Shown one piece after another: positions 1 through 45,729 of a DNA stretch of 45,729 nt. Below the pieces are notes generated by a model. The model made no database searches and was not told the origin of the DNA. It saw only the letters and a program-made list of their open reading frames with translations. A program made the position numbers and the translations under genes. Location: NCBI GenBank assembly GCA_016933615.1, contig JAFGAO010000128.1, forward strand, positions 1 through 45,729, in the 5' to 3' direction. How positions within the stretch are numbered: the first letter of the stretch is position 1; each line of letters starts with the position of its first letter. This stretch comes from Acidobacteriota bacterium. GTDB lineage: Bacteria; Acidobacteriota; UBA6911.

Positions 1-75
<75 letters not shown>

Positions 76-84
76 ATTGAAGAT

Positions 85-104
85 CCCCGAATTCTCATTC
101 GGGG
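85..104 (-). other. rRNA leader hairpin next to the 16S 5' end
   Basis: CCCCGAAT and ATTCGGGG form a perfect 8-bp stem with a 4-nt loop, ending about 10 nt before the 16S start. A hairpin here would be transcribed in the pre-rRNA leader. It may help leader folding or RNase processing. It is not a terminator, because no U-tract follows in the direction of transcription. Confidence 0.55.
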
Positions 105-153
105 TACTGGTGTCATACATTTGGAATGGATGTTTTGGACACGCACTATCTAG

Positions 154-166
154 TTATCAAAGATCT
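154..166 (-). promoter_or_regulatory. boxA-like antitermination element in the rRNA leader
   Basis: On the minus strand the leader reads AGATCTTTGATAA, close to the bacterial rRNA boxA consensus (GCTCTTTAACAA type). It lies just downstream of the P2 promoter and upstream of 16S, where NusB/NusE-dependent antitermination sites normally sit. The call rests on motif and position only. Confidence 0.55.
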
Positions 167-178
167 AGGTATTTCGCT

Positions 179-207
179 ATATTAGGTAAAAAAAGCCGAG
201 AAGTCAA
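179..207 (-). promoter_or_regulatory. rRNA promoter P2
   Basis: On the minus strand TTGACT (rc of 202-207) and TAATAT (rc of 179-184) are separated by exactly 17 bp, giving a strong sigma-70-type promoter. The start of transcription would be near position 172, about 95 nt before the 16S 5' end. It is the downstream member of a tandem promoter pair, the usual arrangement for rRNA operons. Confidence 0.8.
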
Positions 208-308
208 GTATGCTTTGTTTTTACCCGCTTCACCGGAGGGCGTTAAGTTTGCCGCCACGCCATTTTCGGGGCCGGTTTCCGTCCCCGAACTTCCATTAAA
301 GCCCGGGA

Positions 309-337
309 ATAGTAGAGGCAAACCCGCCGCATGTCAA
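309..337 (-). promoter_or_regulatory. rRNA promoter P1
   Basis: On the minus strand a perfect TTGACA (rc of 332-337) lies 17 bp from TACTAT (rc of 309-314). An A/T-rich stretch directly upstream of the -35 (rc of 341-360) looks like an UP element, and the discriminator after the -10 is GC-rich (TCCCGGG), as expected for growth-rate or ppGpp-controlled rRNA promoters. Predicted transcription starts near 302, giving a leader of roughly 225 nt. Confidence 0.82.
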
Positions 338-961
338 GAACGATTGTTAAATTTTTGCTAATCTTTCAGGAGACTCGCGGGGGAATCCTCCATCTCGGAA
401 ATTCTATCTCCAATAATATCAATGTGATATATGATACCTATCCAAAATTACCCATAGTGAGACCGGGCACAAAAAGTACCACGGCGCTACTTTTCCGGTT
501 CCGGAAATCGATGTGCGTCAAGCCCCGGGGCGGCACACAAGGCCGGCGGATTATTTCGGCTTAGGGCCGGCGGGACCCGAAATCGCATGGGGCTCCACAG
601 CAAAGGGGGACGCATTTTCAAATTTACTATTGTATTGAAAATCCCATAAAGTTTTCATGGAAGGAAAAGGCCAGGGCACCCTCGATGTAGCCGTATCGGA
701 AAATCCCGCAGGCTGACCCGACAAAATTGCACCGCGGAAAAAGACTATTAATAGGAATAAACAAGCTGCAGGTGCCTATTGACACGGAACCGGACGTGTG
801 AAAGCCTTATACATTCCGAGGATGATTTAAACGAACGATATAGATCCTTATGAGTTCCTAGCCGCATGGAAATGTAGGAAAATTGTTTGAGCAATAACAG
901 TATCCCGGCACTTTCCAGTTACACAATCAACATTTGACTATAAACCACAGGAGGTATGTTC
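338..961. other. Intergenic region, no gene seen
   Basis: This stretch separates the leftward rRNA promoter from the rightward beta-barrel gene. The only ORF listed (331-564) has no recognisable product and overlaps the P1 promoter, so I treat it as chance. No tRNA, strong hairpin or repeat is visible. The promoter for the beta-barrel gene should lie near the right end, where TATAAA occurs about 20 nt before the start codon, but no convincing -35 partner is spaced correctly. Confidence 0.6.
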
Positions 962-1609
962 ATGAAAAAGCTTTTGGTCGCTGCTGCGCTGTTCAGTCTG
1001 TTTTGTCTCCCGGCCCTAGCCGCGGACGCTCCGGCATTCGAGATCTTCGGCGGATACTCGCTTATTCACACCATGGACAATGATAAATTGGACCTTTCCT
1101 CGCAGACCGCCCAGGGATTCATCGCCGCGGTGGAAGGCAATGTCCATCCCAATTTCGGTATTGTCGGTGAATTCGGGTTCTACCAGAACACCGAATCCGG
1201 AGTCGAAAGCTACAACGGGTTTGAAGGCATCCCCTCGGCTCTTCCCTATGAATATGGATGGGAAGAAAAAACCCGGCATTACCCGATTTTATTCGGCCCC
1301 CGTGTCAGCTATCGAGGAGATACCGTCAGGGTTTTCGCCCATTACCTGCTCGGATTTGCCAAAACCACATGGGACTGGAAATACTGGGAAGAGTATGAAG
1401 GTTATTACGAGGAAACCGGCAGCGAGGGCGACACCAATTTCGCCCAGGCGGTCGGCGGCGGCATCGACATCTCACTGAACGACACGTTTTCGATCCGCCC
1501 CGCTCAAGTGGATTGGGTGAGCATAAGGGTCTCGGGCGACGGGGACTCCACGTGGATTAACGGCATCCGGTATTCCGGCGGCATTGTTATCAAACTCGGT
1601 TCCAGGTAG
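962..1609 (+). CDS. Outer-membrane beta-barrel protein, copy 1
   Basis: A 215-residue protein with a clear Sec signal peptide (MKKLLVAAALFSLFCLPALA, cleavage after ALA) followed by alternating aromatic/polar strands typical of a small eight-strand-like OMP_b-brl/OmpA-type barrel, ending in a short basic tail (KLGSR). The ORF track starts at 956, but ATG 962 is preferred: the AGGAGG at 949-954 lies 7 nt before it and would be only 1 nt from the 956 ATG. The paralogue downstream starts at the equivalent codon. The two proteins share long identical blocks, such as FIAAVEGNVHPNFGIVGEFG. The function beyond being a surface barrel is unknown; no porin-specific or enzymatic motif is visible. Confidence 0.85.
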   Translation: MKKLLVAAALFSLFCLPALAADAPAFEIFGGYSLIHTMDNDKLDLSSQTAQGFIAAVEGNVHPNFGIVGEFGFYQNTESGVESYNGFEGIPSALPYEYGWEEKTRHYPILFGPRVSYRGDTVRVFAHYLLGFAKTTWDWKYWEEYEGYYEETGSEGDTNFAQAVGGGIDISLNDTFSIRPAQVDWVSIRVSGDGDSTWINGIRYSGGIVIKLGSR

Positions 1610-1677
1610 ATACCGGTTCCGTCAAGTCGGAACGATTTTTAAGTTTTAAACGTTTCTAGAGCTGGAATGCAGACAAC

Positions 1678-1712
1678 CGTCGTGCGGGCCCAAGAAAACG
1701 GCCTGCACGACG
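1678..1712 (+). terminator. Stem-loop downstream of barrel copy 1
   Basis: CGTCGTGCGGGCC pairs with GGCCTGCACGACG (13 bp, one G-U) around a 9-nt loop, and C1677-G1713 can extend it by one pair. It lies about 70 nt after the stop codon. No U-tract follows, so it may be a Rho-assisted or RNA 3'-end stabilising hairpin rather than a classical intrinsic terminator. The remainder of 1610-2063 holds no supported gene; ORF 1667-1933 crosses this hairpin and looks spurious. Confidence 0.45.
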
Positions 1713-2063
1713 GGAAAAAACGGCATCCTGAAACTCAAGCGAAACCCTTCTCAATCCCTCGCCTTCCCCGCATCTCCATCTATCCCGTCCATAGCCGATG
1801 CAATCGCTTTTCAGTCAGACGCGCGCTGCCGCTCCATATCCTGTGCGGATTCCTTCCTAGTAAGGACGCAGGTATAAAAAAATCAGGTAGAAATAAAAAA
1901 ATTTGTTTTTTTTGTGACTTTTGTGTATTTTAACACGCAAACATTATTCCAATGGGGTATCAATGCCGATGGATAATTGAATGCCTTAAGCGGCAGATTG
2001 AAATAAAGGATTATTCGCGTAAACCGATGAAGCATCTGTTAACAAAACTCAGGAGGTAGGTGC

Positions 2064-2684
2064 ATGAAAAAGCTTTTAGCTGCAGTCACGCTGTTCAGTA
2101 TGTTCTGTTTGCCGGCATTTGCCGGTGATGCTCCGGCGTTCGAGATCTTCGGCGGATACTCTCTTATCCACGCCGGAGAAGTCGAGGAATATGACGTTTG
2201 CGCCCAGACCTTACACGGATTTATCGCGGCCGTGGAAGGGAATGTCCATCCCAATTTCGGAATCGTCGGTGAGTTCGGTTTCTACCAAAACACCGATTCC
2301 GGAACCGAAACCGATGAATTTTATGAATATGGCTGGGAAGAAAAATACCGTCACATCCCGTTTTTATTCGGCCCCCGCGTCAGCTATCGGGGCGACAATG
2401 TCCGGCTTTTCGCTCATTACCTGCTCGGGGCCGTACGATCCTCAGTGGACTGGTACTATTGGGAAGAAGGGGAAGGAATGTACGAAGATTCCGGCACTGA
2501 AAGCGATACCAGTTTTGCCCAAGCAGTCGGGGGCGGTATCGACATCTCCCTGAACGATACGGTTTCCATCCGTCCCGCCCAAGTGGACTGGATCAGCATA
2601 AAGGCTACTTATGAAGACATATCCGAGTGGATGAATGCTTTCCGCTATTCCGGCGGCATCATCATTAAACTCGGTTCCAGGTAA
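2064..2684 (+). CDS. Outer-membrane beta-barrel protein, copy 2
   Basis: A 206-residue paralogue of the preceding gene, with signal peptide MKKLLAAVTLFSMFCLPAFA and the same barrel body (APAFEIFGGYSLIH, FGPRVSYRGD, FAQAVGGGIDISLNDT). The start is fixed by AGGAGG ten nucleotides before the ATG region, matching copy 1. Compared with copy 1, one surface-loop segment is shorter (after GFYQNT) and the first variable loop contains a cysteine (YDVCAQT) that copy 1 lacks. Differences concentrate in the putative external loops while strands are conserved, as expected for duplicated surface proteins diverging under outside selection. Its substrate or partner is not known. Confidence 0.85.
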   Translation: MKKLLAAVTLFSMFCLPAFAGDAPAFEIFGGYSLIHAGEVEEYDVCAQTLHGFIAAVEGNVHPNFGIVGEFGFYQNTDSGTETDEFYEYGWEEKYRHIPFLFGPRVSYRGDNVRLFAHYLLGAVRSSVDWYYWEEGEGMYEDSGTESDTSFAQAVGGGIDISLNDTVSIRPAQVDWISIKATYEDISEWMNAFRYSGGIIIKLGSR

Positions 2685-2751
2685 AAGCCGAATCCGGCTT
2701 CCTGGAGCGAACTCTCGAGTTGAATCGTCTCGAGGCACTCTATACAGGCAA

Positions 2752-2789
2752 TCGGCGGGCGGGCCGTTTTCATACGGCCCGTCCGCCGA
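2752..2789. terminator. Strong hairpin between convergent barrel and purN genes
   Basis: TCGGCGGGCGGGCCGT pairs with ACGGCCCGTCCGCCGA (16 bp with one G-U on one strand) around a 6-nt loop. It sits between the end of the rightward barrel gene and the end of leftward purN, a typical place for a bidirectional terminator. No long T-run follows on either strand (AATAAAA on the right). Confidence 0.6.
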
Positions 2790-2840
2790 ATAAAATCAGG
2801 CAAACTGGGAATTCAGCGACAACCCCCTCCATTCACATCC

Positions 2841-3428
2841 CTACCCCGCACCGGCATTCATCCTGTCCAGAACCAGAGCAATGGCGCGCCAGTAGGCCTG
2901 GTGCTCCTGCTCCAGTATCCGGGCGGAGAGCGTTTCCTCGTCGTCCCCTTCCCTGACCTCGACCGCCCGCTGCAGGATGATCGGACCGGTGTCGACGCCT
3001 TCGTCCGCAAAATGCACGGTGCAGCCGGACACTTTGACGCCATGCTCCAGCGCCTGCCGCTGGGCGTGAAGGCCGGGGAAAGAAGGAAGCAGCGCCGGGT
3101 GTATGTTCAGGATCCGCTTCGGGAAGGCCCGTATCACTGCCGGGCTCAGGATGCGCATGAATCCGGCCAGGCATATGAGCGCGGGATCGTATTTTATGAG
3201 TTTTTCGACAAGCCGCCGGTCGTAGGCTTCTCTGTCCGCCCCCTTAGACGGCAGGCATTCGGCCTTGAGCCCGAACTCGCGGGCGCGCCCGAACCCCGCC
3301 GCTTCGGCGACATTGCTGATCACGCAGCAGATGGTCGCATTCAAATCCCCCCTCCGTATCGCTTCATGGATGGCTACGAAATTCGACCCGCGACCGGAAA
3401 GCAGTATGGCAAGCCTTCGATTGTCCAT
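2841..3428 (-). CDS. purN: Phosphoribosylglycinamide formyltransferase (PurN)
   Basis: Catalyses 10-formyl-THF-dependent formylation of GAR to FGAR, step 3 of de novo purine synthesis, in the cytoplasm. The protein (195 aa) has the phosphate-binding GRGSN near the N-terminus, the catalytic N-x-H block ILNIHPALLPSFPG, and the late aspartate in GVDTGPIIL, all PurN signatures. The length is normal for the family (about 190-215 aa). The ORF track begins four codons earlier at 3440; ATG 3428 is preferred because a GGGGAT stretch lies about 4-5 nt upstream while the earlier ATG has no Shine-Dalgarno. It is transcribed with purF, which ends 117-130 nt upstream on the same strand. Confidence 0.93.
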   Translation of the reverse strand: MDNRRLAILLSGRGSNFVAIHEAIRRGDLNATICCVISNVAEAAGFGRAREFGLKAECLPSKGADREAYDRRLVEKLIKYDPALICLAGFMRILSPAVIRAFPKRILNIHPALLPSFPGLHAQRQALEHGVKVSGCTVHFADEGVDTGPIILQRAVEVREGDDEETLSARILEQEHQAYWRAIALVLDRMNAGAG

Positions 3429-3557
3429 GGATCCCCGCATGGTTGAAAATTGAAGATTAAAAACACACCGCAGAAACGAAAAGACCGCAGAGGTCTGCAG
3501 AGGAAAACCAACTTTTAATATCTCTTTGTCCCTTACGACTGCTCTGCAACATTCGTT

Positions 3558-4991
3558 TTATTCATCCGGGGCTTCGGCCGGAGGCGGATCGTCCGTATCG
3601 TCGAAAAGCTTCCGCTGCCTGTCGTTGAAAACAACATCCGTCGGGTATCGGTCCGTAAAGCAGGCGGAGCAATACCGGTTCTTGTTATCCACCGACTTCA
3701 GAACGGACTCCAGGCTGTTGTAACCGAGCGAATCCGCCCCGATGAATTCCCCGATCTCCTCCACCGTTTTCGACGATGCGATCAGCTCGCGCTTCGTGGG
3801 GATGTCGATGCCGTAGTAGCATGGAGCAATCAGGGGCGGCGCCGTAATGCGTACGTGGATCTGCCGGGCTCCCGCCGCGCGGATAATCTGCACGATTTTT
3901 TTGCTCGTCGTTCCGCGGACGATGGAATCGTCCACGAGAACGACCCGCTTGCCCTGCAGTATTTCCCGCACCGGATTGAGCTTGATCTTGACGCCGAAAT
4001 TGCGGATGGACTGTTTCGGCTCGATAAAGGTCCGGCCGATATAGTGGTTGCGTATCAATCCGAACTCCAGGGGAATCCCGCTTTCCTGGGAATACCCTAT
4101 GGCGGCCGAAACGCCGGAGTCGGGAACCGGAACGACCACGTCGGCATCCGCTTTATGCTGCCGCGCCAGGTTTTTGCCCATTTCCCTTCGGCTGCTATTC
4201 ACCGTCCGTCCGAACACCAGGCTGTCGGGACGGCTGAAGTAAATATGCTCGAAAACACAGAAGGAAGGCTTCTCTTTCGGCAAGGGAAACTGATATTCCA
4301 GGCTGTTCCCCTCGATCGTCAAAACCTCCCCCGGCTCGATGTCCCGGATATATTCCGCGTTGATCAGGTCCAGCGCGCACGTTTCGGAAGCCACGACATA
4401 GGAATCCCTGATCCTGCCCAGGACCAGGGGGCGGAAGCCGCGCGGGTCCCTGGCCGCAAGTAGGTATTCCGGAGTCAACAGCACCAGGCAATAGGCACCC
4501 TGTATCATTCGCAGAGCTTCGACAAAAGCTTCCTGGAGCGTGCGCCTCCTGGACCGGGATATGAGATGCAGCACGACTTCAGTGTCGCTGGTCGAGTGGA
4601 AAATAGCGCCGTCCCGCTCCAGTTCCCGCTTCAGCTGGGATGCGTTGGTAAGGTTCCCGTTGTGAGCGAGCGCTACGGGCCCCCGCCAGCAGTCGATCAG
4701 CATCGGCTGGGCGTTCCATAGAGCGCTTTCCCCGGAAGTCGAATAACGGACGTGCCCCAGGGCGGAATCGCCCGGAAGCCTTTCCAGGCGGTATTCGCTG
4801 AAAAGATCGGCCACGTAACCCATCCCTCTTTCGATGTGCAATTTGACCCGGTCGGAACTTACGATGCCGGCGGATTCCTGTCCGCGGTGCTGCAGCGCGT
4901 AGAGCCCCAGGTAGGTCATTCTCGCCGCCTCAGGGTGGGACACGATACCGAAAATGCCGCATTCCTCTCCCGGTTTATCCCAAGGTTCCAT
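3558..4991 (-). CDS. purF: Amidophosphoribosyltransferase (PurF)
   Basis: First committed enzyme of purine synthesis: transfers glutamine ammonia to PRPP. The 477-aa protein starts with a ten-residue propeptide (MEPWDKPGEE) before the catalytic Cys11 of CGIFGIV, so it should be matured by propeptide removal. The PRPP-binding signature VVLVDDSIVRGTT is near 350-362. Cysteines 245, 391, 441 and 444 (the last two in YCSACF) match the four ligands of the [4Fe-4S] cluster in the Bacillus-type, oxygen-sensitive enzyme, unlike the cluster-free E. coli PurF. It is followed by purN on the same strand. The Shine-Dalgarno is weak (GGGAAA about 10 nt upstream). Confidence 0.95.
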   Translation of the reverse strand: MEPWDKPGEECGIFGIVSHPEAARMTYLGLYALQHRGQESAGIVSSDRVKLHIERGMGYVADLFSEYRLERLPGDSALGHVRYSTSGESALWNAQPMLIDCWRGPVALAHNGNLTNASQLKRELERDGAIFHSTSDTEVVLHLISRSRRRTLQEAFVEALRMIQGAYCLVLLTPEYLLAARDPRGFRPLVLGRIRDSYVVASETCALDLINAEYIRDIEPGEVLTIEGNSLEYQFPLPKEKPSFCVFEHIYFSRPDSLVFGRTVNSSRREMGKNLARQHKADADVVVPVPDSGVSAAIGYSQESGIPLEFGLIRNHYIGRTFIEPKQSIRNFGVKIKLNPVREILQGKRVVLVDDSIVRGTTSKKIVQIIRAAGARQIHVRITAPPLIAPCYYGIDIPTKRELIASSKTVEEIGEFIGADSLGYNSLESVLKSVDNKNRYCSACFTDRYPTDVVFNDRQRKLFDDTDDPPPAEAPDE

Positions 4992-5368
4992 TCTTATATT
5001 TTCCCAAGATTTGTATTAATGAATCCATTTACCTATCGGTTCCGCCCGCGCCGTCGCGTAACTGTTTTCCCTGCAGCTCCTGGGCCGCGAGCGTGTCCGA
5101 GGCGGGGGCGAATTCCGTTTCCGGTCCGTGGAAATTCATATTATACACAATCCGGCAAATAGCACTGACGGAATAATCCAAACCGGGAAGGCCCGCGGAC
5201 CCGCTCGGGCAATGGCTGGAAAAATTAAATCCGGGGGAAAAGAATCCCTTCGGAATCCATTTTTGCGGATTTCCGCCTCATTTTTCTATGCCGGAGACAT
5301 GCCTTGATATACCATAATAGAGTTTTGCGGGGGCTATAGGAACAACGAAGGAAACAGGGAGCACGCAG
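4992..5368. other. Divergent intergenic region purF / lsrF
   Basis: About 375 nt separate the leftward purF from the rightward lsrF-like gene and must hold both promoters. I see a possible -10 (CATAAT near 5310) for the rightward gene but no well-spaced -35. No PurR-type operator or riboswitch is recognisable. ORF 4752-5162 overlaps purF and is not supported. Confidence 0.5.
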
Positions 5369-6250
5369 ATGGCGGATAGAGACGACTTGAGCAACGCAAA
5401 AAACTTCCATTTGGATATGCCGGCAAGAAGCGAGCCGTTTTTTCTTAAAGGATCCCAGTCGCTGGACTGGGGCATGCAAAACCGCCTGGCAAGGATATTC
5501 CACCCTGCATCGGGCAGAACCGTCATGCTCGCCATCGACCACGGGTATTTCCAGGGACCCACGACGGGCCTCGAAAGAGTCGACCTGAATATCGTCCCGC
5601 TCCTGCCTTTTGCCGATGCTCTGATGCTGACACGCGGCATTCTCAGGTCTTCGATCCCTCCATCGGCGCCGCGCGGCACCGTGCTGCGTGCCAGCGGCGG
5701 CCCCAGCATTCTGAAGGAGCTTTCCAACGAACAGATCGCAATGGACTTAGAGGACGCCATACGGCTGAACGCCGCAGCGCTGGCCGTGCAGGTTTTCATC
5801 GGCGGAGAATTCGAAACTCAGTCGATTCACAATATGACGCGTCTCGTTGATGCCGGCAACCGGTACGGGATACCCGTGCTGGGAGTGACGGCTGTCGGGA
5901 AAAATATGACACGGGATGCCCGATACTTCCGTTTGGCATGCCGCATCTCGGCCGAACTGGGTGCCCATTTCGTCAAAACCTACTACGTTGAGGAGGGCTT
6001 CGAAACGGTTACGGCATCCTGCCCCGTTCCCGTTATTATGGCCGGAGGTAAAAAGCTGCCTGAACTGGAAGCATTGACCATGGCCTACAATGCCGTCCGG
6101 GAAGGCGCCGCCGGCGTGGACATGGGGCGCAATATCTTTCAGTCGGACGCCCCCGCCGCAATGATACAGGCGGTAAGGAAAGTGGTTCACGAAGGGGTGA
6201 AACCGGATGAGGCGTTCGAAATATACCGGGAATTAAAGAGTAAGCCGTAA
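5369..6250 (+). CDS. lsrF: LsrF-type 3-hydroxy-5-phosphonooxypentane-2,4-dione thiolase / class I aldolase
   Basis: A 293-aa class I aldolase-fold (TIM barrel) protein closely resembling E. coli LsrF along its whole length: MAD.DD start, [45 protein letters not shown] and [12 protein letters not shown] are all shared from memory. Lys203 in FVKTYYVE falls at the position of the Schiff-base lysine of E. coli LsrF. In enterics this enzyme transfers an acetyl group from phospho-AI-2-derived substrate to CoA. No lsr transporter, LsrK kinase, LsrG or LsrR is nearby, so AI-2 turnover is not supported by context; a related phosphosugar substrate is equally possible. AGGGAG lies 7 nt before the ATG. 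The next gene is an aldolase/dehydrogenase fusion 232 nt downstream. Confidence 0.88.
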
Positions 6251-6421
6251 ACCTCACCAATTAAGGTCGCGTTGAGTTACCTGGAAACGAAGTCGGGCTG
6301 ATGCAACGAACTTGAACCGGCGATTGGCGCGATATTCATGATAGGTTGAACAAAGCCTTGAAGCCCGATCCCAACAAGGGAACCGTGGCCGCGCTGTCGG
6401 GCGATGCGAAAACCCCTGGAA

Positions 6422-6439
6422 AAACCCGAGGACGGGTTT
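6422..6439 (+). other. Small hairpin upstream of the aldolase/SDR fusion
   Basis: AAACCCG and CGGGTTT form a 7-bp stem with an AGGA loop, 43 nt before the start codon of the next gene. It could mark a weak attenuator or the end of the lsrF transcript, but no U-tract follows directly. Nothing else is recognised in the 232-nt gap; ORF 6346-6756 is a frame-shadow of the downstream gene. Confidence 0.3.
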
Positions 6440-6482
6440 ATGGATCGTATTTTTACAGGCGTCCGCCTGCAACGGGAGCAGC

Positions 6483-8591
6483 ATGGAAAACCGCTGGTCG
6501 GATAACGAAGCATCTCAATTTATCGAGGAATATAAGGGGAAATGCGGCGCGGACCTGGCTGCCTGCCTGTACATCTCGTCCCTCATTGGAGCGGACGAGA
6601 GCCTGGTTCTGCACGGCGGGGGCAATTCCTCGGTCAAGTCGGCCCACATCGATCTTTTCGGCGAAGAGATCGAATCCATTTATGTCAAGGCTTCCGGCCA
6701 CGATATGGCATGCGCACGCCCGAACGGCTATAGCGGACTCGATCTGGGATACCTGAAAAAGCTTCGTTTCCTTCCGGAGCTTTCCGAGGCGGAAACGGCA
6801 AACGTGTTCCGGACTCATTTGCTGGATTCGAATGCAGCCATGCCTTCAATCGAAACACTTCTGCATGCGTTCATTCCGGGAAAGTACGTCAACCACACGC
6901 ACCCGGACGCCATCCTGACCCTTTCCAACCAGATCGACGGAGAAAGCCGGCTGCATCAAGCGCTGGGAGACGGGGTTCTGATTCTTCCCTATTATCCGTC
7001 GGGTTTCAAGCTGGCAATAGCCGTTGCCGATTTGATGGACTCCGGCGCCGCCGCCAACGCACTGGTTTTAATGAAGCACGGACTCGTGACCTGGGGAGAA
7101 ACGGCAAGGGAATCCTATGAAGCGACCATAAGCCTGGTCGGCAAAGCCGAGAAGTACATATCGAAACATGCCCGAAACTTAAGCGCAGCGGGCATTTCCA
7201 CGTCCCCCGAGGAGGCTGGAAAGAAATATCTTCAAATCGCTCCCGTGATCCGGGGAGTTATGGCGCAGCCGACCGGCGACCGGGATCGTCCCTGGTTGAT
7301 GTCTATCGTCCAGCCCCTGATAAACAGGGACGTGCTGGAGCTGCTGGATTCCGATAAGGGCCGGGACATTGCATCCACGCCGCCCCTGACATCGGACCAC
7401 CTGATCCGCACCAAGGCCAATTATCTCTGGATCGAGAACCCGGAGTACGGCGATCCGTCGAGGCTGCGGTCGCAGATTTCGGAAGCCGTCGGCAAATACA
7501 TCGACGACTACAACGCATACGTCGACCGGCATGCCGACAGGATGCCGGAGGGGGTCAAGCGGCTCGATGCCCTGCCCCGGGTCCTTCTTCTTCCCGGACT
7601 GGGCGCGATATGCGTCGGCAAGAGCGTCGAGGATTCCACCATCGTGCGGGACATCACCAGCCACACCCTTTCCGTTAAAAAACGGATCGCGGCCATGGGA
7701 AGGTACAGCGGATTGGACGAAGAGGCCCTGTTCGACATGGAATACAAACCGCTGCAGCATTCCAAGCTGCAGCGATCCGCGCGGCTCCCTCTGGAGCGGA
7801 AAACGGCCCTGATTACCGGGGCCGCCGGCGCCATCGGATCCGGCATTGCACAGGAGCTGCTCGAACAGGGATGCCACGTCGCCGTGTCCGACGTCGACGG
7901 CTCCCGCATGAAAGAGCTGGTCGAAGAATTGCGGATTTCTTTCGGCTCCAGGGTGCTCGGCGTTGCTCTCGACATCACAAATCCGCAATCGGTCACGGAG
8001 GGATTCAATTCCGTGATCCGGTCCTGGGGAGGCCTGGATATAGCCGTTCTCAATGCGGGCATGGCCCATGTTTCCCCGATCGAGAGCATGGATATCGAGA
8101 CATTTCAGAAGCTTGAAAAGATAAATGTCGAAGGCACCCTGGGCATGCTGAACGGGTGCGCCCGTCATTTCAGGCTCCAGGGCACCGGAGGCGATATCGT
8201 GCTTATTTCAACCAAAAACGTGTTCGCGCCGGGCGCCCGCTTCGGAGCCTACAGCGCAACGAAAGCGGCAGCGCATCAGCTGGCCAGGATCGCGAGCCAG
8301 GAATTCGCGGAATTCGACGTGCGGGTGAACATGGTTGCTCCCGACGCGGTATTTTCAAACGGAAACCGCAGATCGGGATTGTGGGACCGGATCGGTCCCG
8401 ACAGAATGGCGGCGAGAGGATTGAGCGCAGAAGGACTGGAGGAATACTACCGGAACCGCAACCTCCTCAAAGCCAGGATCACGGCCCGGCATGTGGCAAA
8501 AGCCGTTCTCTTTTTTATCACGCGTCAGACTCCGACGACGGGGGCGACCCTCCCCGTCGACGGGGGGCTGCCCGATGCGACGCCGAGATAG
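6483..8591 (+). CDS. Bifunctional class II aldolase / short-chain dehydrogenase (RhaE-RhaW/YuxG type)
   Basis: A 702-aa fusion. Residues about 25-230 form a class II (zinc) aldolase domain with H138 and H140 in VNHTHPD and H199 in MKHGLVTWG as metal ligands. Residues about 440-700 form a Rossmann SDR domain with TGAAGAIGSG at 445, NAGMAH, and the catalytic Y590-x3-K594 (YSATKAA). The architecture matches the rhamnulose-1-phosphate aldolase/lactaldehyde dehydrogenase fusions of deoxysugar catabolism (known family). The natural substrate is inferred, since no rhamnose isomerase, kinase or transporter is nearby. GGGAG lies about 5-6 nt before the ATG. It may share a transcript with the LsrF-type gene, suggesting joint breakdown of a phosphorylated C5/C6 deoxysugar. 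A palindromic repeat begins 3 nt after the stop. Confidence 0.88.
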   Translation: MENRWSDNEASQFIEEYKGKCGADLAACLYISSLIGADESLVLHGGGNSSVKSAHIDLFGEEIESIYVKASGHDMACARPNGYSGLDLGYLKKLRFLPELSEAETANVFRTHLLDSNAAMPSIETLLHAFIPGKYVNHTHPDAILTLSNQIDGESRLHQALGDGVLILPYYPSGFKLAIAVADLMDSGAAANALVLMKHGLVTWGETARESYEATISLVGKAEKYISKHARNLSAAGISTSPEEAGKKYLQIAPVIRGVMAQPTGDRDRPWLMSIVQPLINRDVLELLDSDKGRDIASTPPLTSDHLIRTKANYLWIENPEYGDPSRLRSQISEAVGKYIDDYNAYVDRHADRMPEGVKRLDALPRVLLLPGLGAICVGKSVEDSTIVRDITSHTLSVKKRIAAMGRYSGLDEEALFDMEYKPLQHSKLQRSARLPLERKTALITGAAGAIGSGIAQELLEQGCHVAVSDVDGSRMKELVEELRISFGSRVLGVALDITNPQSVTEGFNSVIRSWGGLDIAVLNAGMAHVSPIESMDIETFQKLEKINVEGTLGMLNGCARHFRLQGTGGDIVLISTKNVFAPGARFGAYSATKAAAHQLARIASQEFAEFDVRVNMVAPDAVFSNGNRRSGLWDRIGPDRMAARGLSAEGLEEYYRNRNLLKARITARHVAKAVLFFITRQTPTTGATLPVDGGLPDATPR

Positions 8592-8594
8592 AAG

Positions 8595-8682
8595 GGGCGA
8601 ACTTTGAGTTCGCCCAATGCAAACCTCGTGTTCGCCCTTTTGACGAAACCGTAGATCGTAGGGGCGAACCTCGTGTTCGCCC
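8595..8682. repeat. Palindromic repeat locus A (GGGCGAAC-N5-GTTCGCCC)
   Basis: Two full copies (8595-8615, with variant arm GGGCGAACTTTGAGTTCGCCC-like, and 8662-8682) flank one half-copy ending at 8637. Each copy has 8-bp perfect arms and a 5-nt centre. The locus fills the gap between the aldolase/SDR gene and ruvA. The same element recurs at 19851-19975 and 21345-21388. It is likely a dispersed REP-like non-coding element that forms a stem-loop in RNA and could act as a transcript end. Confidence 0.85.
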
Positions 8683-8726
8683 TATTTGGAAAATAAAGTG
8701 GAATCAAGAATAACATTGAAAGATCA

Positions 8727-9332
8727 ATGATAGGACATTTGAGAGGCCGGCTTCTTCACAAGAAACCCAATTCCGTCATACTGGATGTCCAGGGCATCGG
8801 CTACGAGGTCTGCATTCCTCTAACCACCTTTTACGAACTCCCGGGCGAGGGAAACGAGGTTTCTCTCAACATTCATACACACGTTCGCGAAGACGCCCTT
8901 CTGCTGTTCGGATTCCATACCCGTCGCGAGAAGGACTTCTTCCTGAAGCTGATCTCGATCAGCGGGATCGGACCAAAACTCGCCGTCGTCATTCTTTCCG
9001 GGGCCCGGGTGGAGGAACTTGCCGCCGCCATCTCGGAAAGCAACCTGCCGCGGCTCACGGCCATCCCCGGGGTCGGACGCAAAACCGCGGAACGGATAAT
9101 ACTGGAACTCAAAAGCCAGATCACGGCGTTTCTCCTGCCGGAGCAGGCCGAAGCCATGCAAAAAGGCAATGTCTTCGGCGCCCTTGAAGAGGATGTCCTT
9201 TCGGCGCTTGTGAATCTGGGATATCCCAGGCCCGCCGCCGAAAAATCCCTGAAATCCGTTCTGAAATCCGACCGGTGCGAGCGGACATTCGAAGACGTAT
9301 TGAGGAACACCCTGCAGAGCCTTTCCGGGTAA
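8727..9332 (+). CDS. ruvA: Holliday junction branch migration protein RuvA
   Basis: Binds four-way DNA junctions as a tetramer and recruits the RuvB motor during recombinational repair. The 201-aa protein starts with the family-typical MIGHLRGRL and OB-fold region (DVQGIGYEV), followed by tandem helix-hairpin-helix motifs (SISGIGPKLAV and AIPGVGRKTAERII) and a C-terminal UBA-like domain III (ALVNLGYPRPAAEKSL) that contacts RuvB. The length is normal (about 200 aa). It lies 24 nt before ruvB, the common ruvAB pairing. The Shine-Dalgarno is weak (GAAAGA). ruvC is not in the window. Confidence 0.96.
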   Translation: MIGHLRGRLLHKKPNSVILDVQGIGYEVCIPLTTFYELPGEGNEVSLNIHTHVREDALLLFGFHTRREKDFFLKLISISGIGPKLAVVILSGARVEELAAAISESNLPRLTAIPGVGRKTAERIILELKSQITAFLLPEQAEAMQKGNVFGALEEDVLSALVNLGYPRPAAEKSLKSVLKSDRCERTFEDVLRNTLQSLSG

Positions 9333-9356
9333 TGCGGCTCACGAATACGGTACGGC

Positions 9357-10388
9357 ATGGCAAAACATACACCGGATCCCACAATCCTGAATCCCTCTCC
9401 ACAGTCCGAAGACAGGTCTTTCGAGCAGAGCCTGCGCCCGCAGTCGCTGAAACAGTATATCGGGCAGCAAAAAGTCAAGGACAACATTGAAATCAGCATC
9501 CGCGCGGCGGTCAACCGCCAGGAAGCTCTCGATCATGTGCTTCTCTACGGCCCTCCGGGCCTGGGGAAAACAACCCTGGCGTCCATCATTGCGAATGAAA
9601 TGAACGTGAATATCCGCACCACCAGCGGGCCGGTCATCGAAAAGCGCGGGGATCTCGCCGCGATCCTGACCAACCTCAAGCCGAACGACATCCTCTTCAT
9701 CGATGAAATTCACCGGCTCCACCCTTCCATCGAGGAAATCCTGTATCCGGCCATGGAGGATTATTATATCGACATCATGATCGGCGAAGGCCCCGGGGCG
9801 CGGAGCATCAAAATGCCCCTTCCCCATTTCACACTTGTGGGAGCCACGACGAGGGCCGGCCTCCTGACGGCGCCCCTGCGGGGCAGATTCGGAATCATTC
9901 ATCGCCTGGAATTCTACAACAGCCGGGAACTGGAGGTGATCGTGCGCCAGTCGGCCCGGACATTGGGGGTGGATATCGACGACGAGGGCGCGCTGGAGAT
10001 CGGCTCCCGAAGCCGGGGGACGCCCAGAATAGCCAACAGGCTGCTCCGGCGCGTGCGCGATTACGCGGAAGTCAGGGCCGACGGGCACATCAACAGGCAG
10101 GTAGCGACGGAAGCGCTGAAAATGATGGACGTGGACACTTACGGTTTTGATGAAATCGACCGCAAACTGATGCTCACGATTTTGGAAAAATACAACGGGG
10201 GCCCCGTCGGTGTGGCTTCTCTGGCCGCAGCTATCAGCGAGGACGCCGACGCCATCGAGGACATCTACGAACCCTACCTGATACAGATCGGCTTCATCGA
10301 CAGAACCCCGCGGGGCAGGATGGCCACCCGCCGGGCATTCGAGCACTTCAAGATCTCGCTTCCGTCGAACCAGAAAAACCTATTTTAA
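9357..10388 (+). CDS. ruvB: Holliday junction ATP-dependent helicase RuvB
   Basis: Hexameric AAA+ motor that drives branch migration with RuvA. The 343-aa protein shows the Walker [12 protein letters not shown], Walker [10 protein letters not shown], sensor region VGATTRAG, arginine-finger segment LRGRFG, and the C-terminal winged-helix ending in the family-typical [14 protein letters not shown]. Length and motif order are normal. The start at 9357 leaves a slightly long, variable N-terminal tail (about 20 residues) before the conserved [13 protein letters not shown]; no strong ribosome-binding site is present, so translation may be coupled to ruvA. Confidence 0.96.
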
Positions 10389-10425
10389 AAGAAGCCGGAA
10401 GCCGGGCGAAGGATAGTATACTTGT

Positions 10426-11385
10426 ATGCCTATGGCGGAATCCGTGGAACAGGAACCGAAAATACTCGAACTGCAACAGGCCGTGGAAACGGTCGTTCGC
10501 GGGAAACCCCAGGCGGTCAAGCTTTCACTGGTCTGCCTGCTCGCGGAAGGGCATCTGCTGATCGAGGACGTTCCCGGCGTCGGAAAAACGACCCTGGCCC
10601 AGGCAATCGCCGGGGTACTGAACTGTTCCTTCCGCAGAATCCAGTTTACGAGCGATCTGCTCCCCTCCGACATTTTGGGAGTCTCCGTTTTCAACCAGAC
10701 GCGCCAGTCTTTCGATTTCCGCAAAGGGCCGATCTTCCATAATATCGTCCTCGCCGACGAGTTGAACCGCACGACTCCGAAAACCCAGAGTGCGCTCCTG
10801 GAGGCCATGAGCGAAGGCAATGTCAGCGTAGACAACTGCACCCACGCGCTGCCACGGCCTTTCATGGTTATCGCCACGCAGAATCCCGTCGAGCACCACG
10901 GAACCTACCCGCTGCCGGAATCGCAGCTGGACCGCTTCCTTTTGCGCATCAAAATGGGCTACCCGGAAAATGACGCCGAAAAGGACATTCTGCGCAATCA
11001 GAGCCGGTCCCGGGGGCTGGATCGGCTGGGGCCCGTTATGCAGGCGGATGAAATTCTCCGGGCGCAATCCCTTGTGGACCGGGTCCGGGTCGAGGATTCC
11101 CTGCTCGACTACATTATGACCATCGTGGATGCCACGCGCCGATCGGAATTCCTGCAGGTCGGCGTCAGCCCCCGTGGAGCGCTCGCCCTTCGGCGGGCGG
11201 CGCAGGCGCTCGCCTGTTATGAATGCCGTGATTTCTGCATCCCGGACGACATAAAACAACTCGTCCTTCCCGTTCTGGCTCACCGGGTCATCGTAAGCTC
11301 CAAATATGTTTCTCCCTATAAACAGAGCCAGGAAGCCGAGGATATTCTCGCCGAGATGCTGAAAAACATTGCAGTGCCTCTTTAG
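10426..11385 (+). CDS. MoxR-family AAA+ ATPase
   Basis: A 319-aa MoxR ATPase: Walker A GVGKTTLAQA, Walker B ADELNRTTPKTQSALLEAM, sensor IATQNPVEHHGTYPLPE and the lid domain with SPRGALALRRAAQALA. MoxR proteins act as chaperone-like ATPases that assemble or activate partner complexes. It is followed by DUF58 and TgpA-type transglutaminase genes, the conserved MoxR/DUF58/TGase trio seen in many phyla, so it probably works with those cell-envelope proteins. AAGGA lies about 12 nt upstream; ATG at 10432 is an alternative start. Confidence 0.92.
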   Translation: MPMAESVEQEPKILELQQAVETVVRGKPQAVKLSLVCLLAEGHLLIEDVPGVGKTTLAQAIAGVLNCSFRRIQFTSDLLPSDILGVSVFNQTRQSFDFRKGPIFHNIVLADELNRTTPKTQSALLEAMSEGNVSVDNCTHALPRPFMVIATQNPVEHHGTYPLPESQLDRFLLRIKMGYPENDAEKDILRNQSRSRGLDRLGPVMQADEILRAQSLVDRVRVEDSLLDYIMTIVDATRRSEFLQVGVSPRGALALRRAAQALACYECRDFCIPDDIKQLVLPVLAHRVIVSSKYVSPYKQSQEAEDILAEMLKNIAVPL

Positions 11386-11525
11386 GCTCGCGCCGGAATG
11401 GAAACTTATTTTTGCGCGAATCCTCAGCATCGCATGCGGCAAAGCAGGACCGCCGTTTGAGTCCCGGTTCTTTTATGGAAAGAGTAACGCCAAAAACAGA
11501 CCCATAAACAGCGGTCTCAATCCCC

Positions 11526-12746
11526 ATGAATGCAAAATCTCCCTACCGGCTTTTTCCCCTCTCTTTCGCCGTTACGCGCGCGGGGGGGCTGTACCTCCTT
11601 ACAATTGTGCTTTTATCGCTCGCGTCGGTGCATTCGTCCAACAACCTGATCTTTATCATTCTTGCAACCATGATCGCGGCTTTTTTGGTTTCCAGCATCA
11701 TCGCCCGAAACAGCCTGAAGCATGTTTTGCTGTCGGTCCTGGTTCCGGAGCGGGTTTTTGAAGGAGATAAAGTCCCGGTCAAGGTAACCGTAAAAAACAC
11801 AAAACGCATCTTCCCCTCTTTTTCCATCGGCATTGAAGATTCCCCCGGGAAACCGGCGCAGGCCGCTTTCGCCTTTTTTGGAAGAATTGCCGGGACGCGG
11901 CCGGGGAGCCGCGGCGGCGATGCTGCGGCTAGCGCCGGATTGCACCCGATCGCGTATTTCCCGTTTCTGGGCCCGGGAGAAACCCATTCGGAGATAACCG
12001 TCCAGCATTTCCCGCTTCGGGGACAGTTCCGGTTTGAGGAGTTGCGGATTTCCACCCGCTTCCCCTTCGGGCTCTTCCGGCACAGCGACCGTACCGGAGT
12101 CCGGGGTGAGGTCCTCGTGTACCCTTCCGTAAAAGATATTTCCGCATACTTCCACCGTCTCCCCTTTCTTCCCGGGCTGCTCGAAGGCATGCAGAAAGGC
12201 CAGGGAGAAAACCTTTTCTCAATACGCCGGTATATTGAGGGAGAGAACACCCGCATCATCGACTGGAAAGCGACCGCCAAAACCAACGAGCTGATGGCGC
12301 GGGAATTTTCCCGTGAGGAAGAATGCAAGTTCTGCCTGATCCTGGATACGAGAACCGGCAAGCACGCGGAAGGCAGCCGCCGGGAGGAGTTCGAAAAGGC
12401 CGTTTCCTTCGCCGCGAGTATCGCGCTGCACTTTTTGGACCGGGGAGCCGAAGTGGAATTACTGACGCCCTTTTCCCACATGCCCCGCGGAACGGGCGCA
12501 AACCATCTGGACCACATACTCAGGTTTTTGGCTACTGTACAACACAGCAGGTCCGGTTCCGGGGCAAAGGCGGATGCTTCTCCTTGGTATATGCGGGAGT
12601 TTCCGGGGATCGAGGACGGCCGTGCGCTGAGACAGGTCTTTTCCGACAAGGTGTTCAAAATAATTCTGGCCCCGGATGAAATGAAGGAGGCCTACCCGCC
12701 GTCGGTCCGGCGTTCATCCCATTGGATCCGTTTCGAAGAGCTATGA
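11526..12746 (+). CDS. DUF58 domain membrane protein
   Basis: A 406-aa protein with two N-terminal hydrophobic helices (about 14-34 and 37-56), a beta-rich region, and the DUF58 signature (about 225-270) YIEGENTRIIDWKATAKTNELM followed by a von Willebrand A-like fold (LILDTRTG). DUF58 proteins accompany MoxR ATPases and are thought to be their vWA-like partners (family knowledge); the biochemical role is unknown. The gene lies 140 nt after moxR and overlaps the following transglutaminase by an ATGA junction. No Shine-Dalgarno is clear before ATG 11526. Confidence 0.88.
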   Translation: MNAKSPYRLFPLSFAVTRAGGLYLLTIVLLSLASVHSSNNLIFIILATMIAAFLVSSIIARNSLKHVLLSVLVPERVFEGDKVPVKVTVKNTKRIFPSFSIGIEDSPGKPAQAAFAFFGRIAGTRPGSRGGDAAASAGLHPIAYFPFLGPGETHSEITVQHFPLRGQFRFEELRISTRFPFGLFRHSDRTGVRGEVLVYPSVKDISAYFHRLPFLPGLLEGMQKGQGENLFSIRRYIEGENTRIIDWKATAKTNELMAREFSREEECKFCLILDTRTGKHAEGSRREEFEKAVSFAASIALHFLDRGAEVELLTPFSHMPRGTGANHLDHILRFLATVQHSRSGSGAKADASPWYMREFPGIEDGRALRQVFSDKVFKIILAPDEMKEAYPPSVRRSSHWIRFEEL

Positions 12747-14902
12747 CTTTCGAAAAGAACTTTAAGGCATCTTCCTATTGCATGACAGGTGCCGGCTTCG
12801 CGGCCGTCGCCACAACCGGCAGGCTGCATTGGCTGCCCATGCTGGTATTTGCAGGCGCCTTCATCGCAGGCTGTCTTATCAACACCTCCCGGCTGCAGGA
12901 AAAGATTCCCAAACGGCTCCTGAACGGCATCGGCATTTTGTATTTCCTGCTTTTCACGTTGGACCTTTTCCTGCTCTCCAGCCCCTTCATCATTGCCGCC
13001 ATCCACCTGATTCTGGCCGCGTCGGTTGTCAAAATTCTCACTTCGTCGAAAAACCGGGATTATTTCTATCTCTACCTGATAAGTTTTACCCTCCTGCTGG
13101 CCGCCTCCTCATTGAAGGTCGACCTGATATTCGGAGTCTGCCTGCTGATTTTTATCTTCTCCGCGGTCCATACCTTCATTCTGTTTGAAATGCGATGCAG
13201 CGGCAGGGCCATACAGAAGAGAATCCGGGTGCATCCGTTTGCGGCAACCAATCCCGGCAAGGAATCCGGCCCGGAGCTCTTTTCTCCATTCCCCGTCGGG
13301 CTCCTTTCCGTCATCTCCTTCGGAATAACCTGTTTGATCCTTCTGGTTGCCCTGCCCCTGTTTCTCCTCTTACCCCGCTCCGGGTCCGGCTACAGCCGGC
13401 AACCTTCGGGGGAAACCCGATTCGTCAGCGGTTTTTCCGAAACCGTGGAACTGGGCCGCGCCGGAAGCATCCAGCAATCCGATAAAGTGGTGATGAGGGT
13501 GCGGACGCTCCACCCCCCTTCGCAGCTGCCCGGGGACCTGAAATGGAGGGGACTGGCGTTCGACAATTACGACGGCCGCGCCTGGAGACGCAGCGATCCC
13601 GTGCGCTATCCCGTCCCCACACAGGGAAGGTATTTCAAACTGCAGGACACCGCCCGCGGAACCGACTGGCTGCACCAGTCCTTCTTTGTCGAGTCCCTGT
13701 CCGCCGATGTCGTTTTTGCCTCACGAAACGCCCTGGCCGTCTCAAGGGACGCGGGAACCCTTTTGCGGGATTCTTCCGAAAACCTTTATGCAGGTTCGCG
13801 TAAACAGACAAAGCTGAGATACGATGTCATTTCCGACCGGACCCGCCCGAACGCGGAATTCGCTCCCGATACGGGACTCATCCCGGTCGACATTCTTGAT
13901 ACCTGCCTCCAGTTACCGCCCCTGGACGGCAGGATAGCGGAACTCACCGGCCAGGTGACCGCCATGGCCGGGAACAATTATGAAAAGGCCGTGGCCCTGG
14001 AACGATACCTCGGCACCCGCTACCTCTACAGCCTCGAACTTAAAGCAACCCCGGGATCGGAGGATCCGCTTTCGGTGTTCCTTTTTGAAACCCGCCGGGG
14101 GCATTGTGAATACTTTGCGACCGCGATGGCGGTCATGCTTCGCTACGCAGGTATCCCGTCGCGTCTCGTAAACGGATTCCGCATCGGAGAATACAATCCG
14201 ATCGGCGACAGCTGGACCGTGCGCCAGTACCATGCCCACAGCTGGGTCGAAGCCTACTTCCCTTCACAGGGCTGGATGGAATTCGATCCCACGCCGGCGC
14301 AACGGCAACCCCCCAGGGCGGGGTTTGCCAAATTCTGGATCGACATGGCCGGCGCCGTCGATCTCTGGTGGTGGGAACGAGTCTTGAACTACGACTATTC
14401 CCGTCAATACAATGTTGTCGCATCCATTCATTCTTTTTCCGCGGATGCTGTGGACTGCATCCGCAGCATGGCGGCGGGCATTTACGACAGCAGCCGCAAA
14501 GGACTGCTTGGGGTCGTATCCCCGGAAGAGGGTTTCGCGCCGTGGAAGGCTGGGATTGTGGCCGCCGCGATTCTATTGTGGGCGGCCCTGCGGATACGGC
14601 CCCTCCGCAGGGGCCTGCTGAAACATGTGCGGCCCGTCCTTTACCGGAACCGGCCGCGGCTTTACGCGGCGAGCTTCTACACGGAAGCGCTGGAGCTGCT
14701 CTCGAAATACGGGATAGTGCGCTTCCCCGCTCAAACTCCGATGGAATTCGCCCTGGGCCTTGCCTGCCACCCGGCTGGGTCAGCTCTGGTCGAACTGACC
14801 CGCCTGTACTACCGTATCCGCTTCGGCCCGCCGGAAATGCTTCCGCAAAACCAGGAAGCGGAACAGCTGCTCCAATCCATCCGCAGGTCTCTGTCGGGCT
14901 AG
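12743..14902 (+). CDS. TgpA-type membrane transglutaminase-like protein
   Basis: About 719 residues with several N-terminal membrane helices (DUF3488/TgpA-N region, roughly 1-200), a periplasmic transglutaminase core, a further helix near 620 and a cytoplasmic C-terminal DUF4129-like tail. The cysteine-protease triad is intact: C455 in RGHCEYFATA, H499 in HAHSWVE and D515 in EFDPTP. The ORF track uses a TTG at 12722; ATG 12743 overlapping the DUF58 stop (ATGA) is preferred as a translationally coupled start. It belongs to the moxR-DUF58-tgpA cluster and probably remodels or cross-links an envelope substrate; the substrate is not known. Confidence 0.88.
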   Translation: MTFEKNFKASSYCMTGAGFAAVATTGRLHWLPMLVFAGAFIAGCLINTSRLQEKIPKRLLNGIGILYFLLFTLDLFLLSSPFIIAAIHLILAASVVKILTSSKNRDYFYLYLISFTLLLAASSLKVDLIFGVCLLIFIFSAVHTFILFEMRCSGRAIQKRIRVHPFAATNPGKESGPELFSPFPVGLLSVISFGITCLILLVALPLFLLLPRSGSGYSRQPSGETRFVSGFSETVELGRAGSIQQSDKVVMRVRTLHPPSQLPGDLKWRGLAFDNYDGRAWRRSDPVRYPVPTQGRYFKLQDTARGTDWLHQSFFVESLSADVVFASRNALAVSRDAGTLLRDSSENLYAGSRKQTKLRYDVISDRTRPNAEFAPDTGLIPVDILDTCLQLPPLDGRIAELTGQVTAMAGNNYEKAVALERYLGTRYLYSLELKATPGSEDPLSVFLFETRRGHCEYFATAMAVMLRYAGIPSRLVNGFRIGEYNPIGDSWTVRQYHAHSWVEAYFPSQGWMEFDPTPAQRQPPRAGFAKFWIDMAGAVDLWWWERVLNYDYSRQYNVVASIHSFSADAVDCIRSMAAGIYDSSRKGLLGVVSPEEGFAPWKAGIVAAAILLWAALRIRPLRRGLLKHVRPVLYRNRPRLYAASFYTEALELLSKYGIVRFPAQTPMEFALGLACHPAGSALVELTRLYYRIRFGPPEMLPQNQEAEQLLQSIRRSLSG

Positions 14903-14974
14903 AAAGTCAGTTTTTATCCTCTTGATAGAACGTCTCCGGGTATTTACCATTCAATCTTTGAAAGGGGTGTTTCT

Positions 14975-16318
14975 TTGGCCAAGATCGGATTCATCAGCCT
15001 GGGGTGTCCCAAGAACCTTGTGGACAGCGAGGTCATGGTCGGCCTTCTGCAGAAAAAGGGCCATACGATCACGGCCGATCCCGCTGAAGCGGAAATCCTG
15101 GTCGTCAATACCTGCAGTTTCATCGAAGCTTCCAGGATGGAATCCATCGAGACAATCCTCGAAGCCGCCCGGCTGAAGAATTCAGGCGCATGCAGGAAAC
15201 TCGTCGTTGCGGGATGCCTGGCGGAACGCTACCCGAAGCAAATCCTCGAGAATCTCAAGGAGGTGGACGCCCTGGTAGGCGTCAATCAAATCGAGGACAT
15301 CGTCCGTGTGGTGTCCGATGAGCCTGTGAACCTTCCGGATTCTTACGGGCGCAGCGACGCGGACCTCTATCTGTATGACCACACGACTCCGCGCGCCCTG
15401 ATCGGGCCGCGCCACTCGGCCTACGTCAAAATTTCCGAGGGGTGCGACCACGCCTGCGCCTTCTGCGTCATCCCGAAAATCAGGGGCCGCTACCGGAGCC
15501 GCAGCATCCCTTCCCTGGTGAAGGAGGCCACACGCCTCGCGTCGCGGGGAGTGAAGGAAATCATCCTGATCTCGCAGGACACGACAAGCTACGGCTTGGA
15601 CTTCGGCATGCAGGACGGGCTGGCTTCCCTGCTGGAAGCGCTCGCGGGAATCAGACCCCTCCGCTGGATCCGGGTCTTGTACGCTTATCCGAGCCTTTTC
15701 AGCGACCGGCTTATCGGGGCCATGAACTCCAGCGAAAAAATCTGCAGATACGTCGATATGCCGCTGCAGCACGCCAGCGCCCGTGTGCTGAAAGCCATGA
15801 AGCGCGGCGGCACCCGCAAAAGCCTCAGCCGCCTCGTAGGCCATATTCGGAAAAAGATTCCCGGGGTTGCCTTCCGGACGGCCATGATTGTCGGTTTCCC
15901 GGGAGAAACGAAGGCGGACTTCCTTGAATTGAAGGATTTCTGCAGAGAAATGGAATTTGACCGCCTTGGAGTCTTCACATATTCGGACGAAGAGGATACG
16001 ATAGCCGGTGCCCTGTATCCCAAAATACCGGGCCGGACGGCCGAGTACCGGCGCCGGGTGCTGATGCAGCAGCAGAAGCGGATTTCGGCGCGGAAAAACC
16101 GCGCCCTGATCGGGCAGAAACTGCCGGTGCTGGTGCAAGGGCCGGCGCGGGAAAGCGATCTGCTGCTCGAGGGGAGGCTGCAGTCGCAGGCCCCTGAAAT
16201 AGACGGAATCTGCCTGATCAACGATTCTGAAATTGACGACGTGAAAAGCGGCCGTCTCTATACCGTCGAAATTACCCGGGCGTTCGATCACGATCTCCTG
16301 GGCAGAATTGTGAGATAA
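14975..16318 (+). CDS. rimO: Ribosomal protein S12 methylthiotransferase RimO
   Basis: A radical SAM methylthiotransferase that thiomethylates the conserved Asp of ribosomal protein uS12. The 447-aa protein has the RimO-type opening IGFISLGCPKNLVDSE, UPF0004-domain cluster ligands C11, C47 and C81, the radical SAM CX3CX2C at C157/C161/C164 (GCDHACAFC), and a C-terminal TRAM domain. The SLGCPKN.VDSE opening separates it from MiaB. Translation starts at TTG 14975, preceded by AAGGGG 7 nt upstream; no better ATG fits the conserved N-terminus. It lies 72 nt after the transglutaminase gene. Confidence 0.95.
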   Translation: MAKIGFISLGCPKNLVDSEVMVGLLQKKGHTITADPAEAEILVVNTCSFIEASRMESIETILEAARLKNSGACRKLVVAGCLAERYPKQILENLKEVDALVGVNQIEDIVRVVSDEPVNLPDSYGRSDADLYLYDHTTPRALIGPRHSAYVKISEGCDHACAFCVIPKIRGRYRSRSIPSLVKEATRLASRGVKEIILISQDTTSYGLDFGMQDGLASLLEALAGIRPLRWIRVLYAYPSLFSDRLIGAMNSSEKICRYVDMPLQHASARVLKAMKRGGTRKSLSRLVGHIRKKIPGVAFRTAMIVGFPGETKADFLELKDFCREMEFDRLGVFTYSDEEDTIAGALYPKIPGRTAEYRRRVLMQQQKRISARKNRALIGQKLPVLVQGPARESDLLLEGRLQSQAPEIDGICLINDSEIDDVKSGRLYTVEITRAFDHDLLGRIVR

Positions 16319-16367
16319 AACCGTCCGACCCGGACCGATGCGGCTTCCACTGTCAAGGTGCCCGTTC

Positions 16368-16550
16368 ATGAAATGCCCGCTTTGCGGTAAAGAGGTTAAG
16401 GATTTGAAACAGCCGTGCAGGCCTTTCTGCAGCGAACGCTGCAAGCTCATCGACCTGGGGAATTGGATTTCCGGGGAATATCGTGTTCCCCTCCCGGAAA
16501 CCAATGAAAAAGACGGGGAGAATGCAACCGAAGATCCGGGGGAAGAATGA
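16368..16550 (+). CDS. yacG: YacG-family zinc-binding protein
   Basis: A 60-aa protein with the YacG four-cysteine zinc site: CPLCGKEV then FCSERCKLIDLGNWISGEYRVP. In E. coli YacG binds gyrase B and inhibits it; in other bacteria the role is less certain. The ORF track begins at 16338, but ATG 16368 puts the start directly before the zinc motif as in the family and has AAGGTG 8 nt upstream. Its stop overlaps the start of pgpA (ATGA), so the two are translationally coupled. The tail is acidic and low-complexity. Confidence 0.88.
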   Translation: MKCPLCGKEVKDLKQPCRPFCSERCKLIDLGNWISGEYRVPLPETNEKDGENATEDPGEE

Positions 16551-17008
16551 AACTCCAGATATCCCGAACAATCGCCAGCCTGCTGTACCTGGGCTTTGTG
16601 CCCGGAATGCCGGGAACCTACAGTTCCATCATCACCGCCCTCGTCTTCTATTGGATTCATTCCTCAAGCGGCCGTATATCGTCGGAAATTCATCTTGCTT
16701 CCGTAGGCCTGATCACGCTGGCCGGCATTTTCGCTTCCGCCGAGATCAGCCGCAGAACCGGCAATGAAGATCCGTCCTACATCGTCATCGACGAAGCCGC
16801 GGGGCAGCTGCTCACCTTCCTGCTGGTTCCGGTCAGTGCATGGAATGTATTCCTCGGTATCCTGGCGTTTAGGACCTTCGACATCTGGAAACCCTACCCC
16901 ATCCGGAAACTGGAACGGCTGGGAAAAGGAGTGGGGGTTATGGCAGACGACCTCCTGGCCGGGATATATGCAAATGTCGCACTGCAGATTATTAATCTTT
17001 TACTTTAA
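16547..17008 (+). CDS. pgpA: Phosphatidylglycerophosphatase A
   Basis: A 153-aa inner-membrane phosphatase that removes phosphate from phosphatidylglycerol phosphate to give phosphatidylglycerol. The PgpA signatures are present: FVPGMPGTYSS, DPSYIVIDEAAGQL (the acidic catalytic segment) and FRTFDIWKPYPIRKLERL followed by GVGVMADDLLAG. Hydrophobic segments occupy about 30-70, 85-105 and the C-terminus. It starts at the ATG overlapping the yacG stop. A second phospholipid gene, plsY, lies further along the same strand. Confidence 0.94.
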   Translation: MKLQISRTIASLLYLGFVPGMPGTYSSIITALVFYWIHSSSGRISSEIHLASVGLITLAGIFASAEISRRTGNEDPSYIVIDEAAGQLLTFLLVPVSAWNVFLGILAFRTFDIWKPYPIRKLERLGKGVGVMADDLLAGIYANVALQIINLLL

Positions 17009-17064
17009 CTCTTTACTATAAATATTTATTTTTAATATAGTTTTTAAAAAATATAGAGGTATCT

Positions 17065-18306
17065 ATGAAAGCCGAGATCATCGCTGTCGGCTCGGAACTG
17101 CTGACACCGGACAGCAGCGACACCAACTCGCTTTATTTGACGCAAAAATTAAATGAAGCCGGCTGTGATGTGCAGCTGAAGACCATCGTCGGGGATGTTC
17201 GGGAAGACATCGAGGAGATTCTGCGGCAGGCTCTGCGGCGTTCCGACCTGATCCTGTTCAGCGGCGGGCTGGGGCCGACCATGGACGATCTGACGCGCTC
17301 GGCCGTAGCCGGCGCCCTTGACCGCCCGCTCATAAAGGATCCCGGGTTATTGGAAGAGTTGCGCCGGAAATTCGCTTCACGCGGCTTCATAATGTCCCCG
17401 AACAACGAACGCCAGGCGGAAGTCATCCTTGGGGCCGACATTCTGGAAAACCGAATGGGAACCGCGCCAGGCATGTGGATTGAGGAGAAAGACCGGATCG
17501 TTATCCTGCTGCCCGGCCCTCCCAGGGAGCTTCAATCCGTTTTCGAAAACCACGCCCTCCCCCGCATCCTCAAAAAGAGCGGTGAAACCAGGCTTGAAAC
17601 CAGATCCTTTTTTATCACCGGCATGACCGAGTCGGAACTGGATGCGCAACTTGCGCCGATCTATACGGCCTATCCCCGGGTGAGGACCACAATTCTGGCG
17701 GGCACCAGGCATATTTCCGTGCGCCTCTATTGCTGGACGCAGCAGGGTTCCGGCCGCAGGGATCTTGACGAACTCGCCTCCAGGTTTCAGGAGAAAATAG
17801 GACCGGCGATTTTTTCAACGCAGGATGAACCGATGGAGGAAGTGGTCGGCCGGATGCTGCGGGAATCGCGCAATACGCTTGCGATTGCGGAATCCTGCAC
17901 CGCCGGGATGCTCGGGATGCATGTGACCCGCGTGCCGGGGAGCTCCGATTATTTCATGGGCGGCATTGAATGCTACAGCGACGCGGCAAAGATTGATCTG
18001 TGCGGCGTGCCTCCCGGTTTGATCCGCCAACACGGGGCGGTCAGCGCGCAAGTCGCGGAAGCGCTGGCTGCAGGCGTCCGGGAGAAGCTGCGCGCATCGA
18101 TAGGCCTGTCCATTACAGGGATAGCCGGACCCGGCGGAGGCTCCCCGGAAAAACCGGTCGGGCTTGTTTACATCGGCCTGGCCGACGGATCCGGCACCCT
18201 GAACCGTCATCGAATCATGCCTGGAGACCGGGAATCCGTTCGGGAGCGCTCCACCTATCTCGCTCTTTCCTGGCTCCGCCGGTTTTTGATGAAAAACATG
18301 GGATAG
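17065..18306 (+). CDS. cinA: CinA family protein (NMN amidohydrolase-like, MoaB-like N-terminal domain)
   Basis: A 413-aa two-domain protein. The N-terminal MoaB/MogA-like domain (about 1-170) carries AVGSELL and LFSGGLGPTMDDLT; the C-terminal CinA/PncC domain (about 255-410) carries AESCTAGMLG, YSDAAKIDLCGV and GIAGPGGGSPEKPVG, which in PncC deamidates nicotinamide mononucleotide. The full-length form can combine ADP-ribose pyrophosphatase and NMN deamidase activity in NAD recycling (family knowledge). The preceding 56 nt are strikingly AT-rich, probably its own promoter, and AGAGGT lies before the ATG. The name reflects competence linkage in some Firmicutes; no competence genes are here. 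Confidence 0.94.
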   Translation: MKAEIIAVGSELLTPDSSDTNSLYLTQKLNEAGCDVQLKTIVGDVREDIEEILRQALRRSDLILFSGGLGPTMDDLTRSAVAGALDRPLIKDPGLLEELRRKFASRGFIMSPNNERQAEVILGADILENRMGTAPGMWIEEKDRIVILLPGPPRELQSVFENHALPRILKKSGETRLETRSFFITGMTESELDAQLAPIYTAYPRVRTTILAGTRHISVRLYCWTQQGSGRRDLDELASRFQEKIGPAIFSTQDEPMEEVVGRMLRESRNTLAIAESCTAGMLGMHVTRVPGSSDYFMGGIECYSDAAKIDLCGVPPGLIRQHGAVSAQVAEALAAGVREKLRASIGLSITGIAGPGGGSPEKPVGLVYIGLADGSGTLNRHRIMPGDRESVRERSTYLALSWLRRFLMKNMG

Positions 18307-18415
18307 CACGCTCCATTTTCCGTTCAGGATTAAACGCCGAGGGCTCTCCGTATGTAAAAATGAGTGGAGATCCTCAGACTTTGAACCCTGGAACGCGAAC
18401 GCTGAACGGCATACG

Positions 18416-18970
18416 ATGAGAACTTTCATTGCAATCCCGATTCCCGAATCGTGCCTGGAAATTCTTGCGCAAATTCAGAGACAGCTTCAGACATCCGGAG
18501 CTCCAGTGCGGTGGACGAATATTCATTCAATCCACCTTACATTGAAGTTTCTGGGAGAAACCGATCCCGGCCTCATCGCGGAAATGGCGCAATCCCTGGA
18601 AGCGCTCGGCAGGCAAATACGAAAATTCCACCTGCAACTCTCCGGGGTGGGCGCTTTCCCCGAAGAAAAAAATCCGCGCATTGTCTGGTGCGGTATCGGG
18701 GGGGATACGGATGTGCTTACAGAGCTTCAGGAGGGCGTGGAAACCGTCTGCGCCGGTTGCGGATTTCCTCCGGAAGACCGGCCTTTCCGTCCCCATCTGA
18801 CATTGGGAAGAGTCAAGGGAAGAAGAGACCTGAAGCCGCTCATCGACCGCCTGGCGCAGGGATGCACTCTGCAGTGCCGATATACGGCCGACCGTTTCAA
18901 CATCTATAAAAGCGTACTGAAACCGGAAGGCGCCGTATATACTGTCGTGGAAAAGATTGCGCTCTCGTAG
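18416..18970 (+). CDS. thpR: RNA 2',3'-cyclic phosphodiesterase ThpR (2'-5' RNA ligase family)
   Basis: A 184-aa 2H phosphoesterase with the two HxT motifs of the family: H40-L-T42 in HLTLKFLGE and H127-L-T129 in RPHLTLGRVKG. The opening MRTFIAIPIP is family-typical. It hydrolyses 2',3'-cyclic phosphates in RNA; the older ligase name reflects in vitro reversal. It is 24 nt upstream of plsY. The 110-nt gap after cinA shows no feature. Confidence 0.92.
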   Translation: MRTFIAIPIPESCLEILAQIQRQLQTSGAPVRWTNIHSIHLTLKFLGETDPGLIAEMAQSLEALGRQIRKFHLQLSGVGAFPEEKNPRIVWCGIGGDTDVLTELQEGVETVCAGCGFPPEDRPFRPHLTLGRVKGRRDLKPLIDRLAQGCTLQCRYTADRFNIYKSVLKPEGAVYTVVEKIALS

Positions 18971-18993
18971 GCTCCGAAGGATAACGCAAAACA

Positions 18994-19599
18994 ATGCAAT
19001 CCGCATATTCAATTCCCGTTATCGCATATTTAATCGGGTCCGTTCCATTCGGATTTCTGCTGATAAAAGCCTTCCAGGGCAAGGATATCCGGTCTTTCGG
19101 CAGCGGCAACATCGGGGCCACCAACGTTTTCCGGAAAAGCCGACTGACAGGCATCCTGACGCTCATTCTCGATGCGGGGAAAGGATACTTGGCCGTGGCT
19201 GCAGCCTCCTGGTTGTCTCCGGACCCGTCATGGCACGCGATAGCCGCAGCTGCGGCTATCGCCGGGCACATATTCCCGCTGTGGCTCAAATTTAAAGGAG
19301 GCAAAGGCGTTGCGACCGGTTGCGGGGCGTTTCTGGCGCTCTGCCCTCCGGCGGTGGGGACAACGCTTGTCCTGTTTGTCCTGGTCCTTGCGCTGACGCG
19401 CTACATTTCGGCCGCTTCCATTGCGGCGACAGCCCTGTTCCCGCTCTGGGCCTTTCTTTACGGGTACCCGGCGCCGGTTCTTTTCTGGGGAGGCGCCGGG
19501 GCGTTGCTGATTGTAGCCAGGCATTATCAGAACATCCGGCGGCTCCTATCCGGGACGGAAAGCAAGTTCAGGACGGGTTCGCGTTCGGAACAATCCTAG
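18994..19599 (+). CDS. plsY: Acyl-phosphate:glycerol-3-phosphate acyltransferase PlsY
   Basis: First acyl transfer in phospholipid synthesis, using acyl-phosphate, in the inner membrane. The 201-aa protein has five to seven hydrophobic segments and the three PlsY motifs: YLIGSVPFG / GSGNIGATNVFR, DAGKGYLAV, and LKFKGGKGVATGCG. The length is typical (about 200 aa). It lies between thpR and the small Trm112-like gene on the same strand. Confidence 0.95.
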   Translation: MQSAYSIPVIAYLIGSVPFGFLLIKAFQGKDIRSFGSGNIGATNVFRKSRLTGILTLILDAGKGYLAVAAASWLSPDPSWHAIAAAAAIAGHIFPLWLKFKGGKGVATGCGAFLALCPPAVGTTLVLFVLVLALTRYISAASIAATALFPLWAFLYGYPAPVLFWGGAGALLIVARHYQNIRRLLSGTESKFRTGSRSEQS

Positions 19600-19646
19600 A
19601 GTTGCTTCAAACCGGATTTGCAATCCGGCATTGGATGGGAAAAAAT

Positions 19647-19823
19647 ATGACAATCGACAAGGAACTTCTCGAAATTCTCGCCTGTCCCCTCTGCAAGGAA
19701 GAGGTTCAGCCGACTCCCGACGGCAACGGCCTGAAATGCATCCGATGCGGCCGTGTATACCCCATTCGCGACGGCATACCCGTCATGCTGGTCGAAGAAG
19801 CGACCATTGAGGAAGGTGAATAA
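19647..19823 (+). CDS. Trm112-like (UPF0434/YcaR) small zinc protein
   Basis: A 58-aa protein reading MTIDKELLEILACPLCKEEV, then KCIRCGRVYPIRDGIPVML, the hallmark of the Trm112p-like family. The two CxxC pairs suggest one zinc. In eukaryotes and archaea Trm112 activates methyltransferases; the role of bacterial members is unproven. The longer ORF in the track (19320-19823) reads through plsY in another frame. ATG 19647 has GGGA about 6 nt upstream; ATG 19635, four codons earlier, is the alternative. Confidence 0.88.
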   Translation: MTIDKELLEILACPLCKEEVQPTPDGNGLKCIRCGRVYPIRDGIPVMLVEEATIEEGE

Positions 19824-19850
19824 CCAGCAGGGTTGAGATGAATGAAGCGG

Positions 19851-19975
19851 GGGCGAACACAAGGTTCGCCCTACAAAACAAATTTCTGTCCCATTGATTC
19901 ATGGGCGAACACAAGGTTCGCCCTACAAAGCAAATTTCTGTCCCATTGATTCATGGGCGAACACAAGGTTCGCCC
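19851..19975. repeat. Palindromic repeat locus B: 52-bp tandem array
   Basis: Three identical palindromes (19851-19871, 19903-19923, 19955-19975), each GGGCGAAC-ACAAG-GTTCGCCC, are spaced exactly 52 bp apart. The 31-nt linkers are identical except for one base (TACAAAACAAAT versus TACAAAGCAAAT), so the array is a tandem duplication of a 52-bp unit. The right end (CCCCTACG) runs into the SDR gene and supplies its TAG stop codon on the minus strand. Linkers that repeat rather than vary exclude CRISPR. Confidence 0.92.
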
Positions 19976-20875
19976 CTACGGCATCCGGAACATGTCCGGA
20001 AGGGTTTCGGGAAAAACCTGCCTGGAGCGCCCCGCCGTCAGCTCGCGCGCAATCGCTTCCCTGAGCTCCTCCGGAGTCCATCTTCCTTCCTTGGTCAGCT
20101 CCTTCGCCAGAGGCGGCGGTTCGACATAAATGCCGACATGACCGTGGAAAACTTCAAATATACACCCGTTGATGGGGTCCGCGGACTCGCTGACCAGGTA
20201 GGTCGCCAGCGCGGCGACGTCCTCCGGCTGATGGACCTCAACCCTGGGATTCTTCAACTCCGGGCCGACTCCGCGCCAGGCGGCTATGGGACGGAGAACG
20301 TTGCACGTCACGCCGAATCCCGCCATTTCCCGCGCAACGGTCCTTGCGAATCCGACGATGCCCTCCTTGACCGTGGAGTAACCCGCCTGCCCTGCGAAAC
20401 CCAGCCCGATATGGGACGACGTGCACAGGATCCGGCCATAGTTCTGTTTTTTCATATATCCGGCCGCGGCGCGGGTGCAGTACATCATGCCGTACAGGTG
20501 GGTTTTGACCATAAGGTCCCAGTCTTCCGTAACTATGGCATCGACGGCCTGGTGGCGGATAATGCCGGCGTTGTTTACGAGGATATCAACACGCCCGAAC
20601 TCCTCCACGGCCTGTTCAATGACGGACCGGGCTCCCTGTTCGGTGGCGACGCTGGCGTAATTCGCGACGGCTGATCCTCCCTCATTCCTGATGCGCTCGA
20701 CCACCCGGTCCGCATCGCCGCGCGACGCACCATAACCGTCATGAGACGTGCCCAGATCGTTTACGACGACGCGCGCGCCCTGGGCCGCGAAACAGACGGC
20801 ATGCGCCCTGCCCAGGCCGTTGCCGGCGCCGGTGACGACCGCGACTCTTCCCTTGAGCATATCCCCCACAGGCAT
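19976..20875 (-). CDS. Short-chain dehydrogenase/reductase (3-hydroxyacyl-CoA dehydrogenase-like)
   Basis: A 299-aa classical SDR: NAD(P)-binding TGAGNGLGRAHA near 15, NNAGI near 100, and the catalytic YSTVKEG (Y-x3-K) near 165. VVNDLGTSHDG after the second strand resembles the dehydrogenase domain of peroxisomal multifunctional enzyme type 2, so a 3-hydroxyacyl-CoA or hydroxysteroid-like substrate is plausible but inferred. An extra C-terminal segment of about 60 residues (PPPLAKELTKEGRW onwards) follows the SDR core. The stop codon lies inside the flank of a palindromic repeat, so the original C-terminus may have been altered. It is 51 nt downstream of the pterin dehydratase gene on the same strand. 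Confidence 0.88.
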   Translation of the reverse strand: MPVGDMLKGRVAVVTGAGNGLGRAHAVCFAAQGARVVVNDLGTSHDGYGASRGDADRVVERIRNEGGSAVANYASVATEQGARSVIEQAVEEFGRVDILVNNAGIIRHQAVDAIVTEDWDLMVKTHLYGMMYCTRAAAGYMKKQNYGRILCTSSHIGLGFAGQAGYSTVKEGIVGFARTVAREMAGFGVTCNVLRPIAAWRGVGPELKNPRVEVHQPEDVAALATYLVSESADPINGCIFEVFHGHVGIYVEPPPLAKELTKEGRWTPEELREAIARELTAGRSRQVFPETLPDMFRMP

Positions 20876-20926
20876 CCTCCACCCGGGCGCCTCCCTTTCC
20901 GCCGCCCGGGAATGATGTTCTGAAAC

Positions 20927-21262
20927 TTAAAGCAGAGCGTCCGTTTTGGAAGCCATAATGAAATCGTTGACATGCAGGCCTTCGATCGCGTGGGTCCACC
21001 AGGACACCGTCACCTTGCCCCACTCGGTCAGAATCGAGGGATGATGCCCCTCCTGTTCCGCGATCGCCCCCACCTTGCTGGTAAATTCAATCGCTTCTTT
21101 GAAGTTCTTGAACTTGAATACCCGAACCAGCCGCTTGACTCCGTCGATCTCCAGAATTCCCCAGCCGGGTATGGCGGATTTGAATTTCTCGATTTCGTCA
21201 TCCGTGACCCTCGGGGCGCCGGCACGGCATGCCTCGCACTTGCGCTTGCTCAATTCTTCCAT
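20927..21262 (-). CDS. phhB: 4a-hydroxytetrahydrobiopterin dehydratase (PCD/DCoH family)
   Basis: A 111-aa protein with the pterin-4a-carbinolamine dehydratase core: W-x-[20 protein letters not shown] and [21 protein letters not shown]. In organisms with aromatic amino acid hydroxylases it recycles the pterin cofactor; none is encoded here. Some bacterial members may instead serve molybdopterin or other pterin metabolism. The ORF track starts at 21340, but ATG 21262 has GGAGG five nt upstream and matches the family length. The N-terminus carries a CEAC pair typical of many bacterial members. Confidence 0.9.
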
Positions 21263-21344
21263 TGCATCCTCCGGAAACTGTCGTTTTACCAAAAGATCTG
21301 CATACATAGTACAGGGATACACGGCGCAATAAAACACCAAGTAG

Positions 21345-21388
21345 GGGCGAACCTTGTGTTCGCCCAGATGCGAACCTTGTGTTCGCCC
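21345..21388. repeat. Palindromic repeat locus C
   Basis: One full copy of GGGCGAAC-CTTGT-GTTCGCCC (21345-21365) preceded by GTAG, followed by a second copy lacking its first bases (about 21370-21388). The centre is the reverse complement of that at locus B, so the orientation is inverted relative to B. The two loci bracket the SDR-phhB pair (19976-21262), which could be a mobile or recombinogenic interval. Confidence 0.85.
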
Positions 21389-21593
21389 TTAAAAACCCCG
21401 CTTCCCTCCCTCCACGCCGCACGAAGCAGCCGGCAGGCAGGTAAAAATGAATCTTTCTAAATTTGATAAATCGAAGTAAGAGCCGGATCGGAACGTCGCG
21501 ATTCGGTCCATTCCGCGAGGCGGATATTTTTAAGTCGCGGCCCGCCGCGAAATACGCTAGTATCCATTCTTTCGAAGGGGGTCGCACCGAAAA

Positions 21594-22727
21594 ATGGGAT
21601 CAGAATATACAGCGGCTCCGGATGCGGAATCCGGAACGTCGCGCGGGGACCGGGCAGACGATCTCACGACGCCGGAAGAAGACATTCGCTTGGGGATCTG
21701 CAGCAATTGCAGCAACCTCGAAACCTGCAGCTATCGAACTTTGGGCCAAGCGGTATGGTACTGCGAGGAATATTCCCTTGCGCCTTTGCCCGCGTTGATT
21801 CCGGATACTCTCCTTCCGCCATTCGGCATCAAACGCTTCCCCGGCAAGGGGGAAGCCGCCGGACGGAAGCGCCCGGAGCTTGAAGCGGACGATATCGACG
21901 CCATTCTGCAACGACAGGGAACGGGAACGGGCTGGCTGATCGCCGTGTTGGAAGAGATACAGTCCGCAGCGGGCTATCTGCCCGAGAAAGCGCTGCGCAT
22001 GGTTTCCGAGAAGACCGGGCGCCCCATGGTCGACCTTTACGGCATCGCCACTTTTTACAGATACTTCAGCCTGAAGCCGCGGGGCCGCCACACGATTTCG
22101 GTCTGCCAGGGGACCGCATGCCATGTGAGGGGAGCCCCCGCGCTCGTCGATGAATTCAAAAGACAGCTCAACGTGAAGCCCGGAGAAACCACGGCGGACG
22201 GCGCCATAACGCTGGAAACGGTCAATTGCCTTGGCGCCTGCGCTCTCGGACCCATCGTGGTCGGCGGCGACCGGTATTTTTCCAGGGTGGAAGCGATCAA
22301 AGTCAGGGATATCCTGAAAAAAGTACGAAACGAATCCCGGACCAAAGATATCGAAGGCGATCCGAGATTCTTTCCGATCGCCGTCCGCTGCCCGCTCTGC
22401 AGCCGCAGTCTTATGGATCCGGGCTTGCTGATCGACGGCCACCCTTCCGTTCGGCTTACGGCAGCTTACGGCGAGGACCGGCAGACAATCCGGTTTTCCT
22501 CTTTGTACGGAAGCGGCGCTGTGGAATACGAGCGCGAGATCCCGGTCGACGCGGAAACCGTTCTGTCATGCCCTTATTGCGCCGGAACCCTGGAGGGCGA
22601 ATCAAGCTGCCCGGAGTGCGGCAACTCGATGGCTCCGTTGCACGTTGAAGGCGGCGGTCTGGTGCAGATCTGCACGAGGCGCGGCTGCAAGGGCCATACA
22701 CTGGACCTGACTCTTGATTATTTCTAA
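21594..22727 (+). CDS. NuoE-like [2Fe-2S] protein with extra N- and C-terminal cysteine modules
   Basis: A 377-aa protein. Residues about 95-245 are a NuoE/HydC thioredoxin-like [2Fe-2S] domain with ligands C171, C176, C212 and C216 (CQGTACH and NCLGACALGP). Before it is a cysteine module C36-x2-C39-x5-C45-x11-C57, and after it three zinc-ribbon-like pairs (C266/C269; C326/C329 with C339/C342; C360/C365). NuoE proteins are normally about 160 aa, so this is more than twice the usual size. It begins a plus-strand operon with a NuoF-like flavoprotein overlapping or directly following. The role is inferred as the small electron-transfer subunit of an NADH-oxidising complex; the extra modules may hold partner proteins or additional metal. 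GGGGG lies 12 nt before the ATG. Confidence 0.85.
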   Translation: MGSEYTAAPDAESGTSRGDRADDLTTPEEDIRLGICSNCSNLETCSYRTLGQAVWYCEEYSLAPLPALIPDTLLPPFGIKRFPGKGEAAGRKRPELEADDIDAILQRQGTGTGWLIAVLEEIQSAAGYLPEKALRMVSEKTGRPMVDLYGIATFYRYFSLKPRGRHTISVCQGTACHVRGAPALVDEFKRQLNVKPGETTADGAITLETVNCLGACALGPIVVGGDRYFSRVEAIKVRDILKKVRNESRTKDIEGDPRFFPIAVRCPLCSRSLMDPGLLIDGHPSVRLTAAYGEDRQTIRFSSLYGSGAVEYEREIPVDAETVLSCPYCAGTLEGESSCPECGNSMAPLHVEGGGLVQICTRRGCKGHTLDLTLDYF

Positions 22728-22740
22728 AAGGCGGCCGGGC

Positions 22741-24606
22741 ATGAAAAGACTGTGCACCATCGAGGATTTCAATACGCTCCGGACAGAGCTTTCTCCCCCG
22801 GACGCCGGGCAAATCCCGACCATCGTCATACCGGCCAGTACCTGCTCCCAGGCCAGCGGAGCCAACGACCTGATCCGGATCGCCAAGCGCGAGCTTCTCG
22901 GACGCGGGCTGGTCGGCAGGATCGGGCTGCGGATCACGGGCTGCCACGGCTTCTGCCAGATGGAACCGAACGTGCTGATAGAACCGGAGGGAGTCTTCTA
23001 TCCCAAGGTGACGATGGACAATATGGCGCGAATTGTGGAATCCGTCTCCCGCGGAGTGGTTTTAGAAGATCTGCTCTACTGCGATCCCGGGACCGGCAAG
23101 CCGATCGCGAAGGCCATGGATATCCCTTTTTTCGCCTGGCAGGTTCGTACAATCCTGGGCCAGAATGAAAAGGTCGATCCGACACGCATCGGGACCTATA
23201 TAGCCGAAGGCGGATACAAGGCACTGTCCGATGTCCTCGCCGGCCGGGAAGCGGATGAAGTGATCGGCGAGATCAAGGAATCCGGGCTTCGCGGCCGGGG
23301 AGGAGCCGGTTTCCCGACCGGCCTCAAATGGGAAATGTTCGCCTCGCAGCCGAATAACCGCGGCAAATTCCTCGTCTGCAACGCCGACGAAGGCGATCCC
23401 GGCGCCTATATGGACCGGGCTGTTCTTGAAGGCAATCCGCACAGCATCATCGAGGGAATGCTGATCGGCGCTTTCGCCACGGGAGCATCCAAGGGATTCG
23501 TTTATGTCCGGAACGAGTATCCGTTGGCGATCAAAAACTTCGGGACCGCTCTCCGCCAGGCGCGGAAACTGGGACTTCTCGGCGAGCGCATCCTCGGGAC
23601 CGGTTTCTCTTTCGACATCGACATTGTGCGGGGGGCGGGGGCGTTCGTCTGCGGTGAGGAGACGGCCCTCATCCGCTCCATCGAGGGCAAAATGGGCGAA
23701 CCCCGGCAGCGTCCGCCGTTCCCGATTGAAAAGGGGATCGAGGGCAAACCCACGGCGATCAACAATGTGGAAACCTGGGCCAACATTCCCGTGATCCTCC
23801 GGAAGGGCGCCGGGCAGTTCCGGGCCGTCGGCGTCGAGGGGAACACGGGAACCAAGATCTTCAGTCTGGTAGGGAAAATCAGGAATACCGGCCTGGTCGA
23901 GGTGCCCATGGGAATGACGATCGCCGATATCGTCGACAAAATCGGCGGCGGGCCCGAAGACGGCGTCCCGATCAAGGCAGTCCAGACCGGCGGCCCCTCC
24001 GGCGGCTGCATCCCGGCGAATCAGTTCAGTCTGCCGGTCAGTTTCGACAGCCTCGCTGCCGCCGGGTCCATCATGGGATCCGGCGGCATGATCGTGATGG
24101 ACGCTAACACCTGCATGGTGGATGTCGCCAAATATTTCATGAGCTTCATGAAGGATGAATCCTGCGGGAAATGCTTTGTCTGCCGCAAGGGCACCCAGCG
24201 CATGCACGAAATCCTCGACGACATCTCAAAAGGCCAGTCGTCCTTGGAGCAGCTGAGCCTGCTGGAAGAACTGGCCGTCATAGCCCGCGACACGTCCTTG
24301 TGCGGGTTGGGGCAGACTGCGCCCAATACGGTCCTCGGCACGCTGCGCTACTTCCGCGACGAATACATCGCCCATATCGAGCAGCGCAAATGCCCCGCCC
24401 ATGTATGCCGGCAGCTCAATACCTACAGAATCGACCCGGACATCTGCGTGCTGCGGGGCCACGGCTGCGGAGCCTGCCGCCGGGCATGCCCTGAAGAAGC
24501 CATCTCAGGCGAACTGAAGCACCCGCACCGGATCGATGCAAGTTTGTGCTGCAAATGCGGCTTGTGCCTGCATGCATGCCGTTTCAACGCAATCATCGTG
24601 GAATGA
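22741..24606 (+). CDS. NuoF/HydB-like NADH-binding flavoprotein with C-terminal ferredoxin domain
   Basis: A 621-aa FMN protein. Residues about 20-110 are a thioredoxin-like domain with only three obvious ligands (C35, C68, C72), so its [2Fe-2S] site is uncertain. The FMN/NADH core follows (GLRGRGGAGFPTGLKWE at 182; CNADEGDPGAYMDR; CGEETALI), then the SLBB domain and the N3-type [4Fe-4S] site (C475, C478, C481, C521). The C-terminal ferredoxin has one normal CX2CX2CX3C (C603-C613) and one altered C569-x6-C576-x2-C579-x3-C583. This layout matches HydB/HoxF-type NADH dehydrogenase subunits of soluble complexes. ATG 22741 is preferred over the 22714 start because that overlaps the upstream gene. 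It should pass electrons between NADH and the neighbouring iron-sulfur proteins. Confidence 0.92.
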   Translation: MKRLCTIEDFNTLRTELSPPDAGQIPTIVIPASTCSQASGANDLIRIAKRELLGRGLVGRIGLRITGCHGFCQMEPNVLIEPEGVFYPKVTMDNMARIVESVSRGVVLEDLLYCDPGTGKPIAKAMDIPFFAWQVRTILGQNEKVDPTRIGTYIAEGGYKALSDVLAGREADEVIGEIKESGLRGRGGAGFPTGLKWEMFASQPNNRGKFLVCNADEGDPGAYMDRAVLEGNPHSIIEGMLIGAFATGASKGFVYVRNEYPLAIKNFGTALRQARKLGLLGERILGTGFSFDIDIVRGAGAFVCGEETALIRSIEGKMGEPRQRPPFPIEKGIEGKPTAINNVETWANIPVILRKGAGQFRAVGVEGNTGTKIFSLVGKIRNTGLVEVPMGMTIADIVDKIGGGPEDGVPIKAVQTGGPSGGCIPANQFSLPVSFDSLAAAGSIMGSGGMIVMDANTCMVDVAKYFMSFMKDESCGKCFVCRKGTQRMHEILDDISKGQSSLEQLSLLEELAVIARDTSLCGLGQTAPNTVLGTLRYFRDEYIAHIEQRKCPAHVCRQLNTYRIDPDICVLRGHGCGACRRACPEEAISGELKHPHRIDASLCCKCGLCLHACRFNAIIVE

Positions 24607-24630
24607 GGGAATGACGGGGGGAGCTGTCCT

Positions 24631-25329
24631 ATGATCAACCTGAAAATAAATGGACTGAACGTGTCCGTCGAGAAAGGCACAACGCTGCTTGAAGCCTCGC
24701 GGTTCCTGGGCTTCCCCATCCCGACCCTGTGCCACGTTGACGGATTGTCGCCCTACGGCGCCTGCCGCGTTTGCACCGTGGAAATCATGGAAAATTCGAA
24801 ATCGAGGCTGGTAACCTCCTGTACGTACCCGGCGACCGAAGGCCTGCAGGTGCGAACGGCCTCGTCCCGCGTAATCAGCGCCCGTAAGATGATCCTCGAG
24901 CTTCTTCTGGCATCCTGTCCGCAGTCGAAGAAAATCCAGGATCTGGCCTCCGCCTACGGAGTGCGCCGGCAGCGCTTCCGGCAGGAATATGAAGACTGCA
25001 TTCTCTGCGGTCTCTGCGTCCGGATGTGCGAGGAGCAGATGATGGCCAAGGCCATCGGCTTTCGGGGGCGCGGCGAGGGGCGGAGCATCGGAACGCCCTA
25101 TGACCGGAAATCCGAAGTCTGCCGCACCTGCGGCGGCTGCATGTATGTTTGTCCCGCTTGCCAGCTCCGGTGCACGTTCAACCAGGCGGAAAACCCGATC
25201 TGCGGCGCGTGCGAGAATCTGAGTCCTCCGTGCCTCGAAAAAGACAACTACGACGACATGATGTGTTCCATGTCGCCCTGCTTAGCCTGTGAAATCAAGC
25301 AATACGAGCCGCTCAAAGGAGAAAAATAA
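24631..25329 (+). CDS. HoxU/NuoG N-terminal-like iron-sulfur protein with cysteine-rich tail
   Basis: A 232-aa protein. An N-terminal plant-type [2Fe-2S] domain uses C34, C45, C48 and C64. A His/Cys cluster region is absent: the segment reads LLLASCPQSKK without the NuoG H-x3-C-x2-C pattern. Two ferredoxin motifs follow (C123/126/129/133 in CILCGLCVRMC and C164/167/170/174 in CRTCGGCMYVC). The last 60 residues hold eight more cysteines (177, 181, 191, 194, 201, 212, 217, 220), enough for another cluster or zinc. HoxU-like subunits bridge NuoF-type flavoproteins to a catalytic partner. It lies 24 nt after the flavoprotein gene and directly before the glutamate-synthase-domain gene, so that protein is the likely partner. 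Confidence 0.88.
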   Translation: MINLKINGLNVSVEKGTTLLEASRFLGFPIPTLCHVDGLSPYGACRVCTVEIMENSKSRLVTSCTYPATEGLQVRTASSRVISARKMILELLLASCPQSKKIQDLASAYGVRRQRFRQEYEDCILCGLCVRMCEEQMMAKAIGFRGRGEGRSIGTPYDRKSEVCRTCGGCMYVCPACQLRCTFNQAENPICGACENLSPPCLEKDNYDDMMCSMSPCLACEIKQYEPLKGEK

Positions 25330-25330
25330 T

Positions 25331-26914
25331 ATGCCGTTTTCAAGAGTCAATTCCTCAGCCGCAACGCTTGCCAAAAACCGAACCGAGGATTCCATCGTTC
25401 CGGCTTCAGGCATGTGCGTGACCTGCGTGGATGGCTGTATCGGTATGTGTGAGATAGGAAAATCGGCCTACCGCGGCCATGAAGTGATCTACCCGCAGCC
25501 TTTCGGAGTGATGACAACGGCCGCTGAAAAAACGTTCCCGGTGGATTATTCCCACTTCAACATCATGGGCACCGCCGTCGGCGCGCACGGGATCGAAGCG
25601 GACAGCGACAAGGCGATCTTTCCGAGCGTAAAACTGGAAGTGGCCTTCGGGCACGACGGAGAACTCAAGTTCCGTTACCCGTGGATTATTCCGGGAATCG
25701 GGTCGACCGACGTAGCCAAAAATAACTGGGAAGGCCTGGCCATCGGCTCCGCTTTATCGGGCACCGGTTTGACGATCGGCGAAAATGTGACCGGGATGGA
25801 TCCCGGGACGGTTCTGGAAAAAGGCCGCGTCATCGATACCGTCGACCTGAAGCGTCGCGTGACTCTCTACAAGGATTTCCAGCGGGAAGGATACGGCGCC
25901 ATCGTCGTGCAGGCGAATGTTGAAGATACCCGGCTTGGAGTTCAGGAATACGCCATCGAGAAGCTCGGAGTCGAATGCGTGGAGCTGAAATGGGGCCAGG
26001 GCGCCAAAAATATCGGCGGCGAAGTCAAAATCCGGAACCTGGCAAAAGCCAGGATGCTGTACGAGAGGGGCTATATTGTTCTACCGAATCCGATGGATCC
26101 CTTTGTAGAAAAAGCTTTCGAGCGGGGGAGTTTCAGCGAGTTCGAGAGGCATTCCCGGGTCGGCATGGTTACGGAGGAATCTTTCGCCCGGCGCATCGAT
26201 GAGCTGCGCAAAGCCGGCGCCAAATACATATTCCTCAAAACCGGCGCCTATCGGCCGGCCGATCTGGCGCGCGCCGTAGCTTTCGCATCCAAATACAGGC
26301 TGGACATGCTGACGGTGGACGGCGCCGGCGGCGGCACGGGCATGAGCCCCTGGCGCATGATGAATGAATGGGGCGTCCCTCCTGTCGAACTGCATTCCCT
26401 GCTGTATGAATACGCGAAGCGGATGGTGGATCAGGGGCGGCATGTGCCCGCTCTGACGGTCGCAGGCGGCTTCACGTTTGAAGACCAGATTTTCAAAGGC
26501 CTCGCCCTGGGAGCGCCCTATGTAAAGATGATCGGGATGGCCCGCAGCCCGATCGCGGCCGCCATGGTCGGAAAAACTATCGGGCGGGCGATCGACGAAA
26601 ACCAGATCCCGGTATACATCGAGCGCTTCGGAAGCACGAAGGACTCCATCTTCGTTACAGCCGGCCTGCTGCGCAAGGAACTGGGCGACTCCGAATTTGA
26701 AAAAATTCCCTGCGGCGCCATCGGTCTTTACACCTATTACGAACGCCTGGCACAGGGATTGCGCCAGCTCATGGCTGGCAGCCGCAAATTCGGCCTGGAC
26801 CAACTGTCCCGGAGCGATATCGCCGCGCTGACGCGCGAGGCCGCCGATATCAGCAGAATTCAATACATCATGGATGTCGACAGCGAGGAAGTGGACAAAA
26901 TTCTGGCTCCGTAA
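25331..26914 (+). CDS. FMN-binding glutamate synthase domain protein (GltB-like, no amidotransferase)
   Basis: A 527-aa protein whose main part is the FMN-binding TIM barrel of glutamate synthase (TVDGAGGGTGMSP, VAGGFTFEDQIFKGLALGA, YVKMIGMARSP). An N-terminal cysteine motif C29-x2-C32-x3-C36-x3-C40 probably binds a cluster. It lacks the glutaminase domain, and the usual [3Fe-4S] cysteines near the barrel end are missing (the segment reads IPCGAIGLYTYYERLA), so it is probably not a standard glutamate synthase. ATG 25331 has AAAGGAG upstream; the track start at 25289 lies inside the preceding gene. As the last gene of the NuoE/F/G-like operon it is likely the substrate-reducing or -oxidising subunit; the substrate is unknown. 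Confidence 0.88.
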   Translation: MPFSRVNSSAATLAKNRTEDSIVPASGMCVTCVDGCIGMCEIGKSAYRGHEVIYPQPFGVMTTAAEKTFPVDYSHFNIMGTAVGAHGIEADSDKAIFPSVKLEVAFGHDGELKFRYPWIIPGIGSTDVAKNNWEGLAIGSALSGTGLTIGENVTGMDPGTVLEKGRVIDTVDLKRRVTLYKDFQREGYGAIVVQANVEDTRLGVQEYAIEKLGVECVELKWGQGAKNIGGEVKIRNLAKARMLYERGYIVLPNPMDPFVEKAFERGSFSEFERHSRVGMVTEESFARRIDELRKAGAKYIFLKTGAYRPADLARAVAFASKYRLDMLTVDGAGGGTGMSPWRMMNEWGVPPVELHSLLYEYAKRMVDQGRHVPALTVAGGFTFEDQIFKGLALGAPYVKMIGMARSPIAAAMVGKTIGRAIDENQIPVYIERFGSTKDSIFVTAGLLRKELGDSEFEKIPCGAIGLYTYYERLAQGLRQLMAGSRKFGLDQLSRSDIAALTREAADISRIQYIMDVDSEEVDKILAP

Positions 26915-27353
26915 AGAAACCACTCCTGTATCTTTCTTAAAGCGGCCCGATTCGGCCTGAATCCCGGAGAGCTTCATTATCAGTTCATTCGCATTCAATC
27001 AGGGCAGGCGCACGCATCAAAATTGGAGACGGGTAAAAAACCGCAGACACCTTCTGAAGTATGCGCCAACGGAAACCGTATGTCGGACGATTGCCCGGGT
27101 GCGGATTACGACGGAGAATCCGGCCCTAATTATCGATTGCCAAAATCTTGCGGCGGAGTTATCTTTCAGGATTTGCAATGGATTGATCGTTTACGGTCGG
27201 AGATTGTTGGGAAGGTTTGCTTGGCCGAATTATTTGCGCCCTTTAAAAGCTGCCGTCTGAACAGCCCGCATGAATCAAGGCAAAGACTTGCCGCAAGAGC
27301 CCGGCGGTGCGGAATTTTCCCGCGATGCAGGGTGGCTTAAACTCGACGAACCA
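26915..27353. other. Intergenic region between the two redox gene sets
   Basis: About 440 nt without a supported gene. ORF 27023-27340 has no recognisable product, and the N-terminal extension of ORF 27270-28196 precedes a good Tat start and is taken as non-coding. A possible promoter is listed separately. No strong terminator hairpin is visible after the glutamate-synthase-like gene. Confidence 0.5.
27137..27165 (+). promoter_or_regulatory. Candidate sigma-70-type promoter for the membrane redox genes
   Basis: TTGCCA and TATCTT are separated by 17 bp, about 190 nt before the HybA-like start codon. Match quality is moderate and the leader would be long, so this is tentative. Confidence 0.3.
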
Positions 27354-28196
27354 ATGTATCGAAGAACATTTCTTAAAAGTCTGGGCGTCCTAGGAGGATC
27401 CTCCCTGTCTCTGGGTACGGGCCGGGCGGAGGATCGGGCCGCCGGCGCCCATTCCGTAGGCGTACTGGTGGATACAACCCGGTGTTTGGGATGCCGGAGC
27501 TGTGAAATAGCCTGCGCAAAGGCCAATGGACTCCCGAAGCCGGAATTTGACGCCGAAACGGGGTATGACAGCCGAAGACCGACGACCGAAACCCAGTGGA
27601 CGGCGGTCAATCGGTATGAGACGGATGCCGGGAAATTCTTCGTCAAACGCCAGTGTATGCACTGCTCCCAACCGGCCTGCGTCGCCGCGTGCCCGACCGA
27701 GGCCATGTACAAAACCGGCGAAGGCCCGGTCATCTGGCGCGGAGACAAGTGCATGGGTTGCCGCTACTGCATGGTTTCATGCCCGTTCGATATACCGAAA
27801 TTCGAATTCGGCAAAGCGGTCCCGGAAATCCGGAAGTGCGTCCTGTGCTACGAAAGGCTTCAAAAGGGGGAGCAGCCTGCATGTGTTCAAAGCTGCCCGG
27901 GGAAAGCGCTCCTTTTCGGCTTCAGAAACGACCTGCTTGAGACGGCCAAGCAGCGGATCTACACGGACCCGGGGAAATACCATCATCATGTTTACGGAGA
28001 ATATGAGGCCGGCGGAACCGGATGGATTTACATATCGGCGGTTCCCTTCGAGAAGCTGGGATTCCGGACCGACCTCGGAACGGCCGCCTATCCGGAATAT
28101 ACGAAGCAATTTCTCTACAGTGTGCCCGTAGTGCTGCTCCTGTGGCCCGCCATGCTTCTGGCCCTGAACAAGGCCACGGAAAAAGAAAAGGATTAG
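27354..28196 (+). CDS. HybA-like Tat-exported four-cluster ferredoxin with C-terminal membrane helix
   Basis: A 280-aa protein with four [4Fe-4S] motifs: C44/47/50/54, C101/104/109/113, C133/136/139/143 and C162/165/177/181. The N-terminus MYRRTFLKSLG is a twin-arginine signal, and residues about 255-271 form a membrane helix, as in HybA and related NrfC/PsrB electron-transfer subunits. ATG 27354 is chosen because it puts the RR motif at the start; the track start 27270 adds 28 residues that no Tat signal would need. No Shine-Dalgarno is clear. With NrfD directly after, it probably passes electrons between a periplasmic or membrane partner and the quinone pool. Confidence 0.88.
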   Translation: MYRRTFLKSLGVLGGSSLSLGTGRAEDRAAGAHSVGVLVDTTRCLGCRSCEIACAKANGLPKPEFDAETGYDSRRPTTETQWTAVNRYETDAGKFFVKRQCMHCSQPACVAACPTEAMYKTGEGPVIWRGDKCMGCRYCMVSCPFDIPKFEFGKAVPEIRKCVLCYERLQKGEQPACVQSCPGKALLFGFRNDLLETAKQRIYTDPGKYHHHVYGEYEAGGTGWIYISAVPFEKLGFRTDLGTAAYPEYTKQFLYSVPVVLLLWPAMLLALNKATEKEKD

Positions 28197-28217
28197 AAAA
28201 ATGGATATGGAGGCGGC

Positions 28218-29459
28218 ATGGCCAGCGCGCCGGCGGCGGTGAAAGCCGACGCCGGAGAAACCGTGGCACTCGCAGGCAAGCCCGCGCAGAAATGGCTGAC
28301 CCCGTTCAACATTATTTCAGTCCCGGTCATCCTGCTCGGCGTCGTCCTGATCGCGATACGCTTCACCCGGGGCCTCGGTTCGGTTACGAACCTGTCCCAG
28401 GATTTTCCCTGGGGGCTCTGGATCGGGTTCGATGTCAACGCGGGCGTCGCGTTTGCGGGGGGCGCCTACGTACTGACCTTCATGGTCTATATAGTCAGAG
28501 TGCAGAAATACCAGGGCCTCGTCCGCGCAACCGTCCTCAACGGCTTCCTGGCATACGCATTCTATGCATGCGCCCTGCTCCTGGACCTGGGCCGCCCGTG
28601 GAACGCCGTAAATCCCATCATCGGAAACTCTTTTGGGGTGCATTCCATCCTCTTCCTGGTGGCATGGCACTTCCTTCTGTATATGCTGGCGGAACTGGTC
28701 GAGTTCTCCCCCGCCATCGCCGAATGGCTCGGCTGGCGGAGGCTCCGGAAGATTCTCCATGGGATGACGCTGGGAGCGGTTGTGTTCGGCATCACGCTGT
28801 CCACCCTGCACCAAGCCGGTCTGGGGGCCCTGTTCCTGATGGCCAAAGGGAAGATTCATCCGCTCTGGTACACGGAATATATCCCGATCCTTTATTTCGT
28901 CTCCAGCATCTTCGCCGGACTTTCAATGGTCATATTCGAGGGAACGGTCAGCCAAAGGGTCTTCCATAACCTGATCGATCCCATGGATCGCACTTCCTAT
29001 CACAGGGTGATGCACGGGCTGGCGAGAATCTGCGCGGGGGCAATGTTCTTTTATCTTTTTCTCCAGGCCCTTCTCTTCATACACGAACAGCGCTGGCAGT
29101 ACATGGACAGCCCTATGGGCCTTTGGTACCTGACCGAACTGATCGGCTTCGTGCTGATTCCCTGTCTTTTTTTCATGCACGGCCTGAAGAAAAAAAGCCT
29201 TCTATCCATCCGGATCGGTTCCGTCCTGGCCATGGTCGGAATTGTCCTGAACAGGCTCAATGTTTCCATTGTCGCCTACAAATGGTATTCCCCGGAGCGA
29301 TACATTCCCTCCTGGATGGAAATTGAAATCACACTGGCCATCATTTTCATGGAAATCTGGATATTCCGCTGGATTGTCCGCCGCATGCCCGTGTTCGGCA
29401 AACCGCCGCAATGGGCCGTCGAACAGGACAGCCGGGAGCGTGCACTGAATTTCGATTAA
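28218..29459 (+). CDS. NrfD/HybB-family membrane quinone-interacting subunit
   Basis: A 413-aa integral membrane protein with about nine to ten hydrophobic helices. Its opening (FPWGLWIGFDVNAGVAFAGGAYVL) is typical of HybB-type NrfD proteins, which bind quinone and connect iron-sulfur subunits to the membrane. GGAGG lies about 5 nt before ATG 28218. It follows the HybA-like gene by 21 nt and precedes the GcvH-like gene by 16 nt, so the three form one operon. No hydrogenase large subunit or molybdopterin enzyme is in the window, so the electron donor or acceptor is unknown. Confidence 0.92.
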   Translation: MASAPAAVKADAGETVALAGKPAQKWLTPFNIISVPVILLGVVLIAIRFTRGLGSVTNLSQDFPWGLWIGFDVNAGVAFAGGAYVLTFMVYIVRVQKYQGLVRATVLNGFLAYAFYACALLLDLGRPWNAVNPIIGNSFGVHSILFLVAWHFLLYMLAELVEFSPAIAEWLGWRRLRKILHGMTLGAVVFGITLSTLHQAGLGALFLMAKGKIHPLWYTEYIPILYFVSSIFAGLSMVIFEGTVSQRVFHNLIDPMDRTSYHRVMHGLARICAGAMFFYLFLQALLFIHEQRWQYMDSPMGLWYLTELIGFVLIPCLFFMHGLKKKSLLSIRIGSVLAMVGIVLNRLNVSIVAYKWYSPERYIPSWMEIEITLAIIFMEIWIFRWIVRRMPVFGKPPQWAVEQDSRERALNFD

Positions 29460-29475
29460 TGAGGAGCCTGTTACA

Positions 29476-30174
29476 TTGGAAACATCCGGTTATGTGGATA
29501 TTTTCGCAACCAAGGGAATGGAATACCTGTTCCTCCTGGGGTTTGGCTTCGTCCTTGTCTTTTTCTGGAGATTCCTGAGCGGAACAGGAGAGCCGGAAAT
29601 CCCGCGAAAGGAAAAGGGCGCGCCACGGGCGCGGCACATGCGCCGGGTTGTGCTTCCATCGGAACTCTACTATCACCGGGGACACGGCTGGGTCGCCCCC
29701 GACCATTCGGATACGGCCAGGGTCGGAATCGATGATTTTGTGCAGAAGCTCATCGGCCGTGCCCGTTTTATTGACCTGCCCCGTGTCGGCACGTTCCTGA
29801 AGCAGGGAGAAAAGGGATGGAAACTGGAAAGCGACTCGCTTTCCGTCGATGTCCTGTCTCCCGTGGATGGAGAAGTGCTGGCAGTCAACGAGGAAGCTCT
29901 CCGGAATCCTCAAGTCGTCAATCAGGAACCTTACGGCAACGGATGGCTGCTGGAGGTTCGGGCGCCGAGGATCAAAAGCAACCAGGCCCATCTCCTGTCC
30001 GGAGAATTAGCGGCTGCCTGGATGAAAAAAACCGAGGAAGATTTCAACCGGAGAATGTCGGACGATCCGGATCTTGTCGGGAAAATTGGCCGGGAAGCCG
30101 GCGACGAAACCGCTGTCGCCGTGCCCCGGGAAAAGTGGAACGATCTTGTGCAGGAATTCCTTCTGAACGGATAA
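29476..30174 (+). CDS. Membrane-anchored GcvH-like protein lacking the lipoyl lysine
   Basis: A 232-aa protein with an N-terminal helix (about 15-33) and a GcvH-fold domain (about 60-165): HRGHGWV, VGIDDFVQKLIG, ESDSLSVDVLSPVDGEVLAVNE and NQEPYGNGWLLEV. In glycine-cleavage H protein the ESVKAASD segment carries the lipoylated lysine; here the matching residue is Ser121, so it cannot be lipoylated there. It starts at TTG 29476 with GAGGAG 9 nt upstream, directly after nrfD. It is therefore not a glycine-cleavage component; it may be a structural or binding subunit of the HybA-NrfD membrane complex. A lineage of GcvH-like proteins near redox modules is known, but the role here is inferred. Confidence 0.85.
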   Translation: METSGYVDIFATKGMEYLFLLGFGFVLVFFWRFLSGTGEPEIPRKEKGAPRARHMRRVVLPSELYYHRGHGWVAPDHSDTARVGIDDFVQKLIGRARFIDLPRVGTFLKQGEKGWKLESDSLSVDVLSPVDGEVLAVNEEALRNPQVVNQEPYGNGWLLEVRAPRIKSNQAHLLSGELAAAWMKKTEEDFNRRMSDDPDLVGKIGREAGDETAVAVPREKWNDLVQEFLLNG

Positions 30175-30295
30175 GTGCCCGCTTTGCCGCGGTCGTGGGG
30201 AGGATCGGTCGCTTTGACAATAGGATGTTTTTCCCTGCGGCGGCTGTCGGCAACCGGAACTTCCCCCTTCTTTTACCCCTCCGTCAAAACGACTT

Positions 30296-31600
30296 TTATT
30301 GCCCGGCCGTTACCGTTTGTTTGGGGCGGAACGGTTTGAGCAGATGATCTTCCTGCGTCGGCTTATGCTTCATTTTCTCGACGCATCTGGGCGCCGTTTC
30401 CACATAGAAAAGCGACAGGACGGCTATGAAAACGCCGGCGAGAGCGGCCATCCACATGGGAGCGTAAAGGTTGAACATATCGCTCAACATGCCGGCAATC
30501 GTCGGCATGAGGGCGGCGCCCAGAGTCTCTCCGATGCCGGTGGGTATCGCGACCGCCGTTCCCGAGATCCTGGGGGGGACGGATTCCGCCGGGAGCGTGG
30601 ACAGGTACATGGGATACATGCCGCCCCCGAAGAAGCCGTAGAAAAAGAAAAGAACACAGAAGGTAACCGTGGAAGTTCCTATCGCCATCACGGCGATCGT
30701 GATCCCGACGCCCGAGCAGAGAAGGGCCGTGAGGATGAGGGCCTTTTTGCGTCCGATCATGTCGGATACGGAGCCCAAAATCGATTCGCCCAGGAAGCCG
30801 CCCAGGCCGGCGGTGGCGATGACGACGGTGTAATTCCAGGGATTGAATCCATGCACCTCGAAGAGAAAGGAGGATGAAAAGGTGGTGAATATGTAAAGCC
30901 ATCCCATTACGGGGACGCTGTTGATGGAGGAAACCAGCACATTTTTGTATTTCAGGGCGTCCCAGACCTTTACCCGGTCCGCTTCGGCTTTTTCCACCTT
31001 TCGCCCCTCCTTTCGCAACCGGATGGCTTCGGCGACGGAAGGGGCTTCGCGCATCATGAATGCCAGGAGGATGCCGACCAGGATGGCGGGGATGGACACC
31101 ACATAGAATACGGGACGCCAGGATCCGAATTCTTCCACGAGCCAGCCGGCGGCCACCGAACCGACACAGATGCCGATAAGCATGAAGGAACCGGTAACCA
31201 GTCCGGCATTGAGCGCCCTTCGATGCGGCGGCGCTTCTTCCGATATCGTACCCATCGAAAGGGGGTAGGGGCCTCCTTCAAAAAAACCGAGGAATCCGCG
31301 CACCGCTATCAGCTGGCCCACATTGTGGACAAATCCGGTTATCCAGGAAAAGACTCCCGAAAGGATGGTGCACAGGACGATGATCGGACGGCGGCCATAG
31401 CGGTCCCCGATGGTTGCGAAGATGATGGTGCCCAAAGCCCAGGTCAATCCCGTGATCGCGACAATCATACCCTGTTGGGTGTATGAAAAACCCAGATCGG
31501 CCTTGATCGTGGGCATGATAACGGCGATGACGACCCGCTGAATCCCGATGAAGCCGAACATCAAGCAGAACAAGAGCGTAAGTTTCTGATAATACTTCAT
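30296..31600 (-). CDS. Major facilitator superfamily transporter
   Basis: A 434-aa protein with twelve predicted helices in two six-helix halves. The loop 2-3 motif GDRYGRRPIIVL and its second-half equivalent SDMIGRKKALIL are intact, and RGFLGFFEGGPYP resembles anion/organic-acid carriers of the ACS/AAHS type. The substrate is not identifiable. GGGGAA precedes the ATG. It converges with the GcvH-like gene, and the 120-nt gap between them holds no clear terminator. It diverges from the symporter gene upstream, so the two transporters share a 337-nt intergenic region. Confidence 0.9.
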   Translation of the reverse strand: MKYYQKLTLLFCLMFGFIGIQRVVIAVIMPTIKADLGFSYTQQGMIVAITGLTWALGTIIFATIGDRYGRRPIIVLCTILSGVFSWITGFVHNVGQLIAVRGFLGFFEGGPYPLSMGTISEEAPPHRRALNAGLVTGSFMLIGICVGSVAAGWLVEEFGSWRPVFYVVSIPAILVGILLAFMMREAPSVAEAIRLRKEGRKVEKAEADRVKVWDALKYKNVLVSSINSVPVMGWLYIFTTFSSSFLFEVHGFNPWNYTVVIATAGLGGFLGESILGSVSDMIGRKKALILTALLCSGVGITIAVMAIGTSTVTFCVLFFFYGFFGGGMYPMYLSTLPAESVPPRISGTAVAIPTGIGETLGAALMPTIAGMLSDMFNLYAPMWMAALAGVFIAVLSLFYVETAPRCVEKMKHKPTQEDHLLKPFRPKQTVTAGQ

Positions 31601-31937
31601 GGCATTCCCCGTGTTTTATCTGAAAGGAGATTTATGGAAACCACACCAATTACCCGCCGCAGATCCGCTATGAACCCTGCAATGCACTCCAGAAGTCCGG
31701 GTGAAGGTACAATATTCGAAAATAATACGGTCACCTTGGTTTGCTAGACTTACTCAACGGCATTTCCGCTGTCAAGGATAATATAAGGCGCCGTTCCCCC
31801 CGCGGGGAGGAAAGGAGGTTCCCGGAATGTGGGGCAACACGGGGAAAACGGGCGTTGTTGGAATTGCAAAAAATACGTTTTGAATTTATCATCGCACATT
31901 CAGGGGGAAACGGATTCTCTACAATGGAGGAATTTCC
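31601..31937. other. Divergent intergenic region between MFS and symporter genes
   Basis: About 337 nt with promoters for both transporters. The rightward promoter is listed separately. For the MFS gene no well-spaced -35/-10 pair was found. No riboswitch or operator is recognised, and ORF 31741-31956 is unsupported. Confidence 0.5.
31864..31892 (+). promoter_or_regulatory. Candidate promoter for the symporter operon
   Basis: TTGCAA and TATCAT are separated by exactly 17 bp in an AT-rich stretch. Transcription would start near 31899, about 40 nt before the symporter ATG. Spacing and position are good. Confidence 0.5.
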
Positions 31938-33440
31938 ATGTCGACGGCATTGGTGATAGCGATCGCTTATTTTCTCATCCTGAGTATCGGCGTGAGCTTC
32001 TGGCTTAAAAGGAAGGTGAAATCGGGCGCCGATTTTGTAACCGGAAGCGGGTCGTTGTCCTGGCCCCTGGTTGCGGCATGCTTTGTTCTTGCCCCCCTGG
32101 GGAGCGGACACACGCTTTCGCTCTGGGAGGGCTCGGCCGGTATGGGCGCATCCGTACTATGGTGGGGCATGATGTCCGGCGGGGTGTTCGTTCCTCTCTT
32201 TTTGCTCTGGTTCGGTCCCTGGTTCCGGCGGCTGAATGTACAGACTTTCCCCGAAGGCATGGGGAAGATGTTCGGGGCGAGGATCGGATGGCTCATATCG
32301 GCCGTCTTCCCGGCGCAACTGATCGGCATCTGCATTGCGGAGGTCATGGCAACGGCCACGGCGCTGTTCGCCCTGAGCGGCGGCAGCCGGGGTCCGTTGG
32401 ATATGTTCCCGGACTGCATTCTGCTGGCCGTGATCCTCACGATTCTCTATATCATTGCCGCCGGCCTCATGCAGGTGGCATGGATGAACCTGGTCAATGC
32501 AATAATGTTGATCGCGGGTTCTTTCATCGCCGTATTCTTCACCGGCTCCTGGCTTTCCGATCGCGGGGGGTGGCAGTATGTATCGGATTTTTACGCCGAT
32601 GCCGGCACGGCATGGAAAACGAGCATTCTGAATTTTTCCCCCGACATTATTTTCACCCTTATATTCCCCTGCCTGATCCTCACTCTGTTCATGCAGAGCG
32701 CATCCCAGGCGCAAAACCAGCCCATGCTGGCGGCCAGGAGCGAATCGGACGTCCGGCGCGGCGTGTTCTGGGCATCTTTCGTCAACAGCCTGGCGGCCTA
32801 TCCCTGGGTCATCCTGGCCCTGGTCGGCATGTCTATCCCGGCCATTGCGGTCGGCGGCGCCAAACTTGCCGTGCCCGGGCTGGCCCTGGAGGCTTTCCCG
32901 GGCTGGCTTGTAGGTCTTTTGATGATATCGCTTCTCTCGGCGACCCTTTCCACCACCGCCATCCTGATTCTGGCCGCATCCCATATAATGGTAAACGACA
33001 TCTTCAAAGGGGTCCTAAATCCTAAAATGAAAGATAAAACCTTTTTGGCGCTTACCAGGATGATGATTTTCATCTGTACGATCCTGGTCATCATTCCCGC
33101 GCTGAGAGACCCTGAAATCCTGCCGCTGCTGTACTGGATCTTCTCCTTTGCAATCCCTGTTTTCGGCGTTTATTTGATCGGGATGCTTTGGAAGGTAAAC
33201 AAGATAGCGGCCTGGACCACCATCCTGGCGGGGTACGCCGCTGCGTTCGTGTGGACGTTTGCAGCGCCCCACTGGCTGCCCGATTATTTGAGCCTTAACG
33301 TTTATCCCACAACATTCGCCACCCTGTTTTTCGGTATCGTTCTGAACCTCATCCTGCCCGGCAAGCCCGGCTACCTGCGTCAGATGAAGCGAGCCACGGA
33401 AAGAACGGATGCCGGTGCGGCGGCGGCAACGACCCACTGA
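31938..33440 (+). CDS. Sodium:solute symporter (SSS family)
   Basis: A 500-aa membrane protein with about 13 helices. The opening ILSIGVSFWLKRKVKSGADFVTGSGSLSWPLVAA is the SSS pattern of an early cytosolic loop before the second helix, and GGVFVPLFLLWFGPWFRRLNVQTFPE matches the third-helix region. The solute cannot be named; proline, pantothenate, acetate and others use this fold. GGAGG lies 7 nt before the ATG. Two tiny membrane-protein genes follow directly on the same strand and probably belong to the transporter. Confidence 0.92.
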   Translation: MSTALVIAIAYFLILSIGVSFWLKRKVKSGADFVTGSGSLSWPLVAACFVLAPLGSGHTLSLWEGSAGMGASVLWWGMMSGGVFVPLFLLWFGPWFRRLNVQTFPEGMGKMFGARIGWLISAVFPAQLIGICIAEVMATATALFALSGGSRGPLDMFPDCILLAVILTILYIIAAGLMQVAWMNLVNAIMLIAGSFIAVFFTGSWLSDRGGWQYVSDFYADAGTAWKTSILNFSPDIIFTLIFPCLILTLFMQSASQAQNQPMLAARSESDVRRGVFWASFVNSLAAYPWVILALVGMSIPAIAVGGAKLAVPGLALEAFPGWLVGLLMISLLSATLSTTAILILAASHIMVNDIFKGVLNPKMKDKTFLALTRMMIFICTILVIIPALRDPEILPLLYWIFSFAIPVFGVYLIGMLWKVNKIAAWTTILAGYAAAFVWTFAAPHWLPDYLSLNVYPTTFATLFFGIVLNLILPGKPGYLRQMKRATERTDAGAAAATTH

Positions 33441-33457
33441 TACAAGGAGGACTGGAA

Positions 33458-33565
33458 ATGGCATGGCCATGGAAAATTCTAATATTTCAGATATGCGTGA
33501 CCCTGGGACTGGCGCTGGTGTTTTATATTATTTGGAGATGGACCCATCCCGGTAAAAAATGGTAG
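33458..33565 (+). CDS. Small single-helix membrane protein, possible symporter accessory 1
   Basis: A 35-aa ORF too short for the ORF track: MAWPWKILIFQICVTLGLAL then VFYIIWRWTHPGKKW. AAGGAGG lies 7 nt before the ATG, 18 nt after the symporter stop. The protein is one hydrophobic helix with a basic C-terminus and aromatic ends. Micro-proteins next to SSS symporters are known as small accessory proteins in other bacteria and archaea; this assignment is from position and composition only, not sequence match. Confidence 0.65.
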   Translation: MAWPWKILIFQICVTLGLALVFYIIWRWTHPGKKW

Positions 33566-33592
33566 GGAGTCGAAAGAAAGGGGGATACGTAT

Positions 33593-33760
33593 ATGCCGGT
33601 ACTGGATTCTGCAATCGCCTATTATTTATTCGGCATTATGGTGGTTCTGGCTCTCATAATCATCATAGGAGCAAGCCGGCGGAAGGCAGATGAGCCGACT
33701 TCTCAGAAATCTTCTTCTGCCTCGAGGGAAGGCGCTTCGGCGGCGAAAAAAGTGGAATGA
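33593..33760 (+). CDS. Small single-helix membrane protein, possible symporter accessory 2
   Basis: A 55-aa ORF not in the track: a helix from about 8 to 26 (AIAYYLFGIMVVLALIIIIG) preceded by MPVLDS and followed by a polar tail rich in Ser, Ala, Lys and Glu. AAAGGGGGA lies 8 nt upstream of the ATG, and the gene is 27 nt after the first micro-gene. The track ORF 33690-33884 is a frame-shadow of its end. It is likely the third gene of the symporter operon, with topology N-out or N-in undetermined. Confidence 0.65.
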   Translation: MPVLDSAIAYYLFGIMVVLALIIIIGASRRKADEPTSQKSSSASREGASAAKKVE

Positions 33761-33914
33761 ATTGACTTATTCAAACAACCATTCATCTGAGACTCCCCTC
33801 GGTAATTATTTATCCTATTTTTCTTTGCCGGCTTTGGAGCTAAAAAATGTTCCATGGGAATGGTTTATTCAAATGGCTGTTTGAAAAGTAGTTCATTGAA
33901 GAATTTGGATTATT

Positions 33915-35609
33915 CTATTGAGTCCGCTTGATCGCAAATTCGCCGTCGTGATTCACCACGGCCCAGACGGAACCCGAAGCCGGATCCAACCCCCAGGCTC
34001 CCAGTCCGCAATCCTCGTTGCATGGCCCTTGCACGAACTTTTTGGCGCCGCCCGTGTTTCCATCCACTGCATTGGTCCAACGGCCTTCTTTCCGCGCCGC
34101 CAGGCATAAATTCCCACGCAGCAACTCCGGATTCTTTCGCAAATCCCGGCACGACATGGAAAGCGTATAAATATCGGAGGTACGGCTTTCACCGGAATCG
34201 GGACGCAAACCTGCGATGGCCGAATCGTGAAGACTGAGGTTGTCGGCCATTCCCCAGAGGCTGAGGACCGCGCCGACGGCTCCATCCGATGCGTCGGATT
34301 CCGACCAGCCGGTAGTGACGACTTTCGACAGCGGACGGCCGAGCCTGTCGGTTTCCCTGTTTTCATTGAGGCCCCTCAGAATCCGGGCGCTCGTGTTCCG
34401 GTACGAGTCCGAAACTTTGACATAGGACTCGCCCCGGCCCACCTCGAACTCCTTGCCGTTGAGGCTGTATCCGAAGGTGTCGCGAAGATAAAAGAGAAAA
34501 TGATCGGGCGGGGCGCTCATCCGTATTTCTCCGTAGTCCATACCGTGGCTTGAAGAATAGAAGTCGACCGTCACGCGGGGGCCGTCCACCGTAATGATGT
34601 AATAACCGATGGTGTAAAGCTCCTGATCCAGGGGGACCTCCCGGCCGTCATCCCCTTCGCGCGGGATATAAAATTTGTAGCTGTTGGAAGAACAGATGAT
34701 CTGGCCGACGCTGGAAGCGCGGTCGCCAGAAAAGACCTTGGAATAGTGGTGCATGTGATCGTGGCCGCTTATATAATAGCGCACACCGTTTTTGCACAGG
34801 CTTTCAAGGAAATGATCGCGGGCTTCGGCGTTGTCCGTCAGCCGGCTTCCGAAAAGGTTGTCCTTGTGGTTTTGCCCGATCAGGTTCTTGTGGGCAAACA
34901 CAAACGCATGCCGGCCGGGGGGATTGCCCGACAGCGCCGAATCCGCCCACTCAAGCTGATCCAACACATTGTTGTCGTATCCGGGATCTCCTCTGTAATT
35001 GCTGCCGTCGCGTCTAGTGAACTGGTCGATGAGCATACAACGCACATTGTTGTAGTCGAACATGTAGGTCAGTCCCTTCAAACTGTCGCCGGCCGAATAG
35101 TCCGCTGAAAGAACCGGACTTTGAAAATTCATGGCGCCGAAAAGATTGGGGCCCTGCCCGAGGGTTTGGGGGAACAAAACCGGCATTTCAGCCGCCGCTT
35201 TCTCGCTGGATTCGTGGTTGCCGCGCACCGGGAAAAAGCCGATGCCCGCATTGTAAAGCGCCCCGGCATGCTGCGCCCGCGTCGGCAGCGAGCGGACGCC
35301 GTCCACCGATTCCTTGTCCACCAGGTCCCCTACCTGAACTACGAATTTGCACCCGTGGTCGATAAATCGGCCGTTCAGTGCATCTATGATTGTTGTCGCG
35401 CAGGAAGCCGGGTCCTTTACGGGAATACCCTGGTAAATGCCTGTTTTCCACTGCGTATCCGCCATCACTCCAAATTTCCAGGATTTATGGGAAGCCGCCG
35501 CAAAAGCCCCGGGGGGCGCAGAAACCGGCACATGCAGGCCCGTCATCGTCAGACCGGCTAAGCCCGCGCCGCCGATCCGTAAAAACTCTCTTCTGGGAAT
35601 TGATTTCAT
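33915..35609 (-). CDS. Tat-exported calcineurin-like metallophosphoesterase
   Basis: A 564-aa protein with a twin-arginine signal (MKSIPRREFLRIGG) and a long hydrophobic stretch to about 37. Metallophosphatase motifs follow in order: VMADTQW (D51), QVGDLVDK, RGNHES and GHDHMHH. The first motif has Gln where His is common, a variant tolerated in part of the family. About 200 residues follow the catalytic core with no recognised domain. ATG 35609 has GGAGAG 6 nt upstream and begins at the RR signal; the track start 35786 adds 59 residues before it. It acts on the cell surface or in the periplasm on an unknown phosphate ester. Confidence 0.9.
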   Translation of the reverse strand: MKSIPRREFLRIGGAGLAGLTMTGLHVPVSAPPGAFAAASHKSWKFGVMADTQWKTGIYQGIPVKDPASCATTIIDALNGRFIDHGCKFVVQVGDLVDKESVDGVRSLPTRAQHAGALYNAGIGFFPVRGNHESSEKAAAEMPVLFPQTLGQGPNLFGAMNFQSPVLSADYSAGDSLKGLTYMFDYNNVRCMLIDQFTRRDGSNYRGDPGYDNNVLDQLEWADSALSGNPPGRHAFVFAHKNLIGQNHKDNLFGSRLTDNAEARDHFLESLCKNGVRYYISGHDHMHHYSKVFSGDRASSVGQIICSSNSYKFYIPREGDDGREVPLDQELYTIGYYIITVDGPRVTVDFYSSSHGMDYGEIRMSAPPDHFLFYLRDTFGYSLNGKEFEVGRGESYVKVSDSYRNTSARILRGLNENRETDRLGRPLSKVVTTGWSESDASDGAVGAVLSLWGMADNLSLHDSAIAGLRPDSGESRTSDIYTLSMSCRDLRKNPELLRGNLCLAARKEGRWTNAVDGNTGGAKKFVQGPCNEDCGLGAWGLDPASGSVWAVVNHDGEFAIKRTQ

Positions 35610-35806
35610 TCTTTTCTCTCCAAAGTGCGGATTATACAACAGAAGAGATCTTCCGAAGAAGCTGCCCCGCCGCGATGCGGGGTATTTAGAATCATAGGAC
35701 AATATCATGTCGGATTGAATCCGCATTTCCCGGTATCCAGCAGACTGGAAAAGGTGATATAAAACGGGCCATTGGAGCCGCACCAATCAAAGGGGAGAAA
35801 AGGACC

Positions 35807-37105
35807 ATGCTGAACCAGAATTCACAGTGGTATAAGCTGCAGTACCCTGAATGCTTCGTGGACGAAGACCAGAAAATGATCCAGAAAACAGTCGCCGATT
35901 TCGTCGACAGGGAAATAATGCCGGTGCGATACAAAATCGACGAGGATGAAACGCACGAGGAAATCGTCGAACCGATCCTGAAAAAACTGCAGGTGGATCT
36001 GGGTTTTCAGAAAACGGTGATCCCGAAGGATTACGGCGGGAACGAAGCGCTGTCGCTGGTCTCGGCGGCCCTGAAGCAGGAGCAGCTAGCGCGGGCCGAT
36101 TACGGGATCAGCCTGGCATCGGCCTGCGTGGACTGGGGGCTCGTTCCGGCAACCATGGCTTATCTGATGTTCCCTTCCGTCAAGGATTGGGGGAAAGCGG
36201 TGCTGGATAAGTTCGCTCCCGTGTTCACGGAAGACAGGCTCCATTTCGCGTGTTTCAACATGAGCGAAGTCCGGTCGGCATGCGACATTGAAAATCACCT
36301 GAACGACGCCAGGCTGATCCGGACCAAGGCTTCGATCCAGGGGAGCGAATGGGTCATCGACGGAACCAAGCACTGGGCCAGCAACAGCGGCATCGCCGAC
36401 CTGCACTGCCTTGCCTGCAACATGGACCCCGCGTCGGGAATCGAAGGTTTCGCCCTGATCTACGTACCCGAACCCTGGCCGGGGGTATCGCACGGCAAAT
36501 ACGAGGTCAAATGCGGCGCCAGGGGCGACAGGAATACTTCCACATACTTCGAAAACGCCCGGGTTCCCGAAGACTGGGGCATCCGGGGCTCCGTGGCGTG
36601 GGAAATCTTTCTGAACAACGTCGTTTCCGCTTTCGCCATGAACATCGCCAACTGCGTCGGCATGATGCAGGGGGCCTTCGACATTCTGCTCCAGTACACC
36701 GGCGACAGGGTTGTGGGCGGCAAGCCGGTACGGGAACATTTGTCGACGGCCATGTTTCTCGGGGAGATGGTCGGGGCGATTTCGGTGGGCCGGGCCACGT
36801 TCCTGGAAATGTGCCACCAGTTCGACCACCCGGAAACATACGGTTCCTGGATCAGCGACAGCATGGTGGCGAAAGCCCGGGCTTCGCTGTCCTACATCGC
36901 CAGGGTCGCGAACGATCTCATATCGAGAGGCATGGAATTCATGGGCGCGCAGGGCTTCGCGCGGGACGGGCTCTACGAAAAGTATTACAGGGATATCGCG
37001 GTTGCGAAGCTGGTGCTGGGCGGCGTGCAGCTGGGTTTCTTCTCCGGCTGCCGGGCTTACTACGACCTGGACTTTTCCTCCTTCGGCCCCGGCAAGCTGG
37101 CTTAA
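35807..37105 (+). CDS. Acyl-CoA dehydrogenase family protein (atypical)
   Basis: A 432-aa flavoprotein with the three-domain acyl-CoA dehydrogenase layout: N-terminal helices, a middle beta domain (TKHWASNSGIADLHCL, the FAD-binding W-x-T/S-type region) and C-terminal helices (GMEFMGAQGFARDGLYEKYYRD). Two features are unusual: the acyl/FAD loop reads FNMSEVRSACDIE instead of TEP-x2-GSD, and the region of the usual YEGT-E catalytic glutamate reads VLGGVQLGFFSG. It could use another base or be a non-dehydrogenating relative. It has no obvious partners nearby (no thiolase, enoyl-CoA hydratase or ETF). GGGGAG precedes the ATG. Confidence 0.85.
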   Translation: MLNQNSQWYKLQYPECFVDEDQKMIQKTVADFVDREIMPVRYKIDEDETHEEIVEPILKKLQVDLGFQKTVIPKDYGGNEALSLVSAALKQEQLARADYGISLASACVDWGLVPATMAYLMFPSVKDWGKAVLDKFAPVFTEDRLHFACFNMSEVRSACDIENHLNDARLIRTKASIQGSEWVIDGTKHWASNSGIADLHCLACNMDPASGIEGFALIYVPEPWPGVSHGKYEVKCGARGDRNTSTYFENARVPEDWGIRGSVAWEIFLNNVVSAFAMNIANCVGMMQGAFDILLQYTGDRVVGGKPVREHLSTAMFLGEMVGAISVGRATFLEMCHQFDHPETYGSWISDSMVAKARASLSYIARVANDLISRGMEFMGAQGFARDGLYEKYYRDIAVAKLVLGGVQLGFFSGCRAYYDLDFSSFGPGKLA

Positions 37106-37194
37106 ATAGGTACAGATTCGGTCTGATTTATAGTATCTACGAAATATCGAAATATATCACCCGGGTTTGCATTCATATCACCGGGGACAATGAA

Positions 37195-37839
37195 TTATTT
37201 CGCCGGGCGCATCAAATCTTCAAGTTCCGCCCGGCATGTATTTGTGCGGAGCCGGGCATCGGCAAGCCTCTTTTCCTCAAGTTCCACGTTCAGCTCCGCC
37301 AGAACAACCTGGACATCCGTGGCGAAATTCTCTTTTTTCAAATCGAGAATGCTTTTCAGGTACTCGCGGTTGAATTCAAGATTCGTCGCGGCCACATCGA
37401 CGCTCTTGGCCTTGGCATCGCAATCCGCCCCGCGGTATCGGAGGTAAGCTTCCCGGATGGCCGCATCCCTGTCGCCATCCGGGGAATTGCAGATCAGGCG
37501 GTACTGCTCGACCAGGGCCGTTTGTCTTTCCAGTACGAGTCCGGACCGCTCGAGTTCGAGCCTTGCGGCGTCCTGGTCGTACTTGGCCTCGATATAATCC
37601 ATTCGCGGAATCGCCTGCCCCTTCCAGAGTCCTTCTATCATTCTGAAAATCTTCTGATACGCCTCAAAATTCGCCCTGGCGAGATCGGCGTTGATCCTGA
37701 AATCCTCCAACTCGGCATTTTCGTCGTGGATCACGACTTCACAGACCGGCCCTGAAAGATCCTGGGATGTGCCTGAAACAGCGCTTATGCATAAGACAAA
37801 AAGAGATACAAGCAGCAAAGGCTTCGAGATGCGCAGCAT
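37195..37839 (-). CDS. Secreted coiled-coil protein of unknown function
   Basis: A 214-aa protein with a signal peptide (MLRISKPLLLVSLFVLCISAVSG) and long helices rich in Leu, Glu and Ala that look like coiled coils (about 45-100 and 150-210). The pattern recalls helices of TolC or membrane-fusion proteins, but no domain is assigned. Four cysteines remain after the signal (CEVV, ICNSP, GADCDA, NTCRAEL), so disulfides are possible. GGGGAGAAG lies upstream of ATG 37839. It has no close neighbours on its strand and is transcribed alone. Confidence 0.75.
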   Translation of the reverse strand: MLRISKPLLLVSLFVLCISAVSGTSQDLSGPVCEVVIHDENAELEDFRINADLARANFEAYQKIFRMIEGLWKGQAIPRMDYIEAKYDQDAARLELERSGLVLERQTALVEQYRLICNSPDGDRDAAIREAYLRYRGADCDAKAKSVDVAATNLEFNREYLKSILDLKKENFATDVQVVLAELNVELEEKRLADARLRTNTCRAELEDLMRPAK

Positions 37840-38214
37840 GGCGGACTTCTCCCCAATCCGAAAAAACGCATTTTGGAAAAGGACCCGCCCTAACGGGGGC
37901 CCTTGAGCCGGTTCATAGCGTTATTTGTATGAACACTGATCCCTTATACGTTATCGAACATCCCTCTGCTTCATAAAAAATTTCGGACTCAGCAATCGGC
38001 TACGTCTCAAAGACATAGCTTTGACCCGCAGCGCGGAGCGGGGCTCAGGTTTTTGCTCCCGGTGTTTCTATCGGCGGCGCAGTCGGGATCGGGATCGGAG
38101 CAGAGAATCTGTTTGTTACAACTTGTGTCCGGATCCCCGATTCCGGCTCCCGATGCGCTCCCGCCATCAAAACATTCGCCGCAACGGTGCGGGGTGCATT
38201 GAATGAATTGCGCA
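37840..38214. other. Intergenic region downstream of the heptose-kinase gene
   Basis: About 375 nt with no supported gene. It contains one copy of a weakly conserved repeat (38044-38088, listed separately) and a 7-bp inverted repeat GTTCATA/TATGAAC (37911-37934). The promoter for the secreted protein gene must lie here, but no well-spaced pair was found. Confidence 0.5.
38044..38088. repeat. Possible second dispersed repeat, copy 1
   Basis: By hand alignment about 33 of 45 positions match a segment at 40658-40703, including runs TTTTT, CTCCCGG, ATCGG and TCGGGA. Both copies lie at the 3' end of minus-strand genes. The similarity is suggestive only. Confidence 0.35.
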
Positions 38215-39216
38215 TCAGATGCTGCGGATATTCTCGATCAACTCTTCGGCGGAAACGGACGCGGTTCCCAGCTTGCCGACGACAATGCCCGCGGCTATGT
38301 TGGAGAGAACGGCGGCCTCCAGGATGGAGAGCCCGGAGACAAGGCTCAGCGCTAGAGTGGAAATGACCGTATCCCCCGCCCCGGTCACATCGAACACCTC
38401 GCGCGCGACCGTGGGTATGTAAGCCGGCCGGGATCCGTTGCCGAAAAGAGCCATCCCTTCCTCCCCGCGGGTGACCAGCAGGTGCCCGATTCCGGGCCGC
38501 CGCAGCACCGTATTCACGGCGCGCGCCAGGTTGCGCGTCCCGCAAATGGGGATGCCCGACGCCTGTTCGATTTCGGAAACATTGGGCGTCACGACGGTCG
38601 CGGGACTGTAAGCGGCGAAATCAATCATCTTGGGATCGACGCAGACCACCTTGCCGGCCGCCCTGGCCCGGGGCAGCACCTGCCGCAGCAGGGAGCGGGA
38701 AATCAAGCCCTTGGCGTAATCGGAGATGACGACGGCGTCGGCCCTGCCGATCGCCTTCCGGAATTTGGCGGCGATTTTCCTCTGCACGGCGGAGGAAACC
38801 GGGGTCCGGTCTTCGCGGTCCGTTCTGCACACCTGCTGGTGATGGGCTATGATGCGCGTTTTCACGCTCGTCGGCCGTCCCTTATCGATCACCAGGCCGC
38901 CTCCGGCGGAACCGATTGTATGCAGCATTTCCCGCAGCCTCAGCCCTTCGGGATCGTTCCCTGCAACGCCGACGGGAAGGGGCATCCCGCCCAGGCTCCG
39001 GATATTGGCGGCGACATTGGCGGCGCCGCCCAGGCGGGTGCTTTCTTTATTGATTTCGACCACCGGAACCGGGGCTTCGGGGCAGATCCGGGATACCGAG
39101 CCCCAGACAAACCGGTCGACGATCAGATCCCCCAGCACCAGGACCCTTTTCCCCTCAAAACGCCGGACGGCCTGAATCAGCGCCTCCGGATCGCATGGTA
39201 TTTTATTGGAACCCAT
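38215..39216 (-). CDS. rfaE1: D-glycero-beta-D-manno-heptose-7-phosphate kinase (RfaE1/HldA-type)
   Basis: A 333-aa PfkB/ribokinase-fold kinase of LPS heptose synthesis, phosphorylating heptose-7-phosphate at C1. It has the RfaE1 signatures GDLIVDRFVWGSVSRICPEAP and RLGGAANVAANI, the substrate-site HHQQVCRTDRED, and the catalytic D282 in DVTGAGDT. The adenylyltransferase domain of the bifunctional HldE is absent, so the partner RfaE2/HldC must be elsewhere. AAGGTG overlaps the stop of the upstream zinc-finger gene, indicating an operon of pyrE, zinc protein and rfaE1. The stop is followed by an intergenic region. Confidence 0.93.
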   Translation of the reverse strand: MGSNKIPCDPEALIQAVRRFEGKRVLVLGDLIVDRFVWGSVSRICPEAPVPVVEINKESTRLGGAANVAANIRSLGGMPLPVGVAGNDPEGLRLREMLHTIGSAGGGLVIDKGRPTSVKTRIIAHHQQVCRTDREDRTPVSSAVQRKIAAKFRKAIGRADAVVISDYAKGLISRSLLRQVLPRARAAGKVVCVDPKMIDFAAYSPATVVTPNVSEIEQASGIPICGTRNLARAVNTVLRRPGIGHLLVTRGEEGMALFGNGSRPAYIPTVAREVFDVTGAGDTVISTLALSLVSGLSILEAAVLSNIAAGIVVGKLGTASVSAEELIENIRSI

Positions 39217-39225
39217 AGGAACACC

Positions 39226-39870
39226 TTAAGGCATGATTATGGAAGAACCGGCATCCCTTTTGGGAGTCATCCGGGCCAGGAAGTCCACATAACTGCCCGA
39301 AGAAGCGGAATCCTTGGAGCAGGCCGCGATCATGAACCCGAGAAATTCCAGGCACTCGATGGCATTGCGCAGCGGCAGCCGGGTGCTCCCGGGATCCACG
39401 ATCCCCCTTTCCCCTTTGTCTTCCGGATTCCGGTAGGCTTCCAGGATCTCGCGCAGCTCCATCCGGACCGGTTCGGCGCGGAGATCGTCGCAGTTCCTCT
39501 CGTAGAGAATTCCCTTATCCTCGGTCCTGTAATTCGCCAGCAGAATCCCGACCGCCTTGGAAACGTCCGCGTCCTTGAGATTCCGGGACTGCAGGCGCTG
39601 CTGGGCGATCGCATATTCCAGGTGCGCCACCACATCTTTGTTTTCGGCCAGGATCCTCCTGCTTTTTTCCTGCTGCTTGGGGTCCAGGCTTCGAAGCCGC
39701 CTGCCGAATTCCGCGGATTCGTGCTCCCTCCCCGACTGGAGATACTGGCAGGTTTCCGGGCAGTCCAGTTCCAGAACCCGTTTTTGTCCGCAGCAAAGGG
39801 GGCAGATGGAGCTGTTTGCGGCCGGGCAGGGCCTCTTGGCTTTTCTTTCATTGCATACGGCACACTTCAT
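39226..39870 (-). CDS. Conserved zinc-finger protein of unknown function
   Basis: A 214-aa protein with an N-terminal cysteine cluster: CAVCNERKAKRPC, CPLCCGQKR and CPETC (up to eight cysteines, probably two metal sites). The remainder is mostly helical and polar with no recognised catalytic motif. I recall similar N-terminal patterns in hypothetical proteins of related lineages but cannot name a family. It lies between pyrE (57 nt) and rfaE1 (9 nt) on the same strand. No function is proposed. Confidence 0.8.
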   Translation of the reverse strand: MKCAVCNERKAKRPCPAANSSICPLCCGQKRVLELDCPETCQYLQSGREHESAEFGRRLRSLDPKQQEKSRRILAENKDVVAHLEYAIAQQRLQSRNLKDADVSKAVGILLANYRTEDKGILYERNCDDLRAEPVRMELREILEAYRNPEDKGERGIVDPGSTRLPLRNAIECLEFLGFMIAACSKDSASSGSYVDFLARMTPKRDAGSSIIMP

Positions 39871-39927
39871 GGTCGGTACACTCTCATTAAAAGATGGCTT
39901 TATACCATATTCAGACCCTGATTGGCC

Positions 39928-40569
39928 TTACGATTTCCGCTTTCGTTTTTCGCTCCACAGGGCCGGATCCTTTTGCCACTCGGCCAGGATGCGGAGATCG
40001 GACTCGTCGAGCCGGCCGCTTTCTGCCGCCTCTCTCGCCAGGACATCGAAGCTGGTGAGGGTATAGCAAGGAATGCCCGCGTCATGAAAAGCCTTTTGGG
40101 CCGCGTCGAGACCGTAGGTGAAGATGGCCAGGACGCCGATCACCCCGCCCCCGGCATCCGCGAGCGCCTGCGCGGCCGACACCGAGCTGCCGCCGGTTGA
40201 GATGAGATCCTCGATCAAAAGGATCCTCTTCCCCGCTTCCAGCCGCCCTTCGATGCGATTCTGCTTGCCGTGCCCTTTAACCTCTCCGCGGACATAGACC
40301 ATGGGAAGGCTCATCCTGTCCGCGATCCAGGCCGCATGCGGGATGCCGGCGGTCGCGGTCCCGGCGATCACGTCCGGAACGAGGCCCTTTTCCTCAATCA
40401 GGGAAATAAAGGCGGCGGCTACGAGCTTCCGGCGCGGCGGGTCGGACATGATCAGGCGGTTGTCGCAGTAGATGGGGGCCAGTCGCCCCGACGTCCAGGT
40501 GAAGGGCGGATCTATCCGAAGGCTGACGGCTTTCAATTCGAGCAGAATGCGCGCGATCTCCCTATTCAT
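39928..40569 (-). CDS. pyrE: Orotate phosphoribosyltransferase
   Basis: Joins orotate to PRPP to give OMP in pyrimidine synthesis. The 213-aa protein has the PRPP signature LLIEDLISTGGSS, the orotate-binding FTWTSGRLAPIYCDNR, the GTATAGIPHA loop and the flexible-loop lysines/histidine VRGEVKGHGKQNRIEG. ATG 40569 is chosen because GAGGAG lies 5 nt upstream; the track start 40575 is a GTG inside that spacer. It heads an operon with the zinc-finger gene and rfaE1. The remaining pyr genes are not in the window. Confidence 0.94.
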   Translation of the reverse strand: MNREIARILLELKAVSLRIDPPFTWTSGRLAPIYCDNRLIMSDPPRRKLVAAAFISLIEEKGLVPDVIAGTATAGIPHAAWIADRMSLPMVYVRGEVKGHGKQNRIEGRLEAGKRILLIEDLISTGGSSVSAAQALADAGGGVIGVLAIFTYGLDAAQKAFHDAGIPCYTLTSFDVLAREAAESGRLDESDLRILAEWQKDPALWSEKRKRKS

Positions 40570-40657
40570 GAACACTCCTCACATTTCCCCGATCATACCC
40601 GAAGGGTCATCGACCAGGCCCGGAAAGCGTGGCCTTGTTTTGCCCCGCAAAACGGAG

Positions 40658-40703
40658 CTCCTGTTTTTCACTCCCGGCTCCTCCATCGGGGCCGCTATCG
40701 GGA
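40658..40703. repeat. Possible second dispersed repeat, copy 2
   Basis: Partner of 38044-38088 (about 33 of 45 matching positions by hand alignment). It overlaps the 3' end of the SprT-like gene: its TAG stop (rc of 40695-40697) is inside the element. Confidence 0.35.
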
Positions 40704-41477
40704 CGCACGCCGCTCCGTCCGGCCGAAATCGGCCAGAAACGTTCGGGCCCTGCCGTAATCGGGATAGGAGCATTCGGCTTGCCGGAACTCGCCCGGATGA
40801 TGATTCCTGCCGCTTCCGGCAGGCACATTTCCGAACAGCGCGTGCAGCATCTCATGGTAGACGATATACCTTACGACAAAAGGCGGGATATCCGGCGCGT
40901 CCAGCAGCGGGCTGAGGGTGATCGTATTGTGGATCGGGTCGTAATGCCCCAATCTGCCGCGGCCCCTGCGCAGTCCCCAGCCTATCCGGTTTATTTCAAT
41001 CTGGTTGTTGAAATACCGTTCGTTCAGCTCGCTGAAAATTTTTCGCAACGAATGGTATTCTCCCGGCTTGCCGGAAAACTGCTTTCTTCCTTTTGCGGCG
41101 CGCCGGCTGCGCACGGCTTTTTCGACCTCCGGATCTTTGCGAAACTGCTCGTAGGTTTTCATAACCTCGGGCGGCGGCTTCCGGCGCATGGCCCTGCAGG
41201 CGAGAATCCTCACGACCGCTTCGATGACCGGCGCAGGCGCCCCGAGGCAATGGTCGCTGATCCGGAGAATCCATTTGGTTCTTTTGCGCCGCAGCGTATG
41301 GGTCAGTCCGATGTAGGGATAGAACTCGGCCTCAATATCCGCATCCCTGAACGACCGGAAAGAGCAACGCAGGGCCGCCACGCAGAGCCGCTGCAGATTG
41401 GCCGAATCCGCAACGCCCCCGGGCTTCCCTTCCGGTGTGGTTTCGCGGTCCGGATTGTAATGATAGATCTTTTGCAT
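40695..41477 (-). CDS. SprT-like zinc metalloprotease-fold protein
   Basis: A 260-aa protein with a C-terminal SprT-like domain: H208-E209-x2-H212 in YHEMLHALF, with HH at 226-227 as likely third ligand, preceded by LNERYFNNQIEI and GHYDPIHNTITLS, which are typical of the family. SprT/SPRTN relatives cleave DNA-protein crosslinks in eukaryotes; bacterial roles are less clear. The N-terminal 130 residues form a helical, basic region of unknown fold. The gene starts 9 nt after the lpxD stop and shares its strand. The C-terminal end overlaps a possible repeat, so its last residues may vary among relatives. Confidence 0.85.
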   Translation of the reverse strand: MQKIYHYNPDRETTPEGKPGGVADSANLQRLCVAALRCSFRSFRDADIEAEFYPYIGLTHTLRRKRTKWILRISDHCLGAPAPVIEAVVRILACRAMRRKPPPEVMKTYEQFRKDPEVEKAVRSRRAAKGRKQFSGKPGEYHSLRKIFSELNERYFNNQIEINRIGWGLRRGRGRLGHYDPIHNTITLSPLLDAPDIPPFVVRYIVYHEMLHALFGNVPAGSGRNHHPGEFRQAECSYPDYGRARTFLADFGRTERRASR

Positions 41478-41486
41478 CGGATGCGG

Positions 41487-42524
41487 TCATTTCTTCTCAA
41501 GGGCGGCCTGCAGGCGGGAGACTTCTTTTTTCAGCGCATCGATTTCTTTTTTCATCTCGGGAAGTTTTCCGAAATGCGCATTCAGCCTCTTGTACTCCCG
41601 CAACGGACGCACCGGCACCCCCCAGTAAACGTCGCCGCCGCGCACGATTTTCCCCGGCAGGACCCCGGCTTTGGATCCGATCACGGCCCCCTTGCAGACG
41701 CGCGCGTGATCCCCGAATCCCACCTGGCCCCCGATCACCGCGTCATCCTCGATAACCGTGCTTCCGGAAATCCCGGTTTGGGCGGCAATGACCACGTTGC
41801 GGCCGATGTCGACATTGTGCCCTATCTGGACCAGGTTGTCGATCTTGGCCCCCTGCCGAATCCGCGTCACGCCCAGAGATCCCCGGTCGATCGTCGTGTT
41901 GCAGCCCACCTCGACATCGTCCTCCAGGATCACGGCCCCGACCTGGGGGAATTTCACCCGGCTACTGCCGTCGGACACATATCCGAACCCGTCACCGCCG
42001 ACGACCACGCCGGCATGCAGTATGACCCTTTCGCCCAACCGCGCCCCCGGATAGAGAACCACTCCGGGATGAAGAATGCATTCGTTTCCCACAGAACATT
42101 CATTCTCTATTACGGATCCTGCGTACAGGATGCTGCCTTTGCCGATTCTGGCGCCGGCTCCCACGATCGTAAAGGGCCCCAGGTCCACGTCCTCTTCGAT
42201 CATGGCGCTACCCGAAACCACTGCGGTAGGGTGCCGTCTTCCCCGTCCGCGCGGCCGCGGGTGCAGATAGGAAAAAGCCCTGGCGAAATCGAGCTTCGGG
42301 TGCGGGGAAAAAACCACGTTCCTGTCTCCGGCCGCTGTCTCCGGGGGCGCCAGGATACAGCCGGCGCGCAGGGATAGCAGGTCGGCGGAATTTCCTCCCT
42401 CGAAAAAAACCAGGGAGGCCGCGTCCGCCGCGTCCCAGCCCGAAACGCGGTTCAGCACATGGCTGCCCTCCCCCCGGTACTGCAGTCCGAGCAGGGCCGC
42501 GATCTGTTTTACCTGGTAGCTCAT
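41487..42524 (-). CDS. lpxD: UDP-3-O-acylglucosamine N-acyltransferase (LpxD)
   Basis: Adds the second acyl chain in lipid A synthesis, using acyl-ACP, in the cytoplasm. The 345-aa protein has an N-terminal uridine-binding domain (about 1-95), a left-handed beta helix of hexapeptide repeats (about 100-300) with the catalytic H236 in LVQIGHNVDIG, GGDGFGY in the middle, and a C-terminal helix (EMKKEIDALKKEVSRL). Start ATG 42524 matches the family N-terminus; the track start at 42593 adds 23 unsupported residues. The gene shows that the organism makes lipid A and so has an outer membrane. It lies about 100 nt after a Tes-like radical SAM gene. Confidence 0.94.
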   Translation of the reverse strand: MSYQVKQIAALLGLQYRGEGSHVLNRVSGWDAADAASLVFFEGGNSADLLSLRAGCILAPPETAAGDRNVVFSPHPKLDFARAFSYLHPRPRGRGRRHPTAVVSGSAMIEEDVDLGPFTIVGAGARIGKGSILYAGSVIENECSVGNECILHPGVVLYPGARLGERVILHAGVVVGGDGFGYVSDGSSRVKFPQVGAVILEDDVEVGCNTTIDRGSLGVTRIRQGAKIDNLVQIGHNVDIGRNVVIAAQTGISGSTVIEDDAVIGGQVGFGDHARVCKGAVIGSKAGVLPGKIVRGGDVYWGVPVRPLREYKRLNAHFGKLPEMKKEIDALKKEVSRLQAALEKK

Positions 42525-42620
42525 TCCCGTCACCCGAAATAGGGTTTCCGTTTTCCGGATCTGTGGAGAAACAGCCGGGTGTCTTCCGCGCAATTGCCGT
42601 CTTTCGGCGGCGGCAAAGTT

Positions 42621-44534
42621 CTATTCAGTACTGTTGCGCCGCGGGGATTCTCCGGAACCGGAATTTGTTGAATCCGTTGCGGGCAGGACAAGATCGTGCG
42701 CCGTCGTCGCCAGCTCCACCTCTTTGCCGCCGGCATACACTTTGTGCTTTCCTTTCGAGCGGTACCATTCCGCCAGGTCGGCCGTCCTGTGCCGGCTTTC
42801 GACAATCTGGCGCCAGCCCAGTCCGGTATTGTAGGCGCAGAAGGATATCTCCCCCTCTTCGGTTCCGTTCGGGATCACGCACATTTCCGTGCGCCGGAAA
42901 TCGTAGGTCCACAGGTCCTGAAACCACATCCCCTCGACGCAAAGGACTCTCCACTGTTCGCCGTCGGACCGGGTCCGCATGCGGTCGTTCCTGTCGCTGT
43001 CCGCTTTCTCGGAACTGGGACGGAACAGGCGTACGATCTGCGAAATGGGGAATCCATCCGGAGCCTGCGCCGCCCGGTAATTGCGCAGGATGGCCATCGC
43101 AAGCTGCAGTCCGGTCAGCTTCCGCCCGCGGGCCGTGTCGGTGATCACCGCGACATCCCGCATGAAGCGCTCATAGTCGAAAAACCTGAAAAGCGGGATC
43201 CATTCCCCCGTCCGCCGGTTGACAACCAGAAGGGTGAACACGCCGCAATCGGGATGGCAGTTGCACGCGCTCCAGCCCCATGCGGCATCGGGCCCCTGGA
43301 GGATGTCCATGACGCCGGTGAACGCGCTGTAGGTGGAAAGCGGGAACCAGTCGCGCATGGGCTCCAGCTTTCCCCGCAGTTGCACGCGCAGATCTTCCAC
43401 CAGATGCGCCAGGGTGTATCTCTTCGAAAAACGGGACGCATCGTCGATCTTTTCGTCCCGCCCGGTGAAAGAAACCGGCTGGAACACGACCGTCTGCACC
43501 TTGTCCACGTTGCGCACGGCGAATTCGACGATCGGCCCGACGGCGTCCTGATTGACCGTGTTGATCACGGTGGTGACCACGGTCGTTTTCATCCCGGCTC
43601 TGGCTATGTTTTCGATGGCCTGAAGCTTGACGTCGAAGAGGTTGTTCACGCCGCGATGCCGGTTCCTCTCGTTGCCGATGCCGTCGAACTGCATGTAGAC
43701 GCCGTGCAGGCCCGCTTCCTTGGCCCGGCGCGTGAATTCCTCGCTCTGCGCGAACCGGATGCCGTTTGTCGCCGCGAGAATGCGGTAGAATCCTATTTTC
43801 TTCGCGTAGGCGACGGCTTCCAGAAAATGAGGGGAAAGCGTGGGCTCCCCCCCGGAGAAAAGTATGATGATCTGGCGGCGCGGCTTGAAAGAGACGGCCC
43901 GGTCCAGAATCGCCTGAACCTCCCCGAGACCGGGCTCGTGGACGTAACCGACCTGGTTGGCATCGGTGAAGCAGGGATTGCACATCATGTTGCAGCGGTT
44001 GGTCAGATCCACCGTCAGCACCGTGCCGCGCCCGTATCGGATCGAGGATGCGCCGTGGCGGTGCAGGGTTTCATCGTCAACCGACTGGAAATCCCGGCCG
44101 AAGAAGAGGCTTTCGATCCGGCGCGTAAAATCGGCGTTGGTCGACAGGACGTCTTCGAAGGAGCCGTGGATTTCGCAGGTTTTCCGCATCAGGATGCGGC
44201 CGTTTTCCTCGACGAGCCGGGCCTTGATTTCCCCCGGATGCCCTTTGAGCAGAACGTCTATATCCGCCTCCCCGCGGGCGATCCTGTCCCGGATTTCCGG
44301 AACACAGCGGGGGCAGAGGGAATCGGTTTCCCTCGGGAATCCGAGCGGGGGCATGGAACGTTCGCGGCTTTTGGCCATCCTGCCGGGAGCCCAACCGGGA
44401 GAAGGGAGATCCCCTTCCGGAAGTCTTGTGTTGACCGCCTGAAACACGCTCCAGGCAAGATTCGCGGCCGCGGAAATCATGGAGGAACCGAGGCGGTGGA
44501 AACCATTGCCGGAGTGATTGTGATTCTCGCTCAT
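42621..44534 (-). CDS. Radical SAM protein resembling tetraether lipid synthase (Tes/MJ0619 type)
   Basis: A 637-aa radical SAM protein. The cluster motif is C181-x3-C185-x2-C188 in DLTNRCNMMCNPCF, followed by FSGGEPTLSP and VYMQFDGIG. The N-terminal zinc-ribbon-like C74-x2-C77 and C120 with H123 (KTCEIHG), and the C-terminal EGMWFQDLWTYDFRR...MCVIPNGTEEGEISFCAYN region, are features I associate with the Tes family that joins lipid tails in archaea (family knowledge). Bacterial members are proposed to make membrane-spanning lipids; the substrate here is not proven. It is upstream of lpxD on the same strand. ATG 44534 has an unusually close Shine-Dalgarno (AAGGA directly before it), so a later start is possible. 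Confidence 0.82.
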   Translation of the reverse strand: MSENHNHSGNGFHRLGSSMISAAANLAWSVFQAVNTRLPEGDLPSPGWAPGRMAKSRERSMPPLGFPRETDSLCPRCVPEIRDRIARGEADIDVLLKGHPGEIKARLVEENGRILMRKTCEIHGSFEDVLSTNADFTRRIESLFFGRDFQSVDDETLHRHGASSIRYGRGTVLTVDLTNRCNMMCNPCFTDANQVGYVHEPGLGEVQAILDRAVSFKPRRQIIILFSGGEPTLSPHFLEAVAYAKKIGFYRILAATNGIRFAQSEEFTRRAKEAGLHGVYMQFDGIGNERNRHRGVNNLFDVKLQAIENIARAGMKTTVVTTVINTVNQDAVGPIVEFAVRNVDKVQTVVFQPVSFTGRDEKIDDASRFSKRYTLAHLVEDLRVQLRGKLEPMRDWFPLSTYSAFTGVMDILQGPDAAWGWSACNCHPDCGVFTLLVVNRRTGEWIPLFRFFDYERFMRDVAVITDTARGRKLTGLQLAMAILRNYRAAQAPDGFPISQIVRLFRPSSEKADSDRNDRMRTRSDGEQWRVLCVEGMWFQDLWTYDFRRTEMCVIPNGTEEGEISFCAYNTGLGWRQIVESRHRTADLAEWYRSKGKHKVYAGGKEVELATTAHDLVLPATDSTNSGSGESPRRNSTE

Positions 44535-44770
44535 TCCTTTTATCCGGGCCCTTCAGCGAAAGCGTTTTGCATGGGTTAAAGTATCAATATTTGCCATTTC
44601 CGTCCATTCAATTCAATCGCGGCCGGCGGCGGATAGAAGGGATACGGCCCCCGGAAAGGTTATTGTTTTCCCCGAAATCTCTGCGTACAATGCCGTCTGC
44701 GAAGCGTTTGCATTCAAAATAGCGGTCCACTTCGGGACCCGTGCAGGCCGAAATCAAAGGGAAAGACCAA
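44535..44770. other. Divergent intergenic region
   Basis: About 235 nt between the leftward radical SAM gene and the rightward small membrane gene. It contains the candidate rightward promoter listed separately. No other feature is seen. Confidence 0.5.
44663..44691 (+). promoter_or_regulatory. Candidate promoter for the small membrane protein gene
   Basis: TTGTTT and TACAAT are separated by 17 bp, about 80 nt before the ATG at 44771. Confidence 0.45.
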
Positions 44771-45166
44771 ATGCCGCTCTGGAAAAATCTTTACAACACA
44801 ATCTGGCTCGCTTTTTTTTCATGCGTGCTGGTGCCGCGGTGGATGGGCGAAATCGCCGGACTTGCAGTCCATGCGCTGCTCGGACTGTTTCTTCTTGTCA
44901 TGACCGCATCCAATGCCCGCAGGCTCGCGGCGCTGCCCGTACCGCCCCGCCTGAAACGCATCAGCAAAGTAACGATGGGTTTCGCCGTATTCCAGCTTGC
45001 CGCCGGCATGGCGCTGGGAGGGCTCCGTCATCTGGCGCCCGAACTGCCGATTGTCGCCCCGGTCATTTACGGCATGCACGTCGTCGTCGCCCTGGCGATC
45101 CTGGCCCAGACGTCCTCCGTGGCCACGGCCTACGACATGTGGGAAGAGAAGGAGTTCCAACAATAA
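44771..45166 (+). CDS. Small multi-pass membrane protein of unknown function
   Basis: A 131-aa protein with four hydrophobic helices (about 10-25, 29-48, 63-82 and 95-115) and no catalytic motif. ATG 44771 is preferred over GTG 44741 because AAAGGGA lies 8 nt upstream and the first ten residues of the longer form are polar and non-conserved-looking. It is followed 65 nt later by a secreted-protein gene on the same strand. No family is recognised. Confidence 0.75.
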   Translation: MPLWKNLYNTIWLAFFSCVLVPRWMGEIAGLAVHALLGLFLLVMTASNARRLAALPVPPRLKRISKVTMGFAVFQLAAGMALGGLRHLAPELPIVAPVIYGMHVVVALAILAQTSSVATAYDMWEEKEFQQ

Positions 45167-45231
45167 GGGTTCGCGCAAAAATAAGTTTACATTTTGGCGC
45201 GAGCCCTAAGTGGATTCATGGGAAAGACGTC

Positions 45232-45729
45232 ATGATGCCGATAGCTGCAATACTTGTTCTCTTTCTCGGCGCTCCGGCCGTAATGCAATCGCCGGCCGGC
45301 CTGCCCGACCTTGAGACTTTTTTCCGGAACGTTCAGGACAACCTGCGCAGCGACCGGCTGCTGCAGGGCCGCTACACCTTCAATATGAAGGAATCCAAGT
45401 TCGAGACCGACGAACAGGGGAACCCAAGGGTAGTGGAGGAAAATGAATACGAAATTTTTCCTTACCTGGATGAAGATCTCACCTATCGGAGGCATATTTC
45501 AAAAAACGGACGGCCGCTGAGCCCTGAAGAGATCGAAAAACAGGACCGCGAACACGAAAAGAAGCTGGAAGAAAGAAAAAAGGATCTGGAAAAGTCGGGA
45601 ATCGACGAAGAGACAGATTATTTAGAGAGAGAAAAGATTGAAAGACTGAAAGAGGATCGGATTATCGGGGAGATCCCCCTTATCTACGATATCGAGATGA
45701 TCGGCCGGGAAACGCTCGAGGGGCGCAGC
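45232..45729 (+). CDS. Secreted protein with charged coiled-coil segment (partial, runs off the window)
   Basis: An open frame of 166 codons to the window edge, absent from the ORF track because it has no stop. It starts MMPIAAILVLFLGAPAVMQS, a signal peptide, then a region LLQGRYTFNMKESKFETDEQ and a highly charged helix (EKQDREHEKKLEERKKDLEK). The YEIFPYLDEDLTYRR / KNGRPLSPEE pattern resembles secreted proteins of the outer-membrane lipoprotein-sorting type, but this is a weak impression. GGAAAG lies 5 nt upstream of ATG 45232; 45235 is equally possible. The function is unknown. Confidence 0.75.
   Translation, partial: MMPIAAILVLFLGAPAVMQSPAGLPDLETFFRNVQDNLRSDRLLQGRYTFNMKESKFETDEQGNPRVVEENEYEIFPYLDEDLTYRRHISKNGRPLSPEEIEKQDREHEKKLEERKKDLEKSGIDEETDYLEREKIERLKEDRIIGEIPLIYDIEMIGRETLEGRS

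Follow-up and report, generated by a model that had tools for sequence, protein, structure and literature searches.

A radical SAM gene beside lpxD in an acidobacterium belongs to a bacterial sister clade of tetraether lipid synthase

A radical SAM gene next to lpxD in an acidobacterial assembly (3.62 Mb, 82% complete) belongs to a family, here divided into groups A and B, that is a bacterial sister clade of the archaeal tetraether lipid synthase Tes. Among present candidates for the enzyme making the membrane-spanning lipids of Acidobacteria, the A/B family is the strongest, and the lipid A neighborhood of the gene recurs across lineages and is specific to paralogue A. The window, as the term is used below, is the whole stretch of DNA analyzed, contig C83 of that assembly, 45,729 nucleotides long. 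An earlier note on this DNA had described the gene as Tes-like and had taken it to mean that the bacterium may make membrane-spanning or otherwise coupled lipids.

Results

The window gene encodes a Tes-like radical SAM protein

The reading frame of the window gene begins with ATG, and because its orthologues in related genomes are 68 to 87% identical, it is a real gene rather than a chance frame; the closest named record (87%) is from Acidobacteria bacterium Zod_Metabat.95. The features of the gene are listed below, with Tes residues given after PMC9433317 (the chain numbering is offset by 20, as verified on C33/H36).

42621-44534, minus strand: Tes-like radical SAM protein of group A, 637 amino acids (open reading frame, domains, structure match, and tree)
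44427-44504, minus strand: N-terminal amphipathic helix, residues 11-36 (about), missing in M. jannaschii Tes (AF2 secondary structure and hydrophobic moment)
44166-44315, minus strand: rubredoxin-type metal site C74-X2-C77...C120-X2-H123, whose loop is longer than that of Tes (all groups conserve the ligands)
44025-44063, minus strand: HRHGASSIRYGRG (residues 158-170) in place of the ligands of the N-terminal auxiliary cluster, [Fe4S4]N, with HxHG for the second Cys of Tes (alignment)
43971-43994, minus strand: radical SAM cluster motif C181-X3-C185-X2-C188 (translation and alignment)
43242-43265, minus strand: C424-x-C426-H-P-x-C430, in which C430 corresponds to Tes C338 near the C-terminal cluster (invariant in group A)
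42834-42929, minus strand: C-terminal auxiliary cluster segment with M536 (Met439 of Tes), C552 (C455), N556 (Tyr459), and C566 (C470) (alignment)

Pfam recognized two domains in the protein, Radical_SAM (E value, 1e-21) and the zinc ribbon Zn_ribbon_HMPTM (E value, 9.5e-12), and no cobalamin-binding domain. In line with the earlier note, the CX3CX2C radical SAM site is present at C181/C185/C188, within TNRCNMMCNPC, and the N-terminal cysteines that it had pointed out form the rubredoxin-type CX2C...CX2H site. The proposed resemblance of the C-terminal region to Tes was also borne out, as this region could be aligned with Tes up to its end. The best solved structure by sequence was the Tes of M. 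jannaschii (MJ0619; PDB 7TOL; E value, 6.8e-59; residues 103 to 597). Furthermore, an AF2 model of the protein (pLDDT, 73; pTM, 0.82) retrieved 7TOM/7TOL in Foldseek with a TM score of 0.80 (TMt) over 563 columns (E value, 1.5e-29), and the matches that followed reached E values of only about 1e-7. Amphipathic helices lie at places matching those of Tes; helix amphipathicity, examined as a proxy for the hydrophobic lipid tunnel, did not separate the groups. The window protein has about 60 N-terminal residues more than Tes, including the helix listed above, which may dock the enzyme to the membrane.

The window protein is nevertheless not Tes in the curated, narrow sense, since it scores below the equivalog cut-off, is missing the [Fe4S4]N ligands, and falls in a separate clade. 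It reached 287.9 bits against the NCBIfam Tes equivalog NF045702 (cut-off, 450), and the second-best model, that of the TrsS radical SAM (seleno)protein (NF045646), gave 206 bits (cut-off, 490), so that neither cut-off was reached. The description as Tes-like stands for the fold and the catalytic site, and it does not extend to identity with Tes proper, to which the protein is about 28% identical. A second gene in the host genome, C65:16135-17613 (L002/L043), scored 570 bits against the Tes model, above the NCBIfam cut-off, and matched 7TOL with an E value of 2.5e-128. On these scores, the host has one true Tes-type gene, of group C and on contig C65, and a separate window gene; of the two, the group C gene is the stronger candidate for a tetraether synthase. 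The genome also has a third gene of the Tes/TrsS-like radical SAM type (G000:C220:1869-2810), which is shorter and scored about 285 bits against the first 314 positions of the Tes model, and genes similar to it are dispersed through the phylum.

Internal stops in some group A orthologues were considered as selenocysteine codons. This reading was rejected because the open frames already cover the matched region, the stop being the natural gene end. A scan for sigma-70 promoters gave one site, near the shuffle mean of 0.7.

Groups A and B are separate from true Tes-type proteins

Phylogenies were built as a quick tree of 123 rows and an LG+C20 tree of 51 rows. The window gene lies inside the A/B clade (support, 100/100), on a long stem and apart from M. 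jannaschii Tes and group C. The phylogeny with archaeal Tes and bacterial homologues that the earlier note had proposed thus places the gene in a sister clade of Tes and not with M. jannaschii Tes or group C themselves; the position of the root is weak because the outgroup is one long-branched sequence, and the split between A/B and C is independent of it. Placement among pterin-methylating MJ0619-type enzymes had been named as the alternative. A separate clade of that kind was rejected, and the alternative collapses, because MJ0619 is the tetraether synthase itself and its pterin-methylase annotation was not corroborated (PMC9433317).

Within A/B, group A (support, 100/100) consists of the window gene and its family, Pyrinomonadaceae sequences, and, at its base, L095, from a contig labeled Planctomycetota. 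Group B proteins are 48 to 58% identical to the window protein and were found in Acidobacteriota, Gemmatimonadota, Latescibacterota, Calditrichota, Myxococcota, KSB1, and others. No group B gene was detected in the host genome as assembled (82% complete); as the host has a true Tes-type gene and no detectable B, tail coupling there need not depend mainly on group A.

The A/B clade retains the Tes coupling residues and has lost one cluster

The rubredoxin ligands of Tes (C9, C12, C33, and H36; C74, C77, C120, and H123 in the window protein) are kept in essentially all rows of the alignment. The radical SAM cysteines and the SAM contacts F106, R210, Q268, and R275 are conserved in all rows, and the SAM contact S271 is conserved in A/B. 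The C-terminal residues C338, C455, and C470 and the labile Met439 (window C430, C552, C566, and M536) are conserved except in truncated rows, the cysteines being assigned to the C-terminal cluster from the alignment on the strength of their conservation. Tyr459 of Tes is replaced by Asn556 in the window gene, and likewise by Asn in L007; nearly all other A/B proteins have Tyr. Although conserved in archaeal enzymes, this residue is dispensable in vitro, as the Y459F and Y459L variants of Tes are still active (PMC9433317).

The [Fe4S4]N ligands C73, C77, C80, and H83 were lost in 98 of 98 A/B rows of the alignment and retained in all 24 group C and intermediate rows. The window gene has T/H/S/R at these positions, and A/B rows carry a segment of the form HxHG(S/A/T)S..(K/R).GRG in their place. 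Additional features of A/B are C424 ahead of C426-H-P-x-C430, the N-terminal helix, and the longer rubredoxin loop. This pattern of ligand conservation indicates that A/B has kept the coupling parts of Tes and lost a surface cluster.

The small-family rows L055, L057, and L061, in which every Tes ligand is present, branch off between C and A/B. These and L059 and L062, all acidobacterial Tes-type proteins lying between C and A/B, combine the four Tes metal sites with an A/B-like C424 and are possible intermediates in the loss of the [Fe4S4]N cluster.

Group A genes are linked to lipid A genes

Two genes of lipopolysaccharide synthesis lie downstream of the window gene on the same strand.

41487-42593, minus strand: lpxD, lipid A N-acyltransferase, directly downstream of the window gene (NCBIfam; position conserved in the family)
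38215-39216, minus strand: hldE kinase domain (rfaE domain I), LPS heptose synthesis (NCBIfam; conserved downstream in relatives)

The adjacency to lpxD reported in the earlier note was confirmed by the NCBIfam lpxD model (304.8 bits; cut-off, 242.5). The bounds given for lpxD count from the first TTG; the start at the conserved MSYQ is situated about 70 bp inside that frame. Cotranscription of lpxD with the window gene is probable. The hldE gene lies about 3.4 kb further downstream. Near pyrE and hldE, at 39226-39870 (minus strand), is a gene for a 214-amino-acid protein with paired-cysteine motifs (CAVC and CPLCC), which had no match in Pfam or NCBIfam; relatives (L066, L067, and L068) also conserve it close to the locus. 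Positions 1 to 74 (minus strand), where the contig begins, fall inside the 5' end of a gene for 16S rRNA, so the assembly probably broke within an rRNA operon.

In the family of the window gene, lpxD is next on the same strand; often, lpxB is also found 2.7 to 3.2 kb upstream and hldE on the downstream side. The Pyrinomonas locus runs lptD, lpxB, lpxD, lpxA, group A gene, with 178 bp between the group A gene and the divergently oriented lpxA. In other Terriglobia, lpxD (NCBIfam lpxD, 346 bits) lies 4 to 7 kb upstream. Upstream of the basal gene L095, and on its strand, are lpxB (about 0.3 kb away), lpxA, and lpxD, which suggests that the linkage is ancestral to group A.

The lipid A neighborhood noted earlier for this one locus recurs across group A. 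The flanks contained lpxA, lpxB, or lpxD in 22 of 33 group A regions and in 0 of 24 group B regions (Fisher test, P = 6e-8), and among 24 genomes with both paralogues, an lpx gene stood beside A only in 13, beside B only in none, and beside neither in 11 (sign test, P = 2e-4); because the sequences are related, these counts are not independent events, and taken conservatively they amount to about three or four arrangements. For scale, a 20-kb stretch makes up about 0.5% of a genome of this kind. In about a third of group A regions, no lpx gene lies within 9 to 10 kb, and the linkage was lost in one Pyrinomonadaceae subclade. Other than lpx genes, the neighbor clusters found as possible operon partners were lineage specific. 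As a weaker inference, the linkage suggests that group A either has lipid A or outer membrane lipids as its substrates or works in coordination with them.

The distribution of A/B genes fits that of iso-diabolic acid at class level

Acidobacterial subdivisions correspond to the classes used here, a mapping that the papers cited below partly support. A/B genes were present in 77 of 81 genomes of Terriglobia (the class of a Ca. Acidiferrales genome), 54 of 58 of Blastocatellia (that of Pyrinomonas), 29 of 60 of Vicinamibacteria (that of Luteitalea), and 16 of 61 of Thermoanaerobaculia. Group C was found in about 8 of the 81 Terriglobia and about 5 of the 58 Blastocatellia genomes, and in a larger Terriglobia sample, 370 of 399 had a Tes-family match, only 36 of them above the Tes cut-off. 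A survey of 46 strains from seven subdivisions, cited in PMC13274423, reports iso-diabolic acid in subdivisions 1, 3, 4, and 6. Group B is near universal in the acidobacterial classes known for this lipid, a fit at class level with few named strains, and at that level the A/B family fits the distribution of iso-diabolic acid better than true Tes-type genes do.

Previous studies have shown that more than 40% of the membrane lipids of Pyrinomonas methylaliphatogenes K22, an obligate aerobe, are iso-branched ethers and membrane-spanning iso-diabolic acids (PMC4644332). This genome has one A gene, one B gene, and no group C (Tes-type) gene. Iso-diabolic acid is also a primary fatty acid of the genus Chloracidobacterium (PMC12816986); in Chloracidobacterium genomes, recognized by the FMO protein, B is the only Tes-family protein. 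The coupling enzyme for iso-diabolic acid has been called unknown (PMC10087280).

Discussion

From homology, fold, ligand conservation, clade, lpx linkage, and distribution, we infer a reaction, a substrate, and an outer membrane role. On balance, we lean towards A/B enzymes coupling acyl tails into membrane-spanning lipids of the iso-diabolic type, with group A doing so in an outer membrane or lipid A setting. Tes joins the terminal carbons of saturated phytanyl tails using two SAM, while the first tail is bound to a sulfur in the C-terminal cluster (PMC9433317), and iso-C15 acyl tails terminate in the same isopropyl group as phytanyl (PMC8941075). Since the catalytic ligands are conserved, Tes-type coupling chemistry is plausible for A/B. 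By analogy with Tes, SAM would be cleaved at the CX3CX2C cluster, and the 5'-deoxyadenosyl radical would abstract a hydrogen at the terminal carbon of a first lipid tail; this tail would be held on the C-terminal [Fe4S4] cluster and attacked by a second tail radical, giving an sp3-sp3 C-C bond. The putative substrates are iso-C15 acyl tails. Two of these joined at their ends make 13,16-dimethyl octacosanedioic acid, which is the chemical name of the predicted product, iso-diabolic acid, the membrane-spanning lipid of Acidobacteria. In this scheme, B would serve as the general enzyme, and group A, including the window gene, would probably act at sites of lipid A or outer membrane lipid synthesis. 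The host itself may make membrane-spanning lipids. On the other side, the absence of [Fe4S4]N could mean a different electron supply or a different chemistry, and the Mss family also makes such lipids, according to PMC13274423.

A more specific role for group A in lipid A would have it couple two lipid A acyl chains, or one tail of lipid A with one of a phospholipid, yielding a lipid that spans the outer membrane. We regard this as unlikely, though a possibility to be taken seriously: lpxA, lpxB, or lpxD (and lptD in Pyrinomonas) lies beside A in three arrangements, that of the basal L095 among them, and no lpx gene lies beside B in the regions read. However, the shared gene order may have been inherited, lpx genes are absent from the vicinity of group A in some regions, and lipid A acyl chains carry 3-OH groups and are of unequal length, and their fit is not demonstrable from the model. 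To our knowledge, no lipid A-coupled or outer membrane-spanning lipid is known in Acidobacteria, which also counts against this role. The fuller scheme, in which group A links an acyl tail of lipid A with one of a phospholipid, creating a covalently spanned outer membrane, and B is the iso-diabolic acid synthase, we would put forward only as a long shot.

It is distinctly unlikely, in our estimate, that A/B enzymes perform other radical chemistry on lipid tails, such as C-methylation (the extra C5/C6 methyl of iso-diabolic lipids), desaturation, or chain cross-linking. A radical SAM core is compatible with many reactions, the [Fe4S4]N ligands are gone, and MJ0619 was originally filed as a class D methylase (PMC9433317). 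However, that assignment was not corroborated in the same work, the Pfam domains of the window protein leave it without a cobalamin-binding domain, and the cluster that holds the substrate radical for C-C coupling in Tes retains all its ligands.

It seems highly improbable that the window gene is a divergent but functional Tes converting diethers to tetraethers (branched glycerol dialkyl glycerol tetraethers [brGDGTs]), as proposed for bacterial Tes homologues (PMC8941075, PMC10087280). The fold and catalytic ligands agree with such a role; the subthreshold score, separate clade, and lost cluster argue against it, as does the 570-bit Tes-type gene of the host, a stronger tetraether candidate. 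A non-lipid enzyme, such as a metalloprotein maturase or a peptide-modifying radical SAM enzyme of the TrsS/SPASM kind, is hardly credible: TrsS is the second-best NCBIfam model, but the Tes match is longer and stronger in both sequence and fold, and the neighborhood is one of lipid A.

A bacterial Tes-like gene is not new as such, because homologues have been published since 2022 and proposed for brGDGT synthesis (PMC8941075, PMC10087280, PMC11868695). The window protein shares with Tes, also called GDGT-MAS, the full-length fold, the rubredoxin and radical SAM sites, the SAM contacts, and the C-terminal cluster ligands with the labile Met, and is set apart from it by the HxHG and CxCHPxC motifs. 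The pools of Zeng 2022 (PMC8941075) and Halamka 2022 (PMC10087280) probably mix group C with A/B, for example in "one or both" homologues of Solibacter usitatus; these studies did not separate A and B from true Tes or describe the lost cluster or the lpx link. In the open-access literature, we found neither a split of Tes-type from A/B proteins nor any mention of the lost cluster, of a link to lpx genes, or of producers with B alone as an argument; the clade split, the lost [Fe4S4]N cluster, and the lpx link look new. Two other enzymes are comparable by description. Mss (Sahonero-Canavesi 2022, as presented in PMC13274423) is proposed to couple fatty acyl chains tail to tail and has a Tes-like modeled architecture, but it was studied mainly in anaerobes (Bacillota and Thermotogota), unlike the obligate aerobe Pyrinomonas. 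The GMGT synthase Gms (PMC11186832) is a radical SAM enzyme making sp3-sp3 joints between membrane lipid chains, as proposed here for A/B, but it cross-links GDGT chains, in archaea.

Two bacterial families previously lumped as Tes homologues are now separated, a rare true Tes-type and the widespread A/B. Acidobacterial iso-diabolic acid and brGDGTs are the basis of widely used paleoclimate proxies, and Pyrinomonas and Chloracidobacterium are cultured organisms whose only Tes-family genes are A/B. The lpx-linked paralogue A raises a separate question about the outer membrane.
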